Positions 1 to 36,442 of a stretch of 36,442 nucleotides of DNA are shown here, piece by piece; within the stretch, counting starts at the first letter, position 1, and the number at the start of each line of letters is the position of its first letter. The notes under the pieces are model-generated. The model was given only the letters and a program-made list of their open reading frames with translations. It was not told the DNA's origin and searched no databases. Location of the stretch: the IMG/VR virus record IMGVR_UViG_3300028563_000048, positions 1 to 36,442 of that record. One strand, given 5' to 3'. A program made the translations under genes and the position numbers. Source of the stretch: a virus.

Positions 1-96
1 GGCGAGCGGCCACCGCAACTTGCCGACTTACACCGCGCCTTTCATTTCATAGCCGTGCGATGGATGCAGGGCATCGGGTTCAAAGGCCACCGTTAA
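1..96 (+). CDS. possible C-terminal end of a gene entering from the left
   Basis: Frame 1 is open from the window edge to a TAA at 94-96, giving about 31 residues (it includes LADLHRAFHFIAVRWMQG). It could be the tail of a gene that starts outside the window. The piece is too short to recognise and the other two frames are also partly open, so this is a weak call. It lies 42 bases before the next well-supported start. Confidence 0.25.
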   Translation, partial: GERPPQLADLHRAFHFIAVRWMQGIGFKGHR

Positions 97-138
97 AATC
101 GCATTCGCTATCACCGCCGCTGACCGTAGGAGCCGAGA

Positions 139-321
139 ATGGACGAATTTCAAAGAGCGTTGGATTTGATGGCGGAATCGGTAGCGCACATGGATGTGAG
201 CCCGCGCAATCGAGAATTGATAAAAGCCGCCATGCGCTGCGCCATCGATTATGCCCACCACCGGAGAGCGGGCTACGAGCTTTCACCCGCAGCAAAAGAA
301 CGGCAGCGCAGTCATGGCTAG
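139..321 (+). CDS. small hypothetical protein, 60 aa
   Basis: This ORF starts at an ATG preceded by a good ribosome binding site (AGGAG at about 127-131). The product is short, soluble and probably helical (MDEFQRALDLMAESVAHMDV at the N-terminus) and ends in a basic stretch. I do not recognise a family. It is the first of a run of closely spaced small plus-strand genes (139-1243), a layout typical of phage accessory or early genes. No signal peptide or membrane segment is visible. Confidence 0.6.
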   Translation: MDEFQRALDLMAESVAHMDVSPRNRELIKAAMRCAIDYAHHRRAGYELSPAAKERQRSHG

Positions 322-330
322 GGTGCGTCG

Positions 331-411
331 ATGAGCAAACACTTTCACTGGTACGTCATCGCCGGATTGATCGGGGTTTTAATTCTGCACGGCTTTGGTG
401 TTATTCGCTGA
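331..411 (+). CDS. 26-residue single-pass membrane peptide
   Basis: The reading frame ATG to TGA encodes MSKHFHWYVIAGLIGVLILH followed by GFGVIR. Nearly the whole peptide is one hydrophobic segment with a short charged N-terminus, as in phage membrane micro-proteins. It begins 9 bases after the preceding stop, with the weak Shine-Dalgarno-like GGGTG upstream. Function is unknown. Tight spacing and a clean transmembrane pattern are the only support, so the call is moderate. Confidence 0.4.
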   Translation: MSKHFHWYVIAGLIGVLILHGFGVIR

Positions 412-439
412 CGTGTCGTGGTCGCAGATGGAGGGATTG

Positions 440-895
440 ATGTGGTTTAGACTTGATGGTGATGCCAGGCTGGGGCGCTGCGCGACTGACGGATGCGGCG
501 GACAGCCGACTTCTCGACTTGAACACGGCGGCGTCGGGTCAAACTACTGTTCCGGTTGCCGCGAGAAGATCGAGCATCCTGAGCCAAGCGAGGTCACTGT
601 TCGCCGGATGCGTGGCGAATGGCCTGACGGCTGGCGATTGGGGGTTGCCGGATGCTCGATCTGCATGGGTGCCGAGATCGAGCGGCTGCGGGACCAACTG
701 GAGCACTCAGGACGTGAGCGCGCTTTGTTCTCCTCGGAGATCGAACGGCTGCGGGACTTGGCGGCTTCCCTCATGGCGTTGCTGGATCATATGCCGGTGA
801 AGCATCCGCAGCAGAGTTGGCAGCGAAACGAACTACGCAGGCAATTCGACGCGGCTGTCGGTCGTCAGCAGTCACAGAACACGGAGCAGAAATGA
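440..895 (+). CDS. zinc-ribbon and coiled-coil hypothetical protein, 151 aa
   Basis: I place the start at ATG 440, behind GGAGGG at 429-434, rather than at upstream in-frame ATGs. The N-terminal part has paired cysteines (C14-x4-C19 and C37-x2-C40), which suggests a small zinc-binding knuckle; another CxxC is at 72-75. Residues about 78-115 contain the repeated pattern EIERLRDQLE...EIERLRDLAA and probably form a coiled coil. This pairing of zinc knuckle and short coil is common in phage proteins of unknown role. The stop overlaps the next start in ATGA at 892-895, so the two are translationally coupled. Confidence 0.65.
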   Translation: MWFRLDGDARLGRCATDGCGGQPTSRLEHGGVGSNYCSGCREKIEHPEPSEVTVRRMRGEWPDGWRLGVAGCSICMGAEIERLRDQLEHSGRERALFSSEIERLRDLAASLMALLDHMPVKHPQQSWQRNELRRQFDAAVGRQQSQNTEQK

Positions 896-1095
896 AGCTT
901 TCCGATAAAGACGCTCACGCCTTGGCTTGCTTCTTCGCCATGCACCACGGCGCCAATGCACTGGGTGGCAAGCCTCCCGGTGTTCGCAACATCGAGCGCG
1001 TTGTCATGGCGACTTTCGGCCTCGTCACCAAGAAGGGAAAGTTTGCACTCACACCACGCGGCAGGCGGGCAGTAAAACTCGCCCAATCCGATTGA
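892..1095 (+). CDS. hypothetical protein, 67 aa
   Basis: The start overlaps the previous stop in ATGA, which argues for real translational coupling. The product begins MKLSDKDAHALACFFAMHHG and has a basic C-terminal half (TKKGKFALTPRGRRAVKLAQ) that could contact nucleic acid. The C-terminal LTPRGRRAVKL pattern resembles the end of a winged-helix domain, but the protein is too short to be certain. No function assigned. Confidence 0.6.
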   Translation: MKLSDKDAHALACFFAMHHGANALGGKPPGVRNIERVVMATFGLVTKKGKFALTPRGRRAVKLAQSD

Positions 1096-1123
1096 GTTCA
1101 ATCTCATCACAGGATAGCAACCG

Positions 1124-1243
1124 ATGCGCCAAGCCATTTTATCATCCCTCGCCATCGCCGTGATATGCTTGACGATAGCCATGCTAGCTCACATCCCGAT
1201 TCACCCCAACGTGCCGTTTACTGCTGCGATAATGCAGCCTTAG
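1124..1243 (+). CDS. 39-residue membrane or secreted peptide
   Basis: The frame encodes MRQAILSSLAIAVICLTIAM followed by LAHIPIHPNVPFTAAIMQP. It has a basic N-terminus and a hydrophobic core of about 18 residues, so it is a single transmembrane segment or an uncleaved signal. A weak purine stretch (AGGATAG) lies upstream. Its last 26 bases overlap the 3' end of the convergent minus-strand gene ending at 1218. Function unknown. Confidence 0.4.
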   Translation: MRQAILSSLAIAVICLTIAMLAHIPIHPNVPFTAAIMQP

Positions 1244-1451
1244 CCCTAGCTATTGCATCACGGCAAGATCTTACGATAGGATCTATATCGTTTAATCTTG
1301 CTAATCTGTACTTGGCTTTAGCTGCTTGTGCTCTTGTCATTACGTCTGTTGGGAATCCTTCGCGGGAAGCAAGTTCTACGCATTCCTGTGGAACATAGAC
1401 CTGAGCTACAGCGGGCATGCAGGTTAGCATTAGGACAATCATCATTCGCAT
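1218..1451 (-). CDS. small exported protein with signal peptide, 77 aa
   Basis: The product starts MRMMIVLMLTCMPAVAQ, a short signal peptide with an AVA-Q type cleavage site, followed by a small periplasmic domain with two cysteines (QECVEL and VRSCRD) likely to form a disulfide. Start 1451 has AGGGA about 8 bases upstream; the alternative ATG at 1445 overlaps the previous stop as ATGA. It is the last of three overlapping minus-strand genes for exported proteins. I do not recognise the domain. Confidence 0.6.
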   Translation of the reverse strand: MRMMIVLMLTCMPAVAQVYVPQECVELASREGFPTDVMTRAQAAKAKYRLARLNDIDPIVRSCRDAIARAKAALSQQ

Positions 1452-1858
1452 ATTCTGATTCCCTGATGATTGTGGCAGACCCTGACTTCTACCGAGCCGA
1501 GACCCTCTATTCCTAGTTGGTCAGCAGCGGCTGGCGTGAGATCAATGATCCGCTTCATTAGGTCCGGACGCCTTCGTTGGCAATGAGCCGAACCACACGG
1601 CCCGATATCATTAATCTTAACATAGATTCTCTGGCCGTTCTTCAGGTTTTTGACCTGAACCAACGAACCCATTGGCAGATGTCTATGGGCCGCTGTCATG
1701 GAATACGGATTGAACATCGCTCCAGTTGCTACCCGATGGTGGTAATTGCCATCGTCGAAACGAGTGGCGTTACCATCATCCACAGACGCCGTGCCGTATT
1801 CCAGTCCCAAGGCAGGGCTGACCAATAGAGCCAGCCCTACTGCGATTGCGATTCTCAT
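1442..1858 (-). CDS. RlpA-like double-psi beta-barrel exported protein
   Basis: The protein has a signal peptide (MRIAIAVGLALLVSPALG) and then the RlpA/expansin-type double-psi beta-barrel pattern: TGAMFNPYSMTAAHRHLPMG, then VQVKNLKNGQRIYVKINDIG, then IIDLTPAAADQLGI. In bacteria RlpA proteins bind or cleave peptidoglycan at the septum (lytic transglycosylase activity in Pseudomonas). The catalytic Asp of the family corresponds to the KINDIG segment. It is encoded between two other exported proteins with ATGA-type overlaps, so the three act as one unit, probably in the cell envelope. An RlpA-like gene is unusual in a phage. Whether it is enzymatically active cannot be told from sequence alone. 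Confidence 0.8.
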   Translation of the reverse strand: MRIAIAVGLALLVSPALGLEYGTASVDDGNATRFDDGNYHHRVATGAMFNPYSMTAAHRHLPMGSLVQVKNLKNGQRIYVKINDIGPCGSAHCQRRRPDLMKRIIDLTPAAADQLGIEGLGSVEVRVCHNHQGIRICE

Positions 1859-2343
1859 TGTGGCCGGAATCTATCGATGGCCACCGAAGCATCGGCATAC
1901 TGAATATGCCGTTTCAGGCTTTTGTGGTGCGAATTTGAGGCGAATTGCGTCCCATGAGGGTCCACCACATGGAATCCAGCCAATGATCGAGCGTGAATCC
2001 TCGTTTGGTGGCCGCCGCTGTTCGCATCATACGCCAGGACCGTATTCCCATCGAGAACCTGCTCAATGATAAAGACGTGCCCATGCCGCCATGCCGCCAT
2101 GCCTGGGGCTGGAGAGGCTGACGGGAACCGGCTCCAATTCGAGGCCAGATAGAGGTCTCGTACTGGATGCCCATAGACTCTGGAGCTTGCTCCGCATCCA
2201 CAAAATGCAGATCGAGGGCAACCAGATGGGTGTGAAACGACTTGTCCTGAGTACGTCGCAGTAGACTGTCTTTGGTGGTGGCGGGCATCCGCTGGTGAAG
2301 CGAACATCGCTAGTAGCGCGGCGGTCACGATTATACGGATCAT
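1855..2343 (-). CDS. exported NlpC/P60- or CHAP-like putative peptidase, 162 aa
   Basis: A signal peptide (MIRIIVTAALLAMFASPADA) precedes a domain with a Cys-rich motif (SAFCGCGASS), the segment RDLYLASNWSRFP and a His-containing strand (WRHGHVFIIEQ), followed by YDANSGGHQTRIHARSLAGF. The Cys followed by His order fits a papain-like NlpC/P60 or CHAP hydrolase acting on peptidoglycan. The same architecture is familiar from uncharacterised Rhizobiales proteins. It is the first gene of a leftward three-gene unit, behind a good promoter at 2424-2451 and an AGGA ribosome binding site. Enzymatic role is an inference. Confidence 0.6.
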   Translation of the reverse strand: MIRIIVTAALLAMFASPADARHHQRQSTATYSGQVVSHPSGCPRSAFCGCGASSRVYGHPVRDLYLASNWSRFPSASPAPGMAAWRHGHVFIIEQVLDGNTVLAYDANSGGHQTRIHARSLAGFHVVDPHGTQFASNSHHKSLKRHIQYADASVAIDRFRPQ

Positions 2344-2423
2344 GATCGTATCGTTCCTTTGCGTTGGTTTCGTTGCGTCAGTCGGTTTTGCCTGCCTCCG
2401 TCAGGAGTGTTGCTGGTGTGTGC

Positions 2424-2451
2424 ATTTTAGTACATCCAAACTCTCAATCAA
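2424..2451 (-). promoter_or_regulatory. sigma70-type promoter for the exported-protein operon
   Basis: On the minus strand TTGATT (2451-2446) and TAAAAT (2429-2424) are separated by 16 bases. This is a good -35/-10 match about 80 bases upstream of the ATG at 2343. It lies back to back with a weaker rightward promoter candidate. Confidence 0.55.
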
Positions 2452-2455
2452 CCCC

Positions 2456-2486
2456 TTGACGAATTCAGAACAACCAGCTAGCTAAT
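2456..2486 (+). promoter_or_regulatory. candidate rightward promoter ahead of the tRNA array
   Basis: TTGACG at 2456-2461 is a strong -35 match. The -10 is poor: GCTAAT at 2481-2486 (19-base spacer) or TAGCTA at 2479-2484 (17-base spacer). It is the best promoter-like sequence upstream of the first tRNA on the plus strand. Confidence 0.35.
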
Positions 2487-2764
2487 TCACAACAACGGAA
2501 GAACCATGTTCTCGATATCCTCATATCCACTCACAAGCGCCGCGCCGAGTAATTGGCAACGGTCGTTTTTGTGCGTCGATAACATGGAAAAGCCCATTAA
2601 AGGGCGACAGACTAGAGACTAAACGGCAGGGGCTCTTTCCTCTGCCGGTACGGGCAGAGAAGAAAAGACGGCCCCACAATCTCCAAAGATAATTCTGGGC
2701 CTCTCACTTCAACGCTCGACGACCACGGATGTACTGGGGTCGGGATGTATGAAATCGTGAGAAA

Positions 2765-2780
2765 GTCCAGAATTCTGGAC
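2765..2780. promoter_or_regulatory. 16-bp perfect palindrome, operator-like
   Basis: GTCCAGAATTCTGGAC reads identically on both strands. The half-site AATTCTGG also occurs at 2691-2698, about 75 bases upstream. The pair looks like a binding site for a dimeric regulator, but the binder is unknown. Confidence 0.4.
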
Positions 2781-2830
2781 GGCCCATTCGTCACCGCCTC
2801 CTTCGGGATGGTTAGCGGATGGGTCGTCTA

Positions 2831-2877
2831 TTCTCTCTACTTCTTCTCTCTTCTTCGAAGAGAAGAAGTAGAGAGAA
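2831..2877. repeat. 19-bp perfect inverted repeat upstream of the first tRNA
   Basis: Arms 2831-2849 and 2859-2877 pair perfectly around a 9-base loop. One arm is almost pure pyrimidine and the other purine. It ends 8 bases before the first tRNA. There is no downstream T-tract, so it is not a classical terminator; an RNase III site or 5' boundary for tRNA processing is more likely. Confidence 0.65.
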
Positions 2878-2884
2878 AGAGATT

Positions 2885-2958
2885 GCCCGGTTAGTTCAAT
2901 GACAGAACACACCCTTTGTACGGCTGAGACGCGGGTTCGATTCCTGCACCGGGCTCCA
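2885..2958 (+). tRNA. tRNA-Thr(TGT)
   Basis: Acceptor GCCCGGT/ACCGGGC, D-stem GTTC/GAAC, anticodon loop TTTGTAC on stem CACCC/GGCTG (one C-C mismatch), T-arm GCGGG-TTCGATT-CCTGC, U73 and encoded CCA. First tRNA of the array. Confidence 0.85.
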
Positions 2959-3134
2959 CTATTCGGACGGCGACCGAATAATCAGCGGAACGAGACCAAA
3001 CCCGGTGTAGCGATACGGTGCGGGTGTAGTCCCCGAGATGAGTATGGTTAGGGGACAGGAGAGGGTTAAAACGAGGCGTCACCACCAGACACGCCTATCG
3101 TCCGTAAGCGGGGGTTCGCTGCCCGCACAGTTAA
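2959..3134 (+). other. structured inter-tRNA segment, unassigned RNA (core 3018-3128)
   Basis: This 176-nt gap holds no CDS and no normal tRNA. A 7-bp closing stem GTGCGGG (3018-3024)/CCCGCAC (3122-3128) encloses hairpins GTCCCC/GGGGAC (3029-3034, 3051-3056), AGGCGT/ACGCCT (3074-3079, 3091-3096) and a T-arm-like GGGGGTTCGCTGCCC. A separate hairpin ATTCGG/CCGAAT lies at 2961-2979. No CCA follows. It may be a degenerate or highly divergent tRNA, or a small RNA. Confidence 0.4.
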
Positions 3135-3208
3135 TCTCCCATAGTTCATTGGTAGAACACAACTTTGGTAAAGTTGAGAGGGTGGGTCGGAACCACCTGG
3201 GAGAACCA
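3135..3208 (+). tRNA. tRNA-Thr(GGT)
   Basis: Acceptor TCTCCCA/TGGGAGA, D-stem GTTC/GAAC, anticodon stem CAACT/AGTTG with loop TTGGTAA, T-arm GGTGG/CCACC with the non-canonical loop GTCGGAA, A73 and CCA. Confidence 0.9.
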
Positions 3209-3212
3209 ATAA

Positions 3213-3295
3213 GCCTCTGTGGTGGAACGCATACACACTTGTCTTAGAAACAAGCGCCGAAAGGCATGGGGGTTCAAATCCCTCCAGAGGTACCA
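3213..3295 (+). tRNA. tRNA-Leu(TAG)
   Basis: Acceptor GCCTCTG/CAGAGGT (first pair G-U), anticodon stem CTTGT/ACAAG with loop CTTAGAA, a long variable arm (GCC GAAA GGC) as expected for leucine, T-loop TTCAAAT, A73 and CCA. Confidence 0.9.
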
Positions 3296-3298
3296 AAT

Positions 3299-3375
3299 GC
3301 CTACATAGCCCAACGGCAGAGGCCATTTGCTCAAAACAAATCCCAGTCCAGGTTCAAATCCTGGTGTAGGCACCA
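3299..3375 (+). tRNA. tRNA-Leu(CAA) lacking the long variable arm
   Basis: Acceptor GCCTACA/TGTAGGC, anticodon stem ATTTG/CAAAT with loop CTCAAAA (anticodon CAA), T-arm CCAGG-TTCAAAT-CCTGG, A73 and CCA. The variable region is only 6 nt (CCCAGT), unlike normal class II leucine tRNAs, so the charging identity is uncertain. Confidence 0.85.
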
Positions 3376-3380
3376 AATAC

Positions 3381-3455
3381 GCTCCCTTAGCTTAGCGGCC
3401 AAAGCATCCGGCCTACACCCGGTGATCCCGTGTTCGAGTCACGGAGGGAGTACCA
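3381..3455 (+). tRNA. tRNA-Val(TAC) with C33
   Basis: Acceptor GCTCCCT/AGGGAGT, anticodon stem TCCGG/CCGGT (outer T-T mismatch) with loop CCTACAC, giving anticodon TAC after C33 instead of the universal U33. T-arm CCGTG-TTCGAGT-CACGG, A73, CCA. Confidence 0.8.
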
Positions 3456-3459
3456 ATAC

Positions 3460-3533
3460 GCTAGTGAACGGAAAAGTGACGGCGGCACCCGATAAGTGTC
3501 TTGCAGGAGGGGCAGTACCTCCCACTAGCACCA
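3460..3533 (+). tRNA. tRNA-Ile(GAT) with C33 and unusual T-loop
   Basis: Acceptor GCTAGTG/CACTAGC, anticodon stem GGCAC/GTGTC with loop CCGATAA (C33, anticodon GAT), T-stem GGAGG/CCTCC with loop GGCAGTA, A73, CCA. The D-arm is poorly paired. Confidence 0.75.
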
Positions 3534-3537
3534 ATAC

Positions 3538-3619
3538 GGACGGCTAACCTTAAAACCCAGCGTGGTGCGGGGCGGAACTTTTAACTCCGTGGTAAGAGGA
3601 TCGTAACCTCAGCCGTTCA
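3538..3619 (+). tRNA. degenerate tRNA-Lys(TTT)-like
   Basis: Acceptor GGACGGC/GCCGTTC pairs over 7 bp. Anticodon arm CGGAA-CTTTTAA-CTCCG has one mismatch and gives TTT. T-arm GAGG-ATCGTAA-CCTC has 4 bp. The D region is about 9 nt too long, and no CCA is encoded: the next tRNA starts 2 nt after base A73. It may need a CCA-adding enzyme or be decaying. Confidence 0.5.
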
Positions 3620-3620
3620 C

Positions 3621-3696
3621 GGACCCCTAGCATAATGGGTAGTGTGCTGGATTCTTAATCCATGCGGTCGGAGTTCAAATCTCCGGGGGTTCACCA
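3621..3696 (+). tRNA. tRNA-Lys(CTT)
   Basis: Acceptor GGACCCC/GGGGTTC, D-stem GCAT/GTGC, anticodon loop TTCTTAA on TGGA/TCCA, T-arm CGGAG-TTCAAAT-CTCCG, A73 and CCA. Confidence 0.85.
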
Positions 3697-3700
3697 ATAA

Positions 3701-3774
3701 GGCCCTGTAATTCAAAGGTAGAATGCCCGGTTGTCAACCGGAGAACGGCGGGTCAGTACCGCCCAGGGTCGCCA
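3701..3774 (+). tRNA. tRNA-Asp(GTC)
   Basis: Acceptor GGCCCTG/CAGGGTC, anticodon loop TTGTCAA on CCGG/CCGG, T-stem GGCGG/CCGCC with non-canonical loop GTCAGTA, G73 (expected for Asp) and CCA. Confidence 0.88.
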
Positions 3775-3788
3775 TTATGGAGAAAATA

Positions 3789-3944
3789 ATGCTGAAATGG
3801 ACTCTAAGCAAAGCCAAGAATGGCTATGTCCTGCATACACATACCGATAAAGACAGTTATGTTTTTATTTTTAGAACTTGGGATGAAGTCATCAAATTTC
3901 TGACTGACCATCCAACTTTAGGGGGTAAAGAGGGCGCAGAATAA
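3789..3944 (+). CDS. small hypothetical protein inside the tRNA array, 51 aa
   Basis: ATG 3789 is chosen because GGAG (3779-3782) lies 6 bases upstream; an upstream in-frame ATG at 3777 has no such site. The product (MLKWTLSKAKNGYVLHTHTD at the N-terminus, then YVFIFRTWDEVIKFLTDHP) looks like a compact alpha/beta domain. It resembles small phage proteins of unknown function. Its TAA ends at 3944 and the next tRNA begins at 3945, so the gene fills the gap between two tRNAs exactly. This abutment is part of a pattern seen for all five array ORFs. Confidence 0.65.
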   Translation: MLKWTLSKAKNGYVLHTHTDKDSYVFIFRTWDEVIKFLTDHPTLGGKEGAE

Positions 3945-4035
3945 CGGCGTTAGCTCAGGTGAGCGGCTGGGCCTTATAAACCCGGAGCACCAGATCGGTG
4001 TAGACGGGCGGGTTCAATACCCGCAACGCCGACCA
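3945..4035 (+). tRNA. tRNA-Ile(TAT)-like with long variable arm
   Basis: Acceptor CGGCGTT/AACGCCG, T-arm GCGGG-TTCAATA-CCCGC, A73, CCA. Anticodon loop CTTATAA on TGGG/CCCG (closing C-A mismatch) gives TAT. A long variable arm (CACC/GGTG) and a D-hairpin with 4-nt loop are atypical for isoleucine, so amino-acid identity is uncertain. Confidence 0.75.
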
Positions 4036-4047
4036 TTAGAGGATACC

Positions 4048-4389
4048 ATGCGTGTCATTGCCACAATGGATGGAAAGACTGTTCCAGCTACATTCTCATT
4101 GGTTGTCCATGGTGCTCCGCATAGACGGATGCACATACGGATGATCCAGCAGTACCGGGATGAGATCCGTAGGGCCTGTGATGCAGCAGGGATTATAACA
4201 CCGATAGACACAACAGTTGATTTGGCTGTTTTGTTTGTTGATCCAACAAGTCCGGATTATGACAATCTCTTGGCTGCTCTGTACCAAGCCATGGATGGAG
4301 CGACCTTGAAAAAGCCCGGAATCCTTGTTGATGATAGCCTTATAGGAACGATCCGGAGGCTAGCGAAATACAGTTCTAAGGATGCGTAG
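4048..4389 (+). CDS. RusA-like Holliday-junction resolvase, 113 aa, in the tRNA array
   Basis: ATG 4048 follows AGAGGA. The protein carries the RusA core: DLAVLFVDPTSPDYDNLLAA (Asp70, Asp72, Asn73) and GILVDDSLIG (Asp95, Asp96). In Escherichia coli RusA three such aspartates bind the metal and cut Holliday junctions as a dimer; length (about 120 aa) also fits. The N-terminal half is more divergent than in the second RusA gene of this window (8378-8749). The stop TAG at 4387-4389 is formed by bases 8-10 of the next tRNA-Arg, so gene and tRNA overlap by 10 nt. It may act in recombination of the array, but that is inference. Confidence 0.7.
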   Translation: MRVIATMDGKTVPATFSLVVHGAPHRRMHIRMIQQYRDEIRRACDAAGIITPIDTTVDLAVLFVDPTSPDYDNLLAALYQAMDGATLKKPGILVDDSLIGTIRRLAKYSSKDA

Positions 4390-4457
4390 CTTAACTGAAC
4401 AAAGCGCCGACCTCCGAAGTCGGGAGATTCCAGGTTTGAGTCCTGGCGCATTCACCA
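4380..4457 (+). tRNA. tRNA-Arg(CCG)
   Basis: Acceptor GGATGCG/CGCATTC, D-stem GCTT/AAGC, anticodon stem CCGAC/GTCGG with loop CTCCGAA, T-arm CCAGG-TTTGAGT-CCTGG, A73 and CCA. Its first 10 bases are also the end of the upstream RusA-like ORF. Confidence 0.9.
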
Positions 4458-4546
4458 AATGGCATAGAGAGGGGCCTAACCGCCATTGCCGATGCCAGAT
4501 TACAGCCGAGTTGGTATTACAACTCTCTTGCTCGGCCAGCCAATAT
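4458..4546 (+). other. unassigned structured segment between tRNAs
   Basis: This 89-nt gap ends in GCCAATA, the same 3' context as the real tRNAs. GAGTTG/CAACTC (4508-4513, 4520-4525) and GCCGAG/CTCGGC (4505-4510, 4531-4536) are alternative hairpins. TGGC near its 5' end can pair with GCCA near its 3' end. I could not fit a convincing anticodon arm. It may be a tRNA relic. Confidence 0.35.
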
Positions 4547-4636
4547 GGAAGGGTAACTTGGGCGGCCCCAAGCCTCGTCTTGAAAACGAGTGGAAGGCGA
4601 AAGCCTTTGGAGATCGACACTGCCACCCTTCCTCCA
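4547..4636 (+). tRNA. tRNA-Ser(TGA)
   Basis: Acceptor GGAAGGG/CCCTTCC, anticodon stem CTCGT/ACGAG with loop CTTGAAA, long variable arm AAGGC-GAAA-GCCTT, T-arm with a bulge and loop ATCGACA, U73 and CCA. Confidence 0.88.
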
Positions 4637-4658
4637 CATTCAGTTGTTACAAGACTTA

Positions 4659-4735
4659 CGCGGGATGGAGCAGGAGTAGCTCGCGTGGTTCATACCCACG
4701 AGGACGATGGATGCGACCGCCATCTCCCGCAACCA
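4659..4735 (+). tRNA. initiator tRNA-fMet(CAT)
   Basis: CGCGGGA pairs with TCCCGCA except for the first position, giving the C1-A72 mismatch that marks initiator tRNAs. D-stem GAGC/GCTC contains the initiator A11-U24 pair. Anticodon stem CGTGG/CCACG with loop TTCATAC. It ends ACCA and is 77 nt, like Escherichia coli tRNA-fMet. The T-loop appears enlarged (GATGG/CCATC). Confidence 0.9.
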
Positions 4736-4739
4736 ATAC

Positions 4740-4811
4740 AGCGGCAGTTCCGAAGAACAGGAGATCCTCATAAGGTCTCACAGGTGGGGTTAGCACCCAC
4801 AGCCGCTACCA
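4740..4811 (+). tRNA. tRNA-Met(CAT), elongator or Ile2 type
   Basis: Acceptor AGCGGCA/AGCCGCT (innermost A-A mismatch), D-hairpin GTTC-CGAA-GAAC with only a 4-nt loop, anticodon stem AGATC/GGTCT with loop CTCATAA, T-stem GTGGG/CCCAC with loop GTTAGCA, A73, CCA. Could read AUG, or AUA if C34 is lysidine-modified. Confidence 0.82.
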
Positions 4812-4812
4812 T

Positions 4813-4898
4813 GCCTCAGTAGGCTGCTAAGGACGCAGCGCCGTCTGTAAAACGGATGCCTTCGGGCTGGCCAGGATCGTTCCCTGGGTGAGGCACCA
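4813..4898 (+). tRNA. tRNA-Tyr(GTA)
   Basis: Acceptor GCCTCA/TGAGGC, anticodon loop CTGTAAA on CCGT/ACGG, long variable arm GCC-TTCG-GGC as expected for tyrosine, T-stem CCAGG/CCTGG with loop ATCGTTC, A73, CCA. It starts one base after the previous CCA. Confidence 0.88.
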
Positions 4899-4901
4899 AT
4901 T

Positions 4902-4975
4902 GCGGCCATAGCTCAATGGAAGAGCTTCTGCTTGCCAAGCAGAGGACGCCGGATCGTAACCGGCTGGCCGCTCCA
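4902..4975 (+). tRNA. tRNA-Gly(GCC)
   Basis: Acceptor GCGGCCA/TGGCCGC, anticodon stem TCTGC/GCAGA with loop TTGCCAA, T-stem GCCGG/CCGGC with loop ATCGTAA, U73 (expected for Gly) and CCA. Confidence 0.92.
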
Positions 4976-5144
4976 ATTATGCTCCGTCAGGGTTCGACTC
5001 CCGGACGACACCTAAGAGAAAACCTGATGAATTCTAGAACAACGTCAGGCTAGTATCGGATGACGCTAACTGGTGACATAGAGATTATGGGCAGCGGTGC
5101 CTTATGCTCTGTGGGCGGAATCGTCAGCCGCCGAGCGCCAATAC
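4976..5144 (+). other. unassigned multi-hairpin RNA-like segment, tRNA-like ends
   Basis: No CDS. GCTCCGT (4981-4987) can pair with GCCGAGC (5130-5136), followed by G73-like base and CCA at 5138-5140, as if one 160-nt tRNA-like gene. Inside are a T-arm-like hairpin (4985-5007, loop TTCGACT), CCTGATG/CGTCAGG (5023-5029, 5043-5049), CATAGAG/CTCTGTG (5077-5083, 5107-5113) and GGCGG/CCGCC (5114-5118, 5128-5132). A tRNA split by an insertion, or a small tmRNA-like RNA, are options; neither is shown. Confidence 0.4.
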
Positions 5145-5220
5145 GCCTACTAAGCTAATCTGGTGAAAGCGCCTGTCTGAAGAGCAGGAGAGCCTGGATC
5201 GAAACCAGGAGTGGGCACCA
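5145..5220 (+). tRNA. tRNA-Phe(GAA)
   Basis: Acceptor GCCTACT/AGTGGGC, anticodon stem CCTGT/GCAGG with loop CTGAAGA, T-stem CCTGG/CCAGG with loop ATCGAAA, A73 and CCA. Confidence 0.92.
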
Positions 5221-5235
5221 ATTCAGGGAATAGCG

Positions 5236-5718
5236 ATGAGCATAGCTAGCGTACAGCAGCGCAGGTTGGCTAAAAGAAAAGAACTTCTCGGTATGAGTTT
5301 CGGTACGGCCAGGGCTAGATTAGAGCGCGCTCTACTGTACGAGATGGCTATAAAACTTGGCATGGATTCCTGTTTTAGATGTTCTAAAAAGATTGAATCT
5401 GTGGCCGAGTTTTCGATTGAACATAAGATCGGCTGGCAATTGTCCTCTGATCCAGTCCAGACCTACTTCGATATGGCAAACATCGCATTCTCTCACAGAA
5501 CCTGTAACTCTAATGCTGCCCAAAAACGCATACTCCCTCACGGAGTAGCGAAAAGCAGGAACTGCAAATGCGCTCCTTGCCTAGAGGCAAGAAATAAATA
5601 CAACGCCGATTGGATGGATAATTGGCGCAAGAATGGTAAGGACAAAACCCGAAAGAATTATCGGGGACCGCGCTGGGGCGCAATTATCCCTTGCAAGGAT
5701 GATGGGCTCGGATCGTAA
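5236..5718 (+). CDS. HNH homing-type endonuclease whose 3' end overlaps tRNA-Ala
   Basis: ATG 5236 follows CAGGGA. Residues 46-49 (CFRC) and the segments FSIEHKIGW (His63) and ANIAFSHRTCNS (His87, Cys90, Asn91) form an HNH zinc-finger nuclease core; a second cysteine cluster CKCAPC is at 110-115. Such free-standing nucleases cut DNA at a target site and spread by homing. The last 18 codons are read from inside tRNA-Ala (5663-5734) and the TAA stop is the TAA of the tRNA T-loop, a 56-nt overlap. The gene therefore appears to sit upstream of a tRNA that supplies its stop. Catalytic activity is inferred from the motif only. Confidence 0.8.
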   Translation: MSIASVQQRRLAKRKELLGMSFGTARARLERALLYEMAIKLGMDSCFRCSKKIESVAEFSIEHKIGWQLSSDPVQTYFDMANIAFSHRTCNSNAAQKRILPHGVAKSRNCKCAPCLEARNKYNADWMDNWRKNGKDKTRKNYRGPRWGAIIPCKDDGLGS

Positions 5719-5734
5719 CCGAGGGTCTCCACCA
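5663..5734 (+). tRNA. tRNA-Ala(TGC)
   Basis: Acceptor GGGGACC/GGTCTCC contains the alanine identity pair G3-U70. Anticodon stem TATCC/GGATG with loop CTTGCAA, T-stem CTCGG/CCGAG with loop ATCGTAA, A73, CCA. The D-hairpin GCGC-TGGG-GCGC has a 4-nt loop. It overlaps the 3' end of the HNH gene by 56 nt. Confidence 0.88.
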
Positions 5735-5738
5735 ATAT

Positions 5739-5816
5739 TCCAGTTGAGTCGCCTTGGTGGCGACGGAGTGCTGTTAACACTCGCCGAGCTTGGTTCGAAT
5801 CCAAGAACTGGAGCCA
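5739..5816 (+). tRNA. tRNA-Asn(GTT)
   Basis: Acceptor TCCAGTT/AACTGGA, anticodon stem GAGTG/CACTC with loop CTGTTAA, T-arm CTTGG-TTCGAAT-CCAAG, G73 (expected for Asn) and CCA. Confidence 0.93.
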
Positions 5817-5820
5817 ATAA

Positions 5821-5894
5821 GCAGCTATCGTCTAATGGCAGGACACTACCCTCTCAAGGTGGTAACGCGGGGTCAGTACCCGCTAGCTGCTCCA
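5821..5894 (+). tRNA. tRNA-Glu(CTC)
   Basis: Acceptor GCAGCTA/TAGCTGC, D-stem GTC/GAC, anticodon stem CTACC/GGTGG with loop CTCTCAA, T-stem GCGGG/CCCGC with loop GTCAGTA, U73 and CCA. Confidence 0.88.
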
Positions 5895-5898
5895 ATAC

Positions 5899-5981
5899 CG
5901 GCATGTAACCGAGCGGTGCTACGAACGCCGTATCCGTAACTGGAGTTGCAAATGGGAGTTCAAATCTCCCCATGCCGTCCA
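5899..5981 (+). tRNA. tRNA-Arg(ACG) with collapsed D-arm
   Basis: Acceptor CGGCATG/CATGCCG, T-arm GGGAG-TTCAAAT-CTCCC, U73, CCA. The only good anticodon arm is CGGTG-CTACGAA-CGCCG (anticodon ACG, same loop as Escherichia coli tRNA-Arg). That leaves only 8 nt for the D-arm and 23 nt for the variable region, an unusual architecture. Confidence 0.72.
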
Positions 5982-5985
5982 ATAT

Positions 5986-6062
5986 CTGCGTGTAGGAAAG
6001 CCTGGAAATCCGCCTGCCTTGGAAGCAGGAGACCGCTGGATCGAAGCCAGCCACGCAGACCA
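5986..6062 (+). tRNA. tRNA-Pro(TGG)
   Basis: Acceptor CTGCGTG/CACGCAG, anticodon stem CCTGC/GCAGG with loop CTTGGAA, T-stem GCTGG/CCAGC with loop ATCGAAG, A73 and CCA. Confidence 0.92.
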
Positions 6063-6066
6063 ATAC

Positions 6067-6141
6067 GCCCCTTTAGTCCAGCGGAACGGACGACCGGCTC
6101 TGACCCGGTAGACGATTGTTCGACTCAATCAAGGGGTGCCA
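6067..6141 (+). tRNA. tRNA-Gln(CTG)
   Basis: Acceptor GCCCCTT/AAGGGGT, anticodon stem ACCGG/CCGGT with loop CTCTGAC, T-arm GATTG-TTCGACT-CAATC, G73 (expected for Gln) and CCA. Confidence 0.92.
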
Positions 6142-6145
6142 ATAT

Positions 6146-6219
6146 GAGGATGTGGCCGAATGACTAGGCGGTGGATTGCAAACCCACCCAAGCAGGTTAA
6201 AATCCTGCCATCCTCTCCA
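6146..6219 (+). tRNA. tRNA-Cys(GCA)
   Basis: Acceptor GAGGATG/CATCCTC, anticodon loop TTGCAAA on GTGGA/CCCAC (closing A-C), T-arm GCAGG-TTAAAAT-CCTGC, U73 (expected for Cys) and CCA. The next tRNA starts directly at 6220. Confidence 0.92.
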
Positions 6220-6294
6220 GGACCCGTATTTAACTGGATAAAGCCGTGCCTTCTAAGCACCGGGATCGAGGTTCGAGTCCTCGCGGGTTCACCA
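6220..6294 (+). tRNA. tRNA-Arg(TCT)
   Basis: Acceptor GGACCCG/CGGGTTC, D-stem TTTA/TAAA, anticodon loop CTTCTAA on GTGC/GCAC, T-arm CGAGG-TTCGAGT-CCTCG, A73 and CCA. Confidence 0.92.
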
Positions 6295-6298
6295 ATAA

Positions 6299-6374
6299 CT
6301 TTCCGTAGCACAATGGATAGTGCCTTCGCCTCCTAAGCGATTGTATCGAAGTTCGAATCTTCGCGGAAAGACCA
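6299..6374 (+). tRNA. tRNA-Arg(CCT)
   Basis: Acceptor CTTTCCG/CGGAAAG, anticodon loop CTCCTAA on TCGC/GCGA, T-arm CGAAG-TTCGAAT-CTTCG, A73 and CCA. Confidence 0.92.
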
Positions 6375-6390
6375 ATTACGGAGGATGACA

Positions 6391-6567
6391 ATGGAGCCAT
6401 GGAATCGTTGTGATGTGTGCGGAAAATTCATCTCTATGGATGATTTCGATCACGGCGCGGTTCGTGAGCTTGTCTATCCAGACTCTGAATTCACGCGAGA
6501 GACGTTCGAAACTCTTTGTAAAGAACATGGAAAGTTAAGTAGGCAAGTGCCTACCGCTCCCTGCTAA
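6391..6567 (+). CDS. small CCCH zinc-binding protein ending inside tRNA-Ser
   Basis: ATG 6391 is chosen because GGAGG (6380-6384) lies 6 bases upstream; an in-frame ATG at 6385 touches that site. The 58-aa product has Cys7-x2-Cys10 (CDVCGKF) and Cys43-x2-His46 (LCKEHGK), a plausible zinc site. Similar minimal zinc proteins are common in phages, role unknown. The last 12 codons lie within tRNA-Ser(GCT), and the TAA stop is formed by the last base of the anticodon and the two A residues 3' of it, a 39-nt overlap. It may be a cassette that borrows its stop from the tRNA. Confidence 0.6.
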   Translation: MEPWNRCDVCGKFISMDDFDHGAVRELVYPDSEFTRETFETLCKEHGKLSRQVPTAPC

Positions 6568-6615
6568 GGAGACGGCACCGTAAGGTGTGGGGATCAAGAC
6601 CTCAACTTTCCGCCA
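6529..6615 (+). tRNA. tRNA-Ser(GCT)
   Basis: Acceptor GGAAAGT/ACTTTCC, anticodon loop CTGCTAA on CTCC/GGAG, long variable arm GCACC-GTAA-GGTGT, T-stem TGGGG/CCTCA with loop ATCAAGA, G73 (expected for Ser) and CCA. Overlaps the upstream ORF by 39 nt. Confidence 0.9.
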
Positions 6616-6631
6616 TTTTCAGGAGAATTTT

Positions 6632-6814
6632 ATGGCAAGATTCAAGGTGGTTTTACAGGAAACTTCCTTCTATATCTTGGAATTAGACGCTGATGACGAT
6701 GCTAAGGCCCGGAAGGAAGCACAGTCTTATGTGGCGAGATTCCCAGGCATCGCCCGGAAAAATGCTCGCGGGCTCGTTCTTTGGCATAGCGAAGAAATTG
6801 CGGACTTAGCGTAG
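6632..6814 (+). CDS. small hypothetical protein ending inside tRNA-Gly, 60 aa
   Basis: ATG 6632 follows AGGAG at 6621-6625. The product (MARFKVVLQETSFYILELDA at the N-terminus, then DDDAKARKEAQSYVARFPG) fits a beta-strand followed by an amphipathic helix. I do not recognise a family. The last four codons and the TAG stop (6812-6814) lie inside tRNA-Gly(TCC), overlapping it by 15 nt. It fills the gap between tRNA-Ser and tRNA-Gly completely, like the other array ORFs. Confidence 0.65.
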   Translation: MARFKVVLQETSFYILELDADDDAKARKEAQSYVARFPGIARKNARGLVLWHSEEIADLA

Positions 6815-6873
6815 AGGCAACGTGCTGGTCTTCCAAACCAGAGTCCGGAGTTCGAACCTCCGAGTCCGCACCA
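6800..6873 (+). tRNA. tRNA-Gly(TCC)
   Basis: Acceptor GCGGACT/AGTCCGC, anticodon stem CTGGT/ACCAG with loop CTTCCAA, T-arm CGGAG-TTCGAAC-CTCCG, A73 (glycine tRNAs usually have U73) and CCA. Confidence 0.9.
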
Positions 6874-6877
6874 ATTT

Positions 6878-6952
6878 GGGGCCTTAGTTTACCGGCTAGA
6901 ATCTGGCGCTTTCATCGCCAAGGAGCGGGATCGACACCCGCAGGCCCTCCCA
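6878..6952 (+). tRNA. tRNA-Glu(TTC)
   Basis: Acceptor GGGGCCT/AGGCCCT (first pair G-U), anticodon stem TGGCG/CGCCA with loop CTTTCAT, T-stem GCGGG/CCCGC with loop ATCGACA, C73 and CCA. Confidence 0.88.
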
Positions 6953-6954
6953 AT

Positions 6955-7023
6955 AGCCCAAGTCTGGGACAACCAGAGCCTTTGAAGCTCTGAAGCTCAG
7001 TCCGATTCTGAGGTGGGCTGCCA
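6955..7023 (+). tRNA. tRNA-Gln(TTG), 69 nt with minimal D-loop
   Basis: Acceptor AGCCCA/TGGGCT, D-hairpin GTC-TGG-GAC (3-nt loop), anticodon stem AGAGC/GCTCT with loop CTTTGAA, T-stem CTCAG/CTGAG with loop TCCGATT, G73 (expected for Gln) and CCA. Unusually short. Confidence 0.85.
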
Positions 7024-7027
7024 ATAC

Positions 7028-7104
7028 GCTGGGTATGCTCGATGGCAATGAGCGGTCGGACTGTGAATCCGGACGATAGAGTTCGAATCTCTAACCCAGT
7101 TCCA
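7028..7104 (+). tRNA. tRNA-His(GTG)
   Basis: Acceptor GCTGGGT/ACCCAGT, anticodon stem TCGGA/TCCGG with loop CTGTGAA, T-arm TAGAG-TTCGAAT-CTCTA, U73, CCA. No encoded G-1 opposite C73, unlike most bacterial His tRNAs; alphaproteobacterial ones are also atypical. Confidence 0.9.
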
Positions 7105-7180
7105 GGGAGTGTAGTTTAACTGGCCAAAACCTCGGTCTCCAAAACCGAAGATTCCCGTTCAAATCGGGCCACTCTCGCCA
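7105..7180 (+). tRNA. tRNA-Trp(CCA)
   Basis: Acceptor GGGAGTG/CACTCTC, anticodon stem TCGGT/ACCGA with loop CTCCAAA, T-arm CCCG-TTCAAAT-CGGG, G73 (expected for Trp) and CCA. It begins directly after the previous CCA and ends the array, 12 bases before a convergent gene end. Confidence 0.92.
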
Positions 7181-7191
7181 ATTCTGGACTC

Positions 7192-7392
7192 TCACGACTT
7201 CACATAGCCGATCTTACCCTCAACAGATCTTTCTGTGCGGCCTAACTCTGAGGCTATCTCGGCATTGGAATGGCCAGCAGTCCTCAGGGCTTGAGCCTGG
7301 GTGAGTTCTTCTTGTTTCCATGGTCTTCCACGGCGCTCTCCCCAGTGAGAGGAACGCCATGTGGGATCGGCCCATAGCTCAGACTTGTTCAT
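7192..7392 (-). CDS. small HTH DNA-binding protein, 66 aa
   Basis: Start ATG 7392 is preferred over an in-frame TTG at 7404. The C-terminal part (EELTQAQALRTAGHSNAEIA then SELGRTERSVEGKI) is a Myb/SANT- or homeodomain-like helix-turn-helix: two helices, then LGRT as the turn into the recognition helix. Similar small proteins in phages bind DNA as regulators. It is the last gene of the leftward cluster, reading towards the tRNA array, and overlaps the end of the gene before it by 14 nt. Regulatory role is inferred. Confidence 0.6.
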   Translation of the reverse strand: MNKSELWADPTWRSSHWGERRGRPWKQEELTQAQALRTAGHSNAEIASELGRTERSVEGKIGYVKS

Positions 7393-7576
7393 TGGGGCGG
7401 CCAACCATCATAAGAAAAACCTCTCTCATCCGCCCCGTATAGGCTTTAGTCATAAGGCTTCCGTGCTCGTCATCGCCACAGTCTGGGTCAAATGATGAGA
7501 CAGCTACGCGGACAAGCATGGCCTGAGCCTCGGTCAGGCGGATGCCGTTGATCGTAATGTCTGGTTCTTTGCTCAT
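7379..7576 (-). CDS. hypothetical protein, 65 aa
   Basis: The start overlaps the previous stop as ATGA (7576-7573), which fixes it well; upstream in-frame codons lie in the neighbouring gene. The product (MSKEPDITINGIRLTEAQAM, then LVRVAVSSF and TGRMREVFLMMVG) looks like a short alpha/beta domain in which a beta-hairpin is followed by helices. Small proteins of this appearance are frequent next to phage replication genes, but I know no function. Overlaps the following HTH gene slightly. Confidence 0.6.
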   Translation of the reverse strand: MSKEPDITINGIRLTEAQAMLVRVAVSSFDPDCGDDEHGSLMTKAYTGRMREVFLMMVGRPNEQV

Positions 7577-7950
7577 TCTGATGGCCACTCCGAGGGGAAA
7601 TACCAGCCAAAGTTCACGCAGGGGGTCTTCTTGACCTTCTGCCATGCCTTCCATTGGGGCGTATCCTCGCGTACAAAGACTTGAGATGGGCTTGGCATGG
7701 TCTTTGAGGGCTTGAACTCGTAATCGCTCCAGCGCTTGTTTCTGAGCCACCGCTGGGCCTGCATGATGAAGGGGGTGTTGAGGTTCTCCTTCTCTGCCTT
7801 GGCGTATTGCGCCGCAGCACGGATGATATCCTCGGGGTGGATTCCAGCCTTCACAGCCTTCTCGAATAGAGCCCTTGCAGGGGTTTTACCTCTGTCTCCC
7901 TTGCGTGGAGGGTAGGCTTCCCAGAAGCGATCAAAGTCATCTTTTTCCAT
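7573..7950 (-). CDS. replication-accessory protein (helicase-loader C-terminal type)
   Basis: The 125-aa product begins MEKDDFDRFWEAYPPRKGDR, continues with ALFEKAVKAGIHPEDIIRAA, and has NTPFIMQAQRWLRNKRWSDY. The series FxxFWxxYPxR...AxxFxxA...TPFxxQxxxWLxxxRW is the conserved segment found at the C-terminus of phage replisome organisers and DnaT/DnaC-like helper proteins. Here it stands alone without an N-terminal winged helix. It probably takes part in replication initiation or helicase loading. It lies downstream of the structured region 7951-8377. Confidence 0.55.
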   Translation of the reverse strand: MEKDDFDRFWEAYPPRKGDRGKTPARALFEKAVKAGIHPEDIIRAAAQYAKAEKENLNTPFIMQAQRWLRNKRWSDYEFKPSKTMPSPSQVFVREDTPQWKAWQKVKKTPCVNFGWYFPSEWPSE

Positions 7951-8377
7951 AGCTCTTTCCTGATTCTCAGTAAGAGAACTTAGATTTTAGACATACTTCC
8001 ACAAGCGGGACGTGTTCCCACGTCGCCACAGATCAGGAAGGGGCTGTCCAGGTAGTTCCTGGAGGCTTCTTGCTTCCTACCCACGTTTAGACTTGAGCAA
8101 AACTATCGGGAATCCCGTTGTATTCCGGTGGGATGATGCGCGGTCCTGTGGCTGTCTGCCTACCTTATCCCGTTTCCCTGCCACGCATGAGCCCATGGCA
8201 GGCACCCCTTGTGAAGGTGATGCTCTGTGGAGCGAGCGATGAAGGGGGTTGTGCTGGGATAAATAAATGGGTATTTAAGACCCATCGGTAGCCCTGCCTT
8301 ATCCAATCCACCGATCACGCCCCCGGAGGTTTCCGCCTCGCGGGGGTTTTCTTTTGTAGTTCCGATTTATGCTTTCG
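7951..8377. other. 427-nt structured non-coding region, possible ncRNA ending in a terminator
   Basis: No credible gene. Short inverted repeats follow one another: GACGTG/CACGTC (8009-8024), TCCAGG/CCTGGA (8047-8063), CCTGCCA/TGGCAGG (8177-8202), ATGGGT/ACCCAT (8267-8285), ATCGGT/ACCGAT (8284-8315), then an intrinsic terminator on the plus strand. It could encode a structured RNA, or hold an origin of replication. Confidence 0.5.
8320..8355 (+). terminator. rho-independent terminator (plus strand)
   Basis: CCCCCG (8320-8325) pairs with CGGGGG (8341-8346), with an inner GAGG/CCTC stem and one bulged G, followed by TTTTCTTTT. No plus-strand CDS ends nearby, so it must end either a non-coding RNA or the long tRNA transcript. 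Confidence 0.75.
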
Positions 8378-8749
8378 TCAACAAGCAGTTACGATAAGTC
8401 TAGCCATACCATTAGGAGTACCTTCATCCGTGCTCCACGCTATGGATAGTTCTTGGCACAAATGATCATTCTCAATGATCCCTGCTGATTGGAGAAAATC
8501 AGAAGCCGCTTTTTCAGCGTTCCCAAGATCCCTCAGGCGCTTATCAGGGGGATTCAGGATGATTCTGAGGGTGTATGGGCCTTTGATCGATTTAACCTTG
8601 CTGGCGGGCCTCTGTACCATCCAATGCTGACCCGCCAAGACGATCCAAGCCACATACTTCTCGCTCTTGTAGACTCGCCCCCTCCCCGATCTCCAGACTT
8701 GGTTCACGGAAGGCGGGTACGGGAGGCTTAAGGTTATGCTGGGTTTCAA
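8378..8749 (-). CDS. rusA: RusA-family Holliday-junction resolvase
   Basis: The 123-aa product shows the RusA pattern from start to end: PYPPSVNQVWRSGRGRVYKS near the N-terminus, then GPYTLRIILNPPDKRLRDLG with Asp69 and Asp74, then AASDFLQSAGIIENDHLCQE with Asp95. RusA dimers resolve Holliday junctions made during phage recombination. The second catalytic Asp of Escherichia coli RusA is Gly here (RDLGN), a variant also seen in Mu-like and Rhizobiales members. ATG 8749 lies inside the upstream DnaA-C-like gene, giving a 158-nt overlap. It is the better conserved of two RusA-like proteins in the window. Confidence 0.85.
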   Translation of the reverse strand: MKPSITLSLPYPPSVNQVWRSGRGRVYKSEKYVAWIVLAGQHWMVQRPASKVKSIKGPYTLRIILNPPDKRLRDLGNAEKAASDFLQSAGIIENDHLCQELSIAWSTDEGTPNGMARLIVTAC

Positions 8750-9233
8750 TGTAGTTCTCGATCATTTGGACTTCTGCTGCGACCTGGGAATTGCCAGCAA
8801 GGATTTCGTTGATGCGTTTCCTGCAATTCAGGATAGTCGTGTGGTCTCGGTTCAACTCTCTTCCCATAGACTTCAGGGAGCGCTTCAAAATCCTCAGGGA
8901 GAGATAGACGACCACAAAGCGAGCAAAGCAAATGTGGGACCGCCTGCATGGGCCTTTAATGGCCTCTGTAGTGACTCCATAGTGGATGGACACGGCTTCC
9001 ACGATATCGTCAAAGGTGATGGGAAACCGGATATCCATCGGTGGATAACTCGGCTCTACGATGATTGGCTCTACCAGAGCCTTCTTTGGGGCTGGATCAG
9101 GGTTCGGCTCATTGCCCTTATGGGCTGTGCTTTTGCGGGTCAGGTCGATTCCAGGGTCATGGACCGCGTTTGGGGGGTTCCTGAGCCTTTGGCGGATCAG
9201 TTTGGCTTGTTCGATGATGTCCTGGGCGCTCAT
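8592..9233 (-). CDS. DnaA domain IV-like DNA-binding protein
   Basis: Residues 72-147 match the C-terminal DNA-binding domain of the DnaA initiator: FDDIVEAVSIHYGV, then FARFVVVYLSLRIL, then MGRELNRDHTTILNCRKRIN, which contains the RDHTT signature that contacts DnaA boxes. There is no AAA+ ATPase domain, so it is not an initiator by itself. In alphaproteobacterial phages such stand-alone domains are thought to recognise DnaA boxes and modulate replication. The N-terminal 70 residues are Pro-rich and unstructured. Residues 162-213 are encoded within the RusA gene in another frame, so the C-terminus may be a by-product of the overlap. Confidence 0.72.
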   Translation of the reverse strand: MSAQDIIEQAKLIRQRLRNPPNAVHDPGIDLTRKSTAHKGNEPNPDPAPKKALVEPIIVEPSYPPMDIRFPITFDDIVEAVSIHYGVTTEAIKGPCRRSHICFARFVVVYLSLRILKRSLKSMGRELNRDHTTILNCRKRINEILAGNSQVAAEVQMIENYIETQHNLKPPVPAFREPSLEIGEGASLQEREVCGLDRLGGSALDGTEARQQG

Positions 9234-9448
9234 TTTGCTTGGCCTTGATAAAGAGCCTTATTCCGCAGCGCGGCCTCGGTGATGCAGGAGGGCTTACTGC
9301 AAACCCCCGTTCCTGAGGATGAGTCTTTCATAAGAGATTGAGGTCCCCACTCAAATCCCGCGAATGGTTCATGGCATATAGGGCACGGCATCCAAAAATA
9401 GCCACCGAACCACGCCATAAATCTGGCAAGCCATCTTGGCTGAATCAT
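9230..9448 (-). CDS. small zinc-ribbon protein, 72 aa
   Basis: The product begins MIQPRWLARFMAWFGGYFWM and has a CPICHEPFAGFEWG motif (CxxC) plus a second pair in GVCSKPSCIT, together a likely zinc ribbon. The stop overlaps the DnaA-like start in ATGA form. Small proteins with CPICxxxFxGFEWG are familiar from phages of Rhizobiales, function unknown. Translational coupling on both sides places it firmly in the leftward regulatory cluster. Confidence 0.65.
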   Translation of the reverse strand: MIQPRWLARFMAWFGGYFWMPCPICHEPFAGFEWGPQSLMKDSSSGTGVCSKPSCITEAALRNKALYQGQAK

Positions 9449-9900
9449 CGTCCATCCTTCCGGTAATAGATGTTCTGATGGAATGCACAGAAGGAAGCCT
9501 CTAGAGACTTCGGATTCGAGCAGAATAAGGCCAAAGTGTGTCCCTTTGAGTTGACCTCATATCCCTCTACGGATCGGCAGGTCGAGGAATTGGCCTTCAT
9601 GAATGGGATTCCTTCCCCCTGGGGAGCTTCCGGTGGAGATAGAACAATCTGTGGCTTGAATTCCGGCATCACTCTCTCCCTCTTGGCTCGGATGCGGAGT
9701 GGGTTCTGAGATGGGGCCTGCTTATGGGTGGGTAGCCCCAATCGGTGGCGTTTGCCGATAATTGAGTTCCTCGTGGAGCCTGGAATCTGACTAGAAATCT
9801 GTGCTGCTGACAGCCCCTCTTCCCAAAGCCTCTTGAGCAGTTCGACGGTAGCTGGAGTCCAAACCTTATCGGTCTTTAACGCCATACCAACTTCTAGCAT
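9445..9900 (-). CDS. GcrA-family cell-cycle transcription regulator
   Basis: The N-terminal part is the GcrA helix-turn-helix: WTPATVELLKRLWEEGLSAA then QIPGSTRNSIIGKRHRLGLP. A cysteine-containing tail (TCRSVEG, FCSNPKS, SFCAFHQ) resembles the C-terminal region of GcrA that contacts sigma70. GcrA controls cell-cycle genes in Caulobacter and relatives together with CcrM methylation (GANTC). A phage copy could redirect host transcription or timing. Start 9900 has GAGG close upstream; 9909 and 9885 are alternatives. The gene overlaps the Cro-like gene by about 35 nt. Confidence 0.8.
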   Translation of the reverse strand: MLEVGMALKTDKVWTPATVELLKRLWEEGLSAAQISSQIPGSTRNSIIGKRHRLGLPTHKQAPSQNPLRIRAKRERVMPEFKPQIVLSPPEAPQGEGIPFMKANSSTCRSVEGYEVNSKGHTLALFCSNPKSLEASFCAFHQNIYYRKDGR

Positions 9901-10063
9901 TGACCTCACCTTTGGTTAATTTCTCGATCTTGAGAAGGGATTCTGGACGTGGAATCCGGATTCGTTGACGCCACTTCCGACAAGTGTGAACAGAGAACCC
10001 GCCCAGCTTGGCGAACTTGGCTGTGCTGACTTTGTTTTTCAATAGAAAGCGTTCCAGTGTCAT
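9866..10063 (-). CDS. Cro/CI-like HTH repressor, 65 aa
   Basis: ATG 10063 is chosen, giving MTLERFLLKNKVSTAKFAKL and then GGFSVHTCRKWRQRIRIPRP. The order of short helices with a turn and a basic recognition helix (VHTCRKWRQRIR), then PRPESLLKIEKLTKGEV, is typical of lambda Cro-type dimers. It is first in the leftward cluster and faces the rightward operon across a 79-nt region containing an inverted-repeat operator. It probably represses the rightward promoter and perhaps itself. There is no C-terminal protease domain, so it is Cro-like rather than a full CI. Confidence 0.7.
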   Translation of the reverse strand: MTLERFLLKNKVSTAKFAKLGGFSVHTCRKWRQRIRIPRPESLLKIEKLTKGEVNARSWYGVKDR

Positions 10064-10073
10064 GACCTGTAGG

Positions 10074-10113
10074 TAGCCCAAAATAGACTATTGACGCAAG
10101 CCCACATTGGGCT
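10074..10113. promoter_or_regulatory. operator repeats AGCCCA/TGGGCT
   Basis: TAGCCCAA at 10074-10081 and the palindrome AGCCCA-CAT-TGGGCT at 10099-10113 share one half-site. The palindrome lies between the -35 and -10 of the rightward promoter, so a bound dimer would block it. The divergent Cro-like protein is the obvious candidate binder. Confidence 0.5.
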
Positions 10114-10118
10114 ATATG
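10091..10118 (+). promoter_or_regulatory. sigma70-type promoter of the rightward operon
   Basis: TTGACG (10091-10096) and TATATG (10113-10118) are separated by 16 bases, upstream of GGAG (10133-10136) and the GTG start at 10143. Confidence 0.6.
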
Positions 10119-10142
10119 AACAATCAACCAACGGAGTATCTC

Positions 10143-10445
10143 GTGGCAAATACCGTGAACGTCGAGAGAGATGTAGCCATGAGTGAACGGCTCATAATCT
10201 CGTTAGCAGATGCAATCGACAAAGCCGGTGGCGGGGTCTCGGAGAAATCCGCCCCCCAGATCATTGAATGCCTCCTGATAACGGTTGCCCAGACGTACAT
10301 TCAATGGGGAATGAAGCCCCCAGAGATGGAGCAAGCTTCTCTCAATATGGGGAAGAGGTTGTTGGAAATATACAATGCACTCATCCAGGACCGAAGAAAC
10401 CAGAACTGGAAACCAGTGAAAGGGCTTTTGATAAAGCCATGGTGA
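10143..10445 (+). CDS. hypothetical protein, 100 aa, first gene of rightward operon
   Basis: GTG 10143 is preferred because GGAG lies 6 bases upstream; in-frame TTG 10107 and ATG 10116 overlap the promoter. The product is helical (MSERLIISLADAIDKAGGGV, then APQIIECLLITVAQTYIQWG) and ends in a basic stretch. Its pattern of two amphipathic helices suggests a small dimeric protein. I do not recognise a family. It leads the operon under the divergent operator and is therefore probably expressed early. Confidence 0.6.
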   Translation: MANTVNVERDVAMSERLIISLADAIDKAGGGVSEKSAPQIIECLLITVAQTYIQWGMKPPEMEQASLNMGKRLLEIYNALIQDRRNQNWKPVKGLLIKPW

Positions 10446-10693
10446 AACACATGACACTTGAGGAATGGGACCGCCGTGTAGCGCCGTTCCTGGCTACGAT
10501 AGGAATACGGGCGAGACACATCGTAACCGATGCCCATCAGATCATAGACTGGGTGAAGCTGTTGCCAGCAGCCCCTGACTTTGAGACTGAGGCCATCGCT
10601 AAGCTCGAAGAAGCCAAGATAGCTTTGTCTCTAGCCCACGGCGCGGTCTCAATGGCGCTGGAGGATTACAATAAAAAGGAGAAGGTCTCTTGA
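10439..10693 (+). CDS. hypothetical helical protein, 84 aa
   Basis: Start ATG 10439 overlaps the end of the preceding gene by 7 nt; ATG 10451 is an alternative. The product contains MTLEEWDRRVAPFLATIGIR and then AHQIIDWVKLLPAAPDFETE, followed by a long helix with KLEEAKIALSLAHGAVSMAL. No catalytic motif is seen. The stop overlaps the next start in TTGA. It is probably a structural or regulatory accessory protein, function unknown. Confidence 0.55.
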   Translation: MVKHMTLEEWDRRVAPFLATIGIRARHIVTDAHQIIDWVKLLPAAPDFETEAIAKLEEAKIALSLAHGAVSMALEDYNKKEKVS

Positions 10694-11553
10694 ATGATTG
10701 GAATGAGAGCGCCGCATCCATCATTGCGATGGGGAAGAAGCTTGATGAATTAAGACCAACAATGAGCCGACAGGAGCTTGGCAGAAAGGTCTTTGCAGAT
10801 TACGGGATTAAGGAGAGTTCCATCGATAAACTCATCCAGGTGGCTCGGCATCCGATCCTATCTAACCAGGAAAATGCAGAGAAGCTTCCTTCCTCCTGGG
10901 CTCTTCTCTATGAGATGAAATTCCTTCCGGATAAATTGCTTCTAGAGAAGCTCGCCAACGGCGGCTTCAAGGGCGCTACCAAATACGACATCTGGGAATG
11001 GCGGGGGGTAAAGGCCAAAAGACCAGACGATGAGGGGAATGACAGCCGCCGCGTTAAGGTTCCTGATAATGTATCTCTGTGCGCTTATGTCAGTGCTGGA
11101 ATGCAGCGAGAGCATGATTTCAACGATGACATTATCGAGACGGCGAAAGCACTTGGTTTAGGTCTTAAAACTTACAGAGCCGTCCGGCAAATCATCCTAC
11201 TCTCCAGGCATCCTGATTTAACCGAGGCAGACCACGAGATGGTTCAAAGTCTCATCGAGAAGATCAATAAAACCAGGAATGTCAGAGAATATCACCTCAA
11301 AGCAAAACCACTGATCGATAAGGTTTGGGGCAGGATAAGTGGACAAAAGCTCACAAACAAACTCTCAACCAAGAGAGTGGAGGCTTATCTCAACGCAGTA
11401 TTTCTTGTTGGGATAAGCGCTCAACGGCTAGCCGATATGGAGAGGCCGTATATGTCGATTGAGGATACCGATAAAGTCATCGGAGAACTCAGCGATGCTG
11501 GAACTGTAATTCGTAAACTGGCAGAAACCCTTAGGAGATCTAAGAATGACTAA
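10690..11553 (+). CDS. putative DNA-binding regulator, 287 aa
   Basis: The TTG start at 10690 has GGAG at about 10679 and overlaps the upstream stop. The N-terminal 110 residues are HTH-like and include LPSSWALLYEMKFLPDKLLL, a segment reminiscent of DUF3102/ParB-associated phage regulators (SSWxxLYELxxLP). The middle and C-terminal parts are helical (DDDIIETAKAL and LSTKRVEAYLNAVFLV). It is followed at once by a DGQHR/ParB-like gene, so the two may act together, for example in partitioning or transcription control. Assignment is by general pattern only. Confidence 0.55.
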   Translation: MNDWNESAASIIAMGKKLDELRPTMSRQELGRKVFADYGIKESSIDKLIQVARHPILSNQENAEKLPSSWALLYEMKFLPDKLLLEKLANGGFKGATKYDIWEWRGVKAKRPDDEGNDSRRVKVPDNVSLCAYVSAGMQREHDFNDDIIETAKALGLGLKTYRAVRQIILLSRHPDLTEADHEMVQSLIEKINKTRNVREYHLKAKPLIDKVWGRISGQKLTNKLSTKRVEAYLNAVFLVGISAQRLADMERPYMSIEDTDKVIGELSDAGTVIRKLAETLRRSKND

Positions 11554-12349
11554 GCTTAATCAAGACCGTGGATTCCATGATGTTGCGTGGATTCCTGTGA
11601 AGAACCTATCCATCGTCTGGGCTGAGGCTCAGCGCCCGCTGAATGAGACCCACGCTCAGCGCATCGCTGACAATCTCGACCCTGATATGTTTGGGACGAT
11701 TTCTGTTACCAAGCCGAATGGCAAGGGTATCTATCACGTCATCGACGGCCAGCACCGGTTAGTGGCTGTTCAGAAGAAGTGGGGCCTGGAAGAGAAGGTG
11801 CCGTGTCAGGTGTTTGATGCGGTTGATCCTGCTCGTGCGGCTCAAATCTTCGATCATATCAACTCCGGACGCCGAGCCCTGCAACCCATCGAACTGTTCA
11901 AGGTTCGCGTGACGGCAGGAAATGATCTCCAGGTCGAGGTTAATAAGATCGTCGTCAAGTGCGGATACTTCGTTGGGCATCGGAATGCAAACTCCATCCA
12001 GTGCGTCACGGCTCTGGAAACGGTTTACCAGAGCTATGGACCGTTGGTGCTTGAGGGAACACTCCGCATGATCCGCAAGATGTGGGGCGAAGAGAATACT
12101 GCGACCGGAGCCCTGATCATTCGTGGTATTGGTATGTTCCTCTCCGAGTTCCGCCACATCGACTTTGAGAAGTTCGCTCAATCTATCTCCAGCAAGTACA
12201 CCCCGGCGCGGTTGCTGGGTGCCGCAAAGACCGCCAAGGAAATGGCTGGTGGCGTAGGCCCTGCGATTGTCCGCGATATCCTGGTGGCCCGCTACAACTC
12301 TACGGTTCGTGGAGACAAGAACAAGCTCCGCGTCGGGACCAAGAAGTAA
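11546..12349 (+). CDS. ParB/DGQHR-domain protein (DUF6551-like)
   Basis: The start overlaps the previous gene by 8 nt. Residues about 20-75 form a ParB/sulfiredoxin-like fold: WAEAQRPLNETHAQRIADNL then GIYHVIDGQHRLVAVQKKWG with the signature DGQHR at 67-71. The family binds nucleotides or DNA; related domains include ParB CTPases and DndB. The rest is helical (RALQPIELFKVRVTAGNDLQ and later ALIIRGIGMFLSEFRHIDFE). It probably acts in DNA metabolism or regulation of the phage. Stand-alone copies are common in alphaproteobacterial phages and their function is not established. Confidence 0.7.
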   Translation: MTKLNQDRGFHDVAWIPVKNLSIVWAEAQRPLNETHAQRIADNLDPDMFGTISVTKPNGKGIYHVIDGQHRLVAVQKKWGLEEKVPCQVFDAVDPARAAQIFDHINSGRRALQPIELFKVRVTAGNDLQVEVNKIVVKCGYFVGHRNANSIQCVTALETVYQSYGPLVLEGTLRMIRKMWGEENTATGALIIRGIGMFLSEFRHIDFEKFAQSISSKYTPARLLGAAKTAKEMAGGVGPAIVRDILVARYNSTVRGDKNKLRVGTKK

Positions 12350-13077
12350 TGGCTATCGGACACAATAACCCTCCGGGGATGATTGAGACCGCATCAACAA
12401 CGATGCAGGATATCTCAGGCTGGATGGCAGAGCATCCAGCAATCACCGAAGACAGTGCTAAGGATGCCAAGGTCTTCCTGGACCGGGGAAAACTGGCGCT
12501 GAAGGACTTGGACGATGAACGCGATGGGAAAGTACGCCCTCTCAACGAGAAAGTTAAGGAAGTTAATGGCCTCTATAAAGCACCCAGAATACAACTGGAA
12601 ACCGTACTCTCTGGGCTATCAGATCGACTCGGAGCGTTTCTTAAAGAGGAAAGAGACAAGAGGGAGAATGCAGCTAGAGAAGCTGCTCGAATTGCTGAAG
12701 AAGCAGAACAGCGGGCTAGAGATGCCGAGCGGATTGAACGAGAAGCTATTGAGTCAGCTAACGCTGGAGAGCTTGGAGTTGATATCGCGTCTCATGTTGT
12801 GGAAGCGGACAACGCCTTCAGAGACTTTGAAAAAGCCGACAGGGCGCTCGCCATCGCGCTCAAAGAGACCAAAGTCAAAGTCGGCGGAGGATTTACAAGG
12901 GCGATCAGCCTCCGTCAAAAGGAGACGATCATCGTTCGGGACGCTGTTGTGGCCATCGGCCAAATCGGCCTCACCGAGGATATCAAGGAAGCGATCATAA
13001 AATCTGCCCGCGCTTTCCGCAAAGCCACTGGCGACTTACCCGAAGGTGTCGAGGCTACATTCACGGAAGAGATATGA
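12349..13077 (+). CDS. coiled-coil protein, probable recombination accessory, 242 aa
   Basis: It begins MAIGHNNPPGMIETASTTMQ, then a conserved-looking helical region (AKDAKVFLDRGKLALKDLDD) and a long charged coiled coil from about residue 95 to 140 (EERDKRENAAREAARIAEEA). The C-terminal 80 residues are a small globular domain. Proteins of this layout occur in many phage recombination or DNA-metabolism operons beside ssDNA-binding proteins, without known function. It overlaps the next gene by 4 nt (ATGA) and shares its start with the previous stop. Confidence 0.65.
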   Translation: MAIGHNNPPGMIETASTTMQDISGWMAEHPAITEDSAKDAKVFLDRGKLALKDLDDERDGKVRPLNEKVKEVNGLYKAPRIQLETVLSGLSDRLGAFLKEERDKRENAAREAARIAEEAEQRARDAERIEREAIESANAGELGVDIASHVVEADNAFRDFEKADRALAIALKETKVKVGGGFTRAISLRQKETIIVRDAVVAIGQIGLTEDIKEAIIKSARAFRKATGDLPEGVEATFTEEI

Positions 13078-13403
13078 AAACACCGGATCATCTCAGACCG
13101 CACCTTACAATCGTTGATGTGGAGCTTGATAAGCTTCAAAGCCAAACACCACCTGGGATGGCCCATTGGGCTGGGACGGGTCCAAAGAATCGGACATGCC
13201 GCGAATGTCATTTCTATAAGTTCGAGGGCTATAAATCAAAGAAGGGTGGGATCACTGGTGGCACCTTGAAACTGGGGATTTGTAACAAATATCTATCGAT
13301 GATGCGAGCTACGGGGAGTAAGATTCCATACGAGACTCCATCGTGTAAATATTTCGAATTGAATAAGCAAATCCCACCAATCATCGATCCAAGGAAAGAC
13401 TGA
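13074..13403 (+). CDS. cysteine-rich protein, 109 aa
   Basis: Cysteines in NRTCRECHFYKF (CxxC), LGICNKYL and PSCKYFEL suggest one bound zinc. The N-terminal part (MKTPDHLRPHLTIVDVELDK) is variable. Such proteins are frequent in alphaproteobacterial phages and lie next to the coiled-coil and OB-fold-like genes, as here. Start and stop are coupled to both neighbours (ATGA and TGATG). Function unknown; nucleic-acid contact is likely but unproven. Confidence 0.65.
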   Translation: MKTPDHLRPHLTIVDVELDKLQSQTPPGMAHWAGTGPKNRTCRECHFYKFEGYKSKKGGITGGTLKLGICNKYLSMMRATGSKIPYETPSCKYFELNKQIPPIIDPRKD

Positions 13404-13906
13404 TGCCATCAACTATGATCACGGTTCAGGCCAAGCAATCACCAGCCATTGGTAAGAAGCAAGGCAAAATACAGGATACGGCTGGCAACCTCTGGAATGT
13501 CTGGGGCGATAAGCTCCAGAACTACCGAGAAGGTGTGACTTATGACATTGTTTACGAGGAATCGGAGTTCAATGGTCACACATTTAATCTCATCAAAACC
13601 GCGAATCCCGCTCAGGCAAAGCCACCAGGAAGCGTAACGCCTGTAGCCGACCCCCGCCAAGTCATACCAAGAAACGATGGATGGCCTGGACCGCAATCTA
13701 CATTGGCAGCCAATCCTAAGGACGAAATGATCTTCGTCTGTGGCGTCGTCAACAACGCAATGTCCAACACCAATATCAATCCATTCGAGATTACGCTCAC
13801 AGAGCTAATCGCCATGGTTGATAAGGCGCGCTCGGCATGGAGGAATACACTGGGCAAGTCTCAGAAGGCTGATGACATGAACGACCAGATTCCGGACTTC
13901 CGATGA
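13403..13906 (+). CDS. OB-fold-like putative ssDNA-binding protein, 167 aa
   Basis: Residues about 17-66 read GKKQGKIQDTAGNLWNVWGD, then KLQNYREGVTYDIVYEESEF and NGHTFNLIKTANP. Alternating beta-strands with aromatic residues (W, Y, F) fit an OB fold of the kind that binds ssDNA. A Pro-rich linker follows, then a helical C-terminal domain (EMIFVCGVVNNAMSNTNINP and EITLTELIAMVDKARSAWRN), as in some phage recombination proteins. Its neighbours (coiled-coil and cysteine proteins) support a role in DNA recombination or repair. The identification is structural guesswork and needs a profile search. Confidence 0.5.
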   Translation: MPSTMITVQAKQSPAIGKKQGKIQDTAGNLWNVWGDKLQNYREGVTYDIVYEESEFNGHTFNLIKTANPAQAKPPGSVTPVADPRQVIPRNDGWPGPQSTLAANPKDEMIFVCGVVNNAMSNTNINPFEITLTELIAMVDKARSAWRNTLGKSQKADDMNDQIPDFR

Positions 13907-14223
13907 ACGAGCAATTCCCCTTTAGCGAACGATTCCGGATAGCTGCCGAGGAATGGGTGGACGCTGAGAACGCCGCCCAACTCCTTGAGGACACAAAATC
14001 CATCGCCATGGCCCAGCGTCAAACAGCGCTGGGTGATATGCCTGTGAACAGAGCCGAGCAGACGATCAAAGCTTCGCCTTCCTGGGCGCAGTACGTGGAA
14101 TCCATTGTTGAGGCCAGGACCAAAGCAAACCTCGCCAAGGTCAAGATGGAATACGAGAAGCTCCGTTTCATGGAGCATCAATCCCAGTCTGCCAACGCCA
14201 GAGCGGAGATGAAACTTGTTTAG
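13903..14223 (+). CDS. helical hypothetical protein, 106 aa
   Basis: The product is mostly alpha-helical: FRIAAEEWVDAENAAQLLED, then KSIAMAQRQTALGDMPVNRA, then SIVEARTKANLAKVKMEYEK. Charged and regularly spaced, it probably forms a coiled coil or four-helix protein. This type follows OB-fold or ssDNA-binding genes in several phages of Rhizobiales and may be a recombination or annealing helper. Start overlaps the previous stop as ATGA. Function unknown. Confidence 0.65.
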   Translation: MNEQFPFSERFRIAAEEWVDAENAAQLLEDTKSIAMAQRQTALGDMPVNRAEQTIKASPSWAQYVESIVEARTKANLAKVKMEYEKLRFMEHQSQSANARAEMKLV

Positions 14224-14482
14224 GTGTCCGTACTGCGGGAATCAGGTAGACCATCCCGAACCCGAAGACCTTCCCATGTCATTCAAACGCCGAGCCTTCT
14301 ACGATTATCTCGTAAAGGCTGGCCCTAAGGGCGTCAGGAAAGAGGACGTGATCGACAAGTTCTTCTCGGCCTGCAAGTCAGAGACGATCCTTAGGACAAC
14401 TGTTCACTATGTTAACGCTGTAATTAAGCCCAAGAAGATCGTGACCAAGGGCGGCATTCTGAGGCTGATGAGCCCTGACTAA
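14216..14482 (+). CDS. zinc-ribbon / winged-helix-like protein, 88 aa
   Basis: The start is a TTG at 14216 overlapping the previous gene by 8 nt. It begins with MFRCPYCGNQVDHPEPEDLP, a CPYCG zinc knuckle, followed by a helical part (KRRAFYDYLVKAGPKGVRKE, then DVIDKFFSACKS) and strands ending KKIVTKGGILRLMSPD. The second half looks like a winged-helix domain with a wing at KGGILRL. It may be a small transcription factor. No regulatory site is known for it. Confidence 0.55.
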   Translation: MFRCPYCGNQVDHPEPEDLPMSFKRRAFYDYLVKAGPKGVRKEDVIDKFFSACKSETILRTTVHYVNAVIKPKKIVTKGGILRLMSPD

Positions 14483-14527
14483 CGCTGATCGCAAGTCACT
14501 GCAACTGAACGGAATTGAGGAAATCGC

Positions 14528-15001
14528 ATGGGCTGGAACTACGAAGCGATCCGCGAGCATAAGGCCAAAGACGCTACCCGGCTCGCGGACTGGCCACGTG
14601 AAAAACTGATCGCCCGGATCATCGACCTTGAAGTCGCGCTTGATCCGCTCGTGACAACGCTGGGTTCGCTAGACGACAAGCTCGACTGGCCCAGAGCGAG
14701 CATGAGTGTCAGTTCGAAACTATGGCCTATGACCGACGAGGATGGGAAATCGTGGCTGGTGTTCAACAAGGAAACCAGCAAAAGCGACCCCATTGAGCCC
14801 CCTAAGCCCGAACGGTTGCACGAGGTCGAATACTACACACAGGACGGCCTTTCCTTCGACAAAAACGAAGGCGGAAAACTACACGATGACTTCGAGATCA
14901 TCGGCGTCCATCAGAGCGCGCTTGCGTCTTACATCTTCTGCGGACACATCACGATGAAAGATGTTCGCCACGCGGCGGGCGTTTTGCGCGAGTCTCACTG
15001 A
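14528..15001 (+). CDS. hypothetical protein, 157 aa
   Basis: The ATG at 14528 follows GAGGAAATCGC. The N-terminus is helical (MGWNYEAIREHKAKDATRLA) and the middle has strands (LWPMTDEDGKSWLVFNKETS) with a later LHDDFEIIGVHQSALASYIF. The acidic middle and small domains give no motif that I recognise. Its position after the zinc/winged-helix gene and before another orphan suggests accessory function. Confidence 0.6.
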   Translation: MGWNYEAIREHKAKDATRLADWPREKLIARIIDLEVALDPLVTTLGSLDDKLDWPRASMSVSSKLWPMTDEDGKSWLVFNKETSKSDPIEPPKPERLHEVEYYTQDGLSFDKNEGGKLHDDFEIIGVHQSALASYIFCGHITMKDVRHAAGVLRESH

Positions 15002-15017
15002 TGGCGAGGCAGCGCAA

Positions 15018-15302
15018 ATGAACATTCTTGGAAAGATCGAGCCCCAGCCGCCGCCGGGCATCAAATACATGCTCGGCGATGAAAGCTGGATGCCAGTCGA
15101 GAAGCGTTCGCCAAGACGGCTTCATTGTGAAGAATGGGGCAATCTAGGACCGATGGAATTGGACCCGGCCATCAAGCCAAACAAGGCGGGCTTCCGAGTT
15201 CGCCAAAGCGAATTTCCGGCCCCGGATGGAGCGGTTGGATTCACCAATGTCGATGGCGTCTATTACTGGACCAATACAGACCAGTTTGGGCGAGTGCGAT
15301 GA
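15018..15302 (+). CDS. hypothetical protein, 94 aa
   Basis: ATG 15018 is chosen because it follows GCGAGG; upstream in-frame ATG 14961 lies within the previous gene. The product has a beta-rich pattern: MNILGKIEPQPPPGIKYMLG and later RVRQSEFPAPDGAVGFTNVD, YYWTNTDQFGRVR. No family recognised. The stop at 15302 abuts the tRNA-like element at 15303. Confidence 0.55.
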   Translation: MNILGKIEPQPPPGIKYMLGDESWMPVEKRSPRRLHCEEWGNLGPMELDPAIKPNKAGFRVRQSEFPAPDGAVGFTNVDGVYYWTNTDQFGRVR

Positions 15303-15375
15303 CTTGGCGTTAGTGCAACGGAACCTTTGTCCTGGCGGGGCGTTTAGTTCAATTCCCTCATATCGCCAGGAGCCA
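15303..15375 (+). other. tRNA-like relic or structured element
   Basis: CTTGGCG (15303-15309) pairs with CGCCAGG (15364-15370), and CCA lies at 15373-15375. A GTT/AAC D-stem (15309-15311, 15322-15324) and the sequence GTTCAATTCCC are T-loop-like. The anticodon arm is poor and an alternative 8-bp hairpin TCCTGGCG/CGCCAGGA competes with the acceptor. It probably is a decayed tRNA. Confidence 0.4.
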
Positions 15376-15377
15376 AA

Positions 15378-15617
15378 ATGGCTTGCTTTTCGTTGCAATG
15401 GCTTGAGCAGCTTCTAATCTGGCTCGTCATCGTCTGTGCCGTAGTCGGGATTCTCCGCCTGCTTGTCCCGTTCATCCTTGCTCAGCTTGGTGCTGGCGGC
15501 TCTATCATCATGGCAGCCATCAACATCGTAATGTGGGCCGTCATTTGTATCTTCGTCATAATGGTCTGTTTTTCTCTGATACAGTGCCTTGGTGGGTTCT
15601 CGTTGCATCTGAGATAA
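15378..15617 (+). CDS. small integral membrane protein, 79 aa
   Basis: The protein has two hydrophobic stretches: WLEQLLIWLVIVCAVVGILR (about 8-27) and IIMAAINIVMWAVICIFVIM (about 43-62), so it spans the membrane twice. It begins MACFSLQWLEQ. Similar small proteins occur in Rhizobiales phages and prophages with unknown function. A holin-like role is possible but its distance from the lysis genes argues against that. The start is 3 bases after the tRNA-like element. Confidence 0.65.
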   Translation: MACFSLQWLEQLLIWLVIVCAVVGILRLLVPFILAQLGAGGSIIMAAINIVMWAVICIFVIMVCFSLIQCLGGFSLHLR

Positions 15618-15627
15618 TGGCTTCGGA

Positions 15628-16287
15628 ATGAAGTGCGACCGCAGATTTTACGTCTATGTTGGTGAGCACCCAGTTTCTGGGCAAACAGTATATGTTGGTA
15701 AGGGATCGAATAGGCGTGTTCTTGTCCATAATTACGACCTTTCCAGGAGAAAGCACCGAAACAAGCGTCTACAGAAAATCTATGACGAGTTCGGCCCACT
15801 CCCTTGGAGTAAGGTTCGTGAGAACCTAAGTGAACAAGAGGCGTTTGAAACTGAGATCGCTCTGATCGCCTACTTTGGACGAGATAGGCTGTGCAACTAT
15901 TCTGAAGGTGGAACAGGGCCGAGTGGCCATATTCATTCCGCTGAGACTAAAGCTAAGATAAGCGCAAGAAACAAAGGCTTAAAACGCACTAAGGAACAGC
16001 GAGAAATAATGAGTCTTCTTAGGCGCGGCACCAAGATGGCAGCGGAGGCCAGAGCCAAGATGAGCGCTGCCGGTAAAGGAAGGAAATTCTCAGAAGAACA
16101 CCGCGCTAAGATAGGCGCTGCTCACAAAGGCAGGAAGTTCTCTGAGGAATCGTTGGCCAAAATGAGTCGAGCCAGAAAGGGTCGGAAAATCCCCGACGAA
16201 ACTAGAGCCAGAATGAGTTCGGCTAAGCTAGAGTTATACGCCAAAAGAAGGGGAGAGAATCAAGATGGTCTCCCATTTTTCGGATGA
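15628..16287 (+). CDS. GIY-YIG homing endonuclease with NUMOD3 repeats, 219 aa
   Basis: The N-terminus has the GIY-YIG catalytic domain: FYVYVGEHPVSGQTVYVGKG with the YVY and YVG elements, then a putative catalytic Glu in SEQEAFETEIALIAYFGRDR. The C-terminal half repeats a NUMOD3 DNA-binding motif (SAETKAKISARNKGLK, then KFSEEHRAKIGAAHKGRKFS and relatives). This is the architecture of I-TevI-like free-standing homing nucleases. It makes a site-specific cut to copy itself into related genomes. It overlaps the next gene by 4 nt (ATGA) and probably is a late arrival in the operon. Confidence 0.85.
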   Translation: MKCDRRFYVYVGEHPVSGQTVYVGKGSNRRVLVHNYDLSRRKHRNKRLQKIYDEFGPLPWSKVRENLSEQEAFETEIALIAYFGRDRLCNYSEGGTGPSGHIHSAETKAKISARNKGLKRTKEQREIMSLLRRGTKMAAEARAKMSAAGKGRKFSEEHRAKIGAAHKGRKFSEESLAKMSRARKGRKIPDETRARMSSAKLELYAKRRGENQDGLPFFG

Positions 16288-16601
16288 AACGTCTTCTAGA
16301 AATACTCTGTCATTGCGATGACCCAATAGATCCAGCGTGGGTCGTTGAGTTTGGTGTAAAGCTGGATTTCGCCCTCGAACAACTGGAGATTCTCGTGTCC
16401 GCAACTGACGATCTAAAAGCGGCTATTGCCGATCTTGCGACCCAAATGGCTGACAACAACGCTGAGATTGAGACCTTACTGACCAAGATAACCGCGCCGT
16501 CGTCTTCTGACGCGGATGTGGAAGCGGCTGTGGCTCAGATTCGTAGCTTGATTACGGACAATAAGGCTGAGGTCGATAAGGCCAAGGCAGCCGTGCCCTA
16601 A
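16284..16601 (+). CDS. coiled-coil hypothetical protein, 105 aa
   Basis: The ATG start overlaps the GIY-YIG stop, but no good ribosome binding site precedes it; GTG 16395 with GGAG 6 bases upstream is a plausible alternative giving a 68-aa protein (VSATDDLKAAIADLATQMAD). The C-terminal 70 residues are a regular acidic coiled coil (NNAEIETLLTKITAPSSSDA and later AAVAQIRSLITDNKAEVDKA). The gene's stop TAA overlaps the convergent gene's stop TAG at 16598-16601. Function unknown; short coils like this occur as head or tail accessory proteins. Confidence 0.6.
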   Translation: MKRLLEILCHCDDPIDPAWVVEFGVKLDFALEQLEILVSATDDLKAAIADLATQMADNNAEIETLLTKITAPSSSDADVEAAVAQIRSLITDNKAEVDKAKAAVP

Positions 16602-16690
16602 TAGTAGACGTAGAGTACCGTGGTCGCGGATACGGCAATCCCTAAAAATGGTGCCGCCATCCGTGACCATTTCTCTACTGTGCCTTTCAT
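16598..16690 (-). CDS. 30-residue single-pass membrane peptide
   Basis: Starts at ATG 16690, overlapping the previous stop as ATGA. It reads MKGTVEKWSRMAAPFLGIAV then SATTVLYVYY, one hydrophobic segment after a basic N-terminus. It lies directly downstream of another small membrane protein in the lysis region, so a lysis or membrane-associated role is plausible but not shown. Its stop TAG overlaps the stop of the convergent plus-strand gene. Confidence 0.4.
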   Translation of the reverse strand: MKGTVEKWSRMAAPFLGIAVSATTVLYVYY

Positions 16691-16902
16691 CCCTGCCCGC
16701 CACGAAACAATTTCAACAATCGGGCAAGAGGCTCCCAGGTTGTAAGGGCAAGTGCTGGAAGGCCGATTAGCCACCCGACCCACCATACAACTTGGTTCTT
16801 GAGCCATTGGGATCTGTCGTAGGACCGCACCATTTCGTGCAGGATGGTCAATTCTCGCTGGCTCCATGGGTCTGCGTCCCCCTTACCCTCTGGTTTTTCC
16901 AT
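16687..16902 (-). CDS. small membrane protein, 71 aa
   Basis: The N-terminal half is hydrophilic (PEGKGDADPWSQRELTILHE) and a transmembrane segment follows (QVVWWVGWLIGLPALALTTW). It lies in the leftward lysis region next to the holin candidate and endolysin. It could be an accessory holin or spanin-like membrane protein; no lipobox is present. The next gene starts in its stop (ATGA). Confidence 0.5.
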   Translation of the reverse strand: MEKPEGKGDADPWSQRELTILHEMVRSYDRSQWLKNQVVWWVGWLIGLPALALTTWEPLARLLKLFRGGQG

Positions 16903-16929
16903 ATCTTGCGTTACCGTGGATCATGGGCT

Positions 16930-17238
16930 CTAGTCGGGCTCGCCGTCTTCCTTGGGCGGAAGCGGGGCCTGAATCTGGGCTTCCAGGGCGGCGATCTTCG
17001 CATCCAGAGCGGCCATATCAGCCTCGGAGGGCACCCCAGGCTTCGTAAACGTGTCGCTGATGGCCTGGATATAGGGCTCGATGTTTTTACCCGCTGTATA
17101 AGCGGCGTGGACCGTTCCAATCACGCCTGAGAGGGTGCTGACATACGGCACCAAGTTGACCCCAGGGGTATCCGCAATGGACTTCACCACGCCCATGGCG
17201 GTGTCGATGGCGTCGAGAATCTCTGTAATGGTGGCCAT
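16930..17238 (-). CDS. hypothetical protein of the lysis region, 102 aa
   Basis: The sequence begins MATITEILDAIDTAMGVVKS and continues with TLSGVIGTVHAAYTAGKNIE, then an acidic coil (MAALDAKIAALEAQIQA). It is probably helical with a hydrophobic middle. I know similar small proteins near phage lysis genes, without a defined role. A possible membrane association is suggested by the hydrophobic YVSTLSGVIGTVHAAYTAG stretch. Confidence 0.55.
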   Translation of the reverse strand: MATITEILDAIDTAMGVVKSIADTPGVNLVPYVSTLSGVIGTVHAAYTAGKNIEPYIQAISDTFTKPGVPSEADMAALDAKIAALEAQIQAPLPPKEDGEPD

Positions 17239-17247
17239 GGTAGCTCC

Positions 17248-17667
17248 TTAGCTCTTTGCCGGAATGGCGTTCTTGAAGTTGGTGACTGCGGCCCAGGCGG
17301 CTGCAATAGCCGTAGAGGCATCCAGGGTCGGATAGTTCTGGACGAAGGCCGTCGCGCTATCGATGGTCGAGCGGGCTTTAACCTGAGCTACTTGGATCGC
17401 GCGGAGCCATGAACGGCGATTCTGGCAGATTGGCTTGGCTACAGGGTCTGCAAGGATAGCTGCGTATGGCTTGCTCCAGCAGAACACGCGCCAGTCTTCG
17501 GCAGCCTGGAGGCTTGCCGCATAGACGTTCTTGACTCGGTAGATATCAACCGCGTTGACCGGATTCGTAATGGTCGTGGTGGCGGTCGAAATCAGGTCTC
17601 CGAGCTTTGTCCCAGCGCAGCCCGAAAGGACGAAGGCCAGAGCGATAATGGGCAGGATCTTCTTCAT
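17248..17667 (-). CDS. lipoprotein, 139 aa, lysis region
   Basis: A lipoprotein signal is clear: MKKILPIIALAFVLSGCAGT with lipobox LSGC (Cys17). The mature protein is mainly helical (VYAASLQAAEDWRVFCWSKP and later TAIAAAWAAVTNFKNAIPAK) with two further cysteines. Outer-membrane lipoproteins next to holin and endolysin are often o-spanins, but this one is longer than usual and no i-spanin partner with a coiled coil is obvious. Cautious call: lysis-associated lipoprotein. Confidence 0.6.
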   Translation of the reverse strand: MKKILPIIALAFVLSGCAGTKLGDLISTATTTITNPVNAVDIYRVKNVYAASLQAAEDWRVFCWSKPYAAILADPVAKPICQNRRSWLRAIQVAQVKARSTIDSATAFVQNYPTLDASTAIAAAWAAVTNFKNAIPAKS

Positions 17668-17675
17668 TGTATCTC

Positions 17676-18035
17676 CTATAGGGCAGCCGCAGCGATCTCT
17701 TGTACGGCACGCTTGTCTTGTGGAAGTGGTTGAATCTTGGCGTTGGTGGAATCTACAGCAAGCGCTGCTAGTTCAGGGGTGGCGTTCTTGTTGATGGTAA
17801 TCGAGGCAACTCCAGGCATGGCCTGGACAGCCTGGACTTGGCTGCCTTGTCCGGAGATGAAGGACAGGAAGATACCAAGGCCACCGCTTACAAAGCCGGA
17901 AACGGTTACGATTTCCTTGACGATGAGTGGGGCCATCGATCCGAATGGGGCAAAGATATCAGTCAACTGGGTCCCGGCCCCCGCCAGGAATCCAAGCATT
18001 GCAATCGAAAGGGATATTTTCTGTACCTGTGTCAT
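17676..18035 (-). CDS. holin candidate, 119 aa
   Basis: Two hydrophobic stretches are visible: ISLSIAMLGFLAGAGTQLTD (about 7-26) and VKEIVTVSGFVSGGLGIFLS (about 39-58), followed by a soluble tail (VQAVQAMPGVASITINKNAT). The gene overlaps the endolysin upstream as ATGA, which is the usual holin-endolysin arrangement. Holins form membrane holes that release the endolysin. The hydrophilic C-terminal tail fits a class II-like holin. The call rests on position and membrane topology only. Confidence 0.65.
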   Translation of the reverse strand: MTQVQKISLSIAMLGFLAGAGTQLTDIFAPFGSMAPLIVKEIVTVSGFVSGGLGIFLSFISGQGSQVQAVQAMPGVASITINKNATPELAALAVDSTNAKIQPLPQDKRAVQEIAAAAL

Positions 18036-18562
18036 GCGGCCTCCTGAGGCAACATAGCCATAGCAGATTTCTGGACGTGATCACAGCGATTTAGCCAGCC
18101 TTTTGAGAATTTCGGCTGATGTAGCGAGATATAGAAAGCTCTTTTGGAGTTAGTGTAATTAGTAATCAACTGCTTCGGGTCGGCTTTGCTTGCCGAGAGC
18201 TTAGTAATAGGTCCGATTCTACCGTCGTCTGCTACGCCCAAGGCCCGCTGTAACAATACAGCCGCCCGGTGCGGACCAGCATTTACTGCCATATCAAAGT
18301 AAAGATAATCGACCCCGACCGGGAAGCTGTCGCAGTATGGTTCCCAGTATTCGTCGTGATAGATCGCGGTAATCTCGTCCTGGGAGGCGGCCCATACGTC
18401 CGCTGCGGGCTCTCCCCCATGGCCGTGGAGTTGTCTCCAAGCATCATACTCGCGTTGGGTAATGCCTCTGGAAGTCCGGCCTCCGTGATCCGCTGGATCA
18501 TCGTCGTTTCCCCCCTCGTCCTGGAGGACAAGCTTCAGTGCTGCTGGAAAATTACTGATCAT
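18032..18562 (-). CDS. endolysin, GH108 N-acetylmuramidase
   Basis: The N-terminus has the family signature: ALKLVLQDEGGNDDDPADHG then GRTSRGITQREYDAWRQL, with Glu16 in DEGG as the expected catalytic acid. A C-terminal peptidoglycan-binding part follows (VGVDYLYFDMAVNAGPHRAA, then DGRIGPITKLSASK). GH108 lysozymes cut the glycan backbone from inside the cell. No signal peptide is seen, so a holin is needed, and the candidate lies directly downstream. Length (176 aa) is usual for the family. Confidence 0.9.
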   Translation of the reverse strand: MISNFPAALKLVLQDEGGNDDDPADHGGRTSRGITQREYDAWRQLHGHGGEPAADVWAASQDEITAIYHDEYWEPYCDSFPVGVDYLYFDMAVNAGPHRAAVLLQRALGVADDGRIGPITKLSASKADPKQLITNYTNSKRAFYISLHQPKFSKGWLNRCDHVQKSAMAMLPQEAA

Positions 18563-18565
18563 CGA

Positions 18566-21500
18566 TCACCTATAGTAGAATTGGGATAGAAGTTTGATCT
18601 CGGCGTCGGCCCGAGATTTGCGGCTGGCCTTTGGATAGAACTCCTTGAATTCTTTGGGGTCCATCTGCTTCATCAGGTCGATCTGTTGAGACTCAGGCAG
18701 TCTCTGGAACATATACTCGATGTTCCCTCCGGGTCTCATCTTGACGATGTTCTGGCCCTTGACGCCGAGCTTGGCCATGGTCTGGGCGGACTCAAGCATC
18801 TTCGTCCTGTCGCCCTTCTGCTGGGCCATCAGGTAGGCGTTACGGGCGTCGGCCCGTTCCTTTGAGTTCTCGGACTCGGTGTATGGCTTCGAGCTTGGAG
18901 CCACGTATTTGTTATACAGATACGAGATACGGTTCTGTGTTGCGGACTTCGAAGCATAAGCCGGGGCGGGACCAAAGCCCATGATCGGCATGATCACATC
19001 GGAATCCGTGATCTGCTTAAACACATCCGCTGTGGTGTGAGGCTTTCCCGAAAGCTCCAAAGCCTTCTTCGCGCCCGATATAGACATGGGGTTCAGTTGT
19101 TCGGTCAAAAGGTGCTTGCCGAACTGGTAGACCTGTTTGAACCCCGGAGCATTCTCATCATAGATATTCCGACCGAAGTAGTCCCGGTTCGTCCCCATCT
19201 CAACAAAAGGAGCAAACATCAACTTATGGTAAAGCATCTGGCTAAGCCCACCTATCGTGGACTGCCGCTCTTCGATGTTCTTCTCAGCCATCGGTACTTC
19301 GCGCGTATAAAATGGATTCGAAATCCGACGCGGAGAGCCATCAGGATTAAGGCCCCCAATACGCGGGAAGATATAGTCCATTCCCTCGGGGTTCTCACCG
19401 GTCATGCTCTTGTTGATCAAGGCGTTGATGGTCATCGCCGTGAAGGTATAGACCAGCGCGTTCGTGGCTTTGTTGGTGGTGCTGCGGATCAAAGCCCTCG
19501 TTGGCGTCGGGGCATCGATCATGCGGCGAGCCGCTGGCTCCAGTGCCCCGCCGATAAACTCCCTGGAAAAGCCTAGATTCCAGCCGAGAGACAGGAACGA
19601 TCCAATGGATGCGTCCTTGACGGTTCGGTTCCAGAACAGGCTTCCGTAGAACATCTCACCGAAGCGGTTATCGACCTGTTTGCCGATAGCTCGCATTGCA
19701 ATCATACGGCGTTGAGGATCATTCAATAGGGACGGGTCGCGTCTGAATAGGGTCTCTGCCTCACGCTTGACCGCAGCGACCTTCAGATTCGGAATCCATT
19801 GCTCGAAGATCCAGCCGGTAGCCTTCTCCATGGTTCTACGAACGCCAGGATAGATCGCGCTGAGATACTTTCCATCCTTCAAAGCATTGTGGAAATCTCG
19901 CTTGGCTGCGATCCGCATCTGCTCTGGAAGCTGGGCGCTGATGCCCGCCTCATTCATTAGTTTAACGTCAGCCTTTTGCTGCGGCGTCTGTTTATCAGGG
20001 GTGGTCATCCACGCCTGACGCATCTGCTTGCCCTTGTAGGGAGTGCCAATCGGCAGCGCCAAAGCAGTGTCCATGACCGACTGAGCTACGGCTTCTGGAA
20101 TTGCTACGGCTCTCCGGCCAAGGCTTTGTTGCCCTTTGCCGAAGGTTTCACCAAGGGCGCGGGACACGTTGTTGCTGATGCTGATGTGCGCGACGTGGAT
20201 CGGGTGGAAGAGGCTCAGGCCTAGCTTAATAGGAACCCAGGCATTCTTCAGGGTCATCCACTTGTTGAAGAGCGTCCCTGGTAGAGCCTCGTTCGCCCAC
20301 AGACCCTTGGCGACAACGGCGTTCTCCCACAACGGCTGAACGTCAGGCGCGATCATCCACTTCGAACTATTCGGGGCGATAACCTCTTTCCAGGGATGAG
20401 GATCACCTCGTCCAGGATTGAGGATGTTGTGTGGGGCCATCTCGGTTGGCACGGCAACGCCATTGGCATGGAGTTCACCGAGAAGATCCATCTTGGCCCG
20501 CATGTCAGCGCCTGACACGAGACGCATCGCTACGAGGTCTTCTGGGTTGTGTGACTTAAGCTCTAGGCCGTTCTGGATTCCGTGCTCGATTAGGTCATAG
20601 TATCTGGCTTTCTGGAACCACTTCGGACCTAGAGCTTGAGGCAAGTTCGCGTTCTGGAATACCTTCCGAGCCGCCGCAGGGTCCTTCCAGATGTGCGGGA
20701 AGTAATCGTCGAAGAACGCAGCCTTGGAGCCTGACCGGTTCTCATCCTGGTAAGCCTGCTTCAGCCACTCGCGGTACTTCGTAGCTCTCTCGTTCATCCA
20801 CGGGTAACGAGCAACTAAATCTGGTGGGAGAGCCTGACCCAACTCATAGGCTTCCAGGAAGCGCCGAGTTTCATCGAACGGCACCTTGTTCCACTTGTAG
20901 TAATTCTCTTCGGCCCTGGCGATCACAGCGTCTTTCATCTGCGCCACGCCGGACTTGAACTTGGAGAACAGAGGTTCGGTCTTGAGAGCTTTGTCGCTCA
21001 CCAGTTCAGGCTGGAAGTTCTCCACCCAGGTCTTGCTTAGACCTTTGCGATCCTTGATCGGGTCCTGAGGAAGGCTTGCCTGGAAATCATCGTGGTTGGC
21101 CTGCTGACGAACTTGATCAGCCTGTTTGTTGAAGGCCCACTTGTCCTGAGGTGTAGTGCCAGGAAGAGTTGCCATCTGGTCCAGAGCGTCAGCCTGCGTC
21201 CGCTTCTGATCGGACATCTGCTTAAGCTGGACTTGGGCTGGCGTAGGAGGTGGTTCTGGGACGGGAGGTTTTCCCCTCAGTCCCCCGGATACCAGGGCAT
21301 GGCCGACCGCCGGGACGGTAGTACCTACCGCACCCTCGACGTAGGCATGACCGAGGTCGTCTGTGACAGGCTTGCCCGCGACTACGTTCTTGGTGGCTTG
21401 TTCGCCTACGGCTAGGCCGGGCTGGACACCTAAAGCTTGGAAGGCCAGTTGCTTGACCGGGCCTTGGAAGAATCGGATAGGAAAGGCCGCCCAGGACGCA

Positions 21501-22072
21501 CCAGCAAAGGCACCGGAGATTTCGGCTTGGTGGAGGGCACTATCCCATGCCTTTTGAGGATCGTTGGGATTCTTCTTCAGTTCCTCGGCAAAGACCGGGC
21601 CTATGGTTTGGACAGCCGCTCCTGCCGCAGAGCCAATAACACCGCCGCCGATACCCCCTGCCACGGTTCCAGCGGGTCCAGCGGCTAGGGTACCCGCAGC
21701 GCTGCCGCCCATACCACCGAGGACACCGGCTGCCAGGGTAGGGGATGCCGCGCCCATCCGATAGCCGACCTTTGGGAGACCCCTATTGATAGGCTCAGCC
21801 AAGTCCTTCCATTCGAAGGGAGCCGCTGCTGGGCTCGTTTCTTTGATGGGTTCGGGGGCTACAGAGCTAAAGGCTGTTACAGTCTGCCCAAGGCCAGCTA
21901 TGGCCGATTTAACACCCTGGCTTGTGGCTTCCATAATCCCTGGCATGGGGAGGGTAGGAGAAGCCTCGGACTCCCAGCCCTTTGCAGGGGCTTTAGGGGC
22001 CTCAGGCGCAGCAGATTCCCAGCCGCCTGTAGCGGGCGCTTGGGCCATCGCTTCCTGAGACTCCCAGGCCAT
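18566..22072 (-). CDS. large DNA-ejection protein, 1168 aa
   Basis: The N-terminal 120 residues are repetitive (WESQEAMAQAPATGGWESAA) and followed by a Gly/Ala-rich hydrophobic region (AGVLGGMGGSAAGTLAAGPA) that could insert into membrane. The middle has segments typical of large polyvalent-protein associated domains, such as LFNKWMTLKNAWVPIKLGLS and IFEQWIPNLKVAAVKREAET. Proteins of this kind travel in the podovirus virion and are injected with the DNA to form a channel. It is last of three large ejection-type proteins transcribed leftward. Membrane channel function is by analogy to P22 gp16 and T7 gp16. Confidence 0.75.
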   Translation of the reverse strand: MAWESQEAMAQAPATGGWESAAPEAPKAPAKGWESEASPTLPMPGIMEATSQGVKSAIAGLGQTVTAFSSVAPEPIKETSPAAAPFEWKDLAEPINRGLPKVGYRMGAASPTLAAGVLGGMGGSAAGTLAAGPAGTVAGGIGGGVIGSAAGAAVQTIGPVFAEELKKNPNDPQKAWDSALHQAEISGAFAGASWAAFPIRFFQGPVKQLAFQALGVQPGLAVGEQATKNVVAGKPVTDDLGHAYVEGAVGTTVPAVGHALVSGGLRGKPPVPEPPPTPAQVQLKQMSDQKRTQADALDQMATLPGTTPQDKWAFNKQADQVRQQANHDDFQASLPQDPIKDRKGLSKTWVENFQPELVSDKALKTEPLFSKFKSGVAQMKDAVIARAEENYYKWNKVPFDETRRFLEAYELGQALPPDLVARYPWMNERATKYREWLKQAYQDENRSGSKAAFFDDYFPHIWKDPAAARKVFQNANLPQALGPKWFQKARYYDLIEHGIQNGLELKSHNPEDLVAMRLVSGADMRAKMDLLGELHANGVAVPTEMAPHNILNPGRGDPHPWKEVIAPNSSKWMIAPDVQPLWENAVVAKGLWANEALPGTLFNKWMTLKNAWVPIKLGLSLFHPIHVAHISISNNVSRALGETFGKGQQSLGRRAVAIPEAVAQSVMDTALALPIGTPYKGKQMRQAWMTTPDKQTPQQKADVKLMNEAGISAQLPEQMRIAAKRDFHNALKDGKYLSAIYPGVRRTMEKATGWIFEQWIPNLKVAAVKREAETLFRRDPSLLNDPQRRMIAMRAIGKQVDNRFGEMFYGSLFWNRTVKDASIGSFLSLGWNLGFSREFIGGALEPAARRMIDAPTPTRALIRSTTNKATNALVYTFTAMTINALINKSMTGENPEGMDYIFPRIGGLNPDGSPRRISNPFYTREVPMAEKNIEERQSTIGGLSQMLYHKLMFAPFVEMGTNRDYFGRNIYDENAPGFKQVYQFGKHLLTEQLNPMSISGAKKALELSGKPHTTADVFKQITDSDVIMPIMGFGPAPAYASKSATQNRISYLYNKYVAPSSKPYTESENSKERADARNAYLMAQQKGDRTKMLESAQTMAKLGVKGQNIVKMRPGGNIEYMFQRLPESQQIDLMKQMDPKEFKEFYPKASRKSRADAEIKLLSQFYYR

Positions 22073-22075
22073 TCA

Positions 22076-24511
22076 CTATCTCCAGCGATCAGGCTTGCCT
22101 GTCGCGGGATTGATATACCACGTTCCGCTTACCCTGTTACCGTCGCCTGGGTCTGGGATGGCTGAATCTGCGGTGGCCCCAGGTTGTGCTCCGGTCGTGG
22201 TCTGGATTTGCTTCTTAACGGCTTCACGAGCCTCATCAATGCTCTGGTACTTTCCAGGCTCATTGACGAACCGGTTCTTGGCCGCCGCTTCAATCTGAGC
22301 TTCGGTCATAGGGACACCTGCTCCACGAGGCAGGAGCCTTACCCCACCATCGACCGGCTGACGGGTCGTAGAATCGATTAGGACCCCACGCTTAGCGTCA
22401 TAGTTTCCGACCTTGATATTGCCCGTTGCTGGGTCGGTATAGTTGATTGGCTGGAAACGCCCTTGGGCCAAAGCCGCCGCTTGGTGGCCTTCAATGGCCA
22501 GTTCGTGTGGGGTCTTGCGGGTGTACTTGAGCAGTTCAGACTTGGCGTGGCGGTAAAGCTCCTGCGCCTTCTGGTTGATCTGCTGTTCGGTGCGGAGTTC
22601 GGAGCGCTGCTTATCCAGGTGGGTAGCGCCTGCCTCAACGCCTTCAGCTAGCCCAGCCGCGCCGCTCTTGGTGCTCTGTGCCATCTTGGCCCCAGCCTGA
22701 ACTAAAGCCATCCAAGGGGACCGGGTAGCCGTCTGTCCCCAGTCACGATCCAGTGAGTCCGGATAGGGCTGCTGGCTCTTCGGCATCTCGAAATCGCTGA
22801 TCTTCATATCGGAATTGATGCCGCTGTGGCGCGGCCCGTATCCAGCGATACGTTCAGTTGGCGCTTTTGGCGCAACAGGCGCTGGAGCGGGTGGCGCTGC
22901 GGCGTCCGGTAGAGGACGTGCGTAAGCTCCAGGGGCCGGTAGTCTCCCGGCGTTGGCTGGGACTTCCCATGGATTAGGCTTCGGTGCCTGAGGCGGCATA
23001 TCAGCGGCGGCGGCTGGCGTTGCCATGCTGGGAGCAGCACCTTCGGATTGGCCCAGGTTCGGAAGCCCTAGCCACTTGCCAACACGGCCAGCGGGATCAG
23101 ACCTCGGGGCCTCAGGAGGGCTATCTGGATACATGGAGACATTGCCCTGGGCGTCGGCCATGCCGCGATTGAATGGATACATACCAAGGTTTGGTGGAGT
23201 GCCCTCGATAGGACGATTCATCTTGTCATCGATGAAGTTGTAGTCTTCGGGGGAGACTTCCTCGACCTCGCCACCCCCAGCCTTGTAAATCTTCTTGAAT
23301 TGGGCGTAGCGCTTGGCCGAGTCCCACGGATTGATAGGGCCGCCACGGGCTAGGAACATGGGCACGATCTGCGCTGCCATCTTCGCAACATCGCCTAGGC
23401 CGCCGGAACTGCCGCTTCCGCTATCAGTCTTGGCTGGGGCTAGATTGAGGTTGTTGTGGGCCTGTCCTTGGCCTGAGGTATTTGGGAGGTCCATATGAGG
23501 AATGACCCCCATATCCTCGTTGACTTCGCCGCCCTCGGCATAGCCCGGCATTACGCCGCCGCCATTGATGCTTGGGACGTATCCGTTGTTGACGTTGTAG
23601 GAGCTAAAAGGATTGCCGGAGGATGCTCCTGCACCAGTTGGGGCACCAAACCCTCCGGATGCTCCGTAGGCCCCAAGCCCAGCCATACCGAGCCCAGCGA
23701 TCTGGTTGAACCAGCTTGGCTGGGCCTGCTGCGTGGTCTGCGTACCTTGGCCTGAAGTAGTGCCGCCGAAAGCCCCGGAAAGCCCACCGGTAATACCCGC
23801 AAGGAACTGAGCCTGTTGATAGGGATAGGCGATCTGGGCAAGTGTCTGCTCATAGGGGCTCATCAGTTGAGCCTGAGTTTGGGCTTGCTGCTGATTGCCT
23901 GCTCCAGCCAAAGCACCTGTGGCCTGGAGTTGACCGGTCTGGTTTCCGAGACCGAGATTCAGCCAGCCCTGGGCTGAGTTCTGAGCCTGCACCTTGGACT
24001 GTTGGGCTGCATTGAGGGCCTGCCCATAGAATCCTGCCTGGGCTTGCCCCAAGGAATCGGCCTGGGTCTTGTCCAAGTTCTGGCTGGTCAGGGCGAGCCT
24101 GTCCGCGCCGACACCACCGGCTGCCTGGGTAGCGCTACCCATAGTTTGAACGCGCTGTGGATCGAAGACGTATTTCTTGAGGTCATCCAGCGTTTGGCTG
24201 GCATACGGATTCATATTCTGGTTGATATCGGCCTGGGTAATAGGCGCGGCAGCGGTCGCCTCAGAGGCGCTCGCATTATTTACGAATGGATTCAGACCGC
24301 CTTGAAGGCCCTGGATTTGGCTAAAGGACTGCTGCTGGAAAGGATTAAATGGAGCGACAGGGGCTGCCGGGGTCTGGAATGGCTGTGAGGCTGCGCCCTC
24401 GGCCATCCCAATGGCCTGCGTACCAGCCCCAGCGATGACCGGGTTGGCCGAATAGGTCTGAGTCTGACTGGTGTTAGTTGTTTGCTTGCCAGCAGCGCAA
24501 AACGAACCCAT
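22076..24511 (-). CDS. ejection or internal virion protein, 811 aa
   Basis: The sequence is rich in Gln, Ala and Gly (AGTQAIGMAEGAASQPFQTP, SQTLDDLKKYVFDPQRVQTM, AGFYGQALNAAQQSKVQAQN). After a Gly-rich hinge it becomes Pro-rich (PPQAPKPNPWEVPANAGRLP) and ends with ATGNIKVGNYDAKRGV and RVSGTWYINPATGKPDRW. This composition is common to internal head proteins that are ejected with DNA, such as P22 gp7/gp20. It lies between the GNAT protein and the large ejection protein in the virion block. The final 60 residues look like a small beta-rich domain. Confidence 0.7.
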   Translation of the reverse strand: MGSFCAAGKQTTNTSQTQTYSANPVIAGAGTQAIGMAEGAASQPFQTPAAPVAPFNPFQQQSFSQIQGLQGGLNPFVNNASASEATAAAPITQADINQNMNPYASQTLDDLKKYVFDPQRVQTMGSATQAAGGVGADRLALTSQNLDKTQADSLGQAQAGFYGQALNAAQQSKVQAQNSAQGWLNLGLGNQTGQLQATGALAGAGNQQQAQTQAQLMSPYEQTLAQIAYPYQQAQFLAGITGGLSGAFGGTTSGQGTQTTQQAQPSWFNQIAGLGMAGLGAYGASGGFGAPTGAGASSGNPFSSYNVNNGYVPSINGGGVMPGYAEGGEVNEDMGVIPHMDLPNTSGQGQAHNNLNLAPAKTDSGSGSSGGLGDVAKMAAQIVPMFLARGGPINPWDSAKRYAQFKKIYKAGGGEVEEVSPEDYNFIDDKMNRPIEGTPPNLGMYPFNRGMADAQGNVSMYPDSPPEAPRSDPAGRVGKWLGLPNLGQSEGAAPSMATPAAAADMPPQAPKPNPWEVPANAGRLPAPGAYARPLPDAAAPPAPAPVAPKAPTERIAGYGPRHSGINSDMKISDFEMPKSQQPYPDSLDRDWGQTATRSPWMALVQAGAKMAQSTKSGAAGLAEGVEAGATHLDKQRSELRTEQQINQKAQELYRHAKSELLKYTRKTPHELAIEGHQAAALAQGRFQPINYTDPATGNIKVGNYDAKRGVLIDSTTRQPVDGGVRLLPRGAGVPMTEAQIEAAAKNRFVNEPGKYQSIDEAREAVKKQIQTTTGAQPGATADSAIPDPGDGNRVSGTWYINPATGKPDRWR

Positions 24512-24520
24512 TTCCTACCC

Positions 24521-25027
24521 CTAATGAGCCGTCTGTGACAGGCTGGAACCCATAGTCAGCGGTTGATAGAGAAACAATTCGCCCACCTTCGGTGACATAC
24601 GGCGGAACAATCTGCACTTGGCTTCAGTTCTATGATTGGCCACCACCCCGGACATTAGGGGCAGGCCAATAATATCAGACTGGGCCTTCATCCATTTGAT
24701 CAGCGTCTTGGCGTGGTCCGTGGTCCGGTACTCATGGTCCACAAACACCAGGAAGTCTGCCAAGTGCTTTTCGTGAGTATACCATAAATCCGAGATACAT
24801 AGACCGCAGAGGCCCTCGATTGCGCCTTCCTTGCCGATGACCCCGATAATACCCCGAAGGCCAGGATCATCCTCTGGAATGGCTTCAGGCATCAGGAATC
24901 TGGACAGCATCCAATGGATCTTGTCCGGAGCCATGGTGAACAGCCCGTTCTCCTGGTGGGATTGCAGGAACATCCGAAGACACTCCTGGTAATCCCTCAT
25001 CGTGGCGGCGCGTACAATAGATTCCAT
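24521..25027 (-). CDS. GNAT-like acetyltransferase, 168 aa
   Basis: It begins MESIVRAATMRDYQECLRMF and contains LRGIIGVIGKEGAIEGLCGL (strands beta-3/4), then HLADFLVFVDHEYRTTDHAK with the approximate acetyl-CoA-binding step (HEYRTTDHAKTLIKWM). A GNAT-like protein of this shape is found between ejection proteins in many alphaproteobacterial phages. It may modify a virion or host protein; no substrate is known. The Q/RxxGxG motif is weak, so activity is uncertain. Confidence 0.65.
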   Translation of the reverse strand: MESIVRAATMRDYQECLRMFLQSHQENGLFTMAPDKIHWMLSRFLMPEAIPEDDPGLRGIIGVIGKEGAIEGLCGLCISDLWYTHEKHLADFLVFVDHEYRTTDHAKTLIKWMKAQSDIIGLPLMSGVVANHRTEAKCRLFRRMSPKVGELFLYQPLTMGSSLSQTAH

Positions 25028-25028
25028 A

Positions 25029-28000
25029 TCAAACCTTCGGTGGTTTTAGCTTCTTCAGGGTCTCGATATTTTGCTTGCGGACCCCAACCACGAACTTGTC
25101 CAGGACCCTGTGACCAGCTTCTAGGTCGCCGTGCCCTATTTCGCGGACTTGATCAGGGTGAAGAACGACCTCGCCACCCGCTGCAATGATCGGGATATCT
25201 TCGGTTGCGCCGCCATCGGCAAATTTTCCAAGCCGAAGACGAGCCATGTGGGGTGGTCGCGCTGGCTTTAGTTTGCCCCCGGACAATTGGCCGGTCGAGC
25301 CTGGGCTAGCTGGTCCAGACTTGAACATCGTGCCGAGGATTTTCTCGCCTGCCATGGTGTTACCTTGGCCGAGAGCGGATGGAATGTCTGCCGGTAAAAT
25401 ATATGATCCGGGAGGGACACTCATCGGAATCTTATCGGTCCTACCTGGGATTGAGGACTTGATCATGCCCGCTGGGTGGCGGGGGTGGATGGAGCCGCCC
25501 GTAGCCATCTTGACCCTATGCATGAGGCCGGGAATGCCGCCGCGATTCATCTTGTCTTTCTCCTGGGCACCATAGGTGAATAGGCCGCCACCAGCCACCC
25601 CGGCGAGAGGCCAGCTTTTGTGGAGATCCTTGATGGCGAACTTGGCGTTAGGGCCACGAAGAATCGCCGTATTCAGGATCACGTATTGATCGTGAAGGCC
25701 GGAGGTCGGGTCCATCATATTCTTGATGATCAGCAACTGATCGCCACGTTTCTTGGCGGCCAGAATGGCATTATGAACCGCAGTCGGATTCCAGTCAGCG
25801 TGACCGGCGTAATCCGCGAAATCGATTGTAGAGGCTTTGTCAGCCCTCATGATGTACGAGCCACCTACCTGCCCATACTTATCAGACGCCCACTTCTCCT
25901 TCGCTGCGAACCACCCCGGTTCGTAGGACTTGGTTGATGGGTCGTCGATATACTTTGGATAGCTCTTATCTTCTGGGTGCGGATTGTAGATGTCGCCGCC
26001 CTTATAGATTTCGAAGTTGGAGTTGAAGCCTCTCAACTCGGCCAGCTTTCTCTGGAAAGCATTCTTAAACGCTGGCGGATTCCACTGACCGCCAGGGGTC
26101 CAGTTCCTGAAATCCTTGATCGGCTCAAGATACTTGGAGGCAAAGGCAATTCCGATTGGACTGTTCTTTTCGTTGTTAGCCGCGCTTCGACCCTGCTGAA
26201 ACGTAAAATCTCCAGTAGCGACTTTCTTGGCTTCATCGGCGGCCTTAATCGCCTCAAGTTCTTTTTTGGCTTCGCCGTAATGGTAAGCAATCGCTCCATG
26301 AAGATGGGAAGGTGTGTTGGAATAAACCTTATCGGCATAGTTAGGGTATGCTTGATATAGCTTAGCTATCTCTGTGCCGATGCCTTTCACGTCATAGTCA
26401 TCGACCATTCCGTTCGGTCCGGTCTTGAAGTGCTCCATTAACTTGTTGGCTTCTTTCGGGGCGTTCAGGCTTTGGCTGGCATATCCGCCCGGGATAGGCT
26501 CGTAACCCTTCGCCCCGATCTGAGCAGGAATCTCAGGCTCCTTGCCTTCGATCTTGGCTGCATAGCTATCAAGTTCATCGATGAACTTCTTATCCTTCAG
26601 GACCGACGCCGGAGGCTTAAAGCTCGTGGTCTGCGTGGTGTAGAAATCGTACTCGGATGGGTACTTTCCATCCTTTCCGCTGCCCTTGGCGATGGAGTTG
26701 AATGGCGAGTATTCTAGAGAGTCTTTCAGCGCTGCGATTCTGTGACCAACATCGACTTGAATCTTAGGCGGCAACGCACGGAACAGCGCCTCCGCAGTCT
26801 GCGGATTCACACTGTCTGCAATCTCCCAGAGATGATGGGCGGTATCCCATGCAGAGCCATTGGTCAGATTCTTGGCAACAGCAGACAGAGCACTCTTATC
26901 AATCTTCTCTCCGCTCATCAGCCATTGAGCGGCTGGAGTGTCTTTCCATTTGTCGGAAATGGCGTCCTTTGCTGGGCGCGGAACTGCCACATCATCCGGC
27001 ATAGGCGGCGGTGTCGCCTCCTTCTCCCACTTGGCGTAGTCGTCTTCCGTGAATGGGATCTGCTGATATTCGTCAATTGCCGGGCGGGCTGGTTCTACCG
27101 ACTTGGGCGCGGTGTATGCCGTGCTCTGGCCTGGAACGACGCCGAACTCTGTCTCGATGTTATGCTTGCGCTTCAGGAGCGTGGATAGAAGCTGGAGCTT
27201 CTCCATCTTACCAGGAGGACCGTATAGCTCGATGAGTTTGGCAATGTCCTCGCCCTTGACGTTGGCGATCTTCTGAGCGCCGACCATGGCCGCCTGATGA
27301 TCGACTCCGCCAAAGACCTCAGCCGATAGGTGGCTGTATTCCGGGTCCTTCATGGTATCGAGTTCATCGACCTCGGGCGTGAACTTGGCCTTCTTGCTGC
27401 CGGTGCCCTTGTATAGAAGACCGCCGCCGGTATCGATGACGTGAGCCTTCCCGGTCTTATCGATGATGATGTTGCCGAGCGGGTTTTCCGGTCCTGTCCC
27501 TACAGCATCATGGTTGGCCAGCAGGGCGTGGATCGGGAAGTTCTCGTGTAACTCCGGGACCTGGGCATAATCCGAAGTGGCGTGACCTAGCTGGGAGCCC
27601 TCGATCTTCTTGCTGGCGATGCCGGGCTTACCGCCAACGGTCGTCAGGTGAACATCGGCCACAGGAACGCCGAAGAGCTTGTATAGCTCGGCAGTCAGCT
27701 TCTCGTTCTTGGCTTGCTCAAGGTTGGGGGCCTGCTTCACATACCATTCTGTACCTGTGGCAGGATCGACCTTGAACCCTCCAGGCATTGTGCCTTTGGA
27801 TAGGCCGACTGACTTGAAATGAGCGGTATCCATAAAGCCTTGGCGCACAGCGGACTTAGCCCCGGCCTTAGCCGCCATACCCGCAATACCGGTAGCAGCA
27901 CCCTTCAGTAGGCCCCAGCCCACCCCGGTTCCTGGGGAGCCAGCGAAGGTGGACGCGACCTCTCCAAGGATTGGAGCGCTGCGAGAGATTGGGTCCTTCT

Positions 28001-28994
28001 GGACTTCAGGAATCTTGCCTGGAGTTTCCGGGATAGGTTGTTCGGCTAGGTACTTGCCTTCCTCGTCCTTAGTGAACGGATCAGCCAAGTCCTTATAGTG
28101 CTGGATCATTCCAGATCCGACGCCGCGAACAGCAGCGCCAATATCCGGGCTCGCGTTGAATTCCTGTTGTGGTGGCGTCTCAGGCTTGATTGGAGACGGC
28201 TGACCGAACCAATCGGCGGCCTTCCTGGCGTAGGTCGAGACAAGCTCGCCGGGAGTCGGTGGCTTGGTCACAGTGATCTGTGGACGGCCTTCGGGGGACT
28301 TAGGTACGCTTTCCCATTCGTCTGGAACGTCTCCGCCATCGGCGTAGCCGACCTTGCCACCACGAAACATGCCAACCGGCTTTTTGCCACCGTCGCCCTT
28401 AAGCCATGACTTAAACGCATCGATATTCATCGGGGTGACTTCCCCGATTCTCAGGTGGCCCTTACCGTCAGAGAAGGCCTTACGATAAGCCTCTACGGCA
28501 TCGTCTTGGTTTCTGTAACCAAGCATGGCTTTGTGTTCGTCGAACTCCTTAGAATCATCGTGAACTTGATCGATAATGAATACTTTATTGCTATTAGCAT
28601 CAGGTCCGACATACACATCGACATGATCGCCATCTGCGCCTTCAGTGCGCTTGATGTATCCATAATGGTCAGGCATCTTAACCGACCAAACCTTGCCGTC
28701 CTTCCCGACACCAGAGCGCATCGATCCCTTTGGGTTCTCAATAGAGATTGGGAGTCCCTGGAATGAGATGTGGGCTTTCTTATAGTTTCCAGCTTCCTTC
28801 TGTGCCTCGGAGGGGTTTGTATCGACAGCGCCACCATTGGCGTATTTGCGTGCCGTTCGCAGCGCTGCTTGGGTCTTATCGGCAGCAACAAACTCTTTGG
28901 CTACAGACACAGAGGGGCCGCCGCCTCCTGGCTTCTTCCAGCCGTTGGCGACCGCGCGCATGAGGCGAGCTTGCGCTTCGCTGGTTGATGGCAT
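25029..28994 (-). CDS. 1321-aa polyvalent ejection protein: pyrophosphatase-like and kinase-like domains
   Basis: Residues about 68-200 resemble an inorganic-pyrophosphatase-like domain (VKMPDHYGYIKRTEGADGDH, VDVYVGPDANSNKVFIIDQV). Residues about 393-560 have a HipA/PI3K-like kinase pattern: GGFKVDPATGTEWYVKQAPN, then ANHDAVGTGPENPLGNIIID and VIDTGGGLL. Near 1048-1110 lies SYIMRADKASTIDFADYAGH with DQYVILNTAILRGPN. The C-terminus carries IPMSVPPGSYILPADIPSAL and EVVLHPDQVREIGHGDLEAG, seen in other ejection proteins. Such polyvalent proteins enter the host with the DNA and probably modify host components. Domain limits are approximate. Confidence 0.7.
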   Translation of the reverse strand: MPSTSEAQARLMRAVANGWKKPGGGGPSVSVAKEFVAADKTQAALRTARKYANGGAVDTNPSEAQKEAGNYKKAHISFQGLPISIENPKGSMRSGVGKDGKVWSVKMPDHYGYIKRTEGADGDHVDVYVGPDANSNKVFIIDQVHDDSKEFDEHKAMLGYRNQDDAVEAYRKAFSDGKGHLRIGEVTPMNIDAFKSWLKGDGGKKPVGMFRGGKVGYADGGDVPDEWESVPKSPEGRPQITVTKPPTPGELVSTYARKAADWFGQPSPIKPETPPQQEFNASPDIGAAVRGVGSGMIQHYKDLADPFTKDEEGKYLAEQPIPETPGKIPEVQKDPISRSAPILGEVASTFAGSPGTGVGWGLLKGAATGIAGMAAKAGAKSAVRQGFMDTAHFKSVGLSKGTMPGGFKVDPATGTEWYVKQAPNLEQAKNEKLTAELYKLFGVPVADVHLTTVGGKPGIASKKIEGSQLGHATSDYAQVPELHENFPIHALLANHDAVGTGPENPLGNIIIDKTGKAHVIDTGGGLLYKGTGSKKAKFTPEVDELDTMKDPEYSHLSAEVFGGVDHQAAMVGAQKIANVKGEDIAKLIELYGPPGKMEKLQLLSTLLKRKHNIETEFGVVPGQSTAYTAPKSVEPARPAIDEYQQIPFTEDDYAKWEKEATPPPMPDDVAVPRPAKDAISDKWKDTPAAQWLMSGEKIDKSALSAVAKNLTNGSAWDTAHHLWEIADSVNPQTAEALFRALPPKIQVDVGHRIAALKDSLEYSPFNSIAKGSGKDGKYPSEYDFYTTQTTSFKPPASVLKDKKFIDELDSYAAKIEGKEPEIPAQIGAKGYEPIPGGYASQSLNAPKEANKLMEHFKTGPNGMVDDYDVKGIGTEIAKLYQAYPNYADKVYSNTPSHLHGAIAYHYGEAKKELEAIKAADEAKKVATGDFTFQQGRSAANNEKNSPIGIAFASKYLEPIKDFRNWTPGGQWNPPAFKNAFQRKLAELRGFNSNFEIYKGGDIYNPHPEDKSYPKYIDDPSTKSYEPGWFAAKEKWASDKYGQVGGSYIMRADKASTIDFADYAGHADWNPTAVHNAILAAKKRGDQLLIIKNMMDPTSGLHDQYVILNTAILRGPNAKFAIKDLHKSWPLAGVAGGGLFTYGAQEKDKMNRGGIPGLMHRVKMATGGSIHPRHPAGMIKSSIPGRTDKIPMSVPPGSYILPADIPSALGQGNTMAGEKILGTMFKSGPASPGSTGQLSGGKLKPARPPHMARLRLGKFADGGATEDIPIIAAGGEVVLHPDQVREIGHGDLEAGHRVLDKFVVGVRKQNIETLKKLKPPKV

Positions 28995-29893
28995 CAGGCT
29001 GACCGGATCATTCGGATGCCGCCCACATAGGTCGGGATCAATGGATTGAACGAGGCTGGGACGGATGATCCGATCTGTATCGAGCCAGCGGCAATAGGGG
29101 CATTAAAGATCGAGCCGACATTAACGGCAGCCTGACCAGCAACAATCGAAACTCCGCTGGAGAAGAACGGAATGTTGGTGGTGGACAGGGTTGTGACGGT
29201 TCCGGAGCCGCCGGTTGCGAACAGCGTATCGCCATCCAAGGCCGAGTTCAGCGTGGTAGTTCGCCCGGTGCCCTGGTTAAGGATAAGGGGGCCACGGCCA
29301 CGGAAATCCGGCAGCGTCGTGCCTGTAATCGATGTCAGGGCCGGATAGGTAGCCGAAGAGAATGTGGTTCCGTCGCAGTTCAAATACGGCGGGATCGTGC
29401 AGGCCGTGACCCAATTGGGGACTGACGAACCAGCGTAATCCCAATAGGAGCCAATGTGACCCATGTTCTTGAACTTGAAGTTCGTCCCATCGTTGACGAC
29501 ATCGAACGGCTCGCCGGGCTTGCAGGCGATGGCTTGGCCTCCAGCTACGGTAGTCTGGAGAGTGACCGTGTAGAGGCTGGAATTACCGCATAGATTCTGG
29601 ATGATATAGGGGCCAGTCACCGCTGTATTGGCGGGGGCGGCCACCGGGAAGGTAATGACCACGTTGCCAGCGAGGTTGCCGCCAGGGGCAGCCGAGGACG
29701 AGAATATGATCTGGGCGCTTTGAGTCTGCGCTGCGGTTAGCGTAACCGGGGTGTTGTTAAGCTGGACGGTGGTGATCTGGCCAAGGGAAGCGTCCACCAC
29801 GCCCCAGTTGGCGTTTTCCGGCACATCCCAGGTGCCAACGTAACTGCTATTGGCGACCTGATAGAGTCCCTTGGCTGTCGTATATGCGACCAT
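28994..29893 (-). CDS. tail fibre with tail-collar domain, 299 aa
   Basis: The C-terminal half shows the phage tail-collar motif: GSYWDYAGSSVPNWVTACTI, then YLNCDGTTFSSATYPALTSI and TLPDFRGRGPLILNQGTGRT. The N-terminal half is beta-rich (AKGLYQVANSSYVGTWDVPE; NNTPVTLTAAQTQSAQIIFS). Such proteins form fibres that contact the host surface. It ends in LIPTYVGGIRMIR, a usual C-terminus for this family. The next gene's start overlaps its stop by one base (TGATG). Confidence 0.85.
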   Translation of the reverse strand: MVAYTTAKGLYQVANSSYVGTWDVPENANWGVVDASLGQITTVQLNNTPVTLTAAQTQSAQIIFSSSAAPGGNLAGNVVITFPVAAPANTAVTGPYIIQNLCGNSSLYTVTLQTTVAGGQAIACKPGEPFDVVNDGTNFKFKNMGHIGSYWDYAGSSVPNWVTACTIPPYLNCDGTTFSSATYPALTSITGTTLPDFRGRGPLILNQGTGRTTTLNSALDGDTLFATGGSGTVTTLSTTNIPFFSSGVSIVAGQAAVNVGSIFNAPIAAGSIQIGSSVPASFNPLIPTYVGGIRMIRSA

Positions 29894-29901
29894 ATTAAGT
29901 C

Positions 29902-30126
29902 CTATCTATACCAAGGGATATAACCGGCAGCCCCGGAACTGGTCGTTACTGCGATAAAGCCCGCCGCCTGAGACGACCCAAAGGTTATCGTGGAATTCGC
30001 CGTGGTAATCGCAGACGATATTACAGTACCTTGCTGCAAAAATGTAGTCTGAAGACGAGTATTCAGACTATTGATGGCGTTAACGCCGTTCTGGATCGCG
30101 GAAAGAATATCTCCAATATTAGACAT
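29902..30126 (-). CDS. small tail-associated protein, 74 aa
   Basis: The start ATG 30126 overlaps the upstream stop by one base (TGATG). The product begins MSNIGDILSAIQNGVNAINS and goes on LNTRLQTTFLQQGTVISSAI, a short coiled coil, then a beta-rich tail (AAGFIAVTTSSGAAGYIPWY). It fits a trimeric fibre stalk or chaperone between the gp10-like protein and the collar fibre. Function is inferred from position and coil only. Confidence 0.55.
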   Translation of the reverse strand: MSNIGDILSAIQNGVNAINSLNTRLQTTFLQQGTVISSAITTANSTITFGSSQAAGFIAVTTSSGAAGYIPWYR

Positions 30127-32144
30127 CAACGCCTCCCGGCCAGCGCCCAACGGTAACGGATGCGTCCAAGTCTATAGAATGACTGGCTGTTGCTCGCCAC
30201 CAGGATCGACATCAGACGGCCACGGAGACGCGGAGAGATATACTCGGTGGCGCTGGTTACCGTATAGGGTCCGTATGAGCGTGGCGTGTCCCCAGGGTAA
30301 TCAACGGCAAAGAATGTCACATTGACGGAAGCATCCTTGGCCCCATCGAACAGACCCCAGATGAAGTCCGGCATTACGAAATCAACAAAGGCCAGATCAT
30401 TGCCTTCATTGACAGCAAACCAGCCGGTTTGAAACGAGGTTGAGCTTACCCCAGACTGAACCGTTCCAGTCTCATGTTGGAAGACCGTACCGGATAGGTC
30501 TGACCCAATTGGGTTCCCCAGGATGGAAACGTCCACCCAGGCGGAGCGGGGCATCTTCCCGTAGTCCCATGAGTTCGTATTGATATTCAGTTTCACATAG
30601 GAATCGTTCTCGGTGGCCCCGAACGACGGGAAGAACCAGGAAATCTCATTGAAGGCGGTATTCGTGGCGCAACGGATCTTGGCCACCTGAGCAGTATTCA
30701 TGTTCTGGAAGATATAATCCCAGACAGTGCAGGGGATGACCTGGACGCCGTTTTGCCCGATAGTGAAGAAGTTATTGGTCCCGCACCAGTAGACGTTACC
30801 TGAGATGACCCCAGCAGCATGCTGGCCAATGAGACCACATCCAGAGCCAACCCGGTTGAAGTTGAAAATAACCGTGCCGCCGACATAGCTCATCGTCCAT
30901 ACGTCAAGGTCGGTCCAGATCACTCCATAGTTCGGGGCCTGGAGACCGCCAACGATAAGAGAGCCGGTCGGGATATGGAATGAACCTGCTGTCGTCGCAT
31001 TCGAGACAACCCAGTTCGTATAGTCCAGAGCATTTGACCACCTGACAATCAGGTTGTCCTGAACTCCCGAGGATTGAACGGAGCGCCATGCAACCAGAAT
31101 CTGTTGCGGTTGGGAGATAAAGATGCCGCCATTGAAGAATGGCGCAGTAGCGACAACCTGGGCGTTGGAGAACCCGCTCTCCGGAGACCAGACATAGATA
31201 GGGCCGTTGGTGGGGCAGCTTAGAAGAATCTCGCCCCAGTTCTCCTGGCTCCAATCGGTCGCGGTGATTGGAGTTCCTGTAGCTCCGGTGAATCCACCCC
31301 CGCCACCGCCAAATCCACCTGAGCCAAATCCGCCAGCGCCAAAGCCAGTTCCAGTCGCGGCTGGTCCTATCGTGACGTAATACAGGAACTGAGCCAGCCC
31401 TCCATTCATAGTCGAGACCAGCGTGGTGCTCGCTTGGACGTTGGAAACAATCGTATAGTTCGTGGAGTCCAGGACCGAGTTGATATTGTACGGCCCAGAA
31501 ACAATGATGTTCCCTATAGTCGTAGGGGCGCGGAACTGCTGTTGGATTCCAGTAAGAACTGAATATCCATTGTTCGGAGACGACACTGTAACCGTGGGCG
31601 ACCCGGACGACACGGAGAAGGTAGGAAGGCGTCCACTCGTATTGATAGTGGTCGTCGCAATCACACTCGATGTAATCGTGTAGGAGCCGGTGCTCAGGAC
31701 CGAAGCGATCTGATATGGCCCATTGAGATAGAGATTACCGATAGAGATCGGCGTGTTGAAGTACACCGAGTTATAGGTCGCCGGACCGCTGTTCGGATCA
31801 AATACCGTGACGGCGGTATTCCCGCTGGAGATGGATAGGCTGACAGACGGATTGGTGGTCAGAATTTGCGGGGTGATATCCGCCACAACGCCGCTCGTGG
31901 CGACCATCAGATTCTGGGTTGCTGCGATACCCAGATGTTGGGTGCCAGCCACGTCCTGCCAGGGATGAAGATCTTTAACGGTCGATGGAATCAGGGTTGG
32001 GATATACTGAACCCAGCCGCCATAGGTCTCGACCAGATCATTCTTGAACCGGATCAATTGGGACGCAGAAATGCCCGCCTCATTGAGCGCTAGAGTGCGC
32101 TCAACATCAACCGTGGGCCGAAGCTGGAGAGCAGCCTCTGGCAT
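30126..32144 (-). CDS. P22 gp10-like tail stabilisation protein, 672 aa
   Basis: It starts MPEAALQLRPTVDVERTLAL with NEAGISASQLIRFKNDLVET and WQDVAGTQHLGIAATQNL, the pattern of packaged-DNA stabilisation proteins (P22 gp10). Gly-rich loops (GFGAGGFGSGGFGGGGG) interrupt the beta-rich middle, and the C-terminus is VFQHETGTVQSGVSSTSFQT then ILVASNSQSFYRLGRIRYRW. In P22 this protein closes the tail tube below gp4. It lies in the expected order after gp4-like and adaptor genes. Beta-propeller architecture is likely. Confidence 0.8.
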   Translation of the reverse strand: MPEAALQLRPTVDVERTLALNEAGISASQLIRFKNDLVETYGGWVQYIPTLIPSTVKDLHPWQDVAGTQHLGIAATQNLMVATSGVVADITPQILTTNPSVSLSISSGNTAVTVFDPNSGPATYNSVYFNTPISIGNLYLNGPYQIASVLSTGSYTITSSVIATTTINTSGRLPTFSVSSGSPTVTVSSPNNGYSVLTGIQQQFRAPTTIGNIIVSGPYNINSVLDSTNYTIVSNVQASTTLVSTMNGGLAQFLYYVTIGPAATGTGFGAGGFGSGGFGGGGGGFTGATGTPITATDWSQENWGEILLSCPTNGPIYVWSPESGFSNAQVVATAPFFNGGIFISQPQQILVAWRSVQSSGVQDNLIVRWSNALDYTNWVVSNATTAGSFHIPTGSLIVGGLQAPNYGVIWTDLDVWTMSYVGGTVIFNFNRVGSGCGLIGQHAAGVISGNVYWCGTNNFFTIGQNGVQVIPCTVWDYIFQNMNTAQVAKIRCATNTAFNEISWFFPSFGATENDSYVKLNINTNSWDYGKMPRSAWVDVSILGNPIGSDLSGTVFQHETGTVQSGVSSTSFQTGWFAVNEGNDLAFVDFVMPDFIWGLFDGAKDASVNVTFFAVDYPGDTPRSYGPYTVTSATEYISPRLRGRLMSILVASNSQSFYRLGRIRYRWALAGRR

Positions 32145-32854
32145 CAGTTTCTCTTACCTGCTGGGGCCGGGGATTGAGAGGTCCACCCATCACTCTCCCA
32201 CTTGGCGCGGGATTGCTCCATAGCGGCTGACTTGAACAGCGTCTGGTACTGCATCTCCCAAGAAGCTGCCGCCTGAGGATTATCCGACTGGCCGCCGAAG
32301 TCTCTCATCCAGCCGAATCCATAGACCATGGAAGCTGCGATCAAAAGGTCAGGGCAATACTGGGTCAGGAAGGTGCTTGAGTTCGCGCTGCTCAAGGCGG
32401 CGGGTCTCTGGATACCAATCACCTCTGTTGCATAGGCCGCGTCTGGGGCGGGTCCAAGGAGCACAACAGTCGGTGACCGCATCGCATAGAACGCCGGAAC
32501 CGCAGTCACGGTCTGCCCGGACGGGTAAAGAGTATCCATGACTTCCGGAGATACTGGGGTCAGAGGCACTCTGGTTCCGTTGGTTGATGTAGCCGTTACA
32601 GGCGTAATGATGCTGAGACTGTCTACGGTGATGAACGTGCCTATTCCCGTGGGTGGAGTGAAGTTTCTGTTCCCCGATGAAACAGAGGCCGTGGCATCAG
32701 TGACCTGGGCATACAGAGGGTCCAATTCACGGTAGATCCGTTGCTCCGCATAGTCGATCATCCCCGGCTGCATGATCAGGTAGTTCGGATCGGTCGATCC
32801 AATAACCAGGAGGTTGCAGGTTTGAGATGTGTAGGTCGTGAAGTTAAGGCTCAC
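32144..32854 (-). CDS. head-tail connector or tail adaptor protein, 236 aa
   Basis: It contains LIMQPGMIDYAEQRIYRELD near the N-terminus, strands in the middle (TFITVDSLSIITPVTATSTN) and a helical C-terminus (YCPDLLIAASMVYGFGWMRD, QYQTLFKSAAMEQSRAKWES). This is the pattern of small adaptors that join the connector and tail in podoviruses. It overlaps the neighbouring genes by 4 nt or less, in the head-tail block. The exact position in the virion cannot be told from sequence. Confidence 0.65.
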   Translation of the reverse strand: MSLNFTTYTSQTCNLLVIGSTDPNYLIMQPGMIDYAEQRIYRELDPLYAQVTDATASVSSGNRNFTPPTGIGTFITVDSLSIITPVTATSTNGTRVPLTPVSPEVMDTLYPSGQTVTAVPAFYAMRSPTVVLLGPAPDAAYATEVIGIQRPAALSSANSSTFLTQYCPDLLIAASMVYGFGWMRDFGGQSDNPQAAASWEMQYQTLFKSAAMEQSRAKWESDGWTSQSPAPAGKRN

Positions 32855-33678
32855 GGTGAACCTCCGGTCGAAGGCGTGCCGATCTGGGCAACATCAAAAG
32901 TGACTTGAGCAACGGAGACATAATTCAATCCGTCACCCAGGAAGGCTACGCGATGGAATTCCTCGCTGCCTCCGGTGCAGGTTCCTGAGATTGTCTCTCC
33001 TGCTGTACCAGCAGTGGTCCCGCTCGATATCGTGGTCCACGCTCCATAGACCGGAGAATCGACTGGAGATGATTGGACGAGATACGAGGTTGGATTGTTT
33101 CCCAGGAACGACCGGTCATTCGGCGCTGTGATGGTATAGCTCGTCAATGAGTGTCTGATAACCGGAGGCAGTAGGCTCGATGGAGCGCCCAGCATTGCTG
33201 CGTTCGCCCCAGACCAGTTGATTCCCACGTAGTTCGAATAGCTTGAATTCGACAGCGCGTTGCAGGCTGACTGCCACGATGGTTTGTATGCGTTGCCATC
33301 GAAGGCTGATCTCAAGCCGCCCCCGCCAAGGAGATTCCCGATACGTCCACCCACTGTCTGGGAGATCGGAGTTACGGTATTGGTGATAGCGCTGTAGCCT
33401 ACAGCCGACATGGGATTATTGTCGCCAACACTGTTTTCCGGTCTCGCATTGGAGATCGGAATCGGATCGGGCGGGATGATGATAATACGAAGCTGTTCCT
33501 GCGGAATGTCCAGGCAATCTTCGCAGACCAGAATCTGGATGTTCTGGAGTTTCGTTCCTCTCCACTGATACTGCCAGGATAGATCGACATGGTTGTAACG
33601 GAAGCCGCAGCGATCACAGATCGCAAGCGCCTGCGGATTGGTTACGCTGATATTAGCCCGGCCCTGTGGACGGCTCAT
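32851..33678 (-). CDS. zinc-knuckle virion protein, 275 aa
   Basis: The N-terminal part has two CxxC pairs: AICDRCGFRYNHVDLSWQYQ, then ILVCEDCLDIPQEQLRIIII, and the run PPDPIPISNARPE. This N-terminus is frequent in podophages next to P22 gp4-like proteins. The C-terminal 90 residues are a beta-sandwich-like region (FHRVAFLGDGLNYVSVAQVT). Together they suggest a structural protein of the tail or neck. The upstream HNH gene overlaps it by 4 nt (TCAT on the plus strand). Confidence 0.7.
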   Translation of the reverse strand: MSRPQGRANISVTNPQALAICDRCGFRYNHVDLSWQYQWRGTKLQNIQILVCEDCLDIPQEQLRIIIIPPDPIPISNARPENSVGDNNPMSAVGYSAITNTVTPISQTVGGRIGNLLGGGGLRSAFDGNAYKPSWQSACNALSNSSYSNYVGINWSGANAAMLGAPSSLLPPVIRHSLTSYTITAPNDRSFLGNNPTSYLVQSSPVDSPVYGAWTTISSGTTAGTAGETISGTCTGGSEEFHRVAFLGDGLNYVSVAQVTFDVAQIGTPSTGGSP

Positions 33679-34175
33679 TCGATTCTCGCATACTGGCCAA
33701 AGGTATCATGCGCGGCCTGGGCATAGGCCGAACAGGCTACATCGAACTTATCATAATAACCTAAGAACCTTTCTTTCCCTTTATGCTTTAGGGATACGTG
33801 CCATTTACCTCGTCTTTTATCCAATCTAACGCCCTTATGACCGCTGGTGTTATTTGGCTGCCGTTTACAGTTAGCGTGGTTTTGCGAATTATCGGCCTCG
33901 CGCAAGTTTCTGATTCTATTGTTGCCTGGGTCACAATCGATGTGGTCGATCTGATCTTTCGGCCATTCTCCGTATACATACAACCACGCAAGGCGATGAG
34001 CCTTATACATATCGTAACCAATGCGAATGGTTATATGGCCCCTCTTCTTTTTTGATCCGGCAATCGAGCCAATGGGAAATCTTGGGTGATGCGTTAAACG
34101 CAAAAACACTCCGGTTTCCGGATCATAGCTCAGAAGCTGCTTTAGCTCGATCTGCGTTAGGTTATTCTTACTCAT
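33675..34175 (-). CDS. HNH endonuclease with AP2 DNA-binding domain, 166 aa
   Basis: Start ATG 34175 overlaps the gp4-like stop as ATGA; an upstream in-frame start lies inside that gene. The N-terminal and middle parts form an HNH_3-type domain (AHRLAWLYVYGEWPKDQIDH, then IDCDPGNNRIRNLREADNSQ). The C-terminal part is an AP2 domain (SGHKGVRLDKRRGKWHVSLK, then ERFLGYYDKFDVACSAYAQA) that binds DNA. This is a free-standing homing endonuclease inserted between two structural genes with short overlaps on both sides. It is likely an intergenic mobile gene, not needed for the virion. Confidence 0.88.
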   Translation of the reverse strand: MSKNNLTQIELKQLLSYDPETGVFLRLTHHPRFPIGSIAGSKKKRGHITIRIGYDMYKAHRLAWLYVYGEWPKDQIDHIDCDPGNNRIRNLREADNSQNHANCKRQPNNTSGHKGVRLDKRRGKWHVSLKHKGKERFLGYYDKFDVACSAYAQAAHDTFGQYARIE

Positions 34176-34876
34176 CGGACGAAGTAGCCCCCAAGGCCAG
34201 GGGTGATGTTCAGCGCTACGTTTTCGACGTTCTGGGTAGCCGCGATTGCCCAAGCTTCGTCCGCGTCAGCCTTCCTGATTTGCTCAAGCTGAGGCTGGTA
34301 GATTCTGGCTAGGCGGTGAGCCAGTCCCGCCACCAAGGCATCGAGCCAGAGATACGGGACTTCGGCGTTTACCCCATTGGGTAATGTCGCGTCCTGAATC
34401 TGCCGAACCCGGTAGTAGTTGATCGTATAGGGGCCGTTTCCATCCGGAGTCAGATAGAGGGTGATGGTTGGTGAGATGATGCGGTTGAACCAGAAGGTTG
34501 TCGGCTTTCCCTGGGAAGCCTTGTTCGCAATAGCTGCGTACTCCGTCTGACTCAATGGCCAGATCAGCGTATCGATCCTGGAGGCCCCCGACCCAACGCT
34601 GATGTAGGCGTTGGTGATCATCACCGTATCTGACGGTAGGGAATAGGTTGCGTTACCTTGGGTGATAGGCAGCGCCTGCAAATCTACGGTCCAGAGGTTC
34701 GGCTGCATATTGGACATCTTCGCCAGCAGAAGATTTAGCTCCATAACTGCTGAAGTCAGGTGGGTAACCAGAAGCTCTGTCGGGCGGATAGCGATCCGCT
34801 GATAGGCATTCATGATGATTTCGCCGCTCGTTGGGGCGAAGTTCGTGGTTCCGGAATATACCTGGGGGCCAAACAT
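34172..34876 (-). CDS. P22 gp4-like head-tail completion protein, 234 aa
   Basis: The protein has AYQRIAIRPTELLVTHLTSA, ELNLLLAKMSNMQPNLWTVD, then PSDTVMITNAYISVGSGASR and FWFNRIISPTITLYLTPDGN. Its later part (NAEVPYLWLDALVAGLAHRL) resembles P22 gp4-like head-completion or tail-accessory proteins. Such proteins join the portal and the tail. It is followed by HNH, zinc-knuckle, adaptor and gp10-like genes in the usual podovirus order. Match is by pattern only. Confidence 0.7.
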   Translation of the reverse strand: MFGPQVYSGTTNFAPTSGEIIMNAYQRIAIRPTELLVTHLTSAVMELNLLLAKMSNMQPNLWTVDLQALPITQGNATYSLPSDTVMITNAYISVGSGASRIDTLIWPLSQTEYAAIANKASQGKPTTFWFNRIISPTITLYLTPDGNGPYTINYYRVRQIQDATLPNGVNAEVPYLWLDALVAGLAHRLARIYQPQLEQIRKADADEAWAIAATQNVENVALNITPGLGGYFVR

Positions 34877-35190
34877 CAGTAGGTGCTCTGCCGTTGAATG
34901 ACCCGGATTTGGCCGGTGGCCTGTGTCGTCGCGCTACCCGTCATCGTGGCCACCCAGGTCGCAAGTCCTAAAGCGGCCGAAGTTGAACTCCAGGTTCCAG
35001 AGAAGATGCTTCCAGAGTTGGTAAGATCAACAGAATCCGACTGCGAGGTATTGCTCGTGTTGATGTAAGTAACCGTGATCAATCCTGTTGATGGAACGGT
35101 CAGTTCTCCAGTCGAGCTAAGAAATTCCACGTTGAATACTGTGGAGTTACCAGCCTCAAGATTTACAGGACCTGACTGGAATACCGTCAT
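34876..35190 (-). CDS. Ig-like beta-sandwich virion protein, 104 aa
   Basis: The sequence is almost wholly beta-strand: MTVFQSGPVNLEAGNSTVFN, then SDSVDLTNSGSIFSGTWSST and LGLATWVATMTGSATTQATG. The pattern fits a bacterial Ig-like or decoration domain. It stands between the gp4-like gene and the three-repeat gene, so it is probably a neck or decoration protein. No specific family recognised. Confidence 0.55.
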   Translation of the reverse strand: MTVFQSGPVNLEAGNSTVFNVEFLSSTGELTVPSTGLITVTYINTSNTSQSDSVDLTNSGSIFSGTWSSTSAALGLATWVATMTGSATTQATGQIRVIQRQSTY

Positions 35191-35759
35191 TAGCTGCCCT
35201 TGTTGCTTACCTTGCTCGTCCCAGGGATAGGGATTTCCTCAATCGAGACTTGAGCGCCCTGGCCCGGTACTGTTGTACCTCCGCCTGTATATACGTTTAT
35301 GGCAAACTGAGCCACGTCCGAGTTGGTTTCTGTCGCAGCCATTACTGCGGTCACATTCGCGGTCGGTAGAACCCTTGGCGGTTGAGCAAAATACTGCTGT
35401 AGTGATGGCTTGAGGCCGGGCTTAACCCGAACTGGAATGGAGAACGGGGAGTACCACGGGATTTCCATGGCCCCCAGTTGGACGGGATCAAAGGAGAAGA
35501 ACGATTGGTCGCCCGTTCTGAGGCCAGCCTTAACGCGAACTGGCTCGGAGAGCGGACGGAACCACCCCTCAAGGAAACTCGACGAGGTGGGATTGAGCGA
35601 GGTGTCCTGGCCCAGGAACGGATGATAGTTAGCCCGCAACCCCTTCTTTATCCGGACCGGCTCGGATAGTGGCGAGAGCCAACTTGTAAGAGTTGGGCTG
35701 GCAGTTAGAGCGCCTGGAGGCGGCTCAGCCTTGATCTGATACTGGGTGAACTGGGCCAT
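35190..35759 (-). CDS. three-repeat phage protein, 189 aa
   Basis: A repeat of about 24 residues occurs three times: residues 27-50 (WLSPLSEPVRIKKGLR...), 66-89 (WFRPLSEPVRVKAGLR...) and 102-125 (WYSPFSIPVRVKPGLK...). The shared core is W-x-P-L-S-x-P-V-R-V-K-x-G-L. Similar repeats occur in proteins of phages of Rhizobiales and Burkholderia, with no known role. The C-terminal 60 residues are beta-rich (VAQFAINVYTGGGTTVPGQG). It lies in the virion block directly after the Gly-rich fibre gene. A structural role is likely, but the function of the repeat is unknown. Confidence 0.7.
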   Translation of the reverse strand: MAQFTQYQIKAEPPPGALTASPTLTSWLSPLSEPVRIKKGLRANYHPFLGQDTSLNPTSSSFLEGWFRPLSEPVRVKAGLRTGDQSFFSFDPVQLGAMEIPWYSPFSIPVRVKPGLKPSLQQYFAQPPRVLPTANVTAVMAATETNSDVAQFAINVYTGGGTTVPGQGAQVSIEEIPIPGTSKVSNKGS

Positions 35760-36442
35760 CAGTAGCCAACCATCGTCGGTTTATGAGACCAAGGCATATC
35801 TGTGCTTGTGAAGACAAAGGAGATGATCTGGGCAAAGCTCAGAACGATGATCCCTGACCCTCCCGCGCCACCTGTCCCTCCGCCCCCAAGGGCGCTGCCA
35901 CCAGCACCACCACCACCGCCCCTATTAACGGTTCCGTTGGAGCCGGTCCCAGAACCTGCTGTGCCAGCACCACCCCCTCCAGTCCCACCATTTCCTCCAG
36001 AGCCACCAGTGAAGGTAGAGCCGCCGCCGCCGCCTGCGTAAGCAACAGATGCACCTGTAATGCTGCTTGCTGTACCAGCGCCGCCATCCCCGGCGGTTGT
36101 TCCTGATCCGCCCGCTCCACCAGCCGCAGTAGCTCCACCGCCCCCGCTTCCTGGGAAGTTAGGGGCTCCTGACGCGGTATTGTTGCCGCCATCGTGGCCC
36201 TGGCCAGCGGTGCCTGTACCCCCGTTGGCCGTATATCCAGCCCCACCACCAGAGCCGCCATTATTGCCGTTGGCACCGTTGGTGCCGCCGCCCCCGCCGC
36301 CAGTCGAGGTGTTTACGTCAAATACGCTGTTACTTCCGTTGGTCCCGGTAGCGCCAGTTCCACCAGTGCCTCCAGCAAATCCAACCGTAATGGTTGTGCT
36401 GGCCCCAGGAGCCACCCCATAAGCTGACGCTGTTTTGAAGCC
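35759..36442 (-). CDS. glycine-rich tail fibre protein, partial (N-terminus beyond window)
   Basis: The frame is open to the right window edge (reads GFKTASAYGVAPGAS at the border), so the true start lies outside. The visible 227 residues are dominated by Gly, Ala, Thr and Ser in a GG/GA-rich pattern (TITVGFAGGTGGTGATGTNG), as in glycine-rich tips of phage fibres and collagen-like tail proteins. The C-terminus, SGIIVLSFAQIISFVFTSTD, looks like a strand-rich anchor. Likely a tail-fibre or tip protein that contacts the receptor. Compositional bias makes precise assignment impossible. Confidence 0.65.
   Translation of the reverse strand, partial: GFKTASAYGVAPGASTTITVGFAGGTGGTGATGTNGSNSVFDVNTSTGGGGGGTNGANGNNGGSGGGAGYTANGGTGTAGQGHDGGNNTASGAPNFPGSGGGGATAAGGAGGSGTTAGDGGAGTASSITGASVAYAGGGGGSTFTGGSGGNGGTGGGGAGTAGSGTGSNGTVNRGGGGGAGGSALGGGGTGGAGGSGIIVLSFAQIISFVFTSTDMPWSHKPTMVGY

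Follow-up and report, generated by a model that had tools for sequence, protein, structure and literature searches.

We identified 32 tRNA genes on the plus strand of a 36,442-base viral DNA stretch (the window), packed into the 4.3 kb between positions 2885 and 7180. The window also contains phage structural genes. The tRNAs were detected with a covariance model (R1) built from 60 tRNAs of six other contigs, with the window excluded from training, and scored with filters off across all 36,442 bases. E-values for the 32 sites range from 7e-19 to 0.011. The best R1 site outside the array in the whole window has an E-value of 1.1, and two antisense shadows within the array have E-values of 0.0015 and 0.095.

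A 19-bp perfect hairpin lies just 5′ of the array (2831–2877), and its palindrome recurs between Thr-CGT and Thr-TGT in the related contig L063. The array itself (all plus strand; R1 bits follow the coordinates) begins with Thr-TGT (2885–2958, 67.2), whose T-loop reads TTCGATT, and a structured non-tRNA RNA that we call element X (2976–3109). These are followed by Thr-GGT (3135–3208, 61.1), Leu-TAG (3213–3295, 40.4), Leu-CAA (3299–3375, 55.2; without a long variable arm), Val-TAC (3381–3455, 68.3), Ile-GAT (3460–3533, 26.6), Lys-TTT (3539–3619, 18.4), Lys-CTT (3621–3696, 68.5), Asp-GTC (3701–3774, 61.1) and a UAU-anticodon tRNA (3944–4035, 29.2). A RusA-like ORF (4048–4389) precedes Arg-CCG (4380–4457, 59.3), Ser-TGA (4548–4636, 18.5), the initiator fMet-CAT (4659–4735, 43.8), Met-CAT (4740–4811, 16.6), Tyr-GTA (4813–4898, 23.4), Gly-GCC (4902–4975, 70.6) and Phe-GAA (5145–5220, 55.8). 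An HNH homing-endonuclease-like ORF inside the array (5236–5718; PHROG 23251, E 4e-23) is followed by Ala-TGC (5663–5734, 30.5), Asn-GTT (5739–5816, 40), Glu-CTC (5821–5894, 60.3), Arg-ACG (5899–5981, 32.8), Pro-TGG (5986–6062, 60.9), Gln-CTG (6067–6141, 67.7), Cys-GCA (6146–6219, 49.3; A56 in place of C56), Arg-TCT (6220–6294, 62), Arg-CCT (6299–6374, 70.8), Ser-GCT (6529–6615, 20.8), Gly-TCC (6800–6873, 73.9), Glu-TTC (6878–6952, 57.9), Gln-TTG (6955–7023, 27.4), His-GTG (7028–7104, 51.4) and Trp-CCA (7105–7180, 54.3). Nearly all of the tRNA genes encode CCA. Scans for promoters and terminators within the array found promoter-like sites no more often than in shuffled sequences.

A complete isotype set

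An original prediction, made from the letters alone, had placed 32 tRNAs for all 20 amino acids at 2885–7180. The independently trained R1 recovers this extent and number, and the amino acid list is borne out by R1, ARAGORN and Rfam. The ARAGORN standard model detects 22 of the 32 tRNAs and its mitochondrial model reports 30 in the array. The Rfam tRNA model scores 18 above its cut-off in a whole-window scan and 20 in short-stretch and own-genome scans. Because the Rfam model misses tRNAs with altered T-loops, we dropped it as an arbiter of the count. The low-scoring genes, Met-CAT (E 0.011), Lys-TTT, Ser-TGA, Ser-GCT and Tyr-GTA, are mostly syntenic with those of related arrays, Lys-TTT among them.

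The array is a phage tRNA gene cluster (at least 15 tRNAs at no fewer than two per kb in a viral genome) and a complete-isotype cluster, with 20 amino acids and an initiator. The predicted tRNA-fMet is indeed present, with the expected C1×A72 mismatch and an A11-T24 pair, both hallmarks of an initiator. Two of its three anticodon-stem G-C pairs are retained, and its T-loop has 9 nt. The prediction also considered full coverage with an initiator to be rare; coverage and initiator hold, but the case for rarity is weaker, as such sets are known from phage T5 and from eight clusters in a survey of viral tRNA genes (Morgado and Vicente, 2019; PMC6409571). The array is thus of an already known kind.

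Like the present array, Escherichia phage T5 has annotated tRNAs for 20 amino acids, a tRNA-fMet and interspersed HNH endonucleases; its region also includes, as a further likeness, Ile-CAT as well as a number of stable RNAs that resemble tRNAs and have no known function. Unlike here, gene order is different, the phage is larger (121,750 bases) and T54-A58 is found in 21 of 21 tRNAs scored. The surveyed viral clusters hold 15–37 clustered tRNAs, with all 20 isotypes in eight; the survey used ARAGORN, and its accessible part makes no mention of altered T-loops (PMC6409571). The Anabaena trn operon is likewise, by its description, an extensive mobile array of tRNAs with a proposed benefit during translational stress, but it comprises 26 tRNAs on a cyanobacterial plasmid and is induced by such stress (PMC10272220).

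With ordinary wobble, the array reads every codon except TTA (19 of 7,830 codons), and the commonest codon is matched by an exact anticodon for 12 of the 20 amino acids. The array is one minimal decoding set, untuned to phage codons.

Altered T-loops and irregular tRNAs

The original prediction did not extend to three features of the array: T-loops that depart from the standard, a UAU tRNA with a long variable arm and a structured RNA that is not a tRNA. Among 26 well-folded tRNAs in the window, 11 carry A54 or G54, departing from the U54-A58 pair in a 7-nt T-loop expected of canonical elongators. G54-G58 occurs in Thr-GGT, Asp-GTC, Met-CAT, Glu-CTC and Ile-GAT, the last with the T-loop GGCAGTA (no U55) and C33. 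A54-T58 occurs in Lys-TTT, Gly-GCC, Ala-TGC and, read by eye, Tyr-GTA; A54-A58 occurs in Phe-GAA, Pro-TGG, Ser-GCT and Glu-TTC.

The same replacements recur across phage arrays. Of 261 well-folded phage-array tRNAs, 35% have another pair in place of T54-A58, nearly always G-G, A-A or A-T (T-A 170, G-G 32, A-A 31, A-T 25, C-A 2, T-G 1). Positions 54 and 58 covary: every one of the 32 tRNAs with G54 also carries G58, whereas 10,000 permutations within isoacceptors gave 12.1 such tRNAs on average and never more than 20. In control phages (T5, phiCbK, KVP40, XacN1 and a Brevundimonas phage), 102 of 103 tRNAs have T-A and one has C-A. A Bradyrhizobium genome that carries a homologous array has T-A in 14 of 14 host tRNAs and several non-T54 tRNAs in the array. 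Between this phage and L063, the 54-58 pair differs in 11 of 22 isoacceptors. Published work describes U54 as a universal feature of the T-loop and treats the A54-A58 pair of eukaryotic initiators as the special case (PMC7912444). The covarying 54-58 replacement in phage arrays appears new.

The altered T-loops would retain an L-shape with a different 54-58 pair. They lack the site at which TrmA makes m5U54 and, in a subset of tRNAs, the Psi55 site of TruB. Most likely, these phage tRNAs have been selected to function without, or to dodge, host factors that recognise a standard T-loop, although relaxed selection instead of evasion is possible. A fuller proposal is that the set in these phages and in related islands has moved off the standard T-loop, with the pair switching among T-A, G-G, A-A and A-T between close relatives. 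It would work without m5U54 and partly without Psi55, escaping enzymes or nucleases of the host that recognise the TPsiC loop, with element X, whose three-way junction would stand where a tRNA has its anticodon loop, beside it as decoy or regulator. We put this forward tentatively and consider it doubtful in its entirety.

Several array tRNAs have mini D-loops (4 nt in the UAU tRNA, Met-CAT and Ala-TGC) or damaged D-arms, and these might be poor substrates. Arg-ACG scores well with R1 (E 3e-7), yet it has an abnormal D-arm and a less certain anticodon, read as ACG by the mitochondrial model and as CCG by a relaxed model. Relatives have a normal Arg-ACG at the matching position.

The UAU tRNA has a long variable arm and, as read from the sequence, a 7/5 acceptor/T-stem split. 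It is probably an isoleucine tRNA for AUA. Scored as a selenocysteine tRNA (Rfam tRNA-Sec), it reached 28.6 bits, below the cut-off of 47, and this identity was rejected. Allo-tRNAs from soil metagenomes similarly have UAU anticodons and long variable arms, in polycistrons of irregular tRNAs (PMC7609411), but they have serine identity and an 8/4 or 9/3 split. We rejected a serine allo-tRNA on the basis of the 7/5 split and the alignment of ATA codons in the window with Ile, Val and Leu; this alignment makes serine recoding unlikely.

Element X and protein-coding genes in the arrays

Element X sits between the two Thr tRNAs and is predicted to fold as a three-way junction, not as a tRNA. It is flanked by a D-arm-like hairpin on the 5′ side (about 2959–2980) and a T-arm-like hairpin on the 3′ side (to about 3125). 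Its type A form has 33 aligned homologues with strong covariation, and a 23-nt core is present in 41 viral contigs. A match was found in a Klebsiella N4-like phage (E 6e-14), and the core motif also occurs in lambdoid phages, such as those of the CUS-3 or HK629 type. Some matches to the pattern ACGAGGCGTN{3,14}ACGCCTA by itself may be chance, so our conclusions rest on type A (the 23-nt core and the 33 aligned homologues).

Rfam 15 holds no family for element X, and RF02553 (YrlA/Y RNA) had no match over it in the window, L113, L170, L190 or L153. We thus rejected an identity with YrlA, to which element X may be functionally analogous. The motif was not found in the T5 region, arguing against the T5 stable RNAs, and inspection of the T4 RNAs did not reveal it there, arguing against rnaC and rnaD. 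Element X is probably an accessory RNA with the shape of a tRNA, and appears to be a new phage structured RNA outside Rfam.

The RusA-like ORF is kept in nearly all homologous arrays examined. Its match to RusA (1q8r) has an E-value of 0.22, its AlphaFold model is poor (pLDDT 56.6), and in most homologues PDLGN takes the place of the motif PDYDN. HNH or GIY-YIG-like ORFs lie inside several homologous arrays. Among eight window proteins searched with PADLOC, the sole match was a weak one to PD-T4-3, from a GIY-YIG ORF.

RNA repair or quality-control genes accompany only some relatives' arrays, and neither RtcB nor Ro60 was seen in the window. RtcB is encoded inside the Bradyrhizobium array and, among the arrays, in that bacterial one only. 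Ro60/TROVE genes lie in or beside four phage arrays, three of them with tandem Y-RNA-like units. The same components make up the rsr-yrlBA-rtcBA RNA repair operon; in Salmonella, RtcB, Ro60 and Y RNAs form one operon that is induced by cleaved tRNAs (PMC7790460). In contrast to that operon, the relatives' Ro60 and RtcB genes are attached to tRNA arrays.

Distribution and possible roles

The array's gene order reappears, interrupted by gaps, in eleven further viral contigs as well as in Bradyrhizobium sp. BR13661. It is shared by phages whose structural protein is 44–59% identical. The tRNA bodies diverge strongly between phages while compensatory changes preserve their stems; this persistence of order and stems implies that tRNA function is conserved. 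Among close relatives that share the structural protein, tRNAs are few or missing, at least on their fragmentary contigs, so the array is possibly dispensable in some settings. BR13661 alone carries the array among 392 genomes of its family. We found no homologue of this phage's structural protein in that genome, suggesting that the array there sits in another element or a degraded insertion. The Bradyrhizobium array and a GcrA domain indicate that the host group is probably Alphaproteobacteria.

We consider it an even chance that the array is a replacement tRNA pool for times of host tRNA damage or depletion. A horizontally kept cassette would supply the infected cell with a nearly complete second pool, in which each decoding group has roughly one tRNA, usually with CCA encoded in its gene, and all 20 amino acids as well as initiation are served. 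Array RNA would be transcribed and processed after infection, and the tRNAs would be charged by host synthetases. Phage translation could then be sustained, as the original prediction suggested, when defence nucleases cut host tRNAs or host shut-off lowers them. The minimal set, together with the RtcB and Ro60/Y-RNA-like genes in or near homologous arrays, lends this indirect support.

Alphaproteobacterial hosts are often higher in GC than this phage (0.50–0.60, about 54%), and the array could instead serve codons that are commoner in the phage than in such a host. We regard this as unlikely: the array includes readers of codons typical of a high-GC host (Lys-CTT, Glu-CTC, Gln-CTG and Gly-GCC), provides about one reader per box instead of A/T-ending readers alone, and leaves TTA, the rarest Leu codon, without a reader. 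It is quite unlikely that the main task of the tRNAs, or at any rate of element X and the irregular tRNAs, is to bait tRNA-targeting nucleases and not to serve translation. Such decoys could well have mini D-loops and altered T-loops and include an RNA of tRNA shape that lacks an anticodon loop, and the tRNA mimic of YrlA has been suggested to inhibit an anticodon nuclease competitively (PMC7790460), but nearly all genes retain an anticodon, an acceptor stem and a CCA in the DNA, and no amino acid is left without a tRNA. Very unlikely, in our view, is a neutral or selfish tRNA island spread by homing endonucleases, with T-loop changes reflecting relaxed selection. The HNH or GIY-YIG-like ORFs and the patchy occurrence fit this idea, whereas the compensatory stem changes, a G54-G58 coupling far beyond permutation and an order conserved between phages with such divergent structural proteins do not.

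Standard tRNA finders seem to undercount phage tRNAs, and element X exposes a phage RNA family absent from Rfam 15. The many natural tRNAs with covarying 54-58 replacements offer a direct test of the roles of U54, its methylation and Psi55. They also allow one to ask whether phages evade host defence by changing the elbow of their tRNAs.

A complete tRNA gene array and its relatives

The number of tRNAs recognized at 2885-7180 depends on the search model: 22 were identified by standard ARAGORN, 20 exceeded the Rfam cut-off, and 30 were identified by the mitochondrial ARAGORN model. Because we wanted a non-circular decision on the count, we built a covariance model from 60 aligned tRNAs from six other contigs and scored the whole window without filters. 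This model placed 32 plus-strand sites in the array at E 0.011 or better, while the best-scoring site beyond the array reached E 1.1. The original prediction's list of 32 tRNAs thus holds, and the 32 sites also bear out its coverage of all 20 amino acids. The predicted initiator tRNA was likewise recovered as a candidate at 4659-4735, which has C1xA72, A11-T24 and an anticodon stem with two of the three usual G-C pairs. The least certain genes are Met-CAT at 4740 (E 0.011) and, in its anticodon and D-arm, Arg-ACG at 5899. The array is genuine and belongs to a known type, comparable to the complete tRNA set of phage T5 and to eight complete viral tRNA clusters already reported (PMC6409571). Gaps at 4978-5140 and 4456-4547 hold T-arm-like remnants, perhaps of decayed tRNAs. 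A perfect 19-bp hairpin precedes the array (2831-2877) and is also present in the compared contig L063.

Genes downstream of the array encode tail and head structural proteins, a P22-type stabilization protein (best complete-genome match, a 61 kb phage), a GH108 endolysin, a GcrA regulator and a DnaA C-terminal domain. The latter two point to an alphaproteobacterial host. Within a very large protein of 1,321 aa (25029-28994) lie an inorganic pyrophosphatase domain and a segment that matches phage proteins carrying an ADP-ribosyltransferase annotation. The window, an entire IMG/VR virus record of 36,442 bases, is probably a genome fragment; contigs in which the structural protein and the array occur together reach 69-76 kb and, in one case, 104 kb. 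The contig fragments available for several other relatives that share this structural protein carry no array.

We searched IMG/VR and GTDB for related arrays using a small ORF (4048-4389), RusA-like by weak similarity, as the probe. IMG/VR yielded eleven loci, whose arrays follow a matching gene order with gaps, and GTDB yielded one genome, Bradyrhizobium sp. BR13661, which carries the same array (locus L213, 4772-10061). Its upstream neighbours, read by eye, resemble ordinary metabolic enzymes, and a search of the BR13661 genome for a structural homologue of the window phage found none. Single tRNAs diverge strongly between phages, and their acceptor and T stems are kept through compensatory changes, which argues that the array tRNAs are functional. 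The RusA-like ORF and its homologues sit between the Ile2/UAU tRNA and the tRNA that follows, which is usually Arg. PDLGN takes the place of the PDYDN motif in most homologues, so the protein may no longer be a nuclease.

Altered T-loops

We compared the 54-58 base pair of the T-loop, T54-A58 in standard tRNA, across 261 tRNAs selected for an encoded CCA, five T-stem pairs and six or more acceptor pairs. T-A was found in 170, G-G in 32, A-A in 31, A-T in 25, C-A in two and T-G in one. When base 58 was permuted within isoacceptors (10,000 trials), the G-G count averaged 12.1 and never exceeded 20. Approximately 40 of the 261 came from the mitochondrial ARAGORN model only, and altered loops are over-represented in this group; of the 221 found by the standard model, 59 still lack T54. 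The same procedure applied to T5, phiCbK, KVP40, XacN1 and a Brevundimonas phage gave 102 T-A and one C-A (n=103). Bradyrhizobium chromosomal tRNAs have T-A in 14 of 14 cases, and the array in the same genome has several altered loops.

T54 is missing from every Ile-GAT (8/8) and Glu-TTC (10/10), from 9 of 10 Glu-CTC and from 10 of 12 Asp tRNAs, and is invariably kept in Arg, Asn and Trp tRNAs. The 54-58 class differs in 11 of the 22 isoacceptors common to the window phage and L063, whose structural proteins are 86% identical. Base 55 is G in 15 of the 261 tRNAs, and Psi55 therefore cannot form there. U54 has been described as conserved universally, the special case being A54-A58, found in eukaryotic initiators (PMC7912444). 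We read G-G and A-A as forming a putative trans Watson-Crick/Hoogsteen pair instead of U-A. As far as the literature could be searched, such covarying replacements are undescribed, making the array a new variant.

Unusual tRNAs and element X

A tRNA with a UAU anticodon and a long variable arm (3944-4035 in the window, there with a 4-nt D-loop) stands in for the Ile2 (CAT) tRNA of other arrays in the window phage and in contigs L063, L056 and L064. Read by eye, the stem of this arm has compensatory changes, and the D-loop is four nucleotides long (AGGT) in three of these four arrays. Opposite ATA codons of the window phage, relatives have Ile, Val or Leu at 93 of 130 aligned residues (Ser at 6), so this tRNA most likely inserts isoleucine. 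Reported soil UAU allo-tRNAs and irregular tRNA polycistrons (PMC7609411) may be relatives, although the 8/4 hallmark of the former is absent here. Leu-CAA (3299-3375) is 77 nt long and has no long variable arm; this short form recurs in L063, L064 and L070, with a longer form in L056 and L067.

Element X, a non-tRNA spacer between the array's Thr tRNAs (2959-3134), is a separate, widespread and uncatalogued RNA worth its own study. Other copies lie in contigs L062 (4990-5140) and L190 (2486-2672) and in the lambdoid relative L113 (about 4525). Its core, CCGGTGTAGCGATACGRYGCGGG, is present in 41 viral contigs, and a Klebsiella N4-like phage matches the spacer at 75.6% over 120 nt. Across 33 aligned copies, 27 pairs contain 150 double-change cells where shuffles give 42 +/- 6; 96% of cells are paired, compared with 29-48% when slid. 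No Rfam 15 family matches element X, and L113 remained unmatched in Rfam with the threshold relaxed to E 10. The motif at the junction, AACGAGGCGTC...ACGCCTA, also occurs with different inserts, some of which, by eye, hold tRNAs or permuted tRNAs; in lambdoid phages, CUS-3 and HK629 among them, it sits between Q and the holin gene. Some copies resemble circular permutations. Because its flanks in L190 read by eye as acceptor, D-arm and T-arm, element X there looks tRNA-like, with a three-way junction replacing the anticodon loop. At about 1820-1990 of contig L123, a tRNA-like sequence that lacks CCA, and whose TTA anticodon would read a stop codon, runs into an element X junction.

tRNA damage as a possible selective force

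The array could compensate for codon usage or replace a lost tRNA pool. Judged against window codon usage, it is one minimal decoding set that leaves only TTA unread (19 of 7,830 codons), with no tuning of anticodons toward preferred codons. Codon compensation thus fits less well than pool replacement. We infer that the altered T-loops may serve to escape host T-loop enzymes or nucleases. A bacterial toxin, a Burkholderia CdiA, cuts tRNA between T54 and Psi55.

Genes for RNA repair and RNA quality control accompany some of these arrays. The Bradyrhizobium array contains an RtcB ligase gene (Pfam E 4e-66). Ro60 (TROVE) is encoded within the array of contig L068 (3000-5322) and directly after the array in L064 (after 5274), L071 (11630-12750) and L072 (5620-7644). 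Tandem Y-RNA-like units precede Ro60 in L068, L071 and L072; one reaches 34.6 bits against YrlA, short of the cut-off at 69. Some of these units contain a permuted tRNA mimic. The genes for RtcB, Ro60 and Y RNAs make up one operon in Salmonella, which is switched on by cleaved tRNAs, and the tRNA-like domain of YrlA has been proposed to compete for nuclease (PMC7790460). This association provides the best support, though indirect, for selection on these arrays through tRNA damage.

Follow-up and report, generated by a model that had tools for sequence, protein, structure and literature searches.

A probable HNH homing endonuclease gene in a phage tRNA array, with a reading frame that runs into tRNA-Ala

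The open reading frame at positions 5236–5718 (+ strand) of the window, the 36,442-nt virus record IMGVR_UViG_3300028563_000048 analysed at its full length, is probably a free-standing HNH endonuclease gene. It belongs, on this reading, to a family whose members colonise the tRNA arrays of phages, and it has probably lost its original stop codon and reads through into the neighbouring tRNA-Ala gene. By its sequence and those of its relatives, it looks like a selfish gene spreading through tRNA arrays. The frame opens with ATG and encodes 160 amino acids. A tRNA-Ala(UGC) with a non-canonical layout and a G3.U70 pair is called by ARAGORN at 5663–5734 (+ strand), and the two genes have 56 nt in common (5663–5718), made up of two bases of codon 143, codons 144–160 and the stop codon. 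This TAA (5716–5718, + strand) supplies the final three bases of the T-loop, ATCGTAA, and closes it. An earlier note on this DNA had described the same arrangement, with the last 18 codons (residues 143–160) inside tRNA-Ala, 56 nt shared and the stop codon in the T-loop, and our analysis confirms it. The note had further taken the overlap to be a meaningful fusion, with the tRNA-array junction that the gene occupies as a possible target. Our data do not support this interpretation. What stays constant across the family is the upstream tRNA's 3' end (in the window, that of tRNA-Phe); the tRNA-encoded part of the protein is neither conserved nor structured. Adjacency of the HNH gene to a tRNA exceeds chance; long overlap in itself does not. 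The tRNA-Ala overlap is probably not the functional point of the gene, and taken alone it is of modest interest.

The window protein matches PHROG 23251 (E 3.8e-23). Its match to Pfam HNH (E 0.0038, 17.8 bits) lies under a cut-off of 21.4 bits that is one library's criterion and not a biochemical one; 35 of the 47 aligned members match this model at E ≤ 0.01. In the 47-sequence alignment, H63, N82 and H87 occur in order and are invariant together with C46, C49 and C90, and the catalytic positions (C46/C49, E62-H63, N82 and H87) are kept in relatives. Residues 1–90 of an AlphaFold2 model have pLDDT >90. As to the beta-beta-alpha metal fold of HNH nucleases, the top structural matches of this model are HNH nucleases, at Z of only 4–6, and the neighbours near the top include Cas9 HNH, PtuB and T4 endonuclease VII. 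A search of solved structures with the protein sequence returned no significant match. Judged by its profile matches, the protein is an HNH and not a GIY-YIG nuclease. Two other window genes resemble homing endonucleases by eye: 15628–16287 encodes a GIY-YIG protein with NUMOD-like repeats, and 33675–34253 (− strand) an HNH+AP2-like protein among tail genes.

The tRNA-Ala is atypical. It lacks the U8/A9 linker between acceptor and D stems, its D-loop is 4 nt and its D/anticodon linker 3 nt, and the Rfam tRNA model makes no call at E ≤ 1. The absent Rfam call, the missing U8 and the short D-loop favour the view that there is no tRNA gene here and that the ORF merely overlaps a chance fold. We consider this extremely improbable in light of L047 (G001, 76 kb), which among phages that have this array is the closest relative. 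L047 carries an Ala(TGC) tRNA at the corresponding array position (about 4916–4987, reverse strand) with an identical 72-nt layout, the same anticodon and the same G3.U70. The two sequences are identical at 39/72 positions, yet 21/21 pairs form in both, and the ten pairs that changed did so on both sides, with none broken. This shared layout and these compensatory changes identify the window tRNA-Ala, by sequence evidence, as a genuine, unusual tRNA gene. T-loops without U54 (ATCGTAA, ATCGAAA, GTCAGTA) are found in several tRNAs of the window array (2885–7180) and of L047, and some show an apparent A54-U58 swap of the T54-A58 pair. Just upstream of the array there is a long near-perfect palindrome (window 2831–2877; also on the L047 reverse strand) that gives spurious Rfam miRNA matches and is perhaps a terminator or processing signal.

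Alignments show where the window gene departs from its family. Residues 1–135 (5236–5640, + strand) align with full-length relatives, which terminate at the equivalent of residue ~135 ('..RYxxTGK*'), ahead of any tRNA. The remaining 25 codons and stop (5641–5718, + strand) form a C-terminal extension that consists of seven spacer codons followed by the 18 residues within tRNA-Ala. Residues 141–160 have pLDDT <50 in the AlphaFold2 model, and 25 open codons lie ahead at 38% of the positions in the window tRNA array. Since relatives end near residue 135, the tail has low pLDDT and open runs of this length are common, one lost stop codon is enough to explain the overlap. The original stop would have stood near residue 136. 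With this stop lost, the frame would continue to the T-loop TAA, since tRNA-Ala lacks the U8-A9 that often gives a stop at positions 8–10 and no stop would be encountered there.

Other reading frames in these arrays also end inside tRNAs. In the window, the stop codon of a RusA-like ORF occupies positions 8–10 of tRNA-Arg and that of a 75-aa ORF positions 13–15 of tRNA-Gly. Where ORFs enter a tRNA in the collected loci, they stop most often at position 8 (12 cases), and 223 of the 500 tRNAs in these loci have a stop triplet at positions 8–10. Five HNH relatives overlap the next tRNA by 1–17 nt, and the window overlap is the extreme case. More generally, upstream ORFs often use tRNA positions 8–10 (U8-A9-R10) or 13–15 as their stop, as at window 4387–4389 and 6812–6814 and in L007.

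It is conceivable that the stop codon is missing only because this one metagenome contig was missequenced or misassembled, and that the true protein has ~135 residues and no tRNA overlap. The family does end exactly at about residue 135, and only one copy is known (among the viral contigs, no second one matches a 25-mer from the tRNA-Ala 3' end). However, the sequence carries no direct sign of error, and ORF ends that overlap tRNAs recur both in the window array (stops at positions 8 and 13) and in relatives. We therefore regard an error as unlikely. It is highly improbable that the tail is functional, that is, a C-terminus captured from the tRNA gene that helps the protein to recognise this gene. 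While the frame does stay open across the tRNA up to the T-loop, relatives do without the tail, and both its low pLDDT and the frequency of 25-codon open runs argue against a function. The AlphaFold2 model of the window protein gave no support for a hidden function of the tRNA-encoded tail. Under our preferred explanation, a lost stop codon, the protein probably tolerates its tail and does not need it.

Relatives were found by tblastn in tRNA arrays of Pakpunavirus, Otagovirus, Vequintavirinae, Ounavirinae and Vibrio phages, and 80 further HNH loci were taken from IMG/VR. A scan of GTDB genomes found relatives on only two MAG contigs. A tRNA lies within 60 nt on one side in 62 of 94 non-redundant members, compared to a mean of 27.9 and a maximum of 36 in 300 trials of random placement in the same loci. 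No tRNA is called within 60 nt of the other 32, FoX3 among them. Upstream tRNAs vary in identity (Ser, Trp, Lys, Gln, Asn, Met, Gly, Pro, Arg and others). At the 5' junction, a leader resembling CTTCTGAAATC comes after the CC at the 3' end of the tRNA, and start codons are mostly 26–48 nt past the tRNA. One relative, in ABPH49 (L011, 2489–2894), has its HNH gene split by a frameshift and is apparently a decaying copy. The GenBank tRNA strands are opposite to those from ARAGORN in NDO71 (L007) and Y1-MI (L054); the strand given in these records is probably wrong.

The upstream tRNA's 3' end is often found a second time past the HNH stop codon. This is the case for 14 of the 44 members with a called upstream tRNA, where mismatched pairs give an expectation of 0.7. 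The longest tRNA 3' repeat in the family, 19 nt from T-loop position 57 to C75, directly follows the stop codon in Bitten, phiPsa300, Y1-MI and L058; the remaining repeats begin at tRNA positions 58–66. In nine members the repeat starts at position 57–60 with the stop codon at the repeat boundary, and in L057 the stop codon falls within the displaced tRNA-Gln 3' piece. The observed repeat would fit equally well with target-site duplication by transposition or with insertion in the T-loop by an element that carries the tRNA 3' end.

A second family feature is a hairpin close to the start codon, present in 43 of 70 leaders compared to 8.25 in shuffles (unselected count). It has the form GAC-NNN-loop-N'N'N'-A-GTC with a bulged A, incorporates the Shine-Dalgarno sequence and lies about 20 nt before the HNH start (L006, L008, L009, L050, L054, L057–L109 and others). 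Among sequences chosen for this shape, five of the six pairs are altered on both sides. The hairpin is possibly an element that sequesters the ribosome binding site, or an operator for self-repression.

Comparison of closely related phages reveals occupied and empty alleles. In PT07, two copies of the tRNA 3' end flank the HNH gene; in PaP1/PsCh, where the gene is absent, there is one. The same pattern distinguishes phiPsa300 from phiPsa374 and Roomu-2 from Amme-3, so that array alleles without the HNH gene, a point raised in the earlier note, do exist for relatives in three phage pairs. The backbones of phiPsa300 and phiPsa374 are about 98–100% identical, whereas a tract of about 1.2 kb around the HNH gene is divergent, with 75–93% identity over the ~300 nt that precede the gene and the several hundred nt that follow it. 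The tRNA-Tyr next to the HNH gene in Roomu-2 differs from that of Amme-3. A different HNH gene in KoPa-4 (L018, 3566–3940) ends 15 nt inside tRNA-Gly, and this tRNA-Gly allele differs from that of the near-identical Roomu-2 (L008), which lacks that HNH gene. Low-identity flanks are expected if the HNH gene came in with foreign flanks. Because these arrays have divergent tracts at other places too, the flank divergence is support and not proof.

The occupied and empty alleles, the insertion point, the repeats, the preference for tRNAs and the divergent tract were all observed in relatives. The proposal that such genes spread tRNA-array alleles agrees with the phiPsa300/phiPsa374 comparison, in which flanking tRNA alleles change along with the gene. 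As for the suggestion of a homing endonuclease, it fits an HNH family that occupies tRNA arrays and has gene-less alleles, but not tRNA-Ala as the target. We also considered that the HNH protein is a resident phage nuclease (in packaging, defence or counter-defence, for example) that sits in the array by chance. HNH folds serve many such roles, and the structural neighbours named above lend this some credit, but presence is patchy among near-identical phages, insertions are at tRNA ends with repeats, and the tRNA hosts are many and different. This makes a resident nuclease very unlikely.

For a mobile HNH gene, the insertion site in the window would be the 3' end of tRNA-Phe(gaa) (5145–5220, + strand; ARAGORN, Rfam 52.4 bits; 3' CCA at 5218–5220), as suggested by analogy with the family and by one diverged relative. 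The leader ATTCAGGGAATAGCG (5221–5235, + strand) contains an SD-like AGGGA and resembles the TTCAGAAATCAG / TTGAGAAAATAG leaders of relatives; the start codon is 16 nt past tRNA-Phe. The next tRNA in the array after tRNA-Ala is tRNA-Asn(gtt) (5739–5816, + strand). The tRNA-Phe genes of the window and L047 are 89% identical and the similarity stops at the CCA. L047 then has an unrelated ORF of ~66 aa (− strand), tRNA-Ala and tRNA-Asn, with no HNH gene. A gene-less allele of the window array is thus found in part: L047 has no HNH gene at this place, but it is a diverged relative, and with another insert there it does not offer a clean empty site. No HNH gene turned up in twelve contigs of related phages, most of them fragments; an empty result of this kind is weak evidence when taken alone. 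No tRNA-Phe 3' repeat was detected past the window HNH stop codon, and a hairpin scan of the window leader did not find the family hairpin. With repeat and hairpin both missing, we read the window copy as a probable derived, eroded member of the family. Between residue 135 and tRNA-Ala, a candidate remnant of a tRNA-Phe 3' copy aligned with a score of 10, which seven other array tRNAs matched or beat; it was therefore rejected.

The RusA-like ORF (4048–4389, + strand; stop TAG) had been proposed as a recombination partner two tRNAs away from the HNH gene. It is a weak match (PHROG 140, E 0.14), lies about 850 nt upstream and is separated from the HNH gene by at least three called tRNAs (Arg, Gly and Phe). 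Since the RusA-like gene is at the same place in L047, which has no HNH gene, a link between the two is not supported, and we excluded it from the unit. A clearer RusA is encoded at 8381–8749 (− strand; NCBIfam E 2e-8, below the cut-off) and a GcrA homologue at 9448–9909 (− strand; E 2.5e-17, below the cut-off). The presence of RusA and a GcrA homologue hints at an alphaproteobacterial host.

These observations suggest how the family might spread. In arrays without the HNH gene, the enzyme would cut a tRNA gene in its T-arm or 3' part; with an occupied array as template, repair of the break would then bring the HNH gene, together with adjacent tRNA DNA, into the cut genome. The 3'-end repeat, which may arise from a staggered cut or be carried by the insert, would keep the interrupted tRNA complete. 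If mRNA and tRNA share a transcript, RNase P would separate the HNH frame from its stop codon when it cuts at the tRNA 5' end, and tRNA production would then limit endonuclease synthesis. Homing, cleavage and a T-arm target are what we infer from sequence comparison for the family, as is the scheme as a whole for the window copy. We advance a fuller version tentatively, as a possibility that we hold at somewhat below even. In this version, the family recognises the T-arm, a feature of every tRNA gene, and can hence enter nearly any tRNA of an array; insertion is in the T-loop or 3' part, with a copied 3' end rebuilding the tRNA; the hairpin throttles translation; and in members such as the window copy a tRNA holds the stop codon, whereby maturation of this tRNA cuts the gene's own mRNA.

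The reason for large, patchy phage tRNA arrays is debated. If the scheme is true, array turnover would have, in addition to codon usage and the evasion of tRNA-cutting defences, a concrete and testable driver: a selfish nuclease with tRNA genes as its target, whose spread moves neighbouring tRNA alleles. The Pseudomonas phage pairs PT07/PaP1, phiPsa300/phiPsa374 and Roomu-2/Amme-3 make homing testable with laboratory phages.

Some features of the family are known from other elements. Integrative elements with attachment sites at tRNA 3' ends leave the 3' end repeated on both sides and the tRNA whole; the HNH insert differs in that it has no integrase and is a single nuclease gene of about 430 bp. 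A possible parallel is the Allomyces mitochondrial atp6 endonuclease element, in which an endonuclease gene is inserted with a duplicated 3' part of the host gene; there the host gene is protein-coding and the setting is a fungal mitochondrion. In the freely accessible literature, we found no description of tRNA 3'-end repeats around HNH genes, nor of the exact T-loop-to-C75 repeat or the covarying start-codon hairpin.

That nucleases spread tRNAs in phage tRNA clusters is an existing idea. As described in the accessible parts of the sources, T4/T6 SegB is a GIY-YIG free-standing homing endonuclease of the tRNA region (PMC13096335, PMC2988022) that, like the HNH family, sits between tRNA genes; it cuts inside tRNA genes, at the motif RAWTSGAAC (PMC13096335), and spreads tRNA alleles. 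On our reading, this motif is the reverse complement of the T-loop sequence GTTCSAWTY, where the repeats of the HNH family begin. Microhomology of the segB 3' end with a tRNA is also reported there. Besides its GIY-YIG class, SegB differs in that those parts of the sources describe no tRNA 3'-end repeat and no reading frame that overlaps a tRNA. HNH genes in mycobacteriophage tRNA clusters have already been proposed to spread tRNA genes (PMC6409571). These genes and the T4 Mob class are free-standing HNH homing endonucleases that likewise stand alone between phage genes; the window family is set apart from other phage HNH genes as a separate subfamily (PHROG 23251) with its insertion point at tRNA 3' ends, its repeats and its start-codon hairpin.
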